From positions 1-45,689 of the IMG/VR virus record IMGVR_UViG_3300032304_001937: DNA of 45,689 bases; one strand, written 5' to 3'. Origin of the DNA: a virus. How positions within the stretch are numbered: position 1 is the first letter of the stretch; each line of letters opens with the position of its first letter. Shown in pieces: positions 1 to 45,689 of the stretch. The notes beneath the pieces were generated by a model. The model saw only the letters and a list, made by a program, of their open reading frames with translations. It did no database searches and was not told the DNA's origin. The translations under genes were made by a program, and so were the position numbers.

Positions 1-2
1 AA

Positions 3-71
3 TCCAGCGGTAAAGAAGAAAAAACCGCTGAGATATTTGACATCCGCAGGCTTGCGGGACTAAAAGTTTAA
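3..71 (+). CDS. C-terminal end of probable prohead core scaffold protein (gp22-like), partial
   Basis: An open frame enters from the left edge and ends at TAA 69-71, giving 22 residues that finish EIFDIRRLAGLKV. The other two forward frames contain early stops or give an unconvincing lysine run. Its position directly before gp23, with only 11 bases between stop and the next ATG, matches gene 22 (prohead core scaffold) in T4-like phages. The charged helical tail is compatible with a scaffold. The identity is inferred from gene order; too little sequence is visible to confirm the family. Confidence 0.5.
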   Translation, partial: SSGKEEKTAEIFDIRRLAGLKV

Positions 72-82
72 GGAGAACTATA

Positions 83-1252
83 ATGTCACAATTACTCGAG
101 TCACGCTGGTCGGAAACCAAAGAGGCACTATTAGAAGGCCTACAAGGTAACAAGCGTTCAGTAATGGCAACCACTCTAGAGAATACCCGCAAGTATCTCG
201 CAGAAAGTGCCACCGCTGGTGCTACATCCGCCGGTAACGTTGCAACACTAAATCGTGTGATCCTACCTGTGATCAGACGTGTAATGCCTACGGTCATTGC
301 TAACGAACTCGTTGGTGTACAACCAATGACAGGCCCAGTTGGTCAAATCCATACTCTACGTGTACGTTACAGCGATACATTCGCTGGTAGTGCTGGTGGA
401 GCTACAACCGCTGGTGAAGAGGCACTAAGCCCATTCAAGATTGCTGAAGGTTATTCTGGAGCCACAACTGGTAAGCCAGCATCAACCGCAGCACTAGAAG
501 GCGTAGCTGGTAACAAGCTAAGTATTCAAATCTTGAAACAAACAGTTGAAGCTAAGACACGTAAATTGTCAGCTCGCTGGACATTTGAAGCTGCTCAAGA
601 TGCACAAGCCCAACAAGGCATTGACATCGAAGCAGAAATCATGGCTGCTCTTGCACAAGAGATCACAGCTGAGATCGACCAAGAAGTTATTCGTAGTCTG
701 TTTACATTGTCTTCGACAGTGTTGACCTATGACCAAGCTGCTGTATCTGGTACCGCTACATTCGTTGGTGACGAACACGCTGCTCTAGCTGTTCAAATCA
801 ACCGTGCTGCTAACTTGATCGCTCAGCGTACACGTCGTGGTGCTGGTAACTGGGCAGTTGTTAGCCCAACCGTACTGACACTGCTACAGTCTGCTACAAC
901 AAGTGCATTTGCTCGTACAACAGAAGGCACATTCGAAGCACCTACAAACACCAAGTTTGTTGGTACATTGAATTCAGCAATGAAAGTGTATGTGAATGCC
1001 TATGCTGAAAATGACAAGGTGTTGATTGGTTACAAAGGTTCTTCAGAATCTGATGCAGCAGCATTCTACTGCCCATACATCCCATTGATGTCAAGCGGTG
1101 TTGTGCTAGATCCAGCAACTTTCGAACCAGTCGTGTCATTCATGACACGTTATGGTTATGTTGAGTTGACCAACACAGCATCTTCTCTAGGTAATGCAGG
1201 TGACTACCTAGCGACTGTTGATGTAACTTCACAGAACCTACGTTTTGCTTAA
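83..1252 (+). CDS. 23: Major capsid protein gp23
   Basis: This is the T4-type hexamer-forming major capsid protein. The hallmark PVIRRVMPTVIANELVGVQP lies near residues 62-81, followed by a GQIHTLRVRYSD segment, as in gp23 N-arm regions. A potential prohead protease (gp21) site of the (I/L)-x-E type is visible as L39-A40-E41, so a delta peptide of about 41 residues may be removed during maturation. At 389 residues it is much shorter than T4 gp23 (521 aa). The start has an AAGGAGA Shine-Dalgarno at 70-76. An intrinsic terminator follows the gene, so it is probably transcribed strongly and separately from the fibre genes downstream. Confidence 0.95.
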   Translation: MSQLLESRWSETKEALLEGLQGNKRSVMATTLENTRKYLAESATAGATSAGNVATLNRVILPVIRRVMPTVIANELVGVQPMTGPVGQIHTLRVRYSDTFAGSAGGATTAGEEALSPFKIAEGYSGATTGKPASTAALEGVAGNKLSIQILKQTVEAKTRKLSARWTFEAAQDAQAQQGIDIEAEIMAALAQEITAEIDQEVIRSLFTLSSTVLTYDQAAVSGTATFVGDEHAALAVQINRAANLIAQRTRRGAGNWAVVSPTVLTLLQSATTSAFARTTEGTFEAPTNTKFVGTLNSAMKVYVNAYAENDKVLIGYKGSSESDAAAFYCPYIPLMSSGVVLDPATFEPVVSFMTRYGYVELTNTASSLGNAGDYLATVDVTSQNLRFA

Positions 1253-1277
1253 TCAGTAATACGTACTACGCAAGTTC

Positions 1278-1301
1278 AAAAAGGCTCTTCGGAGCCTTTT
1301 T
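1278..1301 (+). terminator. Intrinsic terminator after gp23
   Basis: A perfect A-rich stem GGCTC-TTCG-GAGCC with a UUCG tetraloop is flanked by AAAAA on the left and TTTTTGTTTG on the right. It starts 25 bases after the gp23 stop. It is the only textbook rho-independent terminator I see in the window. Confidence 0.9.
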
Positions 1302-1307
1302 GTTTGA

Positions 1308-1315
1308 CTTAAATA
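1308..1315 (+). promoter_or_regulatory. T4-type late promoter box CTTAAATA
   Basis: This TAAATA-core box lies just after the gp23 terminator. If the final A is position -6, as at T4 late promoters, +1 falls exactly on the A of the ATG at 1321, predicting a leaderless mRNA. There is no Shine-Dalgarno between box and ATG. Confidence 0.6.
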
Positions 1316-1320
1316 TCAAA

Positions 1321-1590
1321 ATGAAAGTAGAAACTGATAAAGATTTTGCCGAGTTAACGCAGCAATTTTCTGCGTGGCGTAAACGCTTTCCGATGTTTGT
1401 GCATGATGTACAGAGGATAGAAAAAATCATAGACTCTCATATACAGACTCACAGCAAGATTATGGTCTTGTACAGACAAAGCAAAAATCGCAGTTACTTA
1501 GAAAAAGCACAACGAGAAATTGATGCTATAAATGCTGTTCTAGCCACTGTAGAAAAAATGGAACTGATGAGTCTGCTGAGCCGCGGATAA
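1321..1590 (+). CDS. Small helical protein of unknown function
   Basis: An 89-residue protein, predicted to be almost wholly helical and highly charged, with repeated K/E/Q heptad-like spacing (QRIEKIIDSHI, EKAQREIDAINAVLATVEKM). I do not recognise a family. The ATG at 1321 is preferred over an upstream in-frame TTG at 1300, because the TTG lies inside the terminator tail and upstream of the late promoter. The gene sits between gp23 and the first fibre-type gene and is expressed from the TAAATA box five bases upstream. It could be a chaperone or small assembly factor, but nothing in the sequence proves this. Confidence 0.75.
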   Translation: MKVETDKDFAELTQQFSAWRKRFPMFVHDVQRIEKIIDSHIQTHSKIMVLYRQSKNRSYLEKAQREIDAINAVLATVEKMELMSLLSRG

Positions 1591-1593
1591 ATA
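1586..1593 (+). promoter_or_regulatory. T4-type late promoter box GATAAATA
   Basis: The box overlaps the stop codon region of the preceding small gene. Predicted +1 is near 1599, giving a leader of about 63 nt before the ATG at 1662. That leader contains a hairpin at 1611-1630 and an AAGGAGA ribosome site. Confidence 0.6.
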
Positions 1594-1610
1594 AAGTATC
1601 TAGAATTTAT

Positions 1611-1630
1611 TATGCGGCACCCACCGCGTA
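1611..1630 (+). other. Hairpin in the 5' leader of the 1662 gene
   Basis: TATGCGG (1611-1617) pairs with CCGCGTA (1624-1630) in seven pairs including one G-U, around the loop CACCCA. It lies between the late promoter and the ribosome site and has no T-run, so it is not a terminator. It might stabilise the mRNA. Confidence 0.45.
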
Positions 1631-1661
1631 TGACCTAGAACGTCAACACAAGGAGAAACAA

Positions 1662-2060
1662 ATGGGACGTCCAATTAATAAAAGATATTTTGGTGTATTA
1701 GGAAATGCAACCTTTCCACACATTCCAGTAGAAGCAGCAGGATTCGCTGGTAAAGATCAAATCACAGAAGATTCTACAGCTGATGTTTATATTCTTAAAC
1801 AAAAGTCTGCACGTAGATTTTTAGTTAAACACGTCGAAGACGGTGATGAAGCAATTTGTAAATTGGTTGATAAAGCGTATGATGACTCTACATTAATTGT
1901 AGCAGGTGAAATGGTTATTGTAGGCTATATTAACGGAAGCCAAAAAGTTAGACTACGTTCATTGACCAACAGAGTTGCCACAGATTTTAACAGTGTTCGT
2001 TACAAATGGTCATTAAGTGATGACTCGTCAACTACTATTCTTATTTTAACAACAATGTAA
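1662..2060 (+). CDS. Predicted virion structural protein, opens the fibre gene cluster
   Basis: A 132-residue, beta-rich protein beginning MGRPINKRYFG. Proteins with this opening recur as small structural proteins in T4-like aquatic phages, as far as I recall; I have no firm functional assignment. It has no signal peptide or membrane segment. An AAGGAGAAAC ribosome site precedes the ATG by 4-5 bases, with a late promoter and hairpin further upstream. The next gene starts 13 bases after its stop, consistent with one late operon of tail, fibre or decoration genes. Confidence 0.75.
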   Translation: MGRPINKRYFGVLGNATFPHIPVEAAGFAGKDQITEDSTADVYILKQKSARRFLVKHVEDGDEAICKLVDKAYDDSTLIVAGEMVIVGYINGSQKVRLRSLTNRVATDFNSVRYKWSLSDDSSTTILILTTM

Positions 2061-2073
2061 TTAGGATGCACTA

Positions 2074-3204
2074 ATGGGTCAGTTCCTTAGAGTCAACGGT
2101 GACTATAACATTCGAGCAGGTGATGGTGCCAAGATAACACTTGACACCGGTCCTGCTGCGAGTGGAGGGTCTGTTAGGGTCACTGGTAATCTTGTGGTAG
2201 AAGGTGATACTTTTAACATCAGTACCACCAACTTAACCATCGAAGATAACATCATCTCATTAAACACTGGAGAAGTTGGTCCAGGTGTATCGTTGGTATA
2301 TTCAGGTATTGAAATTGAACGTGGAAACACCTCCACAACATCTCCACAGAACAATGCCAGCTTTCTCTATGACGAAAGCACTGACGCATGGATTCTAGCA
2401 CACGGATCAGCACCAGGACCTTTTAATTTTGATGCTAGTAGTCTTAGACTAAAACAGATACTGACCAACAGTACCACTGACGACGGCGACCTTACCTTGA
2501 TAGGCACAGGCACAGGATTGGTAAAAGTTTTTGGTACAACTACTTACGAAGCACAGATACTTGCTAGAGAAGCTGCGGTGCCAGGCAGTGTCGACGATGT
2601 ATTGCCAAATAAAAAATATGTCGATGATGCGATTCAAAATAATCCAACATTTCAGATTGTAGCTCCTCAGAGTCAAGATACCAAAGTTGTAATTGCTGAC
2701 AAGGATATAACTCCAAACACGCAAGGTACTGCTGGCTCGTTGGCATATTTTGCATACAACGGCGGCGGCACAACTTTTAGTACATACGGCGAAAGTGCAG
2801 TTTCTATCATAGTCGACGATACATTAATTGGACAATTCTATTCTAATAGATTTGAAGTTGGCGATTTGGAAATTGGCGGCGGACCAGACCGTAATGAAAT
2901 CACAAGTCGTGCCAGCATAACCAACGAAAACATTTATATAAGAACTCAAGGTACAGGTAAACTTCAGACTAATTATGCCATACAGATAGAAAAAATCGGT
3001 ACATCAGGAGAAACTCCACCCCTTGCATTCCCATACGTTCCGACAACTCCAGCTTATGTTTCTGGCAGTACACTATTGTATGCAGGCAATTCTGGAATAG
3101 GAACCACAGGATTATATTTTGTCAATGATAGTCTAACAACTTATCATCAGACAGGAGAACTTATAAGTAAAAACAAAGCACTGGTATTCAGCATGCTATT
3201 TTAA
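2074..3204 (+). CDS. Fibre-like structural protein
   Basis: A 376-residue protein rich in G, T, S, N and D with short beta-repeat texture typical of trimeric phage fibres. The N-terminal segment includes VRVTGNLVVEGDTFNISTTN, a beta-solenoid-like turn pattern that also occurs in the proteins at 4340 and 6777. A middle segment PGSVDDVLPNKKYVDDAIQN resembles the KKYVDDAI connector common in tail fibres. The ATG at 2074 follows a TAGGA ribosome site. It lies in an operon of similar genes. Host-receptor or tail-surface function is inferred from composition and context only. Confidence 0.75.
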   Translation: MGQFLRVNGDYNIRAGDGAKITLDTGPAASGGSVRVTGNLVVEGDTFNISTTNLTIEDNIISLNTGEVGPGVSLVYSGIEIERGNTSTTSPQNNASFLYDESTDAWILAHGSAPGPFNFDASSLRLKQILTNSTTDDGDLTLIGTGTGLVKVFGTTTYEAQILAREAAVPGSVDDVLPNKKYVDDAIQNNPTFQIVAPQSQDTKVVIADKDITPNTQGTAGSLAYFAYNGGGTTFSTYGESAVSIIVDDTLIGQFYSNRFEVGDLEIGGGPDRNEITSRASITNENIYIRTQGTGKLQTNYAIQIEKIGTSGETPPLAFPYVPTTPAYVSGSTLLYAGNSGIGTTGLYFVNDSLTTYHQTGELISKNKALVFSMLF

Positions 3205-3213
3205 GAGATACAT

Positions 3214-3615
3214 ATGATAAGAAATTATGAAACTCCAGAAGGTACACTATCACTGATAGATTCCACCAGTGTTACATCGCCAGTGAAAGTGTTTACCAGC
3301 TCAACCACAGGTGGTCCAATCGCAGGCGGTGTAATTGGTAGAGAAAATGCTGTGACTACTATAGCATTATGCAACACAGCGACACCGAATCCAGCAGACG
3401 AAACTGCTGATTCAGTCACAGTAAGTATCTTTGTGGTTCGCAACGGCTTAAGTCACGGCCCAGGCAATCGGGTAGTAAGTGAACTGGTTGTGCCAGCAGG
3501 TGAAACTGTGTTCTTTTCAGAAGAACGAATGGTGTTGGCCAGTGGCGACGCTATATGGGTCGGAACATCATCAGCTGCTAAGTTAGCTGTTACTGTGAGT
3601 GCTCTAGCAGTATGA
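3214..3615 (+). CDS. Small beta-sandwich virion protein, paralogue type A
   Basis: A 133-residue beta-rich protein with the pattern VVPAGETVFFSEERMVLASGD followed by a final strand ending in AV. The same plan (hydrophobic strand, polar turn, V-x-P-x-x-T, E-R-x-V-L) occurs in the small proteins at 7834 and 21785, suggesting a family of small tail or fibre-attachment domains. The stop codon overlaps the next start (ATGA, 3612-3615), so the two are probably translationally coupled. No enzyme motif is seen. Function is unassigned beyond probable virion structure. Confidence 0.7.
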   Translation: MIRNYETPEGTLSLIDSTSVTSPVKVFTSSTTGGPIAGGVIGRENAVTTIALCNTATPNPADETADSVTVSIFVVRNGLSHGPGNRVVSELVVPAGETVFFSEERMVLASGDAIWVGTSSAAKLAVTVSALAV

Positions 3616-4337
3616 AATTCTTAAAGACCAAAAACATTTCTCAGTTCAGCATCAACGATCGTGCGTTGATATATTATCCTGCTGGTAATGGTCCGGGCAA
3701 CAGAATAGTAGTTAACGCCAACGGCGGTATGATGCTGCCCAAAGGCACAACTGCACAACGTCCACAGTTAACCAGTGTGCGTCAGCCTACAGATGCCAAC
3801 GGAACTATTAGATATAACACAACAATTCCTGCACTAGAAGCTTATGTGGGCGGGGCCTGGGTCACAGTGGCCAGTCCATTTGCTGCTGCTATTACCAAAC
3901 AAACACTAGGCCCAGGAGACGGTACTAGTACTATTTTTGGACCGTTAAATGCTACCTTTGCACCGTCGTATGCCGCCAGTGCAGACAATGTACTAGTATT
4001 AGTAGAAAACGTCATGCAGATTTCTACTACCAACTTTGGTATATTTCAGAATCCCTCAACTACAGGAACAGGTGCAGAAATTAATGCTAGTACATTGACA
4101 TCGGCCAATAACGGCAGTGAGTATATTATTACTTCAGTAGGCTCTACAACATTTACGTCATTTGGTGCAGCTTCAAACACACAAGGCACAGTTTTTACTA
4201 AATCCGGTGGTACGATCACAGGCTCTGGTAAAGTACGTGAAACAGGATATTATCTTTCATTCACATCGGCAGTACCAGCATCAGGAGGAGGCGGTAATCC
4301 AGTTTACATAACTGTATACTACGGATACGCCAACTAA
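3612..4337 (+). CDS. Fibre-like structural protein
   Basis: A 241-residue protein coupled to the previous gene by a four-base ATGA overlap. Near residues 58-76 it carries the motif IRYNTTIPALEAYVGGAWV, a beta-hairpin motif shared in variant form by several structural proteins here. The C-terminal half contains a GSEYIITSVGSTTFTSFGA segment of the kind found in phage fibre repeats. It is rich in G, S and T and has no membrane segment. Probable component of a tail fibre or tail-tip decoration; exact role unknown. Confidence 0.7.
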   Translation: MKFLKTKNISQFSINDRALIYYPAGNGPGNRIVVNANGGMMLPKGTTAQRPQLTSVRQPTDANGTIRYNTTIPALEAYVGGAWVTVASPFAAAITKQTLGPGDGTSTIFGPLNATFAPSYAASADNVLVLVENVMQISTTNFGIFQNPSTTGTGAEINASTLTSANNGSEYIITSVGSTTFTSFGAASNTQGTVFTKSGGTITGSGKVRETGYYLSFTSAVPASGGGGNPVYITVYYGYAN

Positions 4338-4339
4338 TC

Positions 4340-6646
4340 ATGAGTCAACTGGGGCGCATAGGTGGACAGGTACTCACAGATAACCTGCTACGTGCTGGTG
4401 TTGATCTTGCGTTTGAAACCAATCTACTTTATTTTGATGTAACTAATCAACAGATTGGTATACGAGATGCAACCCCAGTCTATACACTAGATGTTAACAA
4501 CAACATCTACACCAATGAACTCACAGTAATTACTCAACTTGCTCCAGGCAATCTAAGATTTAATTCACCCGAAACCATAAGCACCAGTGTGGGCGGTATT
4601 GATGTTTACATCAACGGTGGCGGCGAAATCTTCCACGATAGATTAGCCACAGCTAATCTTGTCTTAGACGGCAATCTTATATCCAGTGTAAGTAACAGCA
4701 ACATCGTGTTGGACCCAAACGGATCAGGCACAGTGCAATTATTAGCTGACACTAATATCACAGGTGATCTCGCAGTTACCGGTAATATTTCTCTTAGCGG
4801 TAATCTTACTGGCCTAGGTACATTAACATTCGGTGATCAAACTCTTGACACTGTGACCATAAACACAGATTTTACTCAGAGCATCATCCCCGGTGATGAT
4901 TTAACCTACGCTATGGGTGCAGACGCAGGTGACAGCAGTGCAAGACGTTGGAGCCAAGCACACGCACCAGACTGGACTTATATCACAAATGGTGCATGGC
5001 CTGGAAGCGGTATTATACCGCTGTCTGTTACAATCAGTGATCAACTAACTCTTGACGGAACTATTAATAAAATATCGGCTATACAAAGCAATGAAGATGT
5101 ATTGCTGAATCCAGATACTGGCATTATATATGTGGAATCTGTAAAATTTGGTAAGAGCGTAGATTTAATTTATACATTAAATAATCCCAATGCCGCTTCT
5201 ACTGCTAGCTTAGATAACTTCGGCACAGCAGTTGCTGTCTCAGGCGAATATGCAATAGTTGGTGTTCCGTATGAAGGCGCCCGCGGCGACCCCTTTTCAG
5301 GTTATGCCTATATCTATAATGTTACCACTGGGGCTCTGCTACACACAATAAATAATCCCAACGCCTTTGGCAACGCCCGGTTTGATTACTTTGGATGGTC
5401 TGTTGCGATATCAGACAACTATACCATAGTTGGTGCTCCTGAAGAATATGACGCCGGTGGTGCTCAGTCAGGCAAAGCCTACATCTTCAATGTCACAACT
5501 GGTGCGTTAGTTCATACATTAACAAATCCCAATGCCTACAGCACCAGCGCCGGTGATCTATTTGGTACGTCGGTGGCAATAAGTGGCAACTATGCTATAG
5601 TTGGTGCAACTGGGGAAGACGACGCCGGCGGCTCTTTGTCGGGTAAGGCCTATATATTCAATGTCACAACTGGCGCATTAGTTCATACCCTCAATAATCC
5701 CAATCCGTATGGCACCAGTACGACAGATTACTTTGGCAATTCAGTAGCCATAAGTGGCAACTATGCCATAGTCGCTGCATATCTTGAAGATGATGCTGGC
5801 GGTATTAGTTCAGGTTATGTCTATATCTATAATGTCACCACTGGTGCTTTAGTTCATACATTAACAAATCCCAATGCCTACGGCACTAGCGTCAGTGATA
5901 TCTTTGGTTATTCAGTGGCTATAAGTGGCAACTATGCTGTTGTTGGAGCATATCAAGAAGATGACGCCGGCGGTACTGATTCAGGAAAGGCCTATATCTA
6001 CAATGTCACCACTGGTGCGTTAGTTCATACATTAACAAATCCCAATGCCTACGGCACTAGCGTCAGTGATCAATTTGGCGAATCAGTAGCTATAAGTGGT
6101 AACTATGCCATTATTGGTGTGAGTGAAGAAGACGACGCCGGTGGCACCAATTCAGGCAAGGCCTATATCTACAATGTCACAACTGGTGATTTAGTTCATA
6201 CATTAACAAACCCCAATGTCTTTGGTACAAGCGCCAATGATCGATTTGGCGAATCAGTGGCTATAAGTGGCAACTATGTTGTAGTTGGAGCTACTGGGGA
6301 AGATGAAGCCAGCGCATCACCAGCACCAGGCAAAGTCTACATATTTGATACGTCCGAAGATCTATCTGTAATAACAAATCAGTTAAACACTCCCCTGACC
6401 TTTGCCAGTACAGCAGGAATTGGATATTTGAGATTCATGGGAGACAACGGTTTTGTGATTCCCTCAGGCGACAATTCTCAAAGAAGAGCCAGTCCAGAAG
6501 TAGGTGAAACTCGCTGGAACACCGATGAAGACTATCTCGAGTGTTATGACGGCACAGTATGGGCAGTGAGCACAGGTGGTGGTATTGAAGTTGATGTACC
6601 AATCATGGAAGATCTCAGTCATGCCTATACCCTGATGCTAGGGTAA
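4340..6646 (+). CDS. Fibre protein with seven-bladed FG-GAP-like beta-propeller
   Basis: A 768-residue protein in three parts. Residues 1-50 (GRIGGQVLTDNLLRAGVDLA) match the N-terminus of the protein at 6777 and probably form the attachment domain. Residues 276-674 are seven uninterrupted repeats of exactly 57 residues with consensus HTLTNPNAYGTS..D.FG.SVAISGNYA, then VGA.EDDAGG..SGKAYIYNVTTG. This is the signature of an FG-GAP-like propeller, and seven repeats would close one ring. The C-terminus contains TRWNTDEDYLECYDGTVW, the hairpin motif seen in several neighbours. A receptor- or glycan-binding role is inferred. Confidence 0.85.
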   Translation: MSQLGRIGGQVLTDNLLRAGVDLAFETNLLYFDVTNQQIGIRDATPVYTLDVNNNIYTNELTVITQLAPGNLRFNSPETISTSVGGIDVYINGGGEIFHDRLATANLVLDGNLISSVSNSNIVLDPNGSGTVQLLADTNITGDLAVTGNISLSGNLTGLGTLTFGDQTLDTVTINTDFTQSIIPGDDLTYAMGADAGDSSARRWSQAHAPDWTYITNGAWPGSGIIPLSVTISDQLTLDGTINKISAIQSNEDVLLNPDTGIIYVESVKFGKSVDLIYTLNNPNAASTASLDNFGTAVAVSGEYAIVGVPYEGARGDPFSGYAYIYNVTTGALLHTINNPNAFGNARFDYFGWSVAISDNYTIVGAPEEYDAGGAQSGKAYIFNVTTGALVHTLTNPNAYSTSAGDLFGTSVAISGNYAIVGATGEDDAGGSLSGKAYIFNVTTGALVHTLNNPNPYGTSTTDYFGNSVAISGNYAIVAAYLEDDAGGISSGYVYIYNVTTGALVHTLTNPNAYGTSVSDIFGYSVAISGNYAVVGAYQEDDAGGTDSGKAYIYNVTTGALVHTLTNPNAYGTSVSDQFGESVAISGNYAIIGVSEEDDAGGTNSGKAYIYNVTTGDLVHTLTNPNVFGTSANDRFGESVAISGNYVVVGATGEDEASASPAPGKVYIFDTSEDLSVITNQLNTPLTFASTAGIGYLRFMGDNGFVIPSGDNSQRRASPEVGETRWNTDEDYLECYDGTVWAVSTGGGIEVDVPIMEDLSHAYTLMLG
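5165..6361 (+). repeat. Seven tandem 171-bp coding repeats
   Basis: Seven in-frame copies of a 171-bp unit tile this interval exactly (7 x 171 = 1197) without spacer. The middle copies (about 5507-6190) are the most alike at DNA level, for example the recurring CATACATTAACAAATCCCAA. The first and last are the most diverged, as expected if the array grew by internal duplication. Confidence 0.9.
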
Positions 6647-6657
6647 TCTCCAAAATT

Positions 6658-6665
6658 GATAAATA
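6658..6665 (+). promoter_or_regulatory. T4-type late promoter box GATAAATA
   Basis: The box starts 12 bases after the stop of the propeller fibre. Predicted +1 is near 6671, which gives the gene at 6777 an unusually long leader of about 106 nt. Confidence 0.55.
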
Positions 6666-6692
6666 AATTTAATTGCAGAAACGACCATTTTT

Positions 6693-6759
6693 GCAGGATC
6701 CGACTGCGGTAAACCGGCAAAGAGCGTGAGCTGAAAATCTGGTTAACGGTGTGACACCG
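6693..6759 (+). other. Structured 5' leader: three successive short hairpins
   Basis: Three inverted repeats are visible between the late promoter and the ATG at 6777: GCAG/CTGC (6693-6696 with 6704-6707), AACCGG/CTGGTT (6712-6717 with 6739-6744, one G-U pair), and CGGTG-TGA-CACCG (6747-6759). None has a T-run. This is the longest non-coding leader in the structural region. It may affect mRNA stability or translation; no known riboswitch class was recognised. Confidence 0.4.
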
Positions 6760-6776
6760 GGTAAATTGGAGAGCTA

Positions 6777-7829
6777 ATGGCTATCGGTCGTATTTCCGGT
6801 CAGCTCTTGAAGTCAAATCTTCTTCGCGCAGGAGAAAATCTGGCATTCGAGACAGACCTACTCTATCTAGATGTTGTGAACTCTCGAATCGGGATACGCA
6901 CAGCGACCCCAACCGTTGACCTTGATGTCAACGGACACACTCGTTCTACAAATGTCACCGTAGACAATCAATTAAACATTGGAAACTTACATTTTACTGG
7001 TAATACTATCACCAGTGATTCCAACACAATTAATTTTATTGCGGCAGCAGGTGAAGCCACAGTATACCATTCAAGGCTGCAGATAGATGATCTGCAACTG
7101 CAAGGCAGCACTATATCAACTACTGTCAGCAACAGCAGCATAGAAATAGATCCCAACGGCTCAGGCACAGTTAACATTATAGCCAATACCAACATCACTG
7201 GTAATCTTGTGGTATCGGGTAATGTTAATGCCACAGGTAATGTGGTTATCGGCGGCAACATACAGATTGGTGATGCACTCACAGATAATATTGTGATCAA
7301 TGCCAGCATTCGCAGTGACCTAGTACCTGAAACTGATAACACTTATGATCTAGGATCCGCCACGTATAGATGGCGAGCTATCTATGTCAACGAATTTTAT
7401 ACCACTGCATTAAATGTTCCTACATTAGATGTTGGTAATTTAATATTTCAAAATAACGAGATTACCACAACCGCTGGACAAGACCTATACATTGATGGCA
7501 ATGGTGTAGGTGGTGTAAGACTAGGAAATTTCCGTATAGTAGACAATGAGATCACAAATGTCTCTACAAATGCCATTACACAAATCGCACAGACTGGCAC
7601 AGGATATTTTAAGATACAAGGCACTAATGGTTTTGTTCCTCCTAGGGGTGATGACGGAAATAGACCCACAGCCTATGCAGTATTAGGTATGACACGATTT
7701 AATACTAACTCGAAAGCGTTAGAAATTTGGGACGGAGCAGCATGGGCATCTCCAGCTGGATCAAGCGGAGCAGTTAGTATTACACAGGCCAATGACATTG
7801 CAGTGCAGATTGCACTGACACTAGGATAA
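6777..7829 (+). CDS. Fibre-like structural protein, paralogue of the propeller fibre without the propeller
   Basis: A 350-residue protein whose first 50 residues (GRISGQLLKSNLLRAGENLA) align with the protein at 4340. It also shares the following beta-solenoid-like stretch with NSSIEIDPNGSGTVNIIANT and ends with the hairpin motif TRFNTNSKALEIWDGAAW. It therefore looks like the same fibre scaffold lacking the inserted propeller. The gene has its own late promoter, a structured leader and a TTGGAGAG ribosome site. It is probably a tail-fibre or tail-surface component; the receptor is unknown. Confidence 0.8.
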   Translation: MAIGRISGQLLKSNLLRAGENLAFETDLLYLDVVNSRIGIRTATPTVDLDVNGHTRSTNVTVDNQLNIGNLHFTGNTITSDSNTINFIAAAGEATVYHSRLQIDDLQLQGSTISTTVSNSSIEIDPNGSGTVNIIANTNITGNLVVSGNVNATGNVVIGGNIQIGDALTDNIVINASIRSDLVPETDNTYDLGSATYRWRAIYVNEFYTTALNVPTLDVGNLIFQNNEITTTAGQDLYIDGNGVGGVRLGNFRIVDNEITNVSTNAITQIAQTGTGYFKIQGTNGFVPPRGDDGNRPTAYAVLGMTRFNTNSKALEIWDGAAWASPAGSSGAVSITQANDIAVQIALTLG

Positions 7830-7833
7830 AAAT

Positions 7834-8166
7834 ATGCCAACCTTATTTAGACATTCGGTAAACACAGATATAGGAACTACGCCAGTTGACGTATTGCAGA
7901 TTCCACTAGGAGTAAGAGCCACAGTTATTGGATTAAATTTAGCCAATGTCACAGACTTTGATACTGTTAATGTAAATGTATTTGTCATAGATGAAAACTC
8001 TACACAGGCTCACTATGTGAGAGGATTAGTAATTCCGCCAAACACCACAGCTAAAATAATTACGCAAGGAGAAAAATTGATATTACCAGAAACTGCAGGC
8101 ATACGAATAGTTTCAGACACTGATGACAGTGTAGATGCCACTATCAGCTATGTGGAAATATCATAA
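7834..8166 (+). CDS. Small beta-sandwich virion protein, paralogue type B
   Basis: A 110-residue beta-rich protein starting four bases after the previous stop. It has the pattern VIPPNTTAKIITQGEKLILPE and ends DATISYVEIS. The order of strands and polar turns matches the proteins at 3214 and 21785, although identity is low by eye. Each of the three lies next to a larger fibre gene, which suggests a small attachment or capping subunit. No catalytic motif, signal peptide or membrane segment is visible. Confidence 0.7.
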   Translation: MPTLFRHSVNTDIGTTPVDVLQIPLGVRATVIGLNLANVTDFDTVNVNVFVIDENSTQAHYVRGLVIPPNTTAKIITQGEKLILPETAGIRIVSDTDDSVDATISYVEIS

Positions 8167-8175
8167 GGAGCTATC

Positions 8176-8541
8176 ATGCCAAGTACATATTATATAGGGA
8201 CCAGTCCAGACGAAGCACTAGGTGATTCACCAAGATATTGGTACGCTCTGCGAAGAAACAATGACGGTGAATTATTTTTATACAGAAGCGATCAACTCAA
8301 AGACAAAGACAGTATAGAGTTAAATCTACCTGGAGCACCACAAGAAAACTTTGAAGATTTTGAACCAGGAGTTGATTATTTTGATGGAACTCGAGCAGAT
8401 CACGAAGTAGAGTATGATAATTTAGTATGGACACAATATCGATGGGACAACAGAAACATGTTGTATTACGTTGATGATCAGGGAAGATTGACACAAAGAA
8501 TAAATCAAGGATATACATATCCTACAGGACATTCAAGTTAA
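8176..8541 (+). CDS. Small acidic structural protein of unknown function
   Basis: A 121-residue acidic protein rich in aromatic residues (YWYALRRNNDGELFLYRSDQ, then VWTQYRWDNRNMLYYVDDQG). An AAGGAG ribosome site lies 6 bases before the ATG. It is located between a small beta-sandwich gene and a giant fibre gene in a continuous late operon, so a virion role is likely. I do not recognise the family. The aromatic and glycine-turn pattern suggests a small beta-structured domain. Confidence 0.7.
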   Translation: MPSTYYIGTSPDEALGDSPRYWYALRRNNDGELFLYRSDQLKDKDSIELNLPGAPQENFEDFEPGVDYFDGTRADHEVEYDNLVWTQYRWDNRNMLYYVDDQGRLTQRINQGYTYPTGHSS

Positions 8542-8554
8542 ACCGGAATAAATT

Positions 8555-11500
8555 ATGGCAGAATTTAAGATCAGTAGAATTAGATATACATGGAGAAACA
8601 CGTGGAGTACGACCACGATATACAATCGTGATGATGTGATAAGATATGGCGGATCTACATGGGTGTGCCAGAGGCAGCATACTGCATCTACATTTGCTGC
8701 CGATCAAATATATCTAGCCAATCCAAACGATACACAGCCAACGCCAGCCTGGTTTAAAATGTCCGACGGGTATGTATGGAGAGGACCTTGGACAACACCA
8801 ACTTTATATAATCCCGGTGACCTTGCTCTGTACGGAGGGGTGATATACCTATGTGTAACCAGTCATACATCAACATCAACCTTTGATGCTAATCTAGCCG
8901 ATTGGGCTGTGTATCTTTCTGCAGACAATTGGCGTTCAGCATGGGCTCCTGCCACACGTTACGGCATAGGAGATGTAGTAAGATACAACGGCATAGTTTA
9001 TCGTTGCATAGTAGGACACACTTCGTCAACAACAGCCTTGGGATTAGAACTAGGTAACAACGATAGTCAAGATGACAGCACAGGCGAACTATGGCAGGTC
9101 TATTATGAAGGCATACAATATGTAGGTACATGGACCGCTGCTACAAGATACAGACCCAACGATTTGGTAAAATACGGTGGAAGTGTTCTTCGCTGTGTGG
9201 TAGGGCATGTAGCTGACGCAAATATTACCAATGCTAATTTTGTTACAGAGTTTCCCGGGCAGAATTTTTACGACTCGTGGTCTAACGCAGTTTATTATGC
9301 AGTCGGCGACATAGTAAGATACGGTGGATATCTTTATGTAGCTGCTGTTAATAATTATGCTAGTGTTAGTCCAGCAGAAGACACCACAAACTGGAACATA
9401 CTTTCTAAAGCAGTGAATTTTGTAGGAACATGGAGTGCAGGCGTTGATTATAAAACCGGTGATGTTGTGCGACGAGGTGGGAATTTATACATTGCCACTG
9501 CGGATACCACAAACGATGGTAGTTCATTAGACTATTTAGATGCGAGCAATTGGGATATAGTTACAACAGCTCAATCTTGGCGAGGTACATGGATTAAAGA
9601 TAACACGTATAGTGTTAATGATGCTGTGATATATCAGGGTAACACATATACTTGTAATTTAGAACACGTAGCTACAAATGAAAATTCTCCAGGAGATAAC
9701 GGATCCGGATTTTTCTATTGGGATTTATTACTACAAGCTGGCCAAATAACCGGCCTGGGTCAGCGCGGCGACCTACTTACATTTGACCTTTCAAGAACAC
9801 TGCAAGGTGACGGCAGCTCCTTTGGGCCGACAGCAGTACCTATTGGATCAGAAAATCAATTGGTCATAGTCAACGACCAAAACAGTGTTGACTATGCGTT
9901 CTGGGGCGATTTAACAAGAGTACGATATGTAGATCTTGACGGAGTTGATGATAACACAGATCCAGAACGTGGTACCAGTCAATTTCTTCCTTGGAGAACC
10001 ATACGCTACGCCTGCGAACAAGTAGATGACGGGTTTGCCGGCAATACCACTATTAAGGTTTCTGTAGGAGAATTTGTAGAAATAACTCCAATAATAGTTC
10101 CACGAAACACAGTGGTGTTGGGAGCAGAACTTAGATCTACAACTATCAAAGCGTCGCCGTCGGTATTATCTACAGCAGATCGTCCTTATACTATTGCATT
10201 ATTAAATAGGATCTCAGGAATAATACAGGCGATTGTGGCAGGAACTACAATTAGTCCTGCAAAATCCGCAGGAAATACATTAGATCCTGTAATTACAACA
10301 GAAACTATAACTACCGTAACAAATAATTCTTTTTCTCCTCCGCAGTTTGATCTATCGGGTAATGAAATTTATGAATCGGTGACAACTACTTCAACAACAC
10401 AACCTAGAATCACCAGCAGTGTTGCTGCAATAGCTATCCAGGCTAAAATTGTTAACATGATATCCTATATTAATTTTTATCTTAATTCATCAGGCTCAAA
10501 TCCCACATTAGTAAGTACAAATACTCCAATAACAACCACAACATATACCAACACTGTTTTACAACTGGAAGCCAATAAAGAATTCTTAGCTGCAGAGGCT
10601 GTGGCATTTATGCAGGCAATATATCCTTCATATGTATTTGATATAGAGTTATATAAAGCAAATGTGCGTAGATGGATAGACGCTTGGAAATATGACATAA
10701 TATATACTGGGAATTATAAGTCACTGTTAGAAGCAAGATACTATAGAAACAGCGTACTAGGCTGTACAAGCACAGAAGATATGTTTTATGTGAGAAATGG
10801 CACAGGTGTTAGAAACTGCACTCTCAAAGGTATAGAATCTGAACTTAATCCACCTGTGGCATTTGACTTATATCAACTGCCGCTCGGCGGCGCATATGTA
10901 TCGCTAGATCCAGGTTGGGGTCCTGCAGACACACGTACATGGATCGACACACGCTCACCATATATACAGGGTGTAACAACCATAGGCACAGGTGCTGTTG
11001 GACAAAAAGTAGACGGCGCATTGCACAACGGTGGTAATAGATCTATTGTTTCCAACGATTTTACACAGGTACTTTCAGACGGCATTGGAGCATGGGTGTT
11101 GAACAATGCTAGAGCAGAGTTAGTTTCTGTGTTTTCATATTATGCACACATAGGATATCTTGCGCAGGATGGCGGAGTTATTAGAGCTACCAACGGTAAC
11201 TCATCGTACGGCACATATGGAGTGATTTCAGACGGCATTGACGCCACAGAAACACCAGTAATCGCAAAAACCTATACTAGAGCACAACAGGCTATAGTAG
11301 CAGCAGCATTTGCCGGAGACTTTGTTGACGAGATACAAATTTTAGAGTGGAATAATTTTGGACAAGACTACTCTAGTGTAACAGCTGCCTTTGTCGGAGC
11401 TGGTGTCGATGCTGAAGTGGTATTCGAAGACTTTCGTGACGACGCGGTGTTTGAAGCAAGAATTACAGATGCTAATGCCGGTACTACAAACATTGCTCAA

Positions 11501-14194
11501 TTGGTCGGCGGTAGCGGATACACCCTAGTACAGAACAACGCACAGTCCGGTGATGCTACAACAATTACCATAGCTACTAATGATGCAAATTCTATCACAG
11601 AATATCTTGGCATGCGTATTATTCTTACCAGTGGTGCAGGAACCGGACAATACGGTTACATTGCAGCCTACGATAATATTACCAAAGTAGTAACAGTATA
11701 CAGAGAATCCGATGATCAACCAGGTTGGGATCATGTGGTACCAGGCAAACCACTCACAGTACCTTTGCTGACCAATACCACATACAGAATAGAACCTAGA
11801 GTGATATTTTCAGCCCCTGCGTACTCTGCACAGGAGATAACTGTGCAGACCAACACCACTTGGACAGAAATAGTTTACGGTGACACCACCGAAACCTATA
11901 CCAATGTAGTTGTAAATGAAGCAGGCACAGGCACAGTAGATATAACCGTGACTGCTGCACTAGCTACATTCAACGTAGTGAAGCAAGGCAGAGACTATAC
12001 TATTACTATCAATAATGGGGGTGCAGGTTACGAAGCAGGCCAAATATTGACCATCGATGGCGATCAACTTGGCGGAGCAACTCCAATCAATGATCTAACG
12101 CTATTGGTCACAGACGTCAGCGATGACAGCACAAATTCTATACTTACAGCAGATCTTAAAACCTACGGTGCAGGCGAAGATAACGAAGCTGCTAGCGGAA
12201 GATTCGTAGCAGTTTCTTCTGGAGGATCAGCTGCACTTTACAGCGACAATGGAGTAGATTGGACTGGGTTTAACATGCCTACTAGCGGTAATTGGAAATG
12301 TTTAGCAGCAGGTAGAGTTCAGTATCCTACCTTGGGCAATCATTTATTTGTAGCCATACGTACAGGCAGTTCAGTTGCAGCCAGTTCTACAGATGGTATA
12401 AATTGGATCACACGAGCTATGCCGGCATCACGACAATGGAATTCGGCCATATACGGTAGCGGACTATTCATTGCGGTGGCTACAGATTCAAACTCAGCTG
12501 CTTACAGTCTCAACGGTACAAGTTGGAGCACAGTCGCCCTACCAACATTCGGCGATTCAACATTGAACGAATGGGTAGATATAGCCTATGGAAAAAACAG
12601 ATTTGTAGCAGTAGCTAACAGCGGAAATATTGCGGCTTCAGGTACATATAATTCAGCATTGAATACATGGTCATGGACAGGGCATGTCATGGACGTGATC
12701 GCAGACTCAACACCAAAAGATTGGGTCAGCATTGCCTATGGTAATGATAGATTCGTTACAATATCCAGCACAGGTGATGTGGCATACAGTTTCGATGGCG
12801 ACACCTGGTTACCTGCTACTATGCCGTCACAAGACGGAAGCACAGCACATAACTGGAAGAAAATACGATACGCACAAGGAGTGTTTTTTGCCATAGGTGA
12901 TACTGGTGCCCGTGATGTTGGTGCCGATCCAACAGTAGGACCTTCAAACTATGCAGCTCAGTCTGCAGATGGCATAGTATGGACATCAAGAACATTAGCT
13001 TCTTCTGCAGAGTGGGTCAGCGTGGCATTTGGTAATCCCTACGTAGATTCCAGAGATTCCACAGTAGGCAAAAGCACACCAATGTGGATAGCCATAGATA
13101 ACACAAATAAGTTCAATAAAATACAGACAGGGGCACGAGCCTTAGGACGAGTGACCTTAAGTTCTGGGATTATTCGTTCGGTGAAATTATGGGATCCGGG
13201 ATCAGGATACACAGAAGGACCTACATGTACGTTTGTTGATCCCAATAACGGATCTGAAGCTCGCATCGAAACTCGAACAGCTGACGGTGTTATAGGCAGC
13301 ACTAGCTGGATCAACCGCGGTCTGGGATATCGCACTCTCAGTACCACAGTCACAGTGACAGGCAACGGATTTGCAGATGTGATACCGTCTGGAAAATTTA
13401 TTGTTATAAGTGATTTAGAAACATATCCAGGTCCTGGTGCAAATTTATCAATAGCAGGATTAACCGGATCATATACATTAGTGGATATTGAAGAACTTGG
13501 TTCCACAGATCGAGGGCTTGCAGCAAGAATTCGTATATCACCAGAGATTAAAGTGCGTGATAATTTGCAACATCTCACTTCAATCACGATTAGAACCAGA
13601 TTTAGTCAATGCAGAATTACAGGACACGACTTCTTAGATATAGGCACAGGTAATTTTGAAGAAACTAATTATCCAGAGCTGTACTCTGGTTTCTATACAC
13701 CTGCGCCGGAAAACGAAGTAGTAGAATTAGATCGTGGCAGAGTATTTTACACTTCGACTGATCAGAGCGGCAATTTTAGAACTGGTGAACTGTTTGCAGT
13801 AGAGCAGGCCACAGGTATAGTTACCATTAGTTCAGATTTCTTTGATCTAGGTGGGTTATCGGAGCTGAGATTGGGAGGCATTAGAGTAGGAGGAACCGGA
13901 GCAGTAGTTCGAGAATTCTCCACAGACCCATTGTTCACAGCAGATTCCAACAACATAGTACCAACTCAGCGTGCCATTGCATCATATCTTGCTTCAAGAT
14001 TAAGTGTTGGTGGTTCGGAAATTGCAGTAGGCAGTTTTATCGCTGGAACTATTCTAGTAGGTCCCGACAGAATCAATAATACAGCAGGATTGAGTATTAT
14101 AATTCCAGTGAGAGCAGAATTTGATGCACTCAACTCGGGAATAAGTGGCATGATGATGGCGCAGGCAATGTTTTACAGGTCGTTTAAAGATTGA
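8555..14194 (+). CDS. Giant tail fibre or adhesin 1 (1879 aa) with CBM5/12-like modules and a BNR-type propeller
   Basis: A multidomain structural protein. Residues about 10-400 hold seven modules of the pattern W...Y..GDVVRYGG..Y.C..GHT, resembling carbohydrate-binding modules of family 5/12. A segment starting YVDLDGVDDNTDPERGT with PWRTIRYACEQV (about residue 465 on) leads into a predicted beta-helix that includes LDPGWGPADTRTWIDTRSPY and LHNGG.RSIVSNDFTQVLSDG. Residues about 1215-1500 contain six or seven BNR/sialidase-like blades (FVAV...G..A.S.DG..W). The C-terminus has TGHDFLDIGTG and TADSNNIVPTQRAIASYLAS. It is closely related to the 2509-residue protein downstream. A host-glycan adhesin role is inferred. 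Confidence 0.85.
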   Translation: MAEFKISRIRYTWRNTWSTTTIYNRDDVIRYGGSTWVCQRQHTASTFAADQIYLANPNDTQPTPAWFKMSDGYVWRGPWTTPTLYNPGDLALYGGVIYLCVTSHTSTSTFDANLADWAVYLSADNWRSAWAPATRYGIGDVVRYNGIVYRCIVGHTSSTTALGLELGNNDSQDDSTGELWQVYYEGIQYVGTWTAATRYRPNDLVKYGGSVLRCVVGHVADANITNANFVTEFPGQNFYDSWSNAVYYAVGDIVRYGGYLYVAAVNNYASVSPAEDTTNWNILSKAVNFVGTWSAGVDYKTGDVVRRGGNLYIATADTTNDGSSLDYLDASNWDIVTTAQSWRGTWIKDNTYSVNDAVIYQGNTYTCNLEHVATNENSPGDNGSGFFYWDLLLQAGQITGLGQRGDLLTFDLSRTLQGDGSSFGPTAVPIGSENQLVIVNDQNSVDYAFWGDLTRVRYVDLDGVDDNTDPERGTSQFLPWRTIRYACEQVDDGFAGNTTIKVSVGEFVEITPIIVPRNTVVLGAELRSTTIKASPSVLSTADRPYTIALLNRISGIIQAIVAGTTISPAKSAGNTLDPVITTETITTVTNNSFSPPQFDLSGNEIYESVTTTSTTQPRITSSVAAIAIQAKIVNMISYINFYLNSSGSNPTLVSTNTPITTTTYTNTVLQLEANKEFLAAEAVAFMQAIYPSYVFDIELYKANVRRWIDAWKYDIIYTGNYKSLLEARYYRNSVLGCTSTEDMFYVRNGTGVRNCTLKGIESELNPPVAFDLYQLPLGGAYVSLDPGWGPADTRTWIDTRSPYIQGVTTIGTGAVGQKVDGALHNGGNRSIVSNDFTQVLSDGIGAWVLNNARAELVSVFSYYAHIGYLAQDGGVIRATNGNSSYGTYGVISDGIDATETPVIAKTYTRAQQAIVAAAFAGDFVDEIQILEWNNFGQDYSSVTAAFVGAGVDAEVVFEDFRDDAVFEARITDANAGTTNIAQLVGGSGYTLVQNNAQSGDATTITIATNDANSITEYLGMRIILTSGAGTGQYGYIAAYDNITKVVTVYRESDDQPGWDHVVPGKPLTVPLLTNTTYRIEPRVIFSAPAYSAQEITVQTNTTWTEIVYGDTTETYTNVVVNEAGTGTVDITVTAALATFNVVKQGRDYTITINNGGAGYEAGQILTIDGDQLGGATPINDLTLLVTDVSDDSTNSILTADLKTYGAGEDNEAASGRFVAVSSGGSAALYSDNGVDWTGFNMPTSGNWKCLAAGRVQYPTLGNHLFVAIRTGSSVAASSTDGINWITRAMPASRQWNSAIYGSGLFIAVATDSNSAAYSLNGTSWSTVALPTFGDSTLNEWVDIAYGKNRFVAVANSGNIAASGTYNSALNTWSWTGHVMDVIADSTPKDWVSIAYGNDRFVTISSTGDVAYSFDGDTWLPATMPSQDGSTAHNWKKIRYAQGVFFAIGDTGARDVGADPTVGPSNYAAQSADGIVWTSRTLASSAEWVSVAFGNPYVDSRDSTVGKSTPMWIAIDNTNKFNKIQTGARALGRVTLSSGIIRSVKLWDPGSGYTEGPTCTFVDPNNGSEARIETRTADGVIGSTSWINRGLGYRTLSTTVTVTGNGFADVIPSGKFIVISDLETYPGPGANLSIAGLTGSYTLVDIEELGSTDRGLAARIRISPEIKVRDNLQHLTSITIRTRFSQCRITGHDFLDIGTGNFEETNYPELYSGFYTPAPENEVVELDRGRVFYTSTDQSGNFRTGELFAVEQATGIVTISSDFFDLGGLSELRLGGIRVGGTGAVVREFSTDPLFTADSNNIVPTQRAIASYLASRLSVGGSEIAVGSFIAGTILVGPDRINNTAGLSIIIPVRAEFDALNSGISGMMMAQAMFYRSFKD

Positions 14195-14206
14195 TTTACG
14201 CAACAA

Positions 14207-14214
14207 ACTAAATA
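14207..14214 (+). promoter_or_regulatory. T4-type late promoter box ACTAAATA
   Basis: The box lies between the two giant fibre genes. Predicted +1 is near 14220, leaving a short leader with GGAG at 14223-14226 before the ATG at 14233. Confidence 0.6.
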
Positions 14215-14232
14215 TAGAATACGGAGTAGAAA

Positions 14233-17200
14233 ATGGCAGAATTTAAACTAGGTAGAATCAGATTTGTTTGGAAAAACACATGGTCCCCATCCACCACTTA
14301 TTACATTGATGATGTAGTAAGATATGGAGCTCGCACATATATTTGTGCAGTGGGACACACTTCTGCCTCAGATTTCAACACAGATTTAGAATACAATCCA
14401 ACTAAGTGGAATCAAATGAGCGACGGTCAAAGTTGGACCGGAGACTGGAATGTCAGCACTTTTTACAGACTCAACGATGTAGTCAAGTACGGCGGTCTTC
14501 TATATATATGTAACGACAGTCATACCTCAGCTGCTACCACAGTATCGGGATTGGAAGCTGATCAAGCTAAATGGACTTTGTATGCAGAAGGATTTGATTG
14601 GAAAAATGATTGGACCGTTGCCACTCGCTACAAGGTAAATGATCTAGTTCAATACGGCGGTTATACCTATGTGTGTAATCTTTATCATACGTCCGCTGCT
14701 ACCACAGCGTTAGGGCTAGAAGCAGATCAAGCCAAATGGGATACTTTCAATCCCGGTATTGAATACAAAGGCACATGGTCCACTGCTGTTAGATACAAAC
14801 TCAACGATGTTGTAAAATATGGGGCTGGACTATGGATATGTGCTATTCAGCATACTGCAGATGCTGCATTTTTAACCGACAGTACCGCAGGTCGTTGGAC
14901 TCAGTTTACCGAAAGCACAGAATTTGAAAGCACTTGGAATAATGCCACTCTGTATCAACCAGGTGATATAGTTGTTTACGGTGGTAATCAATATATTGCA
15001 AAAACTGTACATACTGCCGCATCTATCACAGAAACTCCTACAACACAAGCAGCAAGATGGGATCTGTACTCAGAAGGATTCAAATTTCAATCTGCATGGA
15101 CCAACACCACATCATACAAGATAGGTGAAGTAGTTAGTATAGGTGGTTATACCTATTTGGCAGCACAAGATTCTCCTTCAACTGTCGTTACTGTAACAGC
15201 AGTAACAGCATCTAATGATACATTTACCATAGCCTCAACCACAGGCATAGTAGTAGGTATGACTGTGCGATTCACTGGCACAACATTTGGCAATGTGTTT
15301 ACCACAGCTAGATATTATGTAAAAACTGTGGCCGCAGGCAGTATCACAGTGAGTACAACACCCGGTGGCACAACCTTTAACATCACTGCAGATGCCTCCG
15401 GCACAATGACAGCTACGGTTTCCGCAGAACCACCGAATACCACATACTGGTCAAGACTCACCGCTGGTATCAGCTGGCAAGGAGAGTGGTCAGATGACCG
15501 AGATTATCTGCTAGGCGATGCTGTGAGATTTGGTGCTAATGCTTACATCTGTGTGCTGGCTCATAGATCAGAGGGCGATGATGGATCCACAGTAGGCGCA
15601 GCTGGCGGCGGGCAAGCCAACAGCAGACCTGATCAAGACACCACAGGAACATATTGGAGTCTATTAAATGTAGGTTCTGAAACTGACATTCTTTCAGTAA
15701 GAGGCGATTTAGTCTATTACAGCGGTTCAGGCCCCACAAGACTGCCAATTGGCCGAGAAGGACAGGTATTGGCTTCCACAGGTTTAGATCCAGAATGGGT
15801 CACTCTAGGCGAAGTTGATCATACATATTTTGTAGCGACCACAGGGGTTGATTTGCCTTCACCTATACATGGTAGAACCTGGGACAAGCCTTGGAAAACT
15901 ATTCGATATGCCTGTGAACAGGTAGAACGTGGTCCTAGAAATCCAGATGCACGATATCTGCTAGAGTTAAATCGTGTGTTTATTCAACGCGAAGTCACAG
16001 AATTTATTCAACGCCAAATCTCTACAAATACAGCCCCATTTACCTCTGCATTTGTCTACGATGATTTCAAATGCGAGCGAGATGTAGGGTTTACATTAGA
16101 TGCTGTGGTCTATGATCTGTGTCACGGTGGCAATATCAAATCACGCGGAGTTGCTAATTCATTGATTGGTGGACTCAGCGAAGGTGAAACAGAAGCATAT
16201 CCTGGATTGGCTATTGAATCAGAAGAATCTGTGGCTGCTTATAACTACATGCTTACTGTGGTTGGAAATGTGTTGGCACAGACAGCTCCAACAATAAATT
16301 ATCAGACACTGAACGGCGACAATTCTACTGCCACTGTGGCACAGTATTTCAATGCAGATCTCACCGCAGAAACTGGTGCATTAGCCAACGTAACAGCATC
16401 AGTTACACTTATCACAAATGCTATCACTGCTAGAGCAGCAGCGGTTACAGCACCTCAGATTGCAGCAGCCATAGCTAGTGTGCCGGCAAGACGCAGTCCT
16501 AGTAATTTGATTAATGTAGCCACAGGACAATATCGTGAAACACTGCCGATCATTGTACCAGAACAGACCTGTGTACAAGGGGACGAACTGCGTTCAACCA
16601 ACGCAGGTCCTGCAGGTAGCCTGACCAACAGATCCGATGCAGGCTACAGCGTAGGTGCATTAACTAGATTGCAAACAGTAGTTGATCAAATTGTACGCGG
16701 CACCAATGTCACTGAAAGCTCAGGCAACATCGCAGTTCAAAGCGCATCATTCCCATTCGCCAGCACCGAAGAAGCAGCAGATGCAGCACAGTTGGTCAGA
16801 GTCATGCAGCATCAGATTGATTTCAAGATCAGCTCTACCTTGATGGTGAGTTCCGCAGATCCTACAGGATACAATACATCATTCTTAATAGGATTTGGCG
16901 ATGCAAGAACACTGCTACGTGAAAACAAAGAATTTATCAAAGAAGAAATCACTGCATATTTGACAGTGAATTTTCCGGCAGTGAAATACAGCAGAACCAA
17001 ATGCAAACGTGACGTGGCATTTATTGTTGATGCCATGGGCTATGATTTGACTTATGGCGGAACCTGGGCTACACTAGTAGCCGGCACAGCCTACTTTGAC
17101 GGAGATAACAGCTCGGCACTGCAAATTGACAGCACAGAAATCGCAGCCACAGTGTCTGCATACGCTAGATTGAAAGAAATTGTGCAACAGATCATCGCCA

Positions 17201-20200
17201 ACACTAGCGTGACTAAATCCACAGGCAATGCTGCTACTCAGTGGACCGACAGTACTAATTTAACAGGTGGTTCAGCTGCCAATGCCACAGTGGGTGCATT
17301 GGTAGACATCATCACCAATATCATACAAGGTGATTCTACTGAGGCCACAACACCACAGATCACAGTTACTACTATATCTGGTACAGACACACTTACCAGC
17401 AACAGTCATGGATTAAGTGTAGGCGATGCAATAATTCCAAGAGAAACTGGCAACGGCTTGACCAACGGTGTTAAATATTGGGTAGTAGGCACAGTAAATA
17501 CCAACACATTCCAACTTGCAGCCACATACGGTGGCAGTGTGTTAGCTACATTTACCAACGGGGCTGGTATTAGCATACCTGTGGAAGTTATAGATTATCC
17601 CACTGCTACTAATGCTGTTACATCAACCACTGCATTGATAGCTGCGGCTGTGACCCTAGATGCTGCTCAAGAAACAATAGTATCAAACGCTACGGCATTT
17701 ATTACTGCAAACTTCCCTGCGTTGGTCTACAACTCAGCCAAGTGTGAGAGAGATACTAGACTTATCTTAGAAGCAGTGATGTTTGACTTTATGTTTAACA
17801 GCAACTTTAAAACTAGAGAAGCTGCTTACTCATATCTACGGGCCAGCGCCAGCGATGTATATTCATTGAATCAGAAAGCAGCTACTCGTGCAGCATTTAC
17901 TTACGTTAAAGGATTAGCCATAGCCAACGTAGGTGGTAACGCAACTGCACAAGCTCGTATTGAAACACTAATGACTACATTAGATGATATTGTTTACGGT
18001 GCTACCAATGAAGGCAGTCGTTGTGCTTCAGGTAACAGAATGGTTGATTATGCTGTGCTGCAATTAGAGCGCAACAGAGACTATATTGTAGCAGAAATTG
18101 ATGCCTACATCGATTCAACATACACTACCACAGTCACAACTGCTACAGCAGCCACTGATATATTCACTTGCACATCTACAGCATGGATGACAAGAAATGC
18201 TGCTATAAGATTCACAGGTACTGTGTTTGGTGGGGTGAATACTACTACTACCTACTATGTGCAGAATGTGGTCAGTTCAACCACATTTAAGATTGCTACC
18301 ACAAGAGATTCAAATACCGCGTTTGATATCGCCAGCAACGGTAGTGGTTCAATGACCGTGGCCTTGTTCTACAGCAGCACCGCCTGTCTCAGAGATGTCA
18401 ACGCTTACATTGATGCACTCAAATATGATTTGAAATATCCAGGTAACTACAAATCTAGATACGCAGCTAGATATTATGCTAACAGTGTAATGGGCAGTTT
18501 AGAAGAAGATATGTATTATTTCAGAGACGCTACTGGTCTAAGAGATCAAACTCTGCAAGGACTTACTGGCGACTTGCTGGCCGAAAATGAATTTGGCACA
18601 TCAAGAGTAAGTGCAGGAGCATATGCATCTTTAGATCCAGGCTGGGGTCCAGAAGATTATCGTACATGGATTATTACACGTTCTCCATATGTACAGGGTG
18701 TAACTACATTAGGTACAGCTTGCGTTGGTCAAAAGATTGACGGTGCATTGCACAATGGTGGTAACGATTCCATAGTTAGCAATGACTTTACACAGGTACT
18801 AAGTGATGGCATTGGTGCTTGGATCACAAACAACGGTCGTGCTGAATTAGTATCGGTGTTCTCATATTATGCACACATTGCCTATCTAGCAGAAAATGGT
18901 GGACGTATTAGAGCTACCAACGGCAACAATTCCTACGGAGATTTTGGTTCTGTGGCAGAAGGATTTGACGCAACAGAAACTCCAGATACTGGCATAGTAG
19001 ACAACAGACTACAGTTTGAAGCTGTAATTGATCGTGTGATAACTGACGGATCTGCTCTACTGCAAATAGAATTCCAAAACGCAGGTATAGATTATACAGA
19101 AGTCACTTACTCGCTCACAGGCGGCGGCAGTGGGCAAGTTGTTGAAACAGACGAATTCCGTGATGATGCTGTATTTGAAGTTCGCATGTTAGATCTTGTC
19201 GAAGACAGTACAGACGCTCCAGAAGCAGACGGTAATCTTGGAGGCTTCGGTTACATCACAAACTCCAACACCGCACAAGGTGGCACTTCTACCTCAGTTA
19301 CTATCGCTGCCACAGACAGCGAATCTAGTACTGCTTATATAGGTATGAAAATTGTGTTGACCGGCGGTGCTGGAGTAGGACAGTTCGGTATAATTAACAC
19401 ATATAATTCGGGTACTAAAGTAGCTGGATTAATCAAAGAATCCGATGGCACAGCAGGATTTGATCATTTAGTAGCAGGTTCCGCTATAACCAGTCCGGAT
19501 GCTTCTACCACATACACTATTGAGCCTCGAGTGACATTCTCAGCACCCGGATATACCAGTACAGCAACTACATTACCGACTAACGGCGATTGGAGAGCAG
19601 TAAAATACGGTGAAACTGCTGCTGTCTACACATCGGTAACTGGCACATATGCAGGTGTAGGTGTAGGTGCTACATTCACAGTGATACGCAATGGATGGAA
19701 ATATATTCCGTCTCTGCAGGCTGCAGGCACAGGGTATACTAGATTACAAACCATAACAATTTTAGGTACCAACCTAGGTGGAGCCACAACTACTAATGAT
19801 CTAGTGATTACAATCACCGCAGTGAATTCTACTACAGGCGCAATTCTAAACTTTGATCACAGTGGTTACGGCATCGGCGGCAGATATGTTGCTCTAAGAA
19901 GCGGAAGCACAGTAGGTGCAACTTCGGAAGATGGCGTTTTATGGACCACGAGAGCCAGCTTGATGCCTAGTGCTGCAAACTGGTCTGCAATGGCTGAAGG
20001 TTTATTTGACGATAACTCCACAGTGGGCAAGATTAGCAAATTCGTAGCAGTCGCAGGCTCTAGTGCCAACACCACAGGTGCATACAGTGACGACGGTATA
20101 ACATGGACAGCGACTAGTATGGTGACTAGTGCTATATGGGTTGATGTAGCATTCGGCGCCCAAAAATTTGTAGCAGTCAGCAGTGATGTAACCACAGTAC

Positions 20201-21762
20201 GAATCAGCAACGACGGCGAATTTTGGGATCAGTCAGGCACATTGACTACCACTGGATTTACAGCTATTGCCTACGGCAAAAACAGGTTCGTTGCAATCAA
20301 GAGTGGCACCAACGTAACTAATCATGCTACATCGACCACAGCCGCAGGCACTTGGACCGCAGGCACGTTGCCTTCTAGCTCAAACTGGAATAGCATTGCC
20401 TATGGCAACAACAGATTCGTTGCTATTTCAAACACTAGCGGAACCATAGCTGCCTACAGCTTAGATGGTATAACATGGACAGCCAGTACACTACCAGCCA
20501 CAGCATCGTGGACCAAAGTCACATACGGACAGGGACTATTCCTTGCTGTGAGCACAACCACAGCAGCAGCAACATCACCAGATGGCATTACATGGACTCT
20601 AAGAGCCACCAGCGCAGCAGCCCTTGGGTTCTCAGCAATCACCTTTGGTAACAGAGATAGATACGGTTTATTTGTAGGAGTTGGCGACGGCAATGGTAAT
20701 GTAGTAACTTATATCAGAACAGGAGCCACAACTAGGGGTCGTGCCAAAGTAGCTGCTAACAAACTATTCCAAGTCAATATTACTGAACCCGGATCTGGTT
20801 ATGACACTGTACCTACTATAACATTCACTGACCCAAACAACACATTCGAAGCTCCGGTGACCGTTCGAAAGAACAGTGGAGTGTTGGCTAATCCTAGTTT
20901 TGTTAACAGAGGAACACAGTTTGTCACTGGCAGCGGTGAGGTAGATGTGGGCGACGGTTATTCAGACTTATTCCAAACAGGCTCGTTTGTGGCCAGCCGC
21001 AGACTCAGCTTCCAACCTACACCGGGTGCAAATGTGGTATTCAGCCATCTACCTGATAGAGTGTTTAAATTAGTAAATGTAGTAACTTTCCTCGGGTCAA
21101 ACGATGGATCGTATACAGCGTTTCTACAGGTCAGTCCACAAGTGACCATATCAGATGCTCCGCCTGATGGCACAGCTATCGCTATGCGACTGAAATACAG
21201 TCAAGTTCGACTCACTGGACACGATTTCTTAGACATAGGTACTGGTAGTTTTATAGAAACCAACTATCCAGGACTACCAACACAAAACCCAATACCAGCT
21301 AATGAAACGGTTGAAAACGGTGGAGGTCGAGTGTTCTTTACAAGCACCGACCAAGACGGAAATTTCCGAGTTGGTGACTTGTTTGCCATCGAACAAAGTA
21401 CTGGTATTGCTACCTTAAATGCAGATGCGTTTAATATTTCAGGCTTACAAGAACTTAACTTGGGTAACGTAACACTAGGTGGCGGATCAGCTACGATCAC
21501 TGAATTTTCAACAGATCCATTCTTTACAGCAGATTCGGATAATATTGTGCCCACACAGCGAGCAATCAAAGCATTTATTGCCGGTCAGATTGGTGGCGGT
21601 GGTGCCAGTTTGAATGTTAACTCAGTAACAGCGGGTAGTGTTTTCATCAGTTCAAACATAATAACTACTGTGACAGCAGGTCCGATCAAAATGAATGCTA
21701 CCTTTGATTTCAGAGGCGGAGTAATTGGGCTTCCTATAGCATTCAGTTACTTTTTGAACTAA
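14233..21762 (+). CDS. Giant tail fibre or adhesin 2 (2509 aa), paralogue of adhesin 1
   Basis: The same architecture as the 1879-residue protein with extra insertions. Seven CBM5/12-like modules occupy residues about 10-460; the sixth is split by an 80-residue beta insert (about 317-396) that recurs near 1297-1377, with a related segment near 1044-1119. Four copies of a helical module with C.RD....DA..YDL...GN.K.R start near residues 613, 922, 1169 and 1383; adhesin 1 has one. Then come the beta-helix core (LDPGWGPEDYRTWI, about 1468), a seven-repeat BNR-like propeller (about 1882-2157), and the TGHDFLDIGTG and TADSDNIVPTQRAIKAFIA tail. A host-recognition role is inferred. Confidence 0.85.
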   Translation: MAEFKLGRIRFVWKNTWSPSTTYYIDDVVRYGARTYICAVGHTSASDFNTDLEYNPTKWNQMSDGQSWTGDWNVSTFYRLNDVVKYGGLLYICNDSHTSAATTVSGLEADQAKWTLYAEGFDWKNDWTVATRYKVNDLVQYGGYTYVCNLYHTSAATTALGLEADQAKWDTFNPGIEYKGTWSTAVRYKLNDVVKYGAGLWICAIQHTADAAFLTDSTAGRWTQFTESTEFESTWNNATLYQPGDIVVYGGNQYIAKTVHTAASITETPTTQAARWDLYSEGFKFQSAWTNTTSYKIGEVVSIGGYTYLAAQDSPSTVVTVTAVTASNDTFTIASTTGIVVGMTVRFTGTTFGNVFTTARYYVKTVAAGSITVSTTPGGTTFNITADASGTMTATVSAEPPNTTYWSRLTAGISWQGEWSDDRDYLLGDAVRFGANAYICVLAHRSEGDDGSTVGAAGGGQANSRPDQDTTGTYWSLLNVGSETDILSVRGDLVYYSGSGPTRLPIGREGQVLASTGLDPEWVTLGEVDHTYFVATTGVDLPSPIHGRTWDKPWKTIRYACEQVERGPRNPDARYLLELNRVFIQREVTEFIQRQISTNTAPFTSAFVYDDFKCERDVGFTLDAVVYDLCHGGNIKSRGVANSLIGGLSEGETEAYPGLAIESEESVAAYNYMLTVVGNVLAQTAPTINYQTLNGDNSTATVAQYFNADLTAETGALANVTASVTLITNAITARAAAVTAPQIAAAIASVPARRSPSNLINVATGQYRETLPIIVPEQTCVQGDELRSTNAGPAGSLTNRSDAGYSVGALTRLQTVVDQIVRGTNVTESSGNIAVQSASFPFASTEEAADAAQLVRVMQHQIDFKISSTLMVSSADPTGYNTSFLIGFGDARTLLRENKEFIKEEITAYLTVNFPAVKYSRTKCKRDVAFIVDAMGYDLTYGGTWATLVAGTAYFDGDNSSALQIDSTEIAATVSAYARLKEIVQQIIANTSVTKSTGNAATQWTDSTNLTGGSAANATVGALVDIITNIIQGDSTEATTPQITVTTISGTDTLTSNSHGLSVGDAIIPRETGNGLTNGVKYWVVGTVNTNTFQLAATYGGSVLATFTNGAGISIPVEVIDYPTATNAVTSTTALIAAAVTLDAAQETIVSNATAFITANFPALVYNSAKCERDTRLILEAVMFDFMFNSNFKTREAAYSYLRASASDVYSLNQKAATRAAFTYVKGLAIANVGGNATAQARIETLMTTLDDIVYGATNEGSRCASGNRMVDYAVLQLERNRDYIVAEIDAYIDSTYTTTVTTATAATDIFTCTSTAWMTRNAAIRFTGTVFGGVNTTTTYYVQNVVSSTTFKIATTRDSNTAFDIASNGSGSMTVALFYSSTACLRDVNAYIDALKYDLKYPGNYKSRYAARYYANSVMGSLEEDMYYFRDATGLRDQTLQGLTGDLLAENEFGTSRVSAGAYASLDPGWGPEDYRTWIITRSPYVQGVTTLGTACVGQKIDGALHNGGNDSIVSNDFTQVLSDGIGAWITNNGRAELVSVFSYYAHIAYLAENGGRIRATNGNNSYGDFGSVAEGFDATETPDTGIVDNRLQFEAVIDRVITDGSALLQIEFQNAGIDYTEVTYSLTGGGSGQVVETDEFRDDAVFEVRMLDLVEDSTDAPEADGNLGGFGYITNSNTAQGGTSTSVTIAATDSESSTAYIGMKIVLTGGAGVGQFGIINTYNSGTKVAGLIKESDGTAGFDHLVAGSAITSPDASTTYTIEPRVTFSAPGYTSTATTLPTNGDWRAVKYGETAAVYTSVTGTYAGVGVGATFTVIRNGWKYIPSLQAAGTGYTRLQTITILGTNLGGATTTNDLVITITAVNSTTGAILNFDHSGYGIGGRYVALRSGSTVGATSEDGVLWTTRASLMPSAANWSAMAEGLFDDNSTVGKISKFVAVAGSSANTTGAYSDDGITWTATSMVTSAIWVDVAFGAQKFVAVSSDVTTVRISNDGEFWDQSGTLTTTGFTAIAYGKNRFVAIKSGTNVTNHATSTTAAGTWTAGTLPSSSNWNSIAYGNNRFVAISNTSGTIAAYSLDGITWTASTLPATASWTKVTYGQGLFLAVSTTTAAATSPDGITWTLRATSAAALGFSAITFGNRDRYGLFVGVGDGNGNVVTYIRTGATTRGRAKVAANKLFQVNITEPGSGYDTVPTITFTDPNNTFEAPVTVRKNSGVLANPSFVNRGTQFVTGSGEVDVGDGYSDLFQTGSFVASRRLSFQPTPGANVVFSHLPDRVFKLVNVVTFLGSNDGSYTAFLQVSPQVTISDAPPDGTAIAMRLKYSQVRLTGHDFLDIGTGSFIETNYPGLPTQNPIPANETVENGGGRVFFTSTDQDGNFRVGDLFAIEQSTGIATLNADAFNISGLQELNLGNVTLGGGSATITEFSTDPFFTADSDNIVPTQRAIKAFIAGQIGGGGASLNVNSVTAGSVFISSNIITTVTAGPIKMNATFDFRGGVIGLPIAFSYFLN

Positions 21763-21765
21763 ATA
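21758..21765 (+). promoter_or_regulatory. T4-type late promoter box ACTAAATA
   Basis: The box overlaps the stop of the giant fibre gene. Predicted +1 is near 21771. The GGAG at 21773-21776 then serves the ATG at 21785. Confidence 0.6.
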
Positions 21766-21784
21766 TATACATGGAGAATAAATT

Positions 21785-22114
21785 ATGGCAACAGGAAGAC
21801 TAGGAGCAGCGAATCTATCAGCGGCAACCAACACTCAGGTATACGACGTACCAGACAATACATTTGCAGTGGTTACTTTAAATGTAGTAAACCGAGGCTC
21901 AACAGCCTCGACTATTCAAGTGGCAATTTGTCTTGCTGCAACGGCAGCTAGTCCTGACCCTTCAGAATACATTGAATTTGATGTAAGTTTAGCTGCCAAG
22001 GGTGTGCTAGAAAGAACCGGTATTGTTATGGCTGCTGATCAAAGATTAGTAGTCCGTTCAAGCGCGGCAAGCGTGAATGCTGTGGTCTACGGTATTGAAA
22101 CCACAACCGCGTAA
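21785..22114 (+). CDS. Small beta-sandwich virion protein, paralogue type C
   Basis: A 109-residue protein (MATGRLGAANLSAATNTQVY) with V-x-P-x-N-T, a central EFDVSL strand, then GVLERTGIVMAADQRLVVRS. The layout parallels the small proteins at 3214 and 7834. It follows a late promoter and a GGAG ribosome site, and the next gene begins 13 bases after its stop. Probable small virion component associated with fibres. The in-frame ATG at 21785 is preferred over an out-of-frame ATG at 21771. Confidence 0.7.
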   Translation: MATGRLGAANLSAATNTQVYDVPDNTFAVVTLNVVNRGSTASTIQVAICLAATAASPDPSEYIEFDVSLAAKGVLERTGIVMAADQRLVVRSSAASVNAVVYGIETTTA

Positions 22115-22127
22115 TTAGGAGAATCAA

Positions 22128-22997
22128 ATGGGTAGAAGACAAACAGCAGGGGTTGCAGGTGGCTCAGGAGTCGGTGGTTTTAATATAGATAACACCACTT
22201 TAACTGCTGCTGACGATCTGGACATTACCATAGATCCAACCGGCACTGGTATATTTAGAGTAGATGGCGATGCACAGTTACAGGCTCAGGGTGATCTAAG
22301 ATTTGCAGATGCAGATTCATCTAATTGGGTGGCATTCCAAGCGCCATCTACAGTGTCTTCAAATGTAACTTGGACACTGCCTGCAGCAGATGGTACTGCT
22401 GGACAGGCTCTAGTAACAAACGCTAGCGGAACACTAAGCTGGGCAACCAATAGCATAAGTTTAACAGATAACACCACAGATGCAGGCACACACTTTGTGA
22501 CGCTGACCACAGCTACTTCAGACACTACAATCACAGCAGTGAGACGCAGCTCTACAAAATTAACTTTTCAGCCCAGTTCAGGAACAATGAGCTTGTTGGG
22601 AAATACAACCAGCACTAATTCTACCAGTGGAACATTGATTGTTACCGGCGGTGTTGGTATAAGTGAGAATTTGAATGTCGGTGGAAGTTTTAGTGCATCT
22701 TCAATAGCTGGTGTGAGCGGATATGTGGCGATAACCGGAGGAGCGTCTCTGACAGATATCGATAGAAAGTATATCGTGTCTAATACTGCTGGCATTACGC
22801 TAACACTACCAGCCACCAGCACAGATGGTAGGACCATTACCATTGTTGACGGAAATAGTTTTTCATCATTCAATGTTACATTGGGTAGAAATACCAGGAC
22901 CATAGACGGACTTGCCGAAGATCTAGTATTAAACGTTGCAAAATCAAAAGTCGAGCTGGTATACAGAGGCGGCGATTGGAAAGTATTCATTGTGTAA
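22128..22997 (+). CDS. Fibre-like structural protein
   Basis: A 289-residue G/S/T-rich protein. It contains DDLDITIDPTGTGIFRVDGD and SGTLIVTGGVGISENLNVGG, both beta-solenoid-like turns typical of phage fibre shafts, and ends with a strand-rich segment (SKVELVYRGGDWKVFIV). It has AGGAG ten bases before the ATG and no membrane segments. It sits just before the three cysteine-rich genes and probably belongs to the same late transcription unit. Likely fibre shaft or tip; receptor unknown. Confidence 0.75.
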   Translation: MGRRQTAGVAGGSGVGGFNIDNTTLTAADDLDITIDPTGTGIFRVDGDAQLQAQGDLRFADADSSNWVAFQAPSTVSSNVTWTLPAADGTAGQALVTNASGTLSWATNSISLTDNTTDAGTHFVTLTTATSDTTITAVRRSSTKLTFQPSSGTMSLLGNTTSTNSTSGTLIVTGGVGISENLNVGGSFSASSIAGVSGYVAITGGASLTDIDRKYIVSNTAGITLTLPATSTDGRTITIVDGNSFSSFNVTLGRNTRTIDGLAEDLVLNVAKSKVELVYRGGDWKVFIV

Positions 22998-23015
22998 TGA
23001 ACAAGGATTATAAGA

Positions 23016-24005
23016 ATGGCTAATCTTGATAGCTTACTGATTGCTCGAAACGGTCAAAAAGATCGAGGTCAAGAACGTAGTCGCGGCGGTACTCCTTGGT
23101 TTTTCACACACACCAACGTGACCGGTAGCCAAGCACCCGGCGGCGGGTGTGGTTATTATTGGTCCAGTCCCGGAACTGGCCGTGCAGTTATTGAACTATG
23201 GGGAGCCAGCGGGTCAGGCGGATTGATGTGCTGCTGTTCAGGTGGCGGCATTCCTGGTAATCCCGGAGCATATACTAGAATTGACGTAGGAGTGACTGCA
23301 TCTTCTGCAGTCTGTGGATGGGTAGGATGTTCACCACATGGCGGCTGTTTGTGCTATCCTGGAAGAAGCGAATGCTCAGTGGCCTGTTTATTAAACACTA
23401 CCTGTAACAATGTGTTAGCAGCACAGGGCGGCTTTGGTGGATATACCAACTGTTCCACTGGTACAGCACACTATTGCTGTTTGGTAGCAGCTGGATTTAA
23501 CCACACATTTGGCGGTTCGGTTGTTCCGGCAGGGGGCGGTAATTTCTGCGGAATTATTTGTAATTCAGCTGGCCCAAACAGTGCTGTAGGTGCCTGCTCC
23601 TGTGGAGGTAGTGTTAATCAATGCGGCGGCATCAGTTGCCTAAGAACATGGGACTGCTGTCAATATCACAAGTGTAACATGGAAGTTACCGTGGCTGTGA
23701 GCCCGGGAATATTTTCCAATACAGGCAGTGCATGTTTTAGATTTTTCAAAAGTGAATGGCCGGGGTTTGGTATCGCACACAACAGTTGGGCAGAAATGGA
23801 AGCTGGTATGAGTGCAATGAACGGTCAGCAGCCTTATAACCATAACTGCTACTCTAGTATGCAGCCCTGCGGTTGTTATGAACACGATGGATGTTTTTTA
23901 AATCCCGTAGGTGTTCCTGGAATAACAGGTAGTCCCTGCCCAGGTGTTAGATCATCGGGCGGCAAAGGCGGCCATGGTGGCATTAGAATTACATTTTATC
24001 AATAA
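23016..24005 (+). CDS. Cysteine-rich, glycine-rich virion protein, copy 1
   Basis: A 329-residue protein with 29 cysteines by my count. It includes CCC and CC clusters, GWVGCSP, C.GRSECSVAC, GGFGGY, CGIICNSAGPNSAVGA and WDCCQYHKC. It opens MANLDSLL and ends GGKGGHGGIRITFY, a variant of the glycine-rich terminal strand seen in phage tail-tip adhesins. There is no signal peptide. It is the first of three tandem paralogues spaced 9 bases apart. The cysteines could form a metal-binding or disulphide-stabilised fold after lysis; neither can be told from sequence. AAGGA precedes the ATG. Confidence 0.8.
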   Translation: MANLDSLLIARNGQKDRGQERSRGGTPWFFTHTNVTGSQAPGGGCGYYWSSPGTGRAVIELWGASGSGGLMCCCSGGGIPGNPGAYTRIDVGVTASSAVCGWVGCSPHGGCLCYPGRSECSVACLLNTTCNNVLAAQGGFGGYTNCSTGTAHYCCLVAAGFNHTFGGSVVPAGGGNFCGIICNSAGPNSAVGACSCGGSVNQCGGISCLRTWDCCQYHKCNMEVTVAVSPGIFSNTGSACFRFFKSEWPGFGIAHNSWAEMEAGMSAMNGQQPYNHNCYSSMQPCGCYEHDGCFLNPVGVPGITGSPCPGVRSSGGKGGHGGIRITFYQ

Positions 24006-24014
24006 GAAAAACAC

Positions 24015-24998
24015 ATGGCAAATCTAGATAACCTACTACAGAATAGAAATCTTGCGGTGAGACGAGGTACTGAAAGGACCAGTCAAGGCCAGCTGTTTTA
24101 TTTTACTCATACCAATGTTTCGGGAACGATTAATTATACTTCTTGTGCTTGGTGCTGGACCAGTCCCGGCACAGGAGTTGCTGTAATTGAACTATGGGGT
24201 GCAGGAGGCACAGGCGGTCTTCAGTGCTGTTGTCACAGTGGTGGCGTTCCAGGTAATCCAGGAGCCTACAGCAAAATCACTGTCAATGTTTGTCCAACTT
24301 CCTATGCGTGTGGATGGGTAGGTTGCTCACCTACAGGTGCTACCTTATGTTATCAAGGACGTAGCCAGTGCAGTGTGGCCTGCTTGTTTAACACTAGCAA
24401 TAACGCGACAGTAACTGCTCAAGGTGGGTTTGGTGGTTATATCATGTGCTCAACCGGTACATCTATGTACTGCTGTATGGTGGCTTCTGGATTTAACCAC
24501 ACCTTTGCTGGTTCAGCCTTGCCTGCAGGTGGCAATTTCTGTGGAATCATCTGTAACTCGGCTGGCCCAAACAGTGCTGTAGGAGCCCCAGCCAGCGGAG
24601 GTGATATCAATATCACTGGTGGAATCAGTTGTTCTCGATACTGGGACTGCTGTCAATATCACAAGTGTAACATAGAAGACACAGTGGCCGAGCCACCAGG
24701 CATACGTGGCAATTGTTGTTCGACCTGTACTAGATTTTTCCGTAGTGAATTTCCAGGATACGGTATTGCCAGCAACGGATGGTCTGAACAAAGCACGGCG
24801 CTAAATAGCAGTGAAGGCGGTTTCGGTCATAGACACTTTTGCTGGAATTCAAATCAACCATGTGCCTGTTATGAATGGTCTGGATGTAGACTCAATGCAG
24901 CTGCCATGCCCGGACTTACAGGAATACCTTGTCCAAACGTTAGAGCCCACGGCCACAAAGGCGGTCACGGTGCAGTTAAAATTACATTTTATTCGTGA
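24015..24998 (+). CDS. Cysteine-rich, glycine-rich virion protein, copy 2
   Basis: A 327-residue paralogue of its neighbours with 28 cysteines by my count. The MANLDNLL opening, GWVGCSP, GGFGGY, CGIICNSAGPNSAVGA, WDCCQYHKCN, CACYEWSGC and the KGGHGAVKITFY ending are kept. The segments between them differ, especially residues about 255-285, which could form a variable binding face. Spacing and orientation match an operon made by tandem duplication. Role inferred: adhesin or fibre tip. Confidence 0.8.
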   Translation: MANLDNLLQNRNLAVRRGTERTSQGQLFYFTHTNVSGTINYTSCAWCWTSPGTGVAVIELWGAGGTGGLQCCCHSGGVPGNPGAYSKITVNVCPTSYACGWVGCSPTGATLCYQGRSQCSVACLFNTSNNATVTAQGGFGGYIMCSTGTSMYCCMVASGFNHTFAGSALPAGGNFCGIICNSAGPNSAVGAPASGGDINITGGISCSRYWDCCQYHKCNIEDTVAEPPGIRGNCCSTCTRFFRSEFPGYGIASNGWSEQSTALNSSEGGFGHRHFCWNSNQPCACYEWSGCRLNAAAMPGLTGIPCPNVRAHGHKGGHGAVKITFYS

Positions 24999-25007
24999 GC
25001 ATATGAC

Positions 25008-25979
25008 ATGGCAAATTTGAATACGTTACTTAACAAAAGAAATGCAGATATAAAACGAGGAATTGAAAATAAAATCGGCGGAACTCCGTGGGTGTTTTCC
25101 CATACCAATGTAACAGGGGTGCAAAGTGGAAATCCCTGTACATGGACATGGATAAGTCCAGGCACTGGTGTTGCGGTTGTTGAACTATGGGGTGCTAGCG
25201 GTACCGGTCCAAAAATGTGCTGCTGCGGTGGCAACGGTATTCCAGGCAATCCCGGAGCCTATCTCAGAAAAACACTTAATGTCACAGCCTCATCTTGCCT
25301 GTGCGGTTGGACAGGGTGTTCACCAACTGGTGATCAACTGTGTTATCCAGGTAGAAGCGAATGCTCAGTGGCCTGTCCGTTCAATACTAATAATAATACT
25401 GTGCTTACAGCTACCGGTGGTTTTGGCGGATATACCATGTGTACAACCAGTACAGCATTATATTGCTGTTTGGTAGCTAGTGGGTTTCAACATACTTTAA
25501 CAAATACATACTGTGGAATTTTGTGCAATGTTGGCGGTCCTAATTCTGCTGTTTCAGCCACAGCCACAGGAGGTGACGTGAATCTCTCAGGAGGAGTCAG
25601 TTGTGTGAGAATGTGGGAATGTTGTAATTACTATGAATGCAATTATGAAAACACCATGGCAGTTTCACCAGGCATATTTTCTTCAACCTGCTCGACCTGC
25701 TTTAGATTCATGCGAGCAAGCTGGCCCTATGACGGGTACGCAAGACACGGATCTTACGGATACGGATTGTCCACAGCATCAATCCAGGGAATGATTCCTA
25801 CGTCAGACAGAATAGAGTGCTGGACCAGCGGATCGAACATCTGCGGCTGTTATGAATGGTCTGGATGTGTGCTGGGAGGAGTAGGATACCCAGGAACAGC
25901 CGGCCATCCCTGCCCAGGAGTTAGAAGTATGGGACAAAAAGGCGGCCACGGTGCAGTGAGAATTACATTTTATGCATAA
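25008..25979 (+). CDS. Cysteine-rich, glycine-rich virion protein, copy 3
   Basis: A 323-residue third paralogue with 26 cysteines by my count. It keeps the CCC cluster, GWTGCSP, C.GRSECSVAC, GGFGGY, CGCYEWSGC and KGGHGAVRITFY, but its WECCNYYEC differs from the WDCCQYHKC of copies 1 and 2. It lacks the V(L)PAGGG insert before CGI(L)C. It is probably the most diverged copy. As with its neighbours there is no export signal, so it should fold in the host cytoplasm and be incorporated into virions. Confidence 0.8.
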   Translation: MANLNTLLNKRNADIKRGIENKIGGTPWVFSHTNVTGVQSGNPCTWTWISPGTGVAVVELWGASGTGPKMCCCGGNGIPGNPGAYLRKTLNVTASSCLCGWTGCSPTGDQLCYPGRSECSVACPFNTNNNTVLTATGGFGGYTMCTTSTALYCCLVASGFQHTLTNTYCGILCNVGGPNSAVSATATGGDVNLSGGVSCVRMWECCNYYECNYENTMAVSPGIFSSTCSTCFRFMRASWPYDGYARHGSYGYGLSTASIQGMIPTSDRIECWTSGSNICGCYEWSGCVLGGVGYPGTAGHPCPGVRSMGQKGGHGAVRITFYA

Positions 25980-25991
25980 GGATTTATAAAA

Positions 25992-26636
25992 ATGAGAATC
26001 GTAAAACAAATTAGAATCAACGACGAACCTTGGTCAGCAGCTGACACTGGCAAACGCACAGCAACGCTGATATATCAAGGCCCAAAGTATCTTTACTTAG
26101 AGTATGATAGTGTCACTGACAAAGTGCTACAACTCACACACATTGCAGAATCAACACCAGATCTTGCCGGAGCTTTGGAAAAACTCACTCCTGTCGAAGG
26201 TCGTTCTATTGTGGAAATAAATGCAGAAACCAGCACCACAGCAGCAAGCTACTTCTGGGATCACTACGAACTAATAGTTATAGATTATGTAGAACAGTTA
26301 GAAAATGGAGAAACATATACCTACGCATATAGTTCTCCAAGTCCCAAATTGGGAGAGATCTTTGATTTTTACAAAATGACCTGGGGTCTAGAAACTGGTG
26401 ACTTTGACGAGTATAAGTTTATGTTACCGCCAGTCTCGGAGTCAGAAATGACCGAGTCCATAAACACAATTTTAGCCAAAGTTCAAGAGAGCCTTGCGAA
26501 CAATACCTCACTGTCAGCTACTGATAAAACCAGCATTGAAGCTTACATTGTTGCTTTGAACAAGTTCAAAGCAGACATGGCAGCTGGTGTAGAAAGTTGG
26601 AAAATGGCATTTCCTGTTTGTAACATTCCTTACTAA
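25992..26636 (+). CDS. Unknown protein closing the structural block
   Basis: A 214-residue mixed alpha/beta protein. The N-terminal part (MRIVKQIRINDEPWSAADTG) looks strand-rich; the C-terminal part (TESINTILAKVQESLANNTS onward) looks helical. The position after a run of fibre or adhesin genes is where T4-like phages often carry fibre-assembly chaperones, so an assembly role is possible. No known motif was recognised. AAGGA lies 9-13 bases before the ATG. After it there is a 61-base gap containing a perfect late promoter for the sugar cassette. Confidence 0.65.
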   Translation: MRIVKQIRINDEPWSAADTGKRTATLIYQGPKYLYLEYDSVTDKVLQLTHIAESTPDLAGALEKLTPVEGRSIVEINAETSTTAASYFWDHYELIVIDYVEQLENGETYTYAYSSPSPKLGEIFDFYKMTWGLETGDFDEYKFMLPPVSESEMTESINTILAKVQESLANNTSLSATDKTSIEAYIVALNKFKADMAAGVESWKMAFPVCNIPY

Positions 26637-26662
26637 GAAATTTAAGCATCATTATCTGCGTA

Positions 26663-26670
26663 TATAAATA
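26663..26670 (+). promoter_or_regulatory. Perfect T4 late promoter TATAAATA
   Basis: An exact match to the T4 late consensus, in the gap before the glycosyltransferase gene. Predicted +1 is near 26676, giving a 22-nt leader before the ATG at 26698. It implies late transcription of at least the first sugar-cassette genes. Confidence 0.7.
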
Positions 26671-26697
26671 ATTTTACATTTATATAGGTAGATAGTG

Positions 26698-27651
26698 ATG
26701 CAAAAGAGATCAAAAGCCTTTTTTATCAACGGTGGCGCCGGAAGAGTTGTATGTTCAATACCAGCGTTTGAAAAGTACTATGAGGAATCCGGCGATAAGG
26801 ATTTTATCATCGTTTGCGAAGGCGGCACGGAATTTTTCAAAGGACATCCTTATCTTGATGCCAAAGCATACGATCATTGGCACAAAAATTTGTTTGCAGA
26901 CAAAATCAAACACATGGATGTCGAAACTCCCGAACCTTATAGAGTTTGGGAATATTATAATCAAAAAGCCAGCTTAACTCAAGCCTTTGATATCTGCATA
27001 AACAACAAGGGCGTCAGAGAACTACCTGCTCCAACACTTTCACTATCCAAGGAAGAATTAGCACAGGGGTTTGGATTAGTTGCAGAAATTAAAAACAAAC
27101 TAAAAAAAGACAAAGTGGTGGTGTTCCAGCCGTTTGGTAGAGGGGTAAAAGAAGCTAATGGATTAGTCCTCGACAGCACTGGTAGAAGCATGGACACTGA
27201 AAACGTGATTTCTTTGATAAAAAAATTCCAAGAAAGCGGTTGGGCTGTTATAATGTTCAGTGAACTGAAACCCAACATGAAAGAAGCCAAGCTGAAGGAC
27301 GAAGTAGCACAACCAGAAGGTGCTTCTTTGAGAATTTGGACATCGATAATTAAACATGCTGATCTTTTTATAGGCTGCGATTCTGTAGGACAGCACTTGG
27401 CACATGTCTTAAAAACTCCTGCAGTCGCAGTATTGGGTTCAACTTATCAAATCAATGTATCTTACCCCGAATCAGATATTTTTAAAGTAGTTGATCTAGG
27501 CGATAAATTAAGACAATACTCTCCGATTCGTATAGTAATAGACGAAGCAATTGATAGAACCAATGAAAGTTTAATGTATATGACTAAAGAAATAGAAAAT
27601 TATACTTTGGCTATTTGTAAAAAACTAATCAACCCACAAATTAAAAAATAA
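26698..27651 (+). CDS. Glycosyltransferase family 9-like protein (heptosyltransferase-like)
   Basis: A 317-residue protein starting at ATG 26698 (GTG 26695 is a less likely start). Near residues 220-245 it has HADLFIGCDSVGQHLAHVLK followed by TPAVAVLGST, the GT9 donor-site motif (F.G.DSG..HLA.......V.LFG). The central VVVFQPFGRGVKEAN segment matches the second Rossmann domain. Heptosyltransferases of this family move heptose from ADP-heptose to LPS core. The ADP-heptose pathway genes in the same cassette support that donor here. The acceptor is unknown. Downstream spacing to the carbamoyltransferase is 10 bases. Confidence 0.75.
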   Translation: MQKRSKAFFINGGAGRVVCSIPAFEKYYEESGDKDFIIVCEGGTEFFKGHPYLDAKAYDHWHKNLFADKIKHMDVETPEPYRVWEYYNQKASLTQAFDICINNKGVRELPAPTLSLSKEELAQGFGLVAEIKNKLKKDKVVVFQPFGRGVKEANGLVLDSTGRSMDTENVISLIKKFQESGWAVIMFSELKPNMKEAKLKDEVAQPEGASLRIWTSIIKHADLFIGCDSVGQHLAHVLKTPAVAVLGSTYQINVSYPESDIFKVVDLGDKLRQYSPIRIVIDEAIDRTNESLMYMTKEIENYTLAICKKLINPQIKK

Positions 27652-27661
27652 AGGAAATAAA

Positions 27662-29479
27662 ATGAGTTTATGGATAGCTGGAATAACACGAGGTCACAAC
27701 GCCGGTGTTTGTTTGTTAAAAGACGGAGAAATAGTTTTTTCTATTGAAGAGGAAAGATTGACTAGAGAAAAGTACGACGGTGGACCTCTAGCATCTATGT
27801 TAAAAATAAAAGAATATACCGATAGACTGGATTATCTAGTAGTTGCCCACACCCAACCTTTGCATGAAACAGCCGGTAAAATAGATTTCAGCGGCGAAGA
27901 CATGTACACGGGCCTTGCTAGAAAGTTAGGATTGATCGACAGAGATGCTGACTTTAGCAATCACCCGCAAGTAATTGATCTAAGCCATATTCATCACAAG
28001 CTTCATGCTGCCTGTGCGTTCTATCGCAGCGGATTTGATAAAGCAGTAGCAGTTGTAATTGACGGAGCAGGAACATTTATGCCTGTTATGGTCAACGGCG
28101 GCAGAAATGAAATATTATTCGAACTTGAAAGCATTTTTACCTGTGCATATCCAAACAACATCAAAACCACATACAAGCATCACGGGTGCAGAGGACCATT
28201 AAAAGGACTTATAGTTCCAGAAATGAATTCAGAAAAATATGGAGAAGAAGGTACACATATCTGTGTTATTGATGATTGCGCAGGCATTGTTAAGGCTTAT
28301 GAAGCAGTAACACAATACTGCGGTTGGCCTAGTATTGAAGCAGGAAAAACCATGGGACTGTTTCCATACGGTAAACCCAATGATGCTTTGCCAAAAATAT
28401 ACACAGATGCAGGCGGCGGCAAATGGCGTTCTGCTGATCGAAATGTAATTATTCCCACATATCCAAACGGTGCCGAAGTTAACGAATATAGGTTTAGTGA
28501 ATTAGAAACCAGCGACGAAGTTTATACAAATAGAGAAGATGTAACACTATTGCAAAATAGAAGAGATATGGCTTACGCTATCCAAACCGAAAGTCAACAA
28601 GAAGCACTAAATGTAATTCTCAAAGCAGTAGAACTTACGGGTGTTAAAAATGTTGTGTTTTCAGGTGGCTACGGGTTAAATTGTGTGGCTAACTATTTTT
28701 ACCTCACTAAATTAAACGAAGAAGGCATTAATTTCTATGCTGAACCAATCAGCAACGATGCAGGCACTGCGATTGGCGCAGCATTATTAATCCACTACGG
28801 GTTAACTGAAGACGCCACTGTGAGATCTTACGCAGATTCTTTATACTTAGGACCTAAGTATAACTATTCAAAGAGTGATGTAGAGCAGATTGCAGAAAAA
28901 TATCAAGCTACACGAGTGTTCGAAGTATCTAAGTCTGATGTAGTTAACATGTTAACTGAAAAGAATATTGTTACAATATTCCAAGGACGTTCAGAAAACG
29001 GACCAAGAGCACTAGGTAACAGAAGTATATTGTTTGATCCACGATTCACTGATGGGAAAGATTTTGTTAATGAAATCAAACATCGCGAATATTTCCGGCC
29101 GTTTGCTGGAACAGTATTAATCGAACACGCAGCCGAATGGTTTGATCTACGAGGCATGGAACAAAGTCCTCATATGATGTATGCTGTGAACTGTCAGTCC
29201 GGAGTTGAAGAAAAAATTCCTTCAATTATTCATGTTGACGGTACATGCAGAATTCAAACTCTAAAGAAAGAACAAAACGTTCACTACTATGAGTTAATAG
29301 AAGAGTTTTACAAAGAGACTGGCGTTCCAGTATTGTTCAATACCAGTTTTAATCTAGGCGGAGAAGCACTAGTTGAAACCCTAGATGATGCTGTTAGGAC
29401 TCTTGCTTACAGTAAAATGGAATATCTCTATTTGCCTGAGTTCGAATTAATGATAGAGATGAAAAATAACGAAAGTTAA
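27662..29479 (+). CDS. NodU/CmcH-family O-carbamoyltransferase
   Basis: A 605-residue protein, usual length for the family. It catalyses ATP-dependent transfer of a carbamoyl group from carbamoyl phosphate to a hydroxyl, usually on a sugar. The N-terminal ASKHA/Kae1-like domain begins with GITRGHNAGVCLLKDGEIVF and has the metal-site H109-I-H111-H112-K-L-H115 followed by AVVIDGAG. The C-terminal domain has Q441-GRSENGPRALGNRS and YFRPFAGTVL, both diagnostic. AAAGGAAA precedes the ATG. The context with GT9 and heptose genes suggests carbamoylation of a heptose or other glycan sugar. The stop overlaps by four bases the stop of a convergent SGNH gene. Confidence 0.9.
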   Translation: MSLWIAGITRGHNAGVCLLKDGEIVFSIEEERLTREKYDGGPLASMLKIKEYTDRLDYLVVAHTQPLHETAGKIDFSGEDMYTGLARKLGLIDRDADFSNHPQVIDLSHIHHKLHAACAFYRSGFDKAVAVVIDGAGTFMPVMVNGGRNEILFELESIFTCAYPNNIKTTYKHHGCRGPLKGLIVPEMNSEKYGEEGTHICVIDDCAGIVKAYEAVTQYCGWPSIEAGKTMGLFPYGKPNDALPKIYTDAGGGKWRSADRNVIIPTYPNGAEVNEYRFSELETSDEVYTNREDVTLLQNRRDMAYAIQTESQQEALNVILKAVELTGVKNVVFSGGYGLNCVANYFYLTKLNEEGINFYAEPISNDAGTAIGAALLIHYGLTEDATVRSYADSLYLGPKYNYSKSDVEQIAEKYQATRVFEVSKSDVVNMLTEKNIVTIFQGRSENGPRALGNRSILFDPRFTDGKDFVNEIKHREYFRPFAGTVLIEHAAEWFDLRGMEQSPHMMYAVNCQSGVEEKIPSIIHVDGTCRIQTLKKEQNVHYYELIEEFYKETGVPVLFNTSFNLGGEALVETLDDAVRTLAYSKMEYLYLPEFELMIEMKNNES

Positions 29480-30333
29480 AATAATAATTTAAAAGACTTT
29501 GCACCAAATTTCTGTCTAAGACTATTACTGAGCATTTCATTAAAGTACTTAACACAGAGTTCTTTGGCAGCAAAGTCTTTGTCTTTGTGATTTTTTTCAG
29601 TGATAATTTTTTTGTGAAAAACATCAGATCCTAGACTAATAGGAGTGTCGTTATACAAACTTTCTCCTACTAAGTTTCCTAACACAGCATGATTGCTAAG
29701 GCACATGTGATTATATCTACAATCAACATGGTGCCAGTATTTTGCATCCATTAGTTCATCAGCATATACCTGAGCACCGTCAAATTTTTCAAATTCAGCG
29801 AATTGTATTCTTGACAAACTCTGATTAGAAAAATTTAATTCGGGAAAATCTAATAGATGGTCATCTGCGGTTTCGAATCCTTTGATAATTAAAGGTCTTC
29901 TTAATTTGTTTTTTAGTACATAGTATGATAGGTAACCCAATCTATGATTTTGAAGCTGTGATGCTAATGAAGGTCTCCAGATACGGGTAACAAATGATAA
30001 AATAGTTTTTTGTAATTCTGGGTCATCGGTCATTTGAGTAACATTTTGAATAGACATTACATTGCTCCACTCAGGTCTCTTTTCAAAATACCAAAATCTA
30101 TCAGAGGAAGTTTTTACAATCGATAAAAAATCATCAGGAGTCATTTGCGTTAGTATATTGCTTAATGTTTTCCAAACATAATCTTGACTGGCACCGATTA
30201 AACTATGATTAACAACCTCAACTCTACTACCAATTTTTTTAGATAGGTGTTCGCCTGCAATAACAGGCCAAAGTTTTTTTTCAGTTTTGTGCGGGTAACT
30301 AAAACTGTCACCTAGAATGAATAATTTTGCCAT
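29476..30333 (-). CDS. SGNH-hydrolase-like protein
   Basis: A 285-residue protein with the N-terminal block I MAKLFILGDSFSYP (nucleophile Ser10) and a C-terminal CRYNHMCLSNHAVLG, which resembles the block V histidine region. ATG 30333 is chosen because it places the GDS motif in its normal N-terminal position and follows an AAAGG-type site; an earlier in-frame ATG at 30366 would add an unlikely 11-residue extension. SGNH proteins are esterases or O-acyltransferases and often act on glycans. It is the only minus-strand gene in the cassette and is convergent with the carbamoyltransferase. Confidence 0.7.
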   Translation of the reverse strand: MAKLFILGDSFSYPHKTEKKLWPVIAGEHLSKKIGSRVEVVNHSLIGASQDYVWKTLSNILTQMTPDDFLSIVKTSSDRFWYFEKRPEWSNVMSIQNVTQMTDDPELQKTILSFVTRIWRPSLASQLQNHRLGYLSYYVLKNKLRRPLIIKGFETADDHLLDFPELNFSNQSLSRIQFAEFEKFDGAQVYADELMDAKYWHHVDCRYNHMCLSNHAVLGNLVGESLYNDTPISLGSDVFHKKIITEKNHKDKDFAAKELCVKYFNEMLSNSLRQKFGAKSFKLLF

Positions 30334-30384
30334 GAGTACCTTTACGAGATAAATTATACTATACAATAGTTATCAAAGATTACA

Positions 30385-30948
30385 ATGGATCAAAAAGTTT
30401 TTAACATCGAAGACAAGAAAATCATAGTATATGACAACCTATTCTCTTATCAAGAAAACTTAGAAATATATCAATTTATATGTCAACAACCTTTTGTAAG
30501 ATCTAATCTTGATAACACCTTTGACAACAACAAAGACATCAATATTAAATGGAGTTGTTTATTAAAAGACTCTAATGCAGTATCTAATCTTATCGATTCT
30601 AGATATCGAAGTTTAGATGAATTTAATGATAAGCGAATTGAGATCTTTAGACAGTACATAAATTTTTCTACCACAGAAACAGTGGATACGATACACGTTG
30701 ATTCTTCAACTGGTACTATTGGAGCTTATACTATTTTGCATTACGGAAATTTTGTATGGGATAAAAATTGGCATGGAGAAACTGTGTTTTATAATTACAA
30801 TGTCGAAGAAATATTACATGCCACTATGCCCAAACCAGGTCGTGTGGTGATTTTTGATTCTAATATACCGCATTGTGCTCGACCCCCTTCACGGCTAGCA
30901 GAATATGCTAGATATACTATTGCAACAAAACTTTTGGTCATGGAATAA
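30385..30948 (+). CDS. 2-oxoglutarate/Fe(II)-dependent oxygenase (prolyl-hydroxylase-like)
   Basis: A 187-residue protein with an intact facial triad: H104-x-D106 in DTIHVDSSTG, the distal H163 in FDSNIPHCARP, and R176 in ARYTIATKL as the probable 2-oxoglutarate carboxylate anchor. These enzymes hydroxylate or demethylate substrates using O2 and 2-oxoglutarate. The gene is divergent from the SGNH gene across 51 AT-rich bases and is followed after one base by a second, different oxygenase. The substrate is unknown; sugar or lipid hydroxylation would fit the cassette. Confidence 0.8.
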   Translation: MDQKVFNIEDKKIIVYDNLFSYQENLEIYQFICQQPFVRSNLDNTFDNNKDINIKWSCLLKDSNAVSNLIDSRYRSLDEFNDKRIEIFRQYINFSTTETVDTIHVDSSTGTIGAYTILHYGNFVWDKNWHGETVFYNYNVEEILHATMPKPGRVVIFDSNIPHCARPPSRLAEYARYTIATKLLVME

Positions 30949-30949
30949 T

Positions 30950-31594
30950 ATGAAATTCGAAGTAAGTCCGCTATTCGCCATACCCTTTTACAGAGCAAAT
31001 CTAGGCTATCTTCCTAAAGACATACACGACACTATAGTAAATTTAGAATATGAAAGAACTCCTGGCAATAATAATTTTTACTCTGTGGACAAATATGTTT
31101 TAGAAATAGACGAACTAAAAATTCTAAAAAATAAAATAATGGATCATGTTAACACTTTTGTATATGATTTTCTAGATGTCAAAGACAACATGAAATTTAA
31201 CATAGAAAACAGTTGGGTCAACAGACATAAAAAAGGTGACCACAGTCCCGAACACTATCACGGTAATAGTTTAGTGAGTGGAGTATTCTATCTAGATGCA
31301 GATAAAGACAGCGGCCCTATTACATTTTTTAAAGACAAGACGCATTATAATCTTTGGACTGAGACTGTGCGTGTTGATTTTAATTATCAAACTGAATCAA
31401 GCGGCAAGGGCTCTAATTTTTATAATGCACAATCGGTACAGTTTTATCCTCAGAAAGGAGATATTATTTTGTTCCCGTCCATGCTAAATCATGAAGTGGC
31501 AACTAACGAATCTGATTTAATCAGATACAGTTTGGCGTTTAACGTTTTTCCTAGAGGTACAGCGGGCGGCGTACTTAACACAATAACAGTATGA
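30950..31594 (+). CDS. 2OG-Fe(II) oxygenase of the TIGR02466 / PF13759 type
   Basis: A 214-residue protein containing SWVNRHKKGDHSPEHYHGNS and SGVFYLDADKDSGPITF, then DIILFPSMLNHEVATNE and RYSLAFNVFP. H102 or H104, distal H181 and R192 fit the double-stranded beta-helix metal and 2OG sites. This family is common in T4-like cyanophages, with unknown substrate. The start at 30950 follows the previous stop by one base; an upstream in-frame ATG at 30905 would extend into the previous gene. Its stop overlaps the next ATG (ATGA, 31591-31594), so the two are coupled. Confidence 0.8.
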   Translation: MKFEVSPLFAIPFYRANLGYLPKDIHDTIVNLEYERTPGNNNFYSVDKYVLEIDELKILKNKIMDHVNTFVYDFLDVKDNMKFNIENSWVNRHKKGDHSPEHYHGNSLVSGVFYLDADKDSGPITFFKDKTHYNLWTETVRVDFNYQTESSGKGSNFYNAQSVQFYPQKGDIILFPSMLNHEVATNESDLIRYSLAFNVFPRGTAGGVLNTITV

Positions 31595-32310
31595 ATATAA
31601 TTGATATAGGTTACACTCATTGGTTTGAGAAAACTGATTATTCTAGCGATACAAATCCTGCACTCAACGACAGTTGGACAGCTTTAGTAAATTATGATTT
31701 AGAAAAATTAGATACATGGAAAACAACTACATCAAATTATACAAAATGCCCAGCATTTGTTAATTACGTAGATCAAATATGGGTGTTAAAATCTGCAATA
31801 GATGTTACAATAACTTGGGATGATGCTAAGAAAAAAATAACAAGTAATTTGTTTCCAGGAGCACACGATATGATAATTAAATCACATGCAGGGGATTTTA
31901 ATCCATATACAAGCCAGCCTATTATAGCAATTAATAACGGCATAGTATTCGTAGCAGACACGGACGTATGGGTAGACTTTCTGCCACCGTTCAATCACAT
32001 CGATCCTACATGGAGGCTGATACCGGGTAGCTTTAATATATATAATTGGCAACGACCCGCAGTACCCACATTTGAAATGTTAGCAAATACGGTAAAAATA
32101 CAAAGGGGGCAACCCCTAGCATATTTTAGATTTAGAAGCAACGATCCACAAGACAAATTTAAGTTGATCAAACAAGAACGAACAGCAGAATTAGAAAAAC
32201 TTGTATTGAGCTGTAGTTCGTTAAAGTTTTTTCAACGCAATCTAAGTTGGAAATTTGTTACAGGTCTAATACCTAATAAACTGAGACCAAAGAAATTAGT
32301 AAAGAAATGA
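31591..32310 (+). CDS. Unknown protein translationally coupled to the oxygenase
   Basis: A 239-residue protein with ATGA overlaps at both ends (31591-31594 and 32307-32310), so it is tightly coupled to the oxygenase upstream and the SGNH-like gene downstream. Features include NLFPGAHDMIIKSHAGDFNP and DPTWRLIPGSFNIYNWQRPA, and a basic C-terminus (NKLRPKKLVKK). I do not recognise the family and see no signal peptide. The tight coupling suggests it acts with the oxygenase, possibly as a partner or on the same substrate. Confidence 0.7.
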   Translation: MNIIDIGYTHWFEKTDYSSDTNPALNDSWTALVNYDLEKLDTWKTTTSNYTKCPAFVNYVDQIWVLKSAIDVTITWDDAKKKITSNLFPGAHDMIIKSHAGDFNPYTSQPIIAINNGIVFVADTDVWVDFLPPFNHIDPTWRLIPGSFNIYNWQRPAVPTFEMLANTVKIQRGQPLAYFRFRSNDPQDKFKLIKQERTAELEKLVLSCSSLKFFQRNLSWKFVTGLIPNKLRPKKLVKK

Positions 32311-33002
32311 AAATAGGATTGTTTGGAGATAGCTATGCATGCCTAACCTTAGATAAGGGAGAGGCTTGGTTTGAGTCTAGAGAAATATTAGATTCATATA
32401 CAATTGAATCCTATGCTAAAAAAGGATCAGACATAACATGGTCCTATAACTCGTTTTTAAAAAATCACAGCAAGTATAAAAAAAATATTTTTCTAGTAAC
32501 AGAGTCAACAAGACATTCTTTTGTAGTAGGATCACACACACTGCATGTTTCAAACATTGATACTATCGATCATATTAGTGAACAGATAAAAGATTTAAAA
32601 ATTAAAAGTATTTTACAGTCATTAAAGACACACTATTTGTATTCGTTGCCTTTAGAGGTGTATGACTTTGGCCTTGCTGGCATGGTTGAAAGAATCAAAG
32701 AAATCCGACCTGACACTATTATAGTGTATGGATTTTACAATCACTCAATTGAAAAAATCACGCAGAGTAATTTTTATCTGTCCCAGGTAAGTATGATGGA
32801 ATTAAAGCAGTTCGGAATTAACTTTGAACAAATGAAAAAATTAGGGACAGGCGAAGGAAGGTCAGCGCACATGACAAAAGAAAACAATATAATTTTTGCA
32901 AAATATATAAAAGATAAATTAGATGGAAACGATGTTGGTATTAGTTTAGATAACTTTGTTATACCACACAAAGCCGATGTTAAAATATATTTTCCGGAAT
33001 AA
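32307..33002 (+). CDS. Second SGNH-hydrolase-like protein
   Basis: A 231-residue protein starting MKIGLFGDSYA, with GDS nucleophile Ser9 in block I. A late GRSAHMTKENNIIFAKYI segment places H188 like the block V histidine, followed by the usual C-terminal helix. It is shorter than, and by eye only distantly related to, the SGNH protein on the other strand. A glycan or lipid esterase or acyltransferase role is possible. It overlaps the upstream gene by four bases, and the phosphatase gene follows four bases later. Confidence 0.65.
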   Translation: MKIGLFGDSYACLTLDKGEAWFESREILDSYTIESYAKKGSDITWSYNSFLKNHSKYKKNIFLVTESTRHSFVVGSHTLHVSNIDTIDHISEQIKDLKIKSILQSLKTHYLYSLPLEVYDFGLAGMVERIKEIRPDTIIVYGFYNHSIEKITQSNFYLSQVSMMELKQFGINFEQMKKLGTGEGRSAHMTKENNIIFAKYIKDKLDGNDVGISLDNFVIPHKADVKIYFPE

Positions 33003-33006
33003 TAAC

Positions 33007-33573
33007 ATGAACTTAAAAAGAACAATTGGATTAGATAGAGACGGTACTATTAACAGAGATATAGGAACTTATGTAACTAAACCTTCAGAATTTCAACCTA
33101 TAGCAGGAAGCTTAGAAGCTGTTGCCATGATGCGAGATAAAGGATATAACATTGTTATAATTACAAATCAAGCCGGAATTACCAAAGGAATTATGACTTC
33201 CGAGGATGTCGAACAAGTACACTTACATATGCTAGAATTATTAGGGCAAGCAGGATGTAAATCAATTGATGGGATTTATTACAGTACTACAAATTTAAAA
33301 GAAGATGTGTATGCTAAGCCAAATGTGGGGATGTTTAAAAAAGCAGAAAACGATCTACGGCTTAAATTCAAAGGCGGATACTATGTCGGGGATAAAATTA
33401 GTGATTTAAAAGCCGCATATAAAATGCATTCAACTCCTGTTCTCGTTAAAACAGGATATGGAGAAGAAACAATCGATAAACTCAATACCTTTGCTAACCG
33501 AGATTTAAAGTGTAAAACTCAGGTATTTAATAATTTGTGGGACTTTGCAGACTCGTTGCCTTGGATAAAATAA
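33007..33573 (+). CDS. GmhB-like HAD phosphatase (D-glycero-beta-D-manno-heptose 1,7-bisphosphate 7-phosphatase type)
   Basis: A 188-residue HAD-family protein. Motif I is L9-D10-R-D12-G-T14, followed by INRDIGTYVTKPSEFQPI and the ITNQAGITKGIMTSEDV signature of histidinol-phosphatase/GmhB enzymes. A late YYVGDKISDLKAA gives motif IV. The usual zinc-binding Cys/His loop of GmhB before the KP.PGM element is missing: the sequence reads YYSTTNLKEDVYAKPNVGM. In the heptose pathway this enzyme removes the 7-phosphate from heptose bisphosphate. Histidinol phosphatase is the main alternative, but the neighbours favour heptose. ATG 33007 is used; the longer upstream start would overlap the previous gene. 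Confidence 0.75.
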   Translation: MNLKRTIGLDRDGTINRDIGTYVTKPSEFQPIAGSLEAVAMMRDKGYNIVIITNQAGITKGIMTSEDVEQVHLHMLELLGQAGCKSIDGIYYSTTNLKEDVYAKPNVGMFKKAENDLRLKFKGGYYVGDKISDLKAAYKMHSTPVLVKTGYGEETIDKLNTFANRDLKCKTQVFNNLWDFADSLPWIK

Positions 33574-33582
33574 TTGACATTA

Positions 33583-33610
33583 TTAACATAGTATGTTAGC
33601 ATTATATAAT
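33583..33610 (+). promoter_or_regulatory. Sigma70-like promoter upstream of the cupin-HldE-HldD genes
   Basis: TTAACA (33583-33588), 16-base spacer, TATAAT (33605-33610), ending 16 bases before the ATG at 33627. A TTGACA at 33574 is too far from the -10 (25 bases) to be its partner. Unlike the TAAATA boxes, this looks readable by host RNA polymerase. Confidence 0.55.
33584..33598. promoter_or_regulatory. Operator-like palindrome inside the promoter
   Basis: TAACATA-G-TATGTTA is a perfect 15-bp inverted repeat that overlaps the -35 element and fills much of the promoter spacer. It could bind a dimeric repressor. As RNA from upstream transcription it could also form a weak hairpin. Confidence 0.4.
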
Positions 33611-33626
33611 AGGTTAGGATATGTAA

Positions 33627-33989
33627 ATGAAATTATTTGGTAAGATAGAAAAAGGTTGGGGACATGAAATAATATTTTCTTCAACTGACCAATATTGTGG
33701 AAAGTATCTAGTGTTTGCCAAAGCCGGCGACAAGTTCAGCATGCACTATCATCTTGTCAAAGATGAAAGCTGGAACGTCAATCGGGGTCTTTTTTTGTTA
33801 AGGTATATTGACACAAAGACTGCAACTATACATGAAAAAATCTTAAACACAGGAGATAATTGGCATAATCCCGCGGGATTGCCACATCAACTTGAGGCAT
33901 TAGAAGACAACTCGATTATAGTTGAAGTAAGTACTCCCGATTCAGTAGAAGATAATTTTAGAATATTTCCCGGAAATAGTCAACAATGA
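33627..33989 (+). CDS. Sugar-type cupin
   Basis: A 120-residue single-domain cupin. The metal-binding residues H40-x-H42 (FSMHYHLVKDESW), E47 and H87 (GLPHQLEALED) are present, and the protein ends with the VEVSTPDSVEDNFRI segment found in sugar isomerase/epimerase-like cupins of LPS loci. The opening KGWGHEIIF resembles the same group. It overlaps the nucleotidyltransferase gene by four bases (ATGA). Its position in a heptose operon suggests a step on a sugar phosphate or nucleotide sugar, but the reaction cannot be told. It probably begins the promoter-driven unit. Confidence 0.75.
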   Translation: MKLFGKIEKGWGHEIIFSSTDQYCGKYLVFAKAGDKFSMHYHLVKDESWNVNRGLFLLRYIDTKTATIHEKILNTGDNWHNPAGLPHQLEALEDNSIIVEVSTPDSVEDNFRIFPGNSQQ

Positions 33990-34387
33990 CTACAATATTA
34001 GTCAATGGTACATTTGATATTCTGCACCCTGGACATGTTGCTATGTTAAACACTGCCCGGAGTATGGGAGATTGTCTTGTTGTATGTATCGACACAGATA
34101 AACGAGTTCGAGAATTAAAAGGTGAAAGCCGTCCGATTAATAATCAGATTGATCGTAAGATAATGCTACAAAATCTAAAAGCAGTAGACATTGTAGAATT
34201 TTTTGACAGCGAAAAAGAACTGATAACATTAATCAAACTGTATAAACCAAGCGTAATGGTCAAAGGCAGTGACTATCGTGGACAACGTATAGTAGGCGAA
34301 GCACACGTACCAAAGGTATTTTATTATGATAGAATCGACGATTACTCAACAACTAAAACAATTCAAGATATTACTAATAGGGGATGA
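33986..34387 (+). CDS. ADP-heptose synthase, nucleotidyltransferase domain as a separate protein (HldE C-domain / RfaE2 type)
   Basis: A 133-residue protein with VNGTFDILHPGH (residues 6-17), the HxGH-type nucleotidyltransferase signature, then VMVKGSDYRGQRIVGE and YSTTKTIQDI, matching the C-terminal domain of HldE. It would transfer AMP to D-beta-heptose 1-phosphate to give ADP-D-glycero-beta-D-manno-heptose. In enterobacterial HldE this domain follows the kinase in one chain. Here it is separate and precedes the kinase gene, which overlaps it by 62 bases in another frame. Confidence 0.85.
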   Translation: MTTILVNGTFDILHPGHVAMLNTARSMGDCLVVCIDTDKRVRELKGESRPINNQIDRKIMLQNLKAVDIVEFFDSEKELITLIKLYKPSVMVKGSDYRGQRIVGEAHVPKVFYYDRIDDYSTTKTIQDITNRG

Positions 34388-35099
34388 CTGCAACGATGTT
34401 TACACATATGGTTATGTGAAACGTATCAGTCCCGAAGCACCAGTTCCTATCTTTGAACCGCACTATAGTGTTCACAAAGATGGTATGGCGGGCAACGTGC
34501 GAAAGAATTTAGAAGCACTGGGATGCGATGTTGATTTTCTAAGAGACAAAGACAGGGTCAGTGAGAAAAACAGACTGATTGACGAACGTACCAAGCAACA
34601 ACTACTACGTGTGGATCGAGATGCTAAATCCGATCCTATCACATTTGAAACAGCAATCCCTGATGTGTATGATGCTATCGTAATCAGTGACTACAACAAA
34701 GGCACCGTGACCTACGAACTCATAGAAGAACTGGTTCGAGAAGCAACTGTGCCTATTTTTGTTGATACAAAGAAAACAGACCTAGCAAGACTCTCAGGAT
34801 GCTATGTCAAGATCAACGCACTGGAAAAAAGTCGTGCAACAAGTTTACCTGACCCGAAACATTTGATTGTGACTCACGGTAGTAATGGTGCAGAATGGAA
34901 TAGTTGGGTCTATGCTGCTGAAATTGTAGGCGATGTAACTGATGTATGCGGAGCAGGAGATACATTTTTAGCAGCTCTTGTGTACGAGTTTTTGCACACA
35001 AACAACATAAGCATGGCAATAACGTTCGCAAATAAAGCGGCTGCGGTGACGGTACAGCGTGTAGGAGTCTATGCTCCTAGACTAGCGGAAATAAAATGA
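34326..35099 (+). CDS. D-beta-heptose 7-phosphate kinase domain (HldE N-domain / RfaE1 type)
   Basis: A 257-residue PfkB-family kinase. Diagnostic segments: ILLIGDDCNDVYTYGYVKRI, SPEAPVPIFEPHYSVHKDGM (HldE-specific SPEAPVP), GNVRKNLEALG, AIVISDYNKGTV, and C208-G-A-G-D212-T with D212 as catalytic base. It phosphorylates D-glycero-D-manno-heptose 7-phosphate at C1. It is shorter than the roughly 318-residue HldE kinase domain, with an apparent contraction after the ALG segment, so it may be a minimal form. ATG 34326 lies inside the nucleotidyltransferase gene, 62 bases before its stop. The stop overlaps the next start (ATGA). Confidence 0.85.
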   Translation: MIESTITQQLKQFKILLIGDDCNDVYTYGYVKRISPEAPVPIFEPHYSVHKDGMAGNVRKNLEALGCDVDFLRDKDRVSEKNRLIDERTKQQLLRVDRDAKSDPITFETAIPDVYDAIVISDYNKGTVTYELIEELVREATVPIFVDTKKTDLARLSGCYVKINALEKSRATSLPDPKHLIVTHGSNGAEWNSWVYAAEIVGDVTDVCGAGDTFLAALVYEFLHTNNISMAITFANKAAAVTVQRVGVYAPRLAEIK

Positions 35100-35968
35100 T
35101 TGCATTAACAGGTGCCGGTGGGTTTATTGGCAGTGTGGTATTGGGCTATCTCAATAGACAAGGCATTACTGATGTCTATTTGTTCGACGATTTACCTGAA
35201 CCTAATCAATTCAAAAATCTCATAGGCAAACGTTATCTAGGATTACATTCTACTAAAGAGATTGTAACAGACATAAAAGACTTTGACTATGTTATACACA
35301 TCGGTGCGAACAGCAATACGCTTGAAAAAGATTGGTCTAGTATCTATGATACCAATGTGTTAAGTACTCGCAGATGGCACGACCTTTGTAGAGAACATGA
35401 TAAAAAATTTATCTTTACTAGTTCAGCGGCAGTGTATGGAAATGGTCAAGGCCCATTAAATCAATATGCATTTAGCAAACTGGCCAGCGAACAAGAAATT
35501 ACCAACGGAGTTATACTTAGGTTGTTCAACGTTTACGGCCCAAATGAGTATCACAAGGGCAGAATGGCTTCTACAATATTGCATTGGTTTGATCAAATTA
35601 AAGAAAATGAGGAAATAAAGATATTCGAAAATAGCAAGAATTATTACAGAGATTTTGTATGGGTTGAAGACATAGCAAAAACTATATATCATTTTATGTT
35701 TGAAAATTATCAACCCGGAATTTATGACCTAGGCAGCGGGTCCAGCATAGATTTTGAAACTGTAGCAGATCTTGTAATAGCTAATACAAATACCGGCAAA
35801 AAAAGATTCGTAGATATGCCCGATGATCTTAAAAAACAGTACCAAATAAATACATTAGCTGATATGCAATGGTTGATAAACGCGGGGGTAGATGTGAAAA
35901 GTTTCACTAAAGTGCATGAAGGCATCGCAACATACATAGATTACTTGGCTAAAACTCGTTATTACTAA
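35096..35968 (+). CDS. hldD: ADP-L-glycero-D-manno-heptose 6-epimerase (HldD)
   Basis: A 290-residue extended SDR epimerase. The NAD(P)-binding TGAGGFIGS is at residues 5-13, SSAAVYG in the catalytic region, and Y124-AFS-K128 is the YxxxK pair. HldD-specific segments include FNVYGPNEYHKGRMAST, RDFVWVEDIA, and a C-terminal KKQYQINTLADMQWL...AGV that parallels E. coli HldD. It converts ADP-D-glycero- to ADP-L-glycero-beta-D-manno-heptose, the LPS-core donor. Length is slightly under the usual 310. It is coupled to the kinase by a four-base overlap and ends the heptose cassette. Confidence 0.9.
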   Translation: MIALTGAGGFIGSVVLGYLNRQGITDVYLFDDLPEPNQFKNLIGKRYLGLHSTKEIVTDIKDFDYVIHIGANSNTLEKDWSSIYDTNVLSTRRWHDLCREHDKKFIFTSSAAVYGNGQGPLNQYAFSKLASEQEITNGVILRLFNVYGPNEYHKGRMASTILHWFDQIKENEEIKIFENSKNYYRDFVWVEDIAKTIYHFMFENYQPGIYDLGSGSSIDFETVADLVIANTNTGKKRFVDMPDDLKKQYQINTLADMQWLINAGVDVKSFTKVHEGIATYIDYLAKTRYY

Positions 35969-35972
35969 TTTG

Positions 35973-35980
35973 AATAAATA
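35973..35980 (+). promoter_or_regulatory. T4-type late promoter box AATAAATA
   Basis: The box starts 5 bases after the HldD stop. With its last A taken as -6, +1 falls exactly on the A of the ATG at 35986. There is no room for a Shine-Dalgarno. Confidence 0.65.
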
Positions 35981-35985
35981 CTAAT

Positions 35986-37173
35986 ATGGCAAAAATACCT
36001 GTTTTAGATGCAATAAGAATTATACCTAGAGATACAGATTTTCTTGATAGAAAGTCAGGCGCTCGAGGAGAAATCTTTTATGATCAGACAGCAAATACTC
36101 TTAGATTATACAACGGATCTGCGGTCGGCGGCATAAATCTTGCCAAAGCCAATCTCACCAATGTTTCAAATGCTACTTTTGCTGCTAAGGCTGCAGAAGC
36201 AGGCGTAGGCGGCGGCGGCGGAAATACTACAGTTTCAGTAGGTAGTAGTGTGCCAGCGTCTCCATCAAACGGAAACTTGTGGTTAAATACCGACACTGGT
36301 TCGTTATATGTTTATATTAATGACGGTACTAGTTCTCAATGGATGCAACCCTCAGTTCCATTTCCGAATCTCACTGGGTATGCTACACAACAATACGTAA
36401 CGTCTACGGTTGCACAAGCAATTGCAGCTATACCACCAACTCCGTCGACGTCACCAACTCCGCAGTTTGAGTTTTTTACAGCTGCCGATGACTCTACACA
36501 ACGACTGATTACTAACGGAAACACTGTTAAGTTTATAGGTGCCGGTGGAGTGACTACCAGCAGTGATGTAGATGGTACTATTACGATAACAGGTAGTCAG
36601 CCTATACCAACTCCGCAGTTTGAGTTTTTTACAGCTGCCGATGACTCCACACAACGACTAATTACTAGCGGAAATACCGTTAAGTTTATAGGTGCTGGCG
36701 GGGTGACCACCAGCAGTAATGCAGATGGGTATATCACTATAACAGGTGGTGGGTCAACCGGCAATGTCACTTTTGTTGCAACCACAATAGACAGCAGTGA
36801 TTCATCGGCAATTATATTCACTCCTGCTGTGATCATGGAATCAGATCTCACAGTTCAAAATAATCTTGTGATAGACAACAGTGTCAATGTTGCACTGAAT
36901 TTGTCAGTGAATAATCAATTGACTGTGAAAGATATTTTAATAACTGGAACTTTTTCAAGTCAAGGATCAGGAATACCTGAACTATTTTCAGACAGTGAAA
37001 TACAATTAACGGCTGGTACCCGTGTAGAAATAACAGCAAGTCCTTTGAAAATGGCATCTTTTACGTCCTCTGCAAGAGATCTTTTGACAGCTGTTAACGG
37101 CGATATGATCTATAACATTACAACAAGTAAGTTTCAAGGACGTGCCGGAGGCGCCTGGGTAGATCTACATTAA
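35986..37173 (+). CDS. Fibre-like structural protein with internal 51-residue duplication
   Basis: A 395-residue protein. The N-terminus (VLDAIRIIPRDTDFLDRKSG) is followed by GEIFYDQTANTLRLYNGSAV and the hairpin motif GNLWLNTDTGSLYVYINDG. Residues about 157-258 are two near-identical 51-residue repeats (PTPQFEFFTAADDSTQRLIT, then GNTVKFIGAGGVTTSS). The C-terminal half is beta-solenoid-like and ends MIYNITTSKFQGRAGGAWVD. It returns the operon to structural genes immediately after the sugar cassette. Predicted leaderless from the adjacent late promoter. Likely tail-fibre or tail-surface protein. Confidence 0.8.
   Translation: MAKIPVLDAIRIIPRDTDFLDRKSGARGEIFYDQTANTLRLYNGSAVGGINLAKANLTNVSNATFAAKAAEAGVGGGGGNTTVSVGSSVPASPSNGNLWLNTDTGSLYVYINDGTSSQWMQPSVPFPNLTGYATQQYVTSTVAQAIAAIPPTPSTSPTPQFEFFTAADDSTQRLITNGNTVKFIGAGGVTTSSDVDGTITITGSQPIPTPQFEFFTAADDSTQRLITSGNTVKFIGAGGVTTSSNADGYITITGGGSTGNVTFVATTIDSSDSSAIIFTPAVIMESDLTVQNNLVIDNSVNVALNLSVNNQLTVKDILITGTFSSQGSGIPELFSDSEIQLTAGTRVEITASPLKMASFTSSARDLLTAVNGDMIYNITTSKFQGRAGGAWVDLH
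36454..36759 (+). repeat. Two tandem 153-bp coding repeats
   Basis: Copies at 36454-36606 and 36607-36759 differ at only a limited number of positions, for example CTCTACACAACGACTGATTA versus CTCCACACAACGACTAATTA. They encode a 51-residue beta repeat, consistent with a recent internal duplication in the fibre. Confidence 0.85.
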
Positions 37174-37176
37174 GCC

Positions 37177-39201
37177 ATGGAAAAAAAATATTATCAATTG
37201 GCAACTCATACTGAAGCAGAATGGGATGAGCTAAATGCAGAATTAACCCATCTAGGACGAGTCAGTGAATATGTGCCTGACAGAACTGTAGACTGTGTAG
37301 ATGATCAGTTACATAGTCCTATTCGCGGAACGTATCTGCTCACAGATCAAGAAGCAGAACTGTTAAAAACTGATCCAAGAATAAAATTTATCAACATAGA
37401 TTATAAACGCTACGCTGAATTCATACCTCCGCCTGACGAATTGCACTCAGTAAGACCAGATTTAGTAAACAGATATACTTCTGCGGTAAAAAATTACCGA
37501 GAATTTTCTGCTTCCAATACACTGGCAGCAACGCCCGATACCTCAGACGTCAACAGAACCGGATATCAACTTTATAGATGCACACAGAAATTAGATCCTT
37601 GGGTAGATAATTCACTGGCTGACAACGCAGTGGTCGATATCAATATTCCACAATACGGCACAGGCAAGCACGTAGATGTCATAGTTGCAGATGACGGCAC
37701 CTGGATCGGCCATCCAGAATTTCAAAGCAATTCTCTGTCCGATTCTAGTCCCTTCGCCGCTGTGCCAAAACCCAATAGCTATGTTGGTGGCAATGTTCTA
37801 CCAGGCAACGGCACCTGTGATCTGTTAGACCTGGTGCTAGATGCTCCATATTACATTGATCCTGATTGGTTCAATGCTAATCCTGCAACAAGATTAATCA
37901 CTAGATGGGACGGCACCACAGTACCTGTGGAGTCAGTGGCGAGATCATGGTGGGAAAACAACACCTTACGCAGCGCACAGTTTGCGAATGCAGGCACAGT
38001 GAGTGTTGCTGTTACTTATACTAGAGCAAACTGTAATGGCACTAACGCTGCTATATCTCTCGAAGGCGATCACGGAACCTGTTGTGCTGCACTGACCTAT
38101 GGAAGAACACAAGGGTGGGCATATAATGCCAATAAATGGGTGTTGGATCTCTACGGCGGGTTTGGGACAGGCATAGAAGCGGGCTTTGATTTGATGAAAA
38201 TATTTCATACTGTAAAGCCAGTGAATTCTCTGTTTGGCACTAGAAATCCCACAATAACAAGCAATAGCTGGGGATATCGAGCTGATAAAGATCCCGGCGG
38301 AGCAACTTATTATTACACTCATAGATCAACAAGCAATACTGCCTACACCACCGAAGTAGGAATAAATTGGCTAAGCCATATGGGCACACAAGGTGATGGC
38401 GGTCGCTGGAAAAGTGAAATGAAAACAAATTCACTGACCACAGCGCAAGAGGAATTAATTGCTGCCGGAGTAATTTTTGTTGCGGCATCCGGTAACAGCA
38501 ATCAAAAACAGGTAAACAGCAGTCACCCGGATTTCAACAATTTTATTACCACCACCAATGGCGGAAGCCTAGCCAATTCTACATTTACTGAGTTTGGGAT
38601 TTCAGTATTCGGAACAACAAATCGCCGAGGATTTCCTCAACAAGGCGGAAAATACACCGACGTTAATGGCGCAGTGATTTATCCTGTGATCAATATAGGT
38701 GCATTAGACGACGATTATAAAACTTCAAAAGAAGCCAAAGTCGGTTACAGCGATAGAGGAAACAGCATAGATGTTTATGCTCCAGCAGATGGCACCTTGG
38801 CAGCCAATAGAGGCTATGGCACAAACTGGCCGAGACCTGATACCTATGCTGCTCTCAGCTACAATTCCGGAAATACCACCGACGCTGCCTTTAGCGGAAC
38901 CAGTGCTGCCTGTCCTGTAGCCACAGGATTTATAGCTACAGTATTGGAGTGGAATAGAGATTGGACCTGGACGGAAGTAAAAGCATGGCTGCAATCTCTA
39001 GAAACACAGGACGCTGCCGATTTTTACTTTGGCACAGAATCAACTACCACAAACACGGCAAATTGGTTGGATTATGAAAGTCTTGAAGGGGGCGATGCTC
39101 GTGTGCTTTATCAAGGACCGTTTGATGCACGATTTAGGACCGGAGTACGAAAAATAATGTCAAGACTGCAGATTACTAACGGTTTTAGATTACGTAAGTA
39201 A
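37177..39201 (+). CDS. Subtilisin-like serine protease (S8 family), virion-associated
   Basis: A 674-residue protein with a complete S8 set: Asp172 in VDVIVADDGTW, His299 in EGDHGTCCAA, oxyanion Asn440 in VAASGNSN, and Ser576 in SGTSAACPVATGF. An N-terminal region of about 100 residues (KYYQLATHTEAEWDEL..., IKFINIDYKR) resembles a subtilisin propeptide or inhibitor-like domain, but there is no signal peptide. An insertion of about 120 residues separates the Asp and His motifs. It begins three bases after a fibre gene and is followed by another. It could process fibre proteins during assembly or degrade host surface protein; the sequence does not decide. Confidence 0.85.
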   Translation: MEKKYYQLATHTEAEWDELNAELTHLGRVSEYVPDRTVDCVDDQLHSPIRGTYLLTDQEAELLKTDPRIKFINIDYKRYAEFIPPPDELHSVRPDLVNRYTSAVKNYREFSASNTLAATPDTSDVNRTGYQLYRCTQKLDPWVDNSLADNAVVDINIPQYGTGKHVDVIVADDGTWIGHPEFQSNSLSDSSPFAAVPKPNSYVGGNVLPGNGTCDLLDLVLDAPYYIDPDWFNANPATRLITRWDGTTVPVESVARSWWENNTLRSAQFANAGTVSVAVTYTRANCNGTNAAISLEGDHGTCCAALTYGRTQGWAYNANKWVLDLYGGFGTGIEAGFDLMKIFHTVKPVNSLFGTRNPTITSNSWGYRADKDPGGATYYYTHRSTSNTAYTTEVGINWLSHMGTQGDGGRWKSEMKTNSLTTAQEELIAAGVIFVAASGNSNQKQVNSSHPDFNNFITTTNGGSLANSTFTEFGISVFGTTNRRGFPQQGGKYTDVNGAVIYPVINIGALDDDYKTSKEAKVGYSDRGNSIDVYAPADGTLAANRGYGTNWPRPDTYAALSYNSGNTTDAAFSGTSAACPVATGFIATVLEWNRDWTWTEVKAWLQSLETQDAADFYFGTESTTTNTANWLDYESLEGGDARVLYQGPFDARFRTGVRKIMSRLQITNGFRLRK

Positions 39202-39225
39202 TGAATATAAAATAAAGGAATTAGT

Positions 39226-40089
39226 ATGCCATTAAATTTTCCAAGCAACCCAAGTACAAATGATACCTATACGTTCGGTGACAACCAATGGATATACAAC
39301 GGCGTTACTTGGAATATTGTTTCTTCAGCGATAGTGGCTCCAACGACTACTAATTCATTCGCTACAATCACAGTCGCAGGACAGTCTAATATTGTTGCAG
39401 ATTCTAGCAGCGATACACTAACATTCATAGCTGGATCTAATGTCACCTTGACAACCAACGATAGCAATGATTCGATCACTATTAATTCTACTGCCTCGGG
39501 CGGAGGCGCAGCATCAGACAGCTTTGCTACCATCGCAGTAGCAGGTCAAAGTTCAGTTGTTGCTGATTCGGCTACAGATACACTAACACTAGCAGCAGGT
39601 ACTGGTATCTCTATAACCACAAATGCAGGAACAGACACCGTAACTATAACCAATACAGGCTCAGCAGGTGTAACTACATTCGCTGCGCTGACTGATAATG
39701 CTGGTCTATCTGTGGATAAAATTTATCTACCTGCAATCACTATGCTGGTAGTAACTAATAACGGTGCTAGTGCTTACAGATTTGATCAATATGGCAGCAC
39801 TGACGACCCTACAATTTTTGCTATCAATGGCACTACAATAGCATTTAATTTACAAGCAACCGGCCATCCTTTTTTAATTCAAGACAACACGGGCACAAAT
39901 TACAATACAGGATTGATACATGTCAGTACCGCCGGAGTAGTATCTACCGGTTCATCTGCTCAGGGCAAAGATTCGGGAACACTATATTGGAAGATTCCGG
40001 ATAGTATTAGTGGCGCTTATAGATATCAGTGTGGTTCTCATGCCGCTATGATAGGCACCATCACCGTTAAGAACTTTGGCAGTATTTAA
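39226..40089 (+). CDS. Fibre-like protein with C-terminal cupredoxin (plastocyanin-like) domain
   Basis: A 287-residue protein. The N-terminus (LNFPSNPSTNDTYTFGDNQW, then YNGVTWN) is a common fibre opening, followed by two similar repeats with FATI(T/A)VAGQS..VADS. The last 115 or so residues form a cupredoxin-like domain with all four type 1 copper ligands in order: H214 (TGHPF), C269, H272 and M275 (YQCGSHAAMIGTITV). Plastocyanin has the same C-x2-H-x-M plan with a slightly longer loop. Copper binding and redox activity are inferred. AAAGGAA precedes the ATG. It converges on the minus-strand operon with a four-base stop overlap. Confidence 0.75.
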   Translation: MPLNFPSNPSTNDTYTFGDNQWIYNGVTWNIVSSAIVAPTTTNSFATITVAGQSNIVADSSSDTLTFIAGSNVTLTTNDSNDSITINSTASGGGAASDSFATIAVAGQSSVVADSATDTLTLAAGTGISITTNAGTDTVTITNTGSAGVTTFAALTDNAGLSVDKIYLPAITMLVVTNNGASAYRFDQYGSTDDPTIFAINGTTIAFNLQATGHPFLIQDNTGTNYNTGLIHVSTAGVVSTGSSAQGKDSGTLYWKIPDSISGAYRYQCGSHAAMIGTITVKNFGSI

Positions 40090-40361
40090 TTTTTCTGTGC
40101 CTGTGACCAGTCTTTGATTCTGGTTTCTAATTTTTTTCTTATAGCCGTGATATCCTGTTTCATTTCACTGCCCATAGTAGGCAGCTGGCGACTATAGACC
40201 ATCTCCATATGCATGCTGTCCAATTTTTTTATTTCCGCAATCAGTTTATTCAGCAGTTGTTGAGATTCTTGTTTAGCCGCACCTTCGGGCATACTGGCAA
40301 TAGCAGTGCGATATTTTTCACAGTCTTCTTGGAATCTAGTAGATTTGATCAGCGATGACAT
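40086..40361 (-). CDS. Small helical protein of unknown function, end of the gp14 operon
   Basis: A 91-residue, highly charged helical protein (LLNKLIAEIKKLDSMHMEMV, ITAIRKKLETRIKDWSQAQK) with possible coiled coils. It starts inside the last codons of the Nudix-like gene (13-base overlap), so translation is likely coupled. The stop overlaps the convergent fibre stop by four bases. I do not recognise the family. Like the small helical protein at 1321 it might be an assembly or head-tail accessory factor, but the sequences are not obviously related. Confidence 0.7.
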   Translation of the reverse strand: MSSLIKSTRFQEDCEKYRTAIASMPEGAAKQESQQLLNKLIAEIKKLDSMHMEMVYSRQLPTMGSEMKQDITAIRKKLETRIKDWSQAQKN

Positions 40362-40768
40362 TTTTCCAACTCCATAATAGTTTCAATCTTTGTTTTTATT
40401 ATTGAATTATTTAATGTGGCCTTAAGACCGTTATGCAATTGTTTGGGCAAATAATTTAGATTGCTCCAACAGATCGTATCTGCAGCCTGTGTTAAAAATT
40501 CATCTTCGACTAGACAGACATACGTTCCGTATTCAAATCCACGATCTTCTGAGAGATATAATTCAATTGGCAATATACGACCTTGGCTGTATTTTGACAG
40601 CAGCGAATCAGAATCTTGTAACAATGGTCCAGATCTTGCAAATGTAGGCACAGTCCATTTACTATCTTCTAAAATTAATAGTATACGTCCTGTGGTTTTA
40701 GATAAAAATAGTAATCCGGCACGCTGTTGCATGTGCTTACTTATCAACCAGTGATCTTGAAGTTCCAT
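40349..40768 (-). CDS. Nudix-fold-like protein lacking the Nudix box
   Basis: A 139-residue protein with GLLFLSKTTGRILLILEDSK, then WTVPTFARSGPLL, followed by GRILPIELYLSEDRGFEYGTYVCLV. The beta-strand order and the ILLILED...WTVPTF element resemble Nudix hydrolases. The catalytic box GX5EX7REUXEEXGU is not present: the expected position reads ARSGPLLQDSDSLLSKYSQG. It may therefore be a structural or ligand-binding derivative, or a divergent enzyme. Similar proteins next to neck genes occur in T4-like cyanophages, as far as I recall. The start overlaps the end of gp15 by 25 bases. Confidence 0.65.
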   Translation of the reverse strand: MELQDHWLISKHMQQRAGLLFLSKTTGRILLILEDSKWTVPTFARSGPLLQDSDSLLSKYSQGRILPIELYLSEDRGFEYGTYVCLVEDEFLTQAADTICWSNLNYLPKQLHNGLKATLNNSIIKTKIETIMELEKCHR

Positions 40769-42315
40769 TCTTCTGGTCTATACTCACCTTCGAAGGCCTT
40801 GATCCATTGTTCCCCGTCCCATTTATACTTGATGCCAGTACGAATATTTTGAATATATATAGGAACAAACTCTTCGCCTGCGATATCTGCAGCTTCTAGA
40901 GTATTGTCATTGGGATTCCAAATAGTGGTCCAAGTGTGTCCAGTCCATTCTATTATAGAGTTAGCTGTGATTACAGGATCAGAGCCGTCTTGATTTTCCC
41001 ATGATGAATCATTGTTGCTGGGCTCACGCCAGGCCTGTGGACCACGGTACGGAATATTAGTGCTGTCTGCAGGATTTGAAGGAAGATTAATATAACCACC
41101 GCGATTCTCACTGTTGTTAACGTCGTCTAACATGAGAAATCTCAGACCCAGCGGTATCTGTGCATGCGATCCGTAGATTTCCAGAGGATTATACTTGTAG
41201 GGATCTATGATAGCATCAACAGTACCTCTAGCAGAGACACCTGGTATTACGCTAGCAATGTCGTCGTTGGCGGGATAGGTGTCTGCATCTAAGGTCACAG
41301 TAAGTATGCTTTGATCTAATGGATTGATCACGAAGGTGCCGACTATTTCATAACCGCTGGCTTTCTTAAAATATACTTCACTGCCGGGCATGTACCCGCC
41401 TTGCACATTCAGTATGATATCCCAATCAATCGGTTCACCGTTTTTTATTTCCTTTCGATCAAGACCCAACGCTATCACCGCCTCTGACGGATTCACAAGA
41501 GTAAGATCATATTGATTGTCGTTAGAATTACCGGTATTTGATTTGAATAGTAGGACACTATACCCGCCATACGGTTTTATGACAGTTCTGATAGTAACTG
41601 CATTATCATAAATCAAATTTTCTAGATTTACCACAGCTCCGTCATCAGCAAACACATTAGCTACAATACTCTGTACAATACCTAGTTTTTTCACTTTGGC
41701 TGGAGGTGATATATACACAGGCATTTCAAATTCTAAACTACATATATCTATATCCGATTCCGCACCTTGAGGTATTGTTCTGCTGGAGAAAACTGTGCTA
41801 GTCAAGTACATGGCGCTGAGGCTAGTCCAGTCTATGTAATTGTCAGTGGTCTGCAGTTCTAAACTGGGATTAAACAGAACTAATATCTGTTCCAATAATT
41901 GAAGTTTTTGATCTGTGTTTGATGTCCATATATCCGCTTTCATTTTTAATTTAAACGGTGTAGGCAATAATCTCTCTACTGTGTAACTGCCTCCTTGTGC
42001 ACCTGTGTATTCTCTAGTGCCGCTGGCATCAGTAAATCTACGTTCCCTGATATGTATTTTAGATATAAATGTAGGGTCACTGAGCCTGTCTGTATCCATT
42101 TCAATGTTTGTAATATAACAGGCTATTCGTGGTACGGTAGGCATTTTGTTTTCTGAATTGTCTTTGATAATGCTGGCTACCTGTCTGGTTAAATCACCAT
42201 ACATCACTGGAATCTGTCTTTGTTCTCCGTCTCCTGCCTGATACTTGAAACCAATAAACACACGCATGAACTGTGTTACATAGCGTCTTATCTGTCCGTC
42301 GTAGTGAAAATCCAT
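40744..42315 (-). CDS. 15: Tail sheath stabiliser and completion protein gp15
   Basis: A 523-residue protein. The N-terminal half follows T4 gp15: FHYDGQIRRYVTQFMRVFIG, QIPVMYGDLTRQVASII, TVPRIACYITNIEMDTDRLS, then PTPFKLKMKADIWT and LLEQILVLFNPSLE. T4 gp15 (272 aa) caps the tail and joins it to the neck. This homologue is nearly twice as long; the extra C-terminal half has beta-rich segments and ends with a YKWDGEQWIKAFEGEYRPEEWN motif like the hairpin motif in fibre genes. The ATG overlaps the gp14 stop by one base (TAATG), a strong sign of translational coupling. Confidence 0.85.
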   Translation of the reverse strand: MDFHYDGQIRRYVTQFMRVFIGFKYQAGDGEQRQIPVMYGDLTRQVASIIKDNSENKMPTVPRIACYITNIEMDTDRLSDPTFISKIHIRERRFTDASGTREYTGAQGGSYTVERLLPTPFKLKMKADIWTSNTDQKLQLLEQILVLFNPSLELQTTDNYIDWTSLSAMYLTSTVFSSRTIPQGAESDIDICSLEFEMPVYISPPAKVKKLGIVQSIVANVFADDGAVVNLENLIYDNAVTIRTVIKPYGGYSVLLFKSNTGNSNDNQYDLTLVNPSEAVIALGLDRKEIKNGEPIDWDIILNVQGGYMPGSEVYFKKASGYEIVGTFVINPLDQSILTVTLDADTYPANDDIASVIPGVSARGTVDAIIDPYKYNPLEIYGSHAQIPLGLRFLMLDDVNNSENRGGYINLPSNPADSTNIPYRGPQAWREPSNNDSSWENQDGSDPVITANSIIEWTGHTWTTIWNPNDNTLEAADIAGEEFVPIYIQNIRTGIKYKWDGEQWIKAFEGEYRPEEWNFKITG

Positions 42316-43745
42316 TATTCGTCTGCCTCTGGTCTAAGAGCCTTGCTGAGGCCCTGTTTTTGTTTGACTACGTGACCATCTATGGTGCTCACAGTAGGGT
42401 TATTAATAAATGTAGCTTTCTGTGTTTGTCTCACATCTTTGCCTGCAAACGTACCTGTGGTTACATCGCTGGCTCCGAGATTGCTCATAGTCATTCTTAC
42501 ATTATCTTCAAACTTACGCCATCTTGCGCCATCAAATCTAAACAGTCTGTTAGGCAGATAATCTGTGCGCAGAGCAAACTGACCATTGACTGGATTATTC
42601 GGAAACGAAATACCTGCGGTGAATGGAGCACCATTAGGCGGAACCCCGTCTTTGGTTAGATAACCTTCATAGCCATCGCCGTCTGACGGTAGTATCACTG
42701 AACTGGCCGTTTGACCAACAAATATCGGATTACCGTCTGCGTCAAATTGAGGTACTCCATTTTCATCTGTGGCCTGCGCTGGAATTATTCCGGTTATAGG
42801 ATCTGGAATCATAGCTTGATACTGATCATATGTAGGAAATGTGTCATCATCTACACTGGCTAACTCAGCTGTTCCATCGTCGGTTCTCTGCAAGGTATAA
42901 TACTTACTAGTATCATAACCACTGCGAGGTGCATCGGCCTCTGCCTGATTCAGTACCGCAGCAGTGATCTGCATTTCTTTTTCGTAGGTACTGATTACAT
43001 CTCTCAGGGTATCTGCCAATGCAAAATACGTGATATTGGGAGGAGTAACGCCAGTGACTTCTTGTACAACTTGATATTTTTTACCATCAGCTGCTAATAC
43101 TACATCTCCTGGATAGTAGGTGATATTGGGATTATATGTACCCTGATAAGATTCGCTGCTAGCTATACCATCTAAAATCTGTTTGTATTCTTGGCTGTCA
43201 ACCAACGGCTTGCATTTGGCACGATATAAATGCGGATACCATGTAGCAGAAAATCCTTCCGCTGCCCTAGTAACTTCTTCTATGACAAAGAAACGTTTCA
43301 GTGCAAATGTTAAATCATTAAGAGCGTATTCATCTTTAAGATGGGGAAGTTCTATAACATCTCCTGCTATGATTTTTCTACCCAATTTTTCCACAGTGTC
43401 TGTGATATGGAATGTGATAAAAATAGTATCATTCTGCAGAAACAGACCAAACTGACTGAGATTAAAATCTATGTCAGAGATATTATATACACCGCGCATC
43501 ACGTATATGTCAGGATCGTACTTGCGATCGCGATTTTCTAAAAACAACAGATCCTGTATGTTTGCTACATTATCAGTGGCATAGTTAGGAGTACTGGGTG
43601 TGTCACCCTGTATTGCAACGCCAGTGCCTATGTATCTGTGCACCAGTACATCTGTGCCGCCAACTTGAAACATTTCCCAAGCATTGCGATCTATAAATTT
43701 GAAATCATTGCCCTTTTCGGGCCTGTAAAGAGAGAGTCTTGGCAT
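42315..43745 (-). CDS. 14: Neck protein gp14
   Basis: A 476-residue protein. The region with DIYVMRGVYNISDIDFNLSQ, then FGLFLQNDTIFITFHI and AGDVIELPHLKDEYALN matches T4 gp14 (256 aa), which with gp13 forms the neck collar. Near residue 200 it carries a CBM5/12-like module, YQGTYNPNITYYPGDVVLAA, of the kind repeated in the giant fibres. The C-terminus has the hairpin motif LFRFDGARWRKFED. ATG 43745 is preferred to 43751 because 43751 lies only one base after the promoter box and would precede the predicted transcript start. Confidence 0.8.
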   Translation of the reverse strand: MPRLSLYRPEKGNDFKFIDRNAWEMFQVGGTDVLVHRYIGTGVAIQGDTPSTPNYATDNVANIQDLLFLENRDRKYDPDIYVMRGVYNISDIDFNLSQFGLFLQNDTIFITFHITDTVEKLGRKIIAGDVIELPHLKDEYALNDLTFALKRFFVIEEVTRAAEGFSATWYPHLYRAKCKPLVDSQEYKQILDGIASSESYQGTYNPNITYYPGDVVLAADGKKYQVVQEVTGVTPPNITYFALADTLRDVISTYEKEMQITAAVLNQAEADAPRSGYDTSKYYTLQRTDDGTAELASVDDDTFPTYDQYQAMIPDPITGIIPAQATDENGVPQFDADGNPIFVGQTASSVILPSDGDGYEGYLTKDGVPPNGAPFTAGISFPNNPVNGQFALRTDYLPNRLFRFDGARWRKFEDNVRMTMSNLGASDVTTGTFAGKDVRQTQKATFINNPTVSTIDGHVVKQKQGLSKALRPEADE

Positions 43746-43752
43746 AGTCATA

Positions 43753-43760
43753 TATTTACC
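43753..43760 (-). promoter_or_regulatory. Minus-strand late promoter box GGTAAATA for the gp14 operon
   Basis: On the minus strand the box reads GGTAAATA and ends seven bases before the ATG at 43745. Predicted +1 is at about 43747, so the leader would be only about two bases. It lies back to back with the gp13 promoter. Confidence 0.55.
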
Positions 43761-43765
43761 GCTGT

Positions 43766-43773
43766 AATAAATA
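43766..43773 (+). promoter_or_regulatory. T4-type late promoter box AATAAATA for gp13
   Basis: The box is followed by five bases and the ATG at 43779, with +1 predicted exactly at the A of ATG. It shares a 33-bp divergent intergenic region with the gp14 promoter. Confidence 0.65.
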
Positions 43774-43778
43774 CTAGC

Positions 43779-44537
43779 ATGAGCACATCAGATCAAGCCA
43801 AAAACTCCGTTTACGACTTTTGCAAGACCATGCTGGCAGACGGTATGGTGGATGTAGAACTAGATCCCAAACACTATGAAACAGCACTAAATCGCAGTCT
43901 GGCAATTTTTCGCCAGCGCAGCGACAATGCTGTAGAAGAATCGTATGCGTTTTTAACCCTAACAGAAAGTACTAACGAATATATACTGCCCAAAGAAATA
44001 CAACAGGTACGTCAAATATTTCGTAGATCAGTAGGTTCAAGAACCGGCAACGGCACAGGCGGCACAGTATTTGAGCCATTTAATCTAGCCTATACCAACA
44101 CTTATTTGTTATCATCAACAAACATGGGTGGATTGTTGACCTATGAACTGTTTGCACAATATCAAGAGCTAGTAGGAAAGATGTTTGGCTCGTATATTAA
44201 CTTTACTTGGCATCCTCAATCGCGCAAGTTGATCATACATCAGCGTCCGCGCGGCGATGAATCAGTGATGTTACAAGTCTACAACACCAAACCAGATTTC
44301 GTCATAATCGACGATGTATATTCCGGACAATGGATCAAGGACTATGCTCTAGCTAACTGTAAGATGATGCTAGGACAAGCTCGCAGCAAATTCGGTCAGA
44401 TTGCAGGACCGCAAGGCGGCACACAGCTGAATGGCACAGCATTGATCACAGAAGCTCAAACTGAGATGGAAAAGCTCATCGATGATCTCATGAAATTAGT
44501 GCCCGGCGGCAGCGGTTATACCTGGATCACTGGTTGA
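43779..44537 (+). CDS. 13: Neck protein gp13
   Basis: A 252-residue homologue of T4 gp13 (309 aa), the head-completion and neck protein that binds gp14. Recognisable segments are KNSVYDFCKTMLADGMVDVE, LNRSLAIFRQRSDNAVEESY, LPKEIQQVRQIFRRSVG, and the C-terminal WIKDYALANCKMMLGQARSK. An upstream in-frame ATG at 43638 lies within the opposite gp14 gene and is rejected; 43779 fits the promoter and the usual SDQAKNSVYDF start. It is divergent from gp14 instead of co-linear with it. The gene ends 46 bases before the kinase start. Confidence 0.9.
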   Translation: MSTSDQAKNSVYDFCKTMLADGMVDVELDPKHYETALNRSLAIFRQRSDNAVEESYAFLTLTESTNEYILPKEIQQVRQIFRRSVGSRTGNGTGGTVFEPFNLAYTNTYLLSSTNMGGLLTYELFAQYQELVGKMFGSYINFTWHPQSRKLIIHQRPRGDESVMLQVYNTKPDFVIIDDVYSGQWIKDYALANCKMMLGQARSKFGQIAGPQGGTQLNGTALITEAQTEMEKLIDDLMKLVPGGSGYTWITG

Positions 44538-44563
44538 CAACATAATCCCACGCATGTTATACT
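44534..44563 (+). promoter_or_regulatory. Sigma70-like promoter for the dNMP kinase
   Basis: TTGACA (44534-44539), 18-base spacer, TATACT (44558-44563), overlapping the gp13 stop. It is a near-consensus host-type promoter, expected for an early nucleotide-metabolism gene placed among late genes. Confidence 0.7.
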
Positions 44564-44583
44564 GTTCTTAATTGGAGAACATT

Positions 44584-45237
44584 ATGATCATAGGCGTATG
44601 CGGTTTTATCGGTTCAGGCAAAGACACTGTGGCCGACTATCTAGTTAACTTCCACGAATTTCGCAGAGAAAGTTTCGCGTCGACACTCAAAGATGCTGTG
44701 TCAAATGTATTTGGTTGGGATCGAACTATGCTCGAAGGCAGAACCAAGGAAGCACGTGAATGGCGTGAACAAATAGATCCGTGGTGGGCTAAACGATTAG
44801 ATATGCCCACACTTACTCCCCGTTGGATTCTACAATATTGGGGCACAGAGGTGTGTCGCAAAGCATTTCATGATGATATTTGGATTGCCAGTCTAGAAAA
44901 CAAACTCCGTCTAAGCAAAGACAATGTGGTAATTAGTGATTGTCGATTCCCTAACGAAATTCAAAGTATTCGTAATGCTGGCGGCAAGATAATTTGGGTT
45001 CAGCGTGGTAGCTTACCCGATTGGTACCAAACAGCCTTGGATGCTAATGCAGGGCATAATTATGCAGTTCAGGCCTTAAAAATGCAGAAAATTCATGCCT
45101 CAGAAACTGCTTGGGTAGGCACTGACTTTGACGCTGTTCTAGACAATAATCATACCATTGATAATTTATATAAACAGGCTGCTCTAATAATCAGCGATGA
45201 GATCGCCTTGCCTCCAAGTGATTCCCTCTTTGCCTAG
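44584..45237 (+). CDS. 1: Deoxynucleoside monophosphate kinase (gp1-like)
   Basis: A 217-residue P-loop kinase. The Walker A motif GFIGSGKDTVADYL follows the first strand, and WILQYWGTEVCRKAFHDDIW with VVISDCRFPNEIQSIRNAGG matches T4 gp1-type dNMP kinases (LMQ.LGTDL..., V.PD.R...E...). It would phosphorylate dGMP, dTMP or modified dCMP to diphosphates for phage DNA synthesis. ATG 44584 has GGAG seven bases upstream; the longer TTG start at 44572 would place that site inside the gene. Its 3' end overlaps the convergent HNH-like gene by 54 bases. Confidence 0.85.
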   Translation: MIIGVCGFIGSGKDTVADYLVNFHEFRRESFASTLKDAVSNVFGWDRTMLEGRTKEAREWREQIDPWWAKRLDMPTLTPRWILQYWGTEVCRKAFHDDIWIASLENKLRLSKDNVVISDCRFPNEIQSIRNAGGKIIWVQRGSLPDWYQTALDANAGHNYAVQALKMQKIHASETAWVGTDFDAVLDNNHTIDNLYKQAALIISDEIALPPSDSLFA

Positions 45238-45522
45238 AATAGCAGCACAGTTTAAGCACACGGTTTTGAGATTATTGGGCCTGCAGTTGTTGAGATTTTC
45301 ATCTATGTGAAACACACGAAACACCTCAGCGTGTTGAGATCGGCAACCACATTTTTCACACACGGTCTTAGGTTTGTATCCTGCACGTTGCCAACGAGGT
45401 ACGTGAGATCCTGCACCGTGTGTTAAACAGATTTCACACAATGTTCGATAGTAGACACGAGTGTCTTTGTAGTAATTAATGGCTCGGGGTCGCTGTGCGC
45501 AGGCCTTACAGAGTGGTCGCAT
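45184..45522 (-). CDS. HNH-endonuclease-like zinc-cluster protein
   Basis: A 112-residue protein with paired cysteines: CKAC near the start, CEIC, CEKCGC, and CLNC near the end. The core FRVFHIDENLNNCRPNNLKTVCLNC resembles HNH nucleases with two treble-clef zinc sites. The central D/H-H motif is atypical, so catalytic activity is uncertain. ATG 45522 is chosen because a GGTAAATA box lies just upstream; the longer frame to 45603 would begin within a T-rich stretch. It could be a homing nuclease or a packaging-associated HNH protein. It is the only minus-strand gene between gp13 and gp18. Confidence 0.65.
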   Translation of the reverse strand: MRPLCKACAQRPRAINYYKDTRVYYRTLCEICLTHGAGSHVPRWQRAGYKPKTVCEKCGCRSQHAEVFRVFHIDENLNNCRPNNLKTVCLNCAAILGKEGITWRQGDLIADY

Positions 45523-45526
45523 TTGA

Positions 45527-45534
45527 TATTTACC
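45527..45534 (-). promoter_or_regulatory. Minus-strand late promoter box GGTAAATA for the HNH-like gene
   Basis: The box ends four bases before the ATG at 45522. Predicted +1 is about 45521, essentially the start codon. It is the same octamer as the gp14 box. Confidence 0.5.
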
Positions 45535-45585
45535 CTTTTTTACCCCTTTTGTTCGGTGCCTAACTGACTGTTTTTGGAATAGTAT

Positions 45586-45593
45586 GCTAAATA
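45586..45593 (+). promoter_or_regulatory. T4-type late promoter box GCTAAATA for gp18
   Basis: Predicted +1 is near 45599, giving a 28-nt leader with AGGAGA at 45612-45617 before the ATG at 45627. Confidence 0.6.
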
Positions 45594-45626
45594 TTATGAG
45601 CAACTATTACCAGGAGAATAGGCGAT

Positions 45627-45689
45627 ATGGCACTAACATCACCAGGCGTACAAGTTACGGTAATCGACGAGAGTTTTTATACACCAGCA
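45627..45689 (+). CDS. 18: Tail sheath protein gp18, N-terminal 21 residues (partial)
   Basis: The gene runs off the right edge. The visible residues MALTSPGVQVTVIDESFYTP match the N-terminal strand of T4-type gp18 sheath proteins (M-x-L-x-SPG-V/I-x). Contraction of this sheath drives DNA injection. A strong AGGAGA ribosome site and late promoter precede it, as expected for a highly expressed structural gene. The call depends on a short segment, but gene context (gp13, gp14, gp15 nearby) supports it. Confidence 0.75.
   Translation, partial: MALTSPGVQVTVIDESFYTPA

Follow-up and report, generated by a model that had tools for sequence, protein, structure and literature searches.

A metal cupin as candidate sedoheptulose-7-phosphate isomerase in the heptose-synthesis block of a T4-like phage

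A five-gene heptose block

The window is the whole 45.7-kb IMG/VR contig of a T4-like phage (record IMGVR_UViG_3300032304_001937; 45,689 nucleotides). Positions 33,007–35,968 hold a block of plus-strand genes for a GmhB-like phosphatase, an HldE-type nucleotidyltransferase, an HldE-type kinase, and an HldD-type epimerase, together with a cupin. The initial annotation had described a block of four heptose genes; the four are present, but a fifth, the cupin gene at 33,627–33,989, lies inside the block and had been overlooked. The genes had also been described as joined by ATGA couplings, which we find at two junctions, cupin/nucleotidyltransferase and kinase/HldD, but not at the others: the nucleotidyltransferase and kinase genes overlap by 62 bases, and a 53-base gap lies downstream of the GmhB gene.

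Profile searches and active-site comparison support all four enzyme assignments, as do the closest solved structures for phosphatase, kinase, and epimerase. The GmhB-like HAD-IIIA phosphatase (33,007–33,573; predicted heptose-1,7-bisphosphate 7-phosphatase) matches NF006506 (E 4.7e-41, 140 bits), has the D,D-heptose-bisphosphate phosphatase 4pnh as its closest solved structure (E 5.5e-20), and keeps the HAD DxD motif as DRDGT; the zinc-binding Cys/His loop of GmhB is shortened, with its cysteines gone, in the window protein and in L080 and L001. The HldE C-domain-like, putative heptose-1-phosphate nucleotidyltransferase (33,986–34,387) has TIGR02199 as its best NCBIfam family (E 1.3e-36, 125.6 bits vs. 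a cut-off of 181.5), matches phrog_7878 (E 2e-44), and carries the HxGH motif as HPGH. The HldE N-domain-like, putative heptose-7-phosphate 1-kinase (34,326–35,099; 257 aa, about 60 residues shorter than E. coli HldE-N) has TIGR02198 as its best family (E 5.4e-38, 131 bits vs. a cut-off of 345), matches phrog_8133 (E 2.8e-88), carries the GAGD motif as GAGDT, and has heptose-7-phosphate kinase 4e84 as its closest solved relative (E 6.5e-17). The HldD-like, putative ADP-heptose 6-epimerase (35,096–35,968) has TIGR02197 as its best family (E 3.8e-70, 236.5 bits vs. a cut-off of 274.6), keeps the SSA, YxxxK, and HKG motifs, and has HldD structure 1eq2 as its best solved match (E 3.2e-45). All four enzymes fall under the NCBI strict equivalog cut-offs and are thus divergent members of their families. 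The searches place none of them in another pathway, such as that of histidinol phosphatase, and we conclude from homology that the four are genuine genes and that their names are right. The absence of GmhA, also stated in the initial annotation, is borne out at the level of homology: the SIS_2 profile (PF13580) has no match anywhere in the 45.7-kb record.

Two further plus-strand genes precede the block. The first (26,695–27,651; phrog_8954), 5.4 kb away, encodes a GT9-like glycosyltransferase, a possible user of a heptose donor. Called a GT9 enzyme in the initial annotation, it has a Pfam GT9 match of just E 5.5e-6 and no heptosyltransferase match in a profile search of PDB sequences, but the PDB folds closest to its model are GT9, WaaF, TibC, and WaaC (model pLDDT 69, TM 0.4–0.57). 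It is followed by a NodU/Nol-like carbamoyltransferase gene (27,662–29,479; PF16861, E 2e-57; phrog_1601, E 1.7e-161), and the pair recurs in cyanophages and viral contigs. A search for T4 late promoters returned a single exact TATAAATA, at 26,663, which is the chance level.

Sequence and fold of the cupin

The 120-aa cupin has a fold unrelated to that of GmhA, a SIS-fold protein. Across 47 cupin relatives, residues H40, H42, E47, H87, Y23, K26, E100, and R112 are invariant, and alignment with E. coli ManC pairs the cupin ligands, a D-x-Y-x-x-K motif, and an EDxxR pattern. The window protein thereby displays the signature of type II phosphomannose isomerases: metal ligands plus Tyr/Lys, Glu, and a C-terminal Arg. 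With type II phosphomannose isomerases (ManC/AlgA C-domain) and D-lyxose isomerase it shares a metal cupin, D-x-Y-x-x-K, the metal-ligand region, and the E and H residues, and with phosphomannose isomerase also EDxxR; these enzymes catalyse ketose-aldose isomerisation, the chemistry that we propose for the cupin. Unlike them, the window cupin is a single small domain in a heptose operon context and scores under the curated cut-off of the phosphomannose-isomerase family PF01050 (13.7 vs. 23.6 bits). At a loose E of 0.1, PF01050 weakly matches 41 of the 47 relatives; PF07385 weakly matches 40.

Fold comparison alone does not separate isomerases from other cupins: quercetinase and oxalate decarboxylase rank level with D-lyxose isomerase. 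The PHROG label of cysteine dioxygenase has no Pfam or NCBIfam support, and a putative cysteine dioxygenase appears only at rank 44 among the fold matches. No description of a cupin acting as heptose isomerase came up in the literature searched. We propose that the cupin supplies the sedoheptulose-7-phosphate isomerase that the block had seemed to lack, taking the place of GmhA without being related to it.

Distribution of the cupin and of GmhA

In related phages the cupin is a constant member of the module. It is present in 54/54 phage kinase loci having a 3-kb flank on both sides, including 12 loci with no HldD nearby, and SIS_2 searches find no GmhA in 51/51 related phage records, six of which are complete genomes of 190–252 kb. 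Three phages carry HddA-cupin-HddC, and the cupin thus also accompanies the GDP-heptose route. Some cupins of the family are solitary or adjoin GDP-mannose genes, showing that the family is not confined to heptose loci.

As a kind, the block is not new: the same block, published under the name "LPS genes" (T4-GC 303–308), occurs in T4-like cyanophages such as P-SSM2. The wider cyanophage "LPS cluster", T4-GC 302–308, was described in P-SSM2, S-SSM7, S-CAM1, and Sf-FS3, with the remark that the genes were possibly functionally linked (Sullivan et al., 2010; PMC3037559). Cluster and window, both from T4-like phages, have in common the GT9-like gene, the NodU carbamoyltransferase, the transferase, the kinase, the cupin, and the epimerase, with window proteins 35–47% identical to their P-SSM2 counterparts. 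Gene order differs, and the cluster has a small HAD protein (T4-GC 306) instead of the GmhB-type phosphatase of the window. T4-GC 306 was considered as a GmhA and rejected: it has the invariant residues of HAD phosphatases and no SIS match, and it fills the phosphatase role. A cyanophage-only module was likewise rejected, since no Photo_RC (psbA/psbD) gene is found in 45/45 metagenomic records, most being fragments; unlike the cyanophage cluster, the relatives of the window are mostly from phages without psbA. Remodelling of host LPS, a possible purpose named in the initial annotation, would fit cyanophages poorly, because heptose is absent from the LPS of marine Synechococcus (PMC4515613) and because the GT9 gene accompanies the block, within the fetched flank, in just 9/54 related phage loci.

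Activity of virus-encoded NDP-heptose enzymes, a heptose kinase and a transferase, was shown in 2024 (Tang et al., 2024, as reported in PMC11461863 and PMC11573728). As far as these accounts describe that work, its viruses and the window have kinase and transferase in common, those of the window being predicted; its survey reportedly found the phosphatase absent in viruses, whereas the window has GmhB; and, unlike the viral enzymes described there, the window set has a cupin and no SIS-type GmhA.

Loci of DPANN archaea and Patescibacteria, scored by HMM with length-limited seeds and domain-level matches because fusion proteins are present, show an exchange of the two proteins. Among 72 kinase loci, GmhA is found in 30, the cupin in 25, and both in none; the two occupy the same operon slot, and each is found fused to the kinase (kinase-GmhA and kinase-cupin). 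The exclusivity is significant by Fisher's test when relatedness is ignored (p = 4.6e-5; 60 loci drawn by kinase). The kinase tree has 12 GmhA/cupin swaps, at least 5 of them forced by supported branches; an independent-pairs test gives p = 0.125, with too few pairs to reach significance. GmhA is missing genome-wide from 19/23 cupin genomes, the cellular genomes surveyed being mostly MAGs of unknown completeness, and in the remaining four it adjoins an HddA-like kinase. One bacterial cluster, L136, has the cupin together with a GmhA-like gene, the latter again next to an HddA-like kinase.

A proposed route to NDP-heptose

We propose, with a probability of about 0.75, that the block encodes a complete route which starts from host sedoheptulose-7-phosphate, has the cupin as isomerase, and ends in an NDP-heptose, the likeliest being ADP-L-glycero-D-manno-heptose. 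In step 1, the metal cupin would convert sedoheptulose-7-phosphate to D-glycero-D-manno-heptose-7-phosphate in the place of GmhA, by ketose-aldose chemistry like that of phosphomannose isomerase. The shortened kinase would then form the 1,7-bisphosphate (step 2), the GmhB-like phosphatase would take off the 7-phosphate (step 3), the HldE-C-like transferase would form the NDP-heptose (step 4), and the HldD-like enzyme would invert C-6 (step 5); as a guess, a GT9-type enzyme might finally attach the sugar to a virion or surface glycan. Steps 2–5 are assigned by homology and retained catalytic motifs; for step 1 we infer the assignment from context, exclusivity, fusions, and residue pattern. The window has homologues of the kinase, phosphatase, transferase, and epimerase of the E. 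coli GmhA-HldE-GmhB-HldD pathway; unlike in E. coli, kinase and transferase are separate genes, the kinase is shortened, GmhB lacks the zinc cysteines, and the cupin is proposed to stand in for GmhA.

The initial annotation had called the pathway nearly complete, with the isomerase to come from the host. That description is probably wrong, the adjoining cupin being the likely isomerase in view of its presence in all 54 phage loci, its exclusivity with GmhA, and the HddA-cupin-HddC loci; the pathway is then probably complete. A phage without an isomerase of its own, drawing heptose-7-phosphate from host GmhA and using the cupin elsewhere, for example to modify or epimerise an NDP-heptose, would be compatible with the cupin nature of RmlC- and CapF-type nucleotide-sugar enzymes, with CapF among the fold matches, and with the matches of 46/47 relatives to WbuC-family cupins, whose role is unassigned. 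We consider it unlikely, however, since the cupin is retained where HldD is not, accompanies both PfkB-type and GHMP-type kinase routes, and never stands alongside GmhA in archaeal ADP-route loci; in the 19 cupin genomes entirely without GmhA, host supply is impossible.

Less likely still is a different activated sugar, with cupin, kinase, and transferase acting on another sugar phosphate, such as mannose-6-phosphate or a longer sugar. The scores of kinase, transferase, phosphatase, and epimerase well under equivalog cut-offs would allow this, as would the GDP-mannose dehydratase genes that adjoin cupin-family relatives and the transketolase-like genes nearby in P-TIM68 and S-SM2 (with an aldolase too in S-SM2). 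It is opposed by the epimerase, since the carbon on which HldD works is C-6 of a heptose, while the window protein keeps HldD motifs and best matches HldD. It is also opposed by the kinases found with this same cupin, which come from two heptose-kinase families with no relation to each other, HldE-N and HddA.

The reading that we prefer, a cupin isomerase, extends beyond this phage. We think it probable, to the same degree, that many tailed phages, DPANN archaea, and Patescibacteria begin NDP-heptose synthesis with a so far unrecognised sedoheptulose-7-phosphate isomerase, a member of the cupin superfamily unrelated to GmhA. This enzyme would exchange with GmhA at one operon position and feed the ADP- as well as the GDP-heptose route, making the phage modules self-sufficient from a pentose-phosphate-pathway intermediate. 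GmhA is described (PMC5387315, PMC11056994) as the enzyme with which heptose synthesis begins and as a drug target; a second, unrelated family for its step would, if true, change which genomes are counted as able to make heptose. For now, heptose synthesis looks "incomplete" in many phages and tiny archaea, and database labels obscure the pathway, with "phosphoheptose isomerase" on a HAD phosphatase and "cysteine dioxygenase" on the cupin. The proposal would tie the 2010 remark on functionally linked cyanophage genes (PMC3037559) to a concrete pathway, and would open to simple experiments the question of what an activated heptose is made for in lytic phages and DPANN archaea.

A heptose block in a T4-like virus

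The 45.7 kb virus contig, which carries T4-like major head protein and tail sheath genes, contains a block of five genes encoding a GmhB-like phosphatase (33007-33573, 188 aa), a cupin (33627-33989, 120 aa), an HldE C-domain-like transferase (33986-34387, 133 aa), an HldE N-domain-like kinase (34326-35099, 257 aa), and an HldD-like epimerase (35096-35968, 290 aa), each an open frame and all but the cupin also recognized by family search. The initial annotation had named the four enzymes other than the cupin and, GmhA being absent, had left the isomerase to the host or to DNA outside the window. The names are borne out, the best NCBIfam match being a heptose family each time, and the record indeed lacks a SIS-type GmhA; the host-supplied isomerase probably does not stand, the cupin being better read as the isomerase. 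All four enzymes score under the NCBI strict equivalog cut-off, and are for this reason considered divergent. Their top solved structures are heptose-7-P kinase (kinase; E 6.5e-17), HldD (epimerase; E 3e-45), and D,D-heptose-bisphosphate phosphatase (phosphatase; E 5.5e-20); the transferase is nearest to cytidylyltransferase-type structures.

Comparison with the E. coli MG1655 enzymes shows that active-site motifs are retained in the kinase (GDxxxD, PEAPVP, and GAGDT, with ~60 residues missing, mostly in two stretches), the transferase (GTFDILHPGH), HldD (SSA, YAFSK, and HKGRMAS), and the phosphatase (DRDGT, with the zinc cysteines gone). The transferase has Tyr instead of Arg immediately before STT. 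Because it lacks the residue that the STTR5 rule, which is not strict, associates with CTP/UTP use (PMC11461863), its product would be expected to be an ADP-sugar.

Heptose blocks are already known from phages, and the module type is not new. In P-SSM2, S-CAM1, S-SSM7, and Sf-FS3, a carbamoyltransferase, transferase, kinase, small 'phosphoheptose isomerase', 'cysteine dioxygenase', and epimerase are grouped together, and S-SM2 and P-TIM68 have most of these genes in different orders. Sullivan et al. 2010 (PMC3037559) counted T4-GCs 304, 305, 307, and 308 in a set of seven LPS genes found together in three phages, and raised the possibility of a functional link. P-TIM68 and S-SM2 also carry transketolase/E1-like genes near the heptose kinase (loci L084:8859-10004 and L086:7978-9186); a phage-made sugar precursor is conceivable there.

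Exchange of the cupin and GmhA

GmhA is absent from all 51 phage records searched, six of them complete genomes of 190-252 kb. In the 54 viral loci whose kinase is flanked by 3 kb or more on each side, the cupin is present in 54, the transferase in 52, and HldD in 42 (the cupin thus lacking a nearby HldD in 12). In the phage collection, every kinase-bearing cyanophage or marine-virus record is also on the cupin list, and no GmhA-bearing record is. A recognized phosphatase occurs in 16 of the 54 loci (eight GmhB, eight HAD306, the small HAD gene T4-GC 306; never together). In E. coli, loss of gmhB gives wild-type behaviour, other phosphatases substituting, and loss of gmhA, hldE, or rfaD is harmful (PMC9454879); an optional phosphatase in phage loci is therefore as physiology predicts. 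Commentaries on Tang et al. 2024 relate that viral NDP-heptose enzymes were active in vitro and that viruses lack the phosphatase; in contrast to the survey as so described, we find GmhB in the window and in 10 other compared loci.

The absence of GmhA has been obscured by the wrong label on T4-GC 306, the ~110-aa cyanophage 'phosphoheptose isomerase'. Its invariant residues include the HAD-phosphatase set DxD, T, K, and D, and its proteins show no SIS similarity, which rules out that function. The proteins so annotated at phage loci L081:10725-11069, L082:10749-11072, L083:11706-12041, and L084:12284-12622 are, by these residues, small HAD phosphatases.

Scanning GTDB genomes with the cupin alignment shows the cupin as an operon member in Woesearchaeota, Nanoarchaeota, and Patescibacteria; the fullest operons run cupin-HldD-kinase-GmhB-transferase, their kinases full-length and their GmhB of the zinc type. 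We also drew 279 genomes of the same phylum as these operons and searched them for the kinase instead of the cupin; 67 had the kinase, and 60 loci were fetched. These, with earlier loci, give 72 cellular loci (clean domain HMMs; cupin loci L164/L180 and L156/L184 each being one genome fetched twice), of which 30 have GmhA, 25 the cupin, 17 neither, and none both. The 60 kinase-drawn loci alone give 30, 13, 17, and 0 (Fisher p 4.6e-5, relatedness ignored). The same operon can open with GmhA or with the cupin (e.g. L190 vs. L194; L181 vs. L167/L180), and either may be fused C-terminally to the kinase (three cases for GmhA, six for the cupin). On the kinase tree the label switches 12 times, with at least five cupin-label switches forced by supported branches; in the five phylogenetically independent pairs, too few for significance (p 0.125), GmhA is opposite to the cupin or unchanged.

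A whole-genome SIS_2 search of 23 cupin-operon genomes found no GmhA-sized SIS protein in 19, only GlmS-sized (~600 aa) or 320-350 aa proteins, or none. In the other four, an HddA-like GHMP kinase is adjacent or close to GmhA, placing the latter in a second, GDP-type heptose locus. Likewise, in bacterial cluster L136, with both the cupin and a GmhA-like SIS gene, an HddA-like kinase adjoins the SIS gene; beside them, L136:9736-10515 encodes a T4-GC 306-type phosphatase fused to a nucleotidyltransferase-like domain. An archaeal cupin-heptose operon has a deoxyhypusine-synthase-like protein (L165:8339-9250; weak PF01916 match) in the usual place of HldD. At L119:7806-9442 and similar Deltaproteobacteria/Binatota loci, cupin relatives immediately precede a GDP-mannose 4,6-dehydratase-like protein (by eye), which fits a phosphomannose-isomerase role for those relatives.

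The cupin as candidate isomerase

Across 47 relatives the cupin has invariant K9-G10-W11-G12, E14, Y23, K26, S38, H40, H42, K45, E47, H87, E100, S102, T103, D109, and R112. With the E. coli ManC phosphomannose isomerase domain it shares WG, D-x-Y-x-x-K, S, the metal-ligand region, E-x-W, H, E, and EDxxR, and with B. subtilis D-lyxose ketol-isomerase a DRYCSK stretch. Weak matches (E <= 0.1) are to PF01050 (MannoseP_isomer; 41/47) and PF07385 (D-lyxose isomerase; 40/47). The AlphaFold model (pLDDT 90) matches many cupins, with D-lyxose isomerases in the top ten; quercetinase and oxalate decarboxylase are matched as well. Sequence and modelled fold fit, but do not prove, a ketose-aldose isomerase.

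The ADP-beta and GDP-alpha heptose routes have unrelated kinases and transferases, and only the isomerase and phosphatase in common. Three phages, Bellamy, SynMITS9220M01, and AG-345-E15, have the cupin without a PfkB-type kinase, all in the order HddA-cupin-HddC (Bellamy kinase vs. HddA, E 7e-83; transferase vs. HddC, E 4e-17; both under equivalog cut-offs). Because the cupin occurs with both routes, and a distinct HAD gene supplies the phosphatase, the most fitting role for the cupin is that of the isomerase.

Use of the sugar and significance

In a model of middling quality, the fold of a GT9-type protein 5.4 kb upstream of the block resembles those of WaaF, WaaC, and TibC, an autotransporter heptosyltransferase; such a gene lies within the fetched flank in only 9 of the 54 viral loci. 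The heptose may serve surface remodelling; repair of a normal host core is argued against, since LPS of cyanobacterial hosts WH8102 and CC9311 lacks heptose (PMC4515613). We prefer virion glycosylation, at roughly even odds, because the block lies in the structural arm and beta-helical proteins serve as glycosylation substrates of TibC-type enzymes (PMC4358343).

The structural region also encodes an unusual virion-arm neighbour, a 674-aa subtilisin-type-protease-like protein (37177-39201, + strand; GTSAACP motif by eye). Proteins at 29476-30366 (- strand) and 32307-33002 (+ strand) start with the GDS-hydrolase-like motifs LGDSFS and FGDSYA (by eye); relatives of the former occur at ten other module loci, on the opposite strand there.

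The literature searched yielded no mention of a cupin standing in for GmhA; should this role be demonstrated, heptose synthesis would gain a new enzyme family at its first step.
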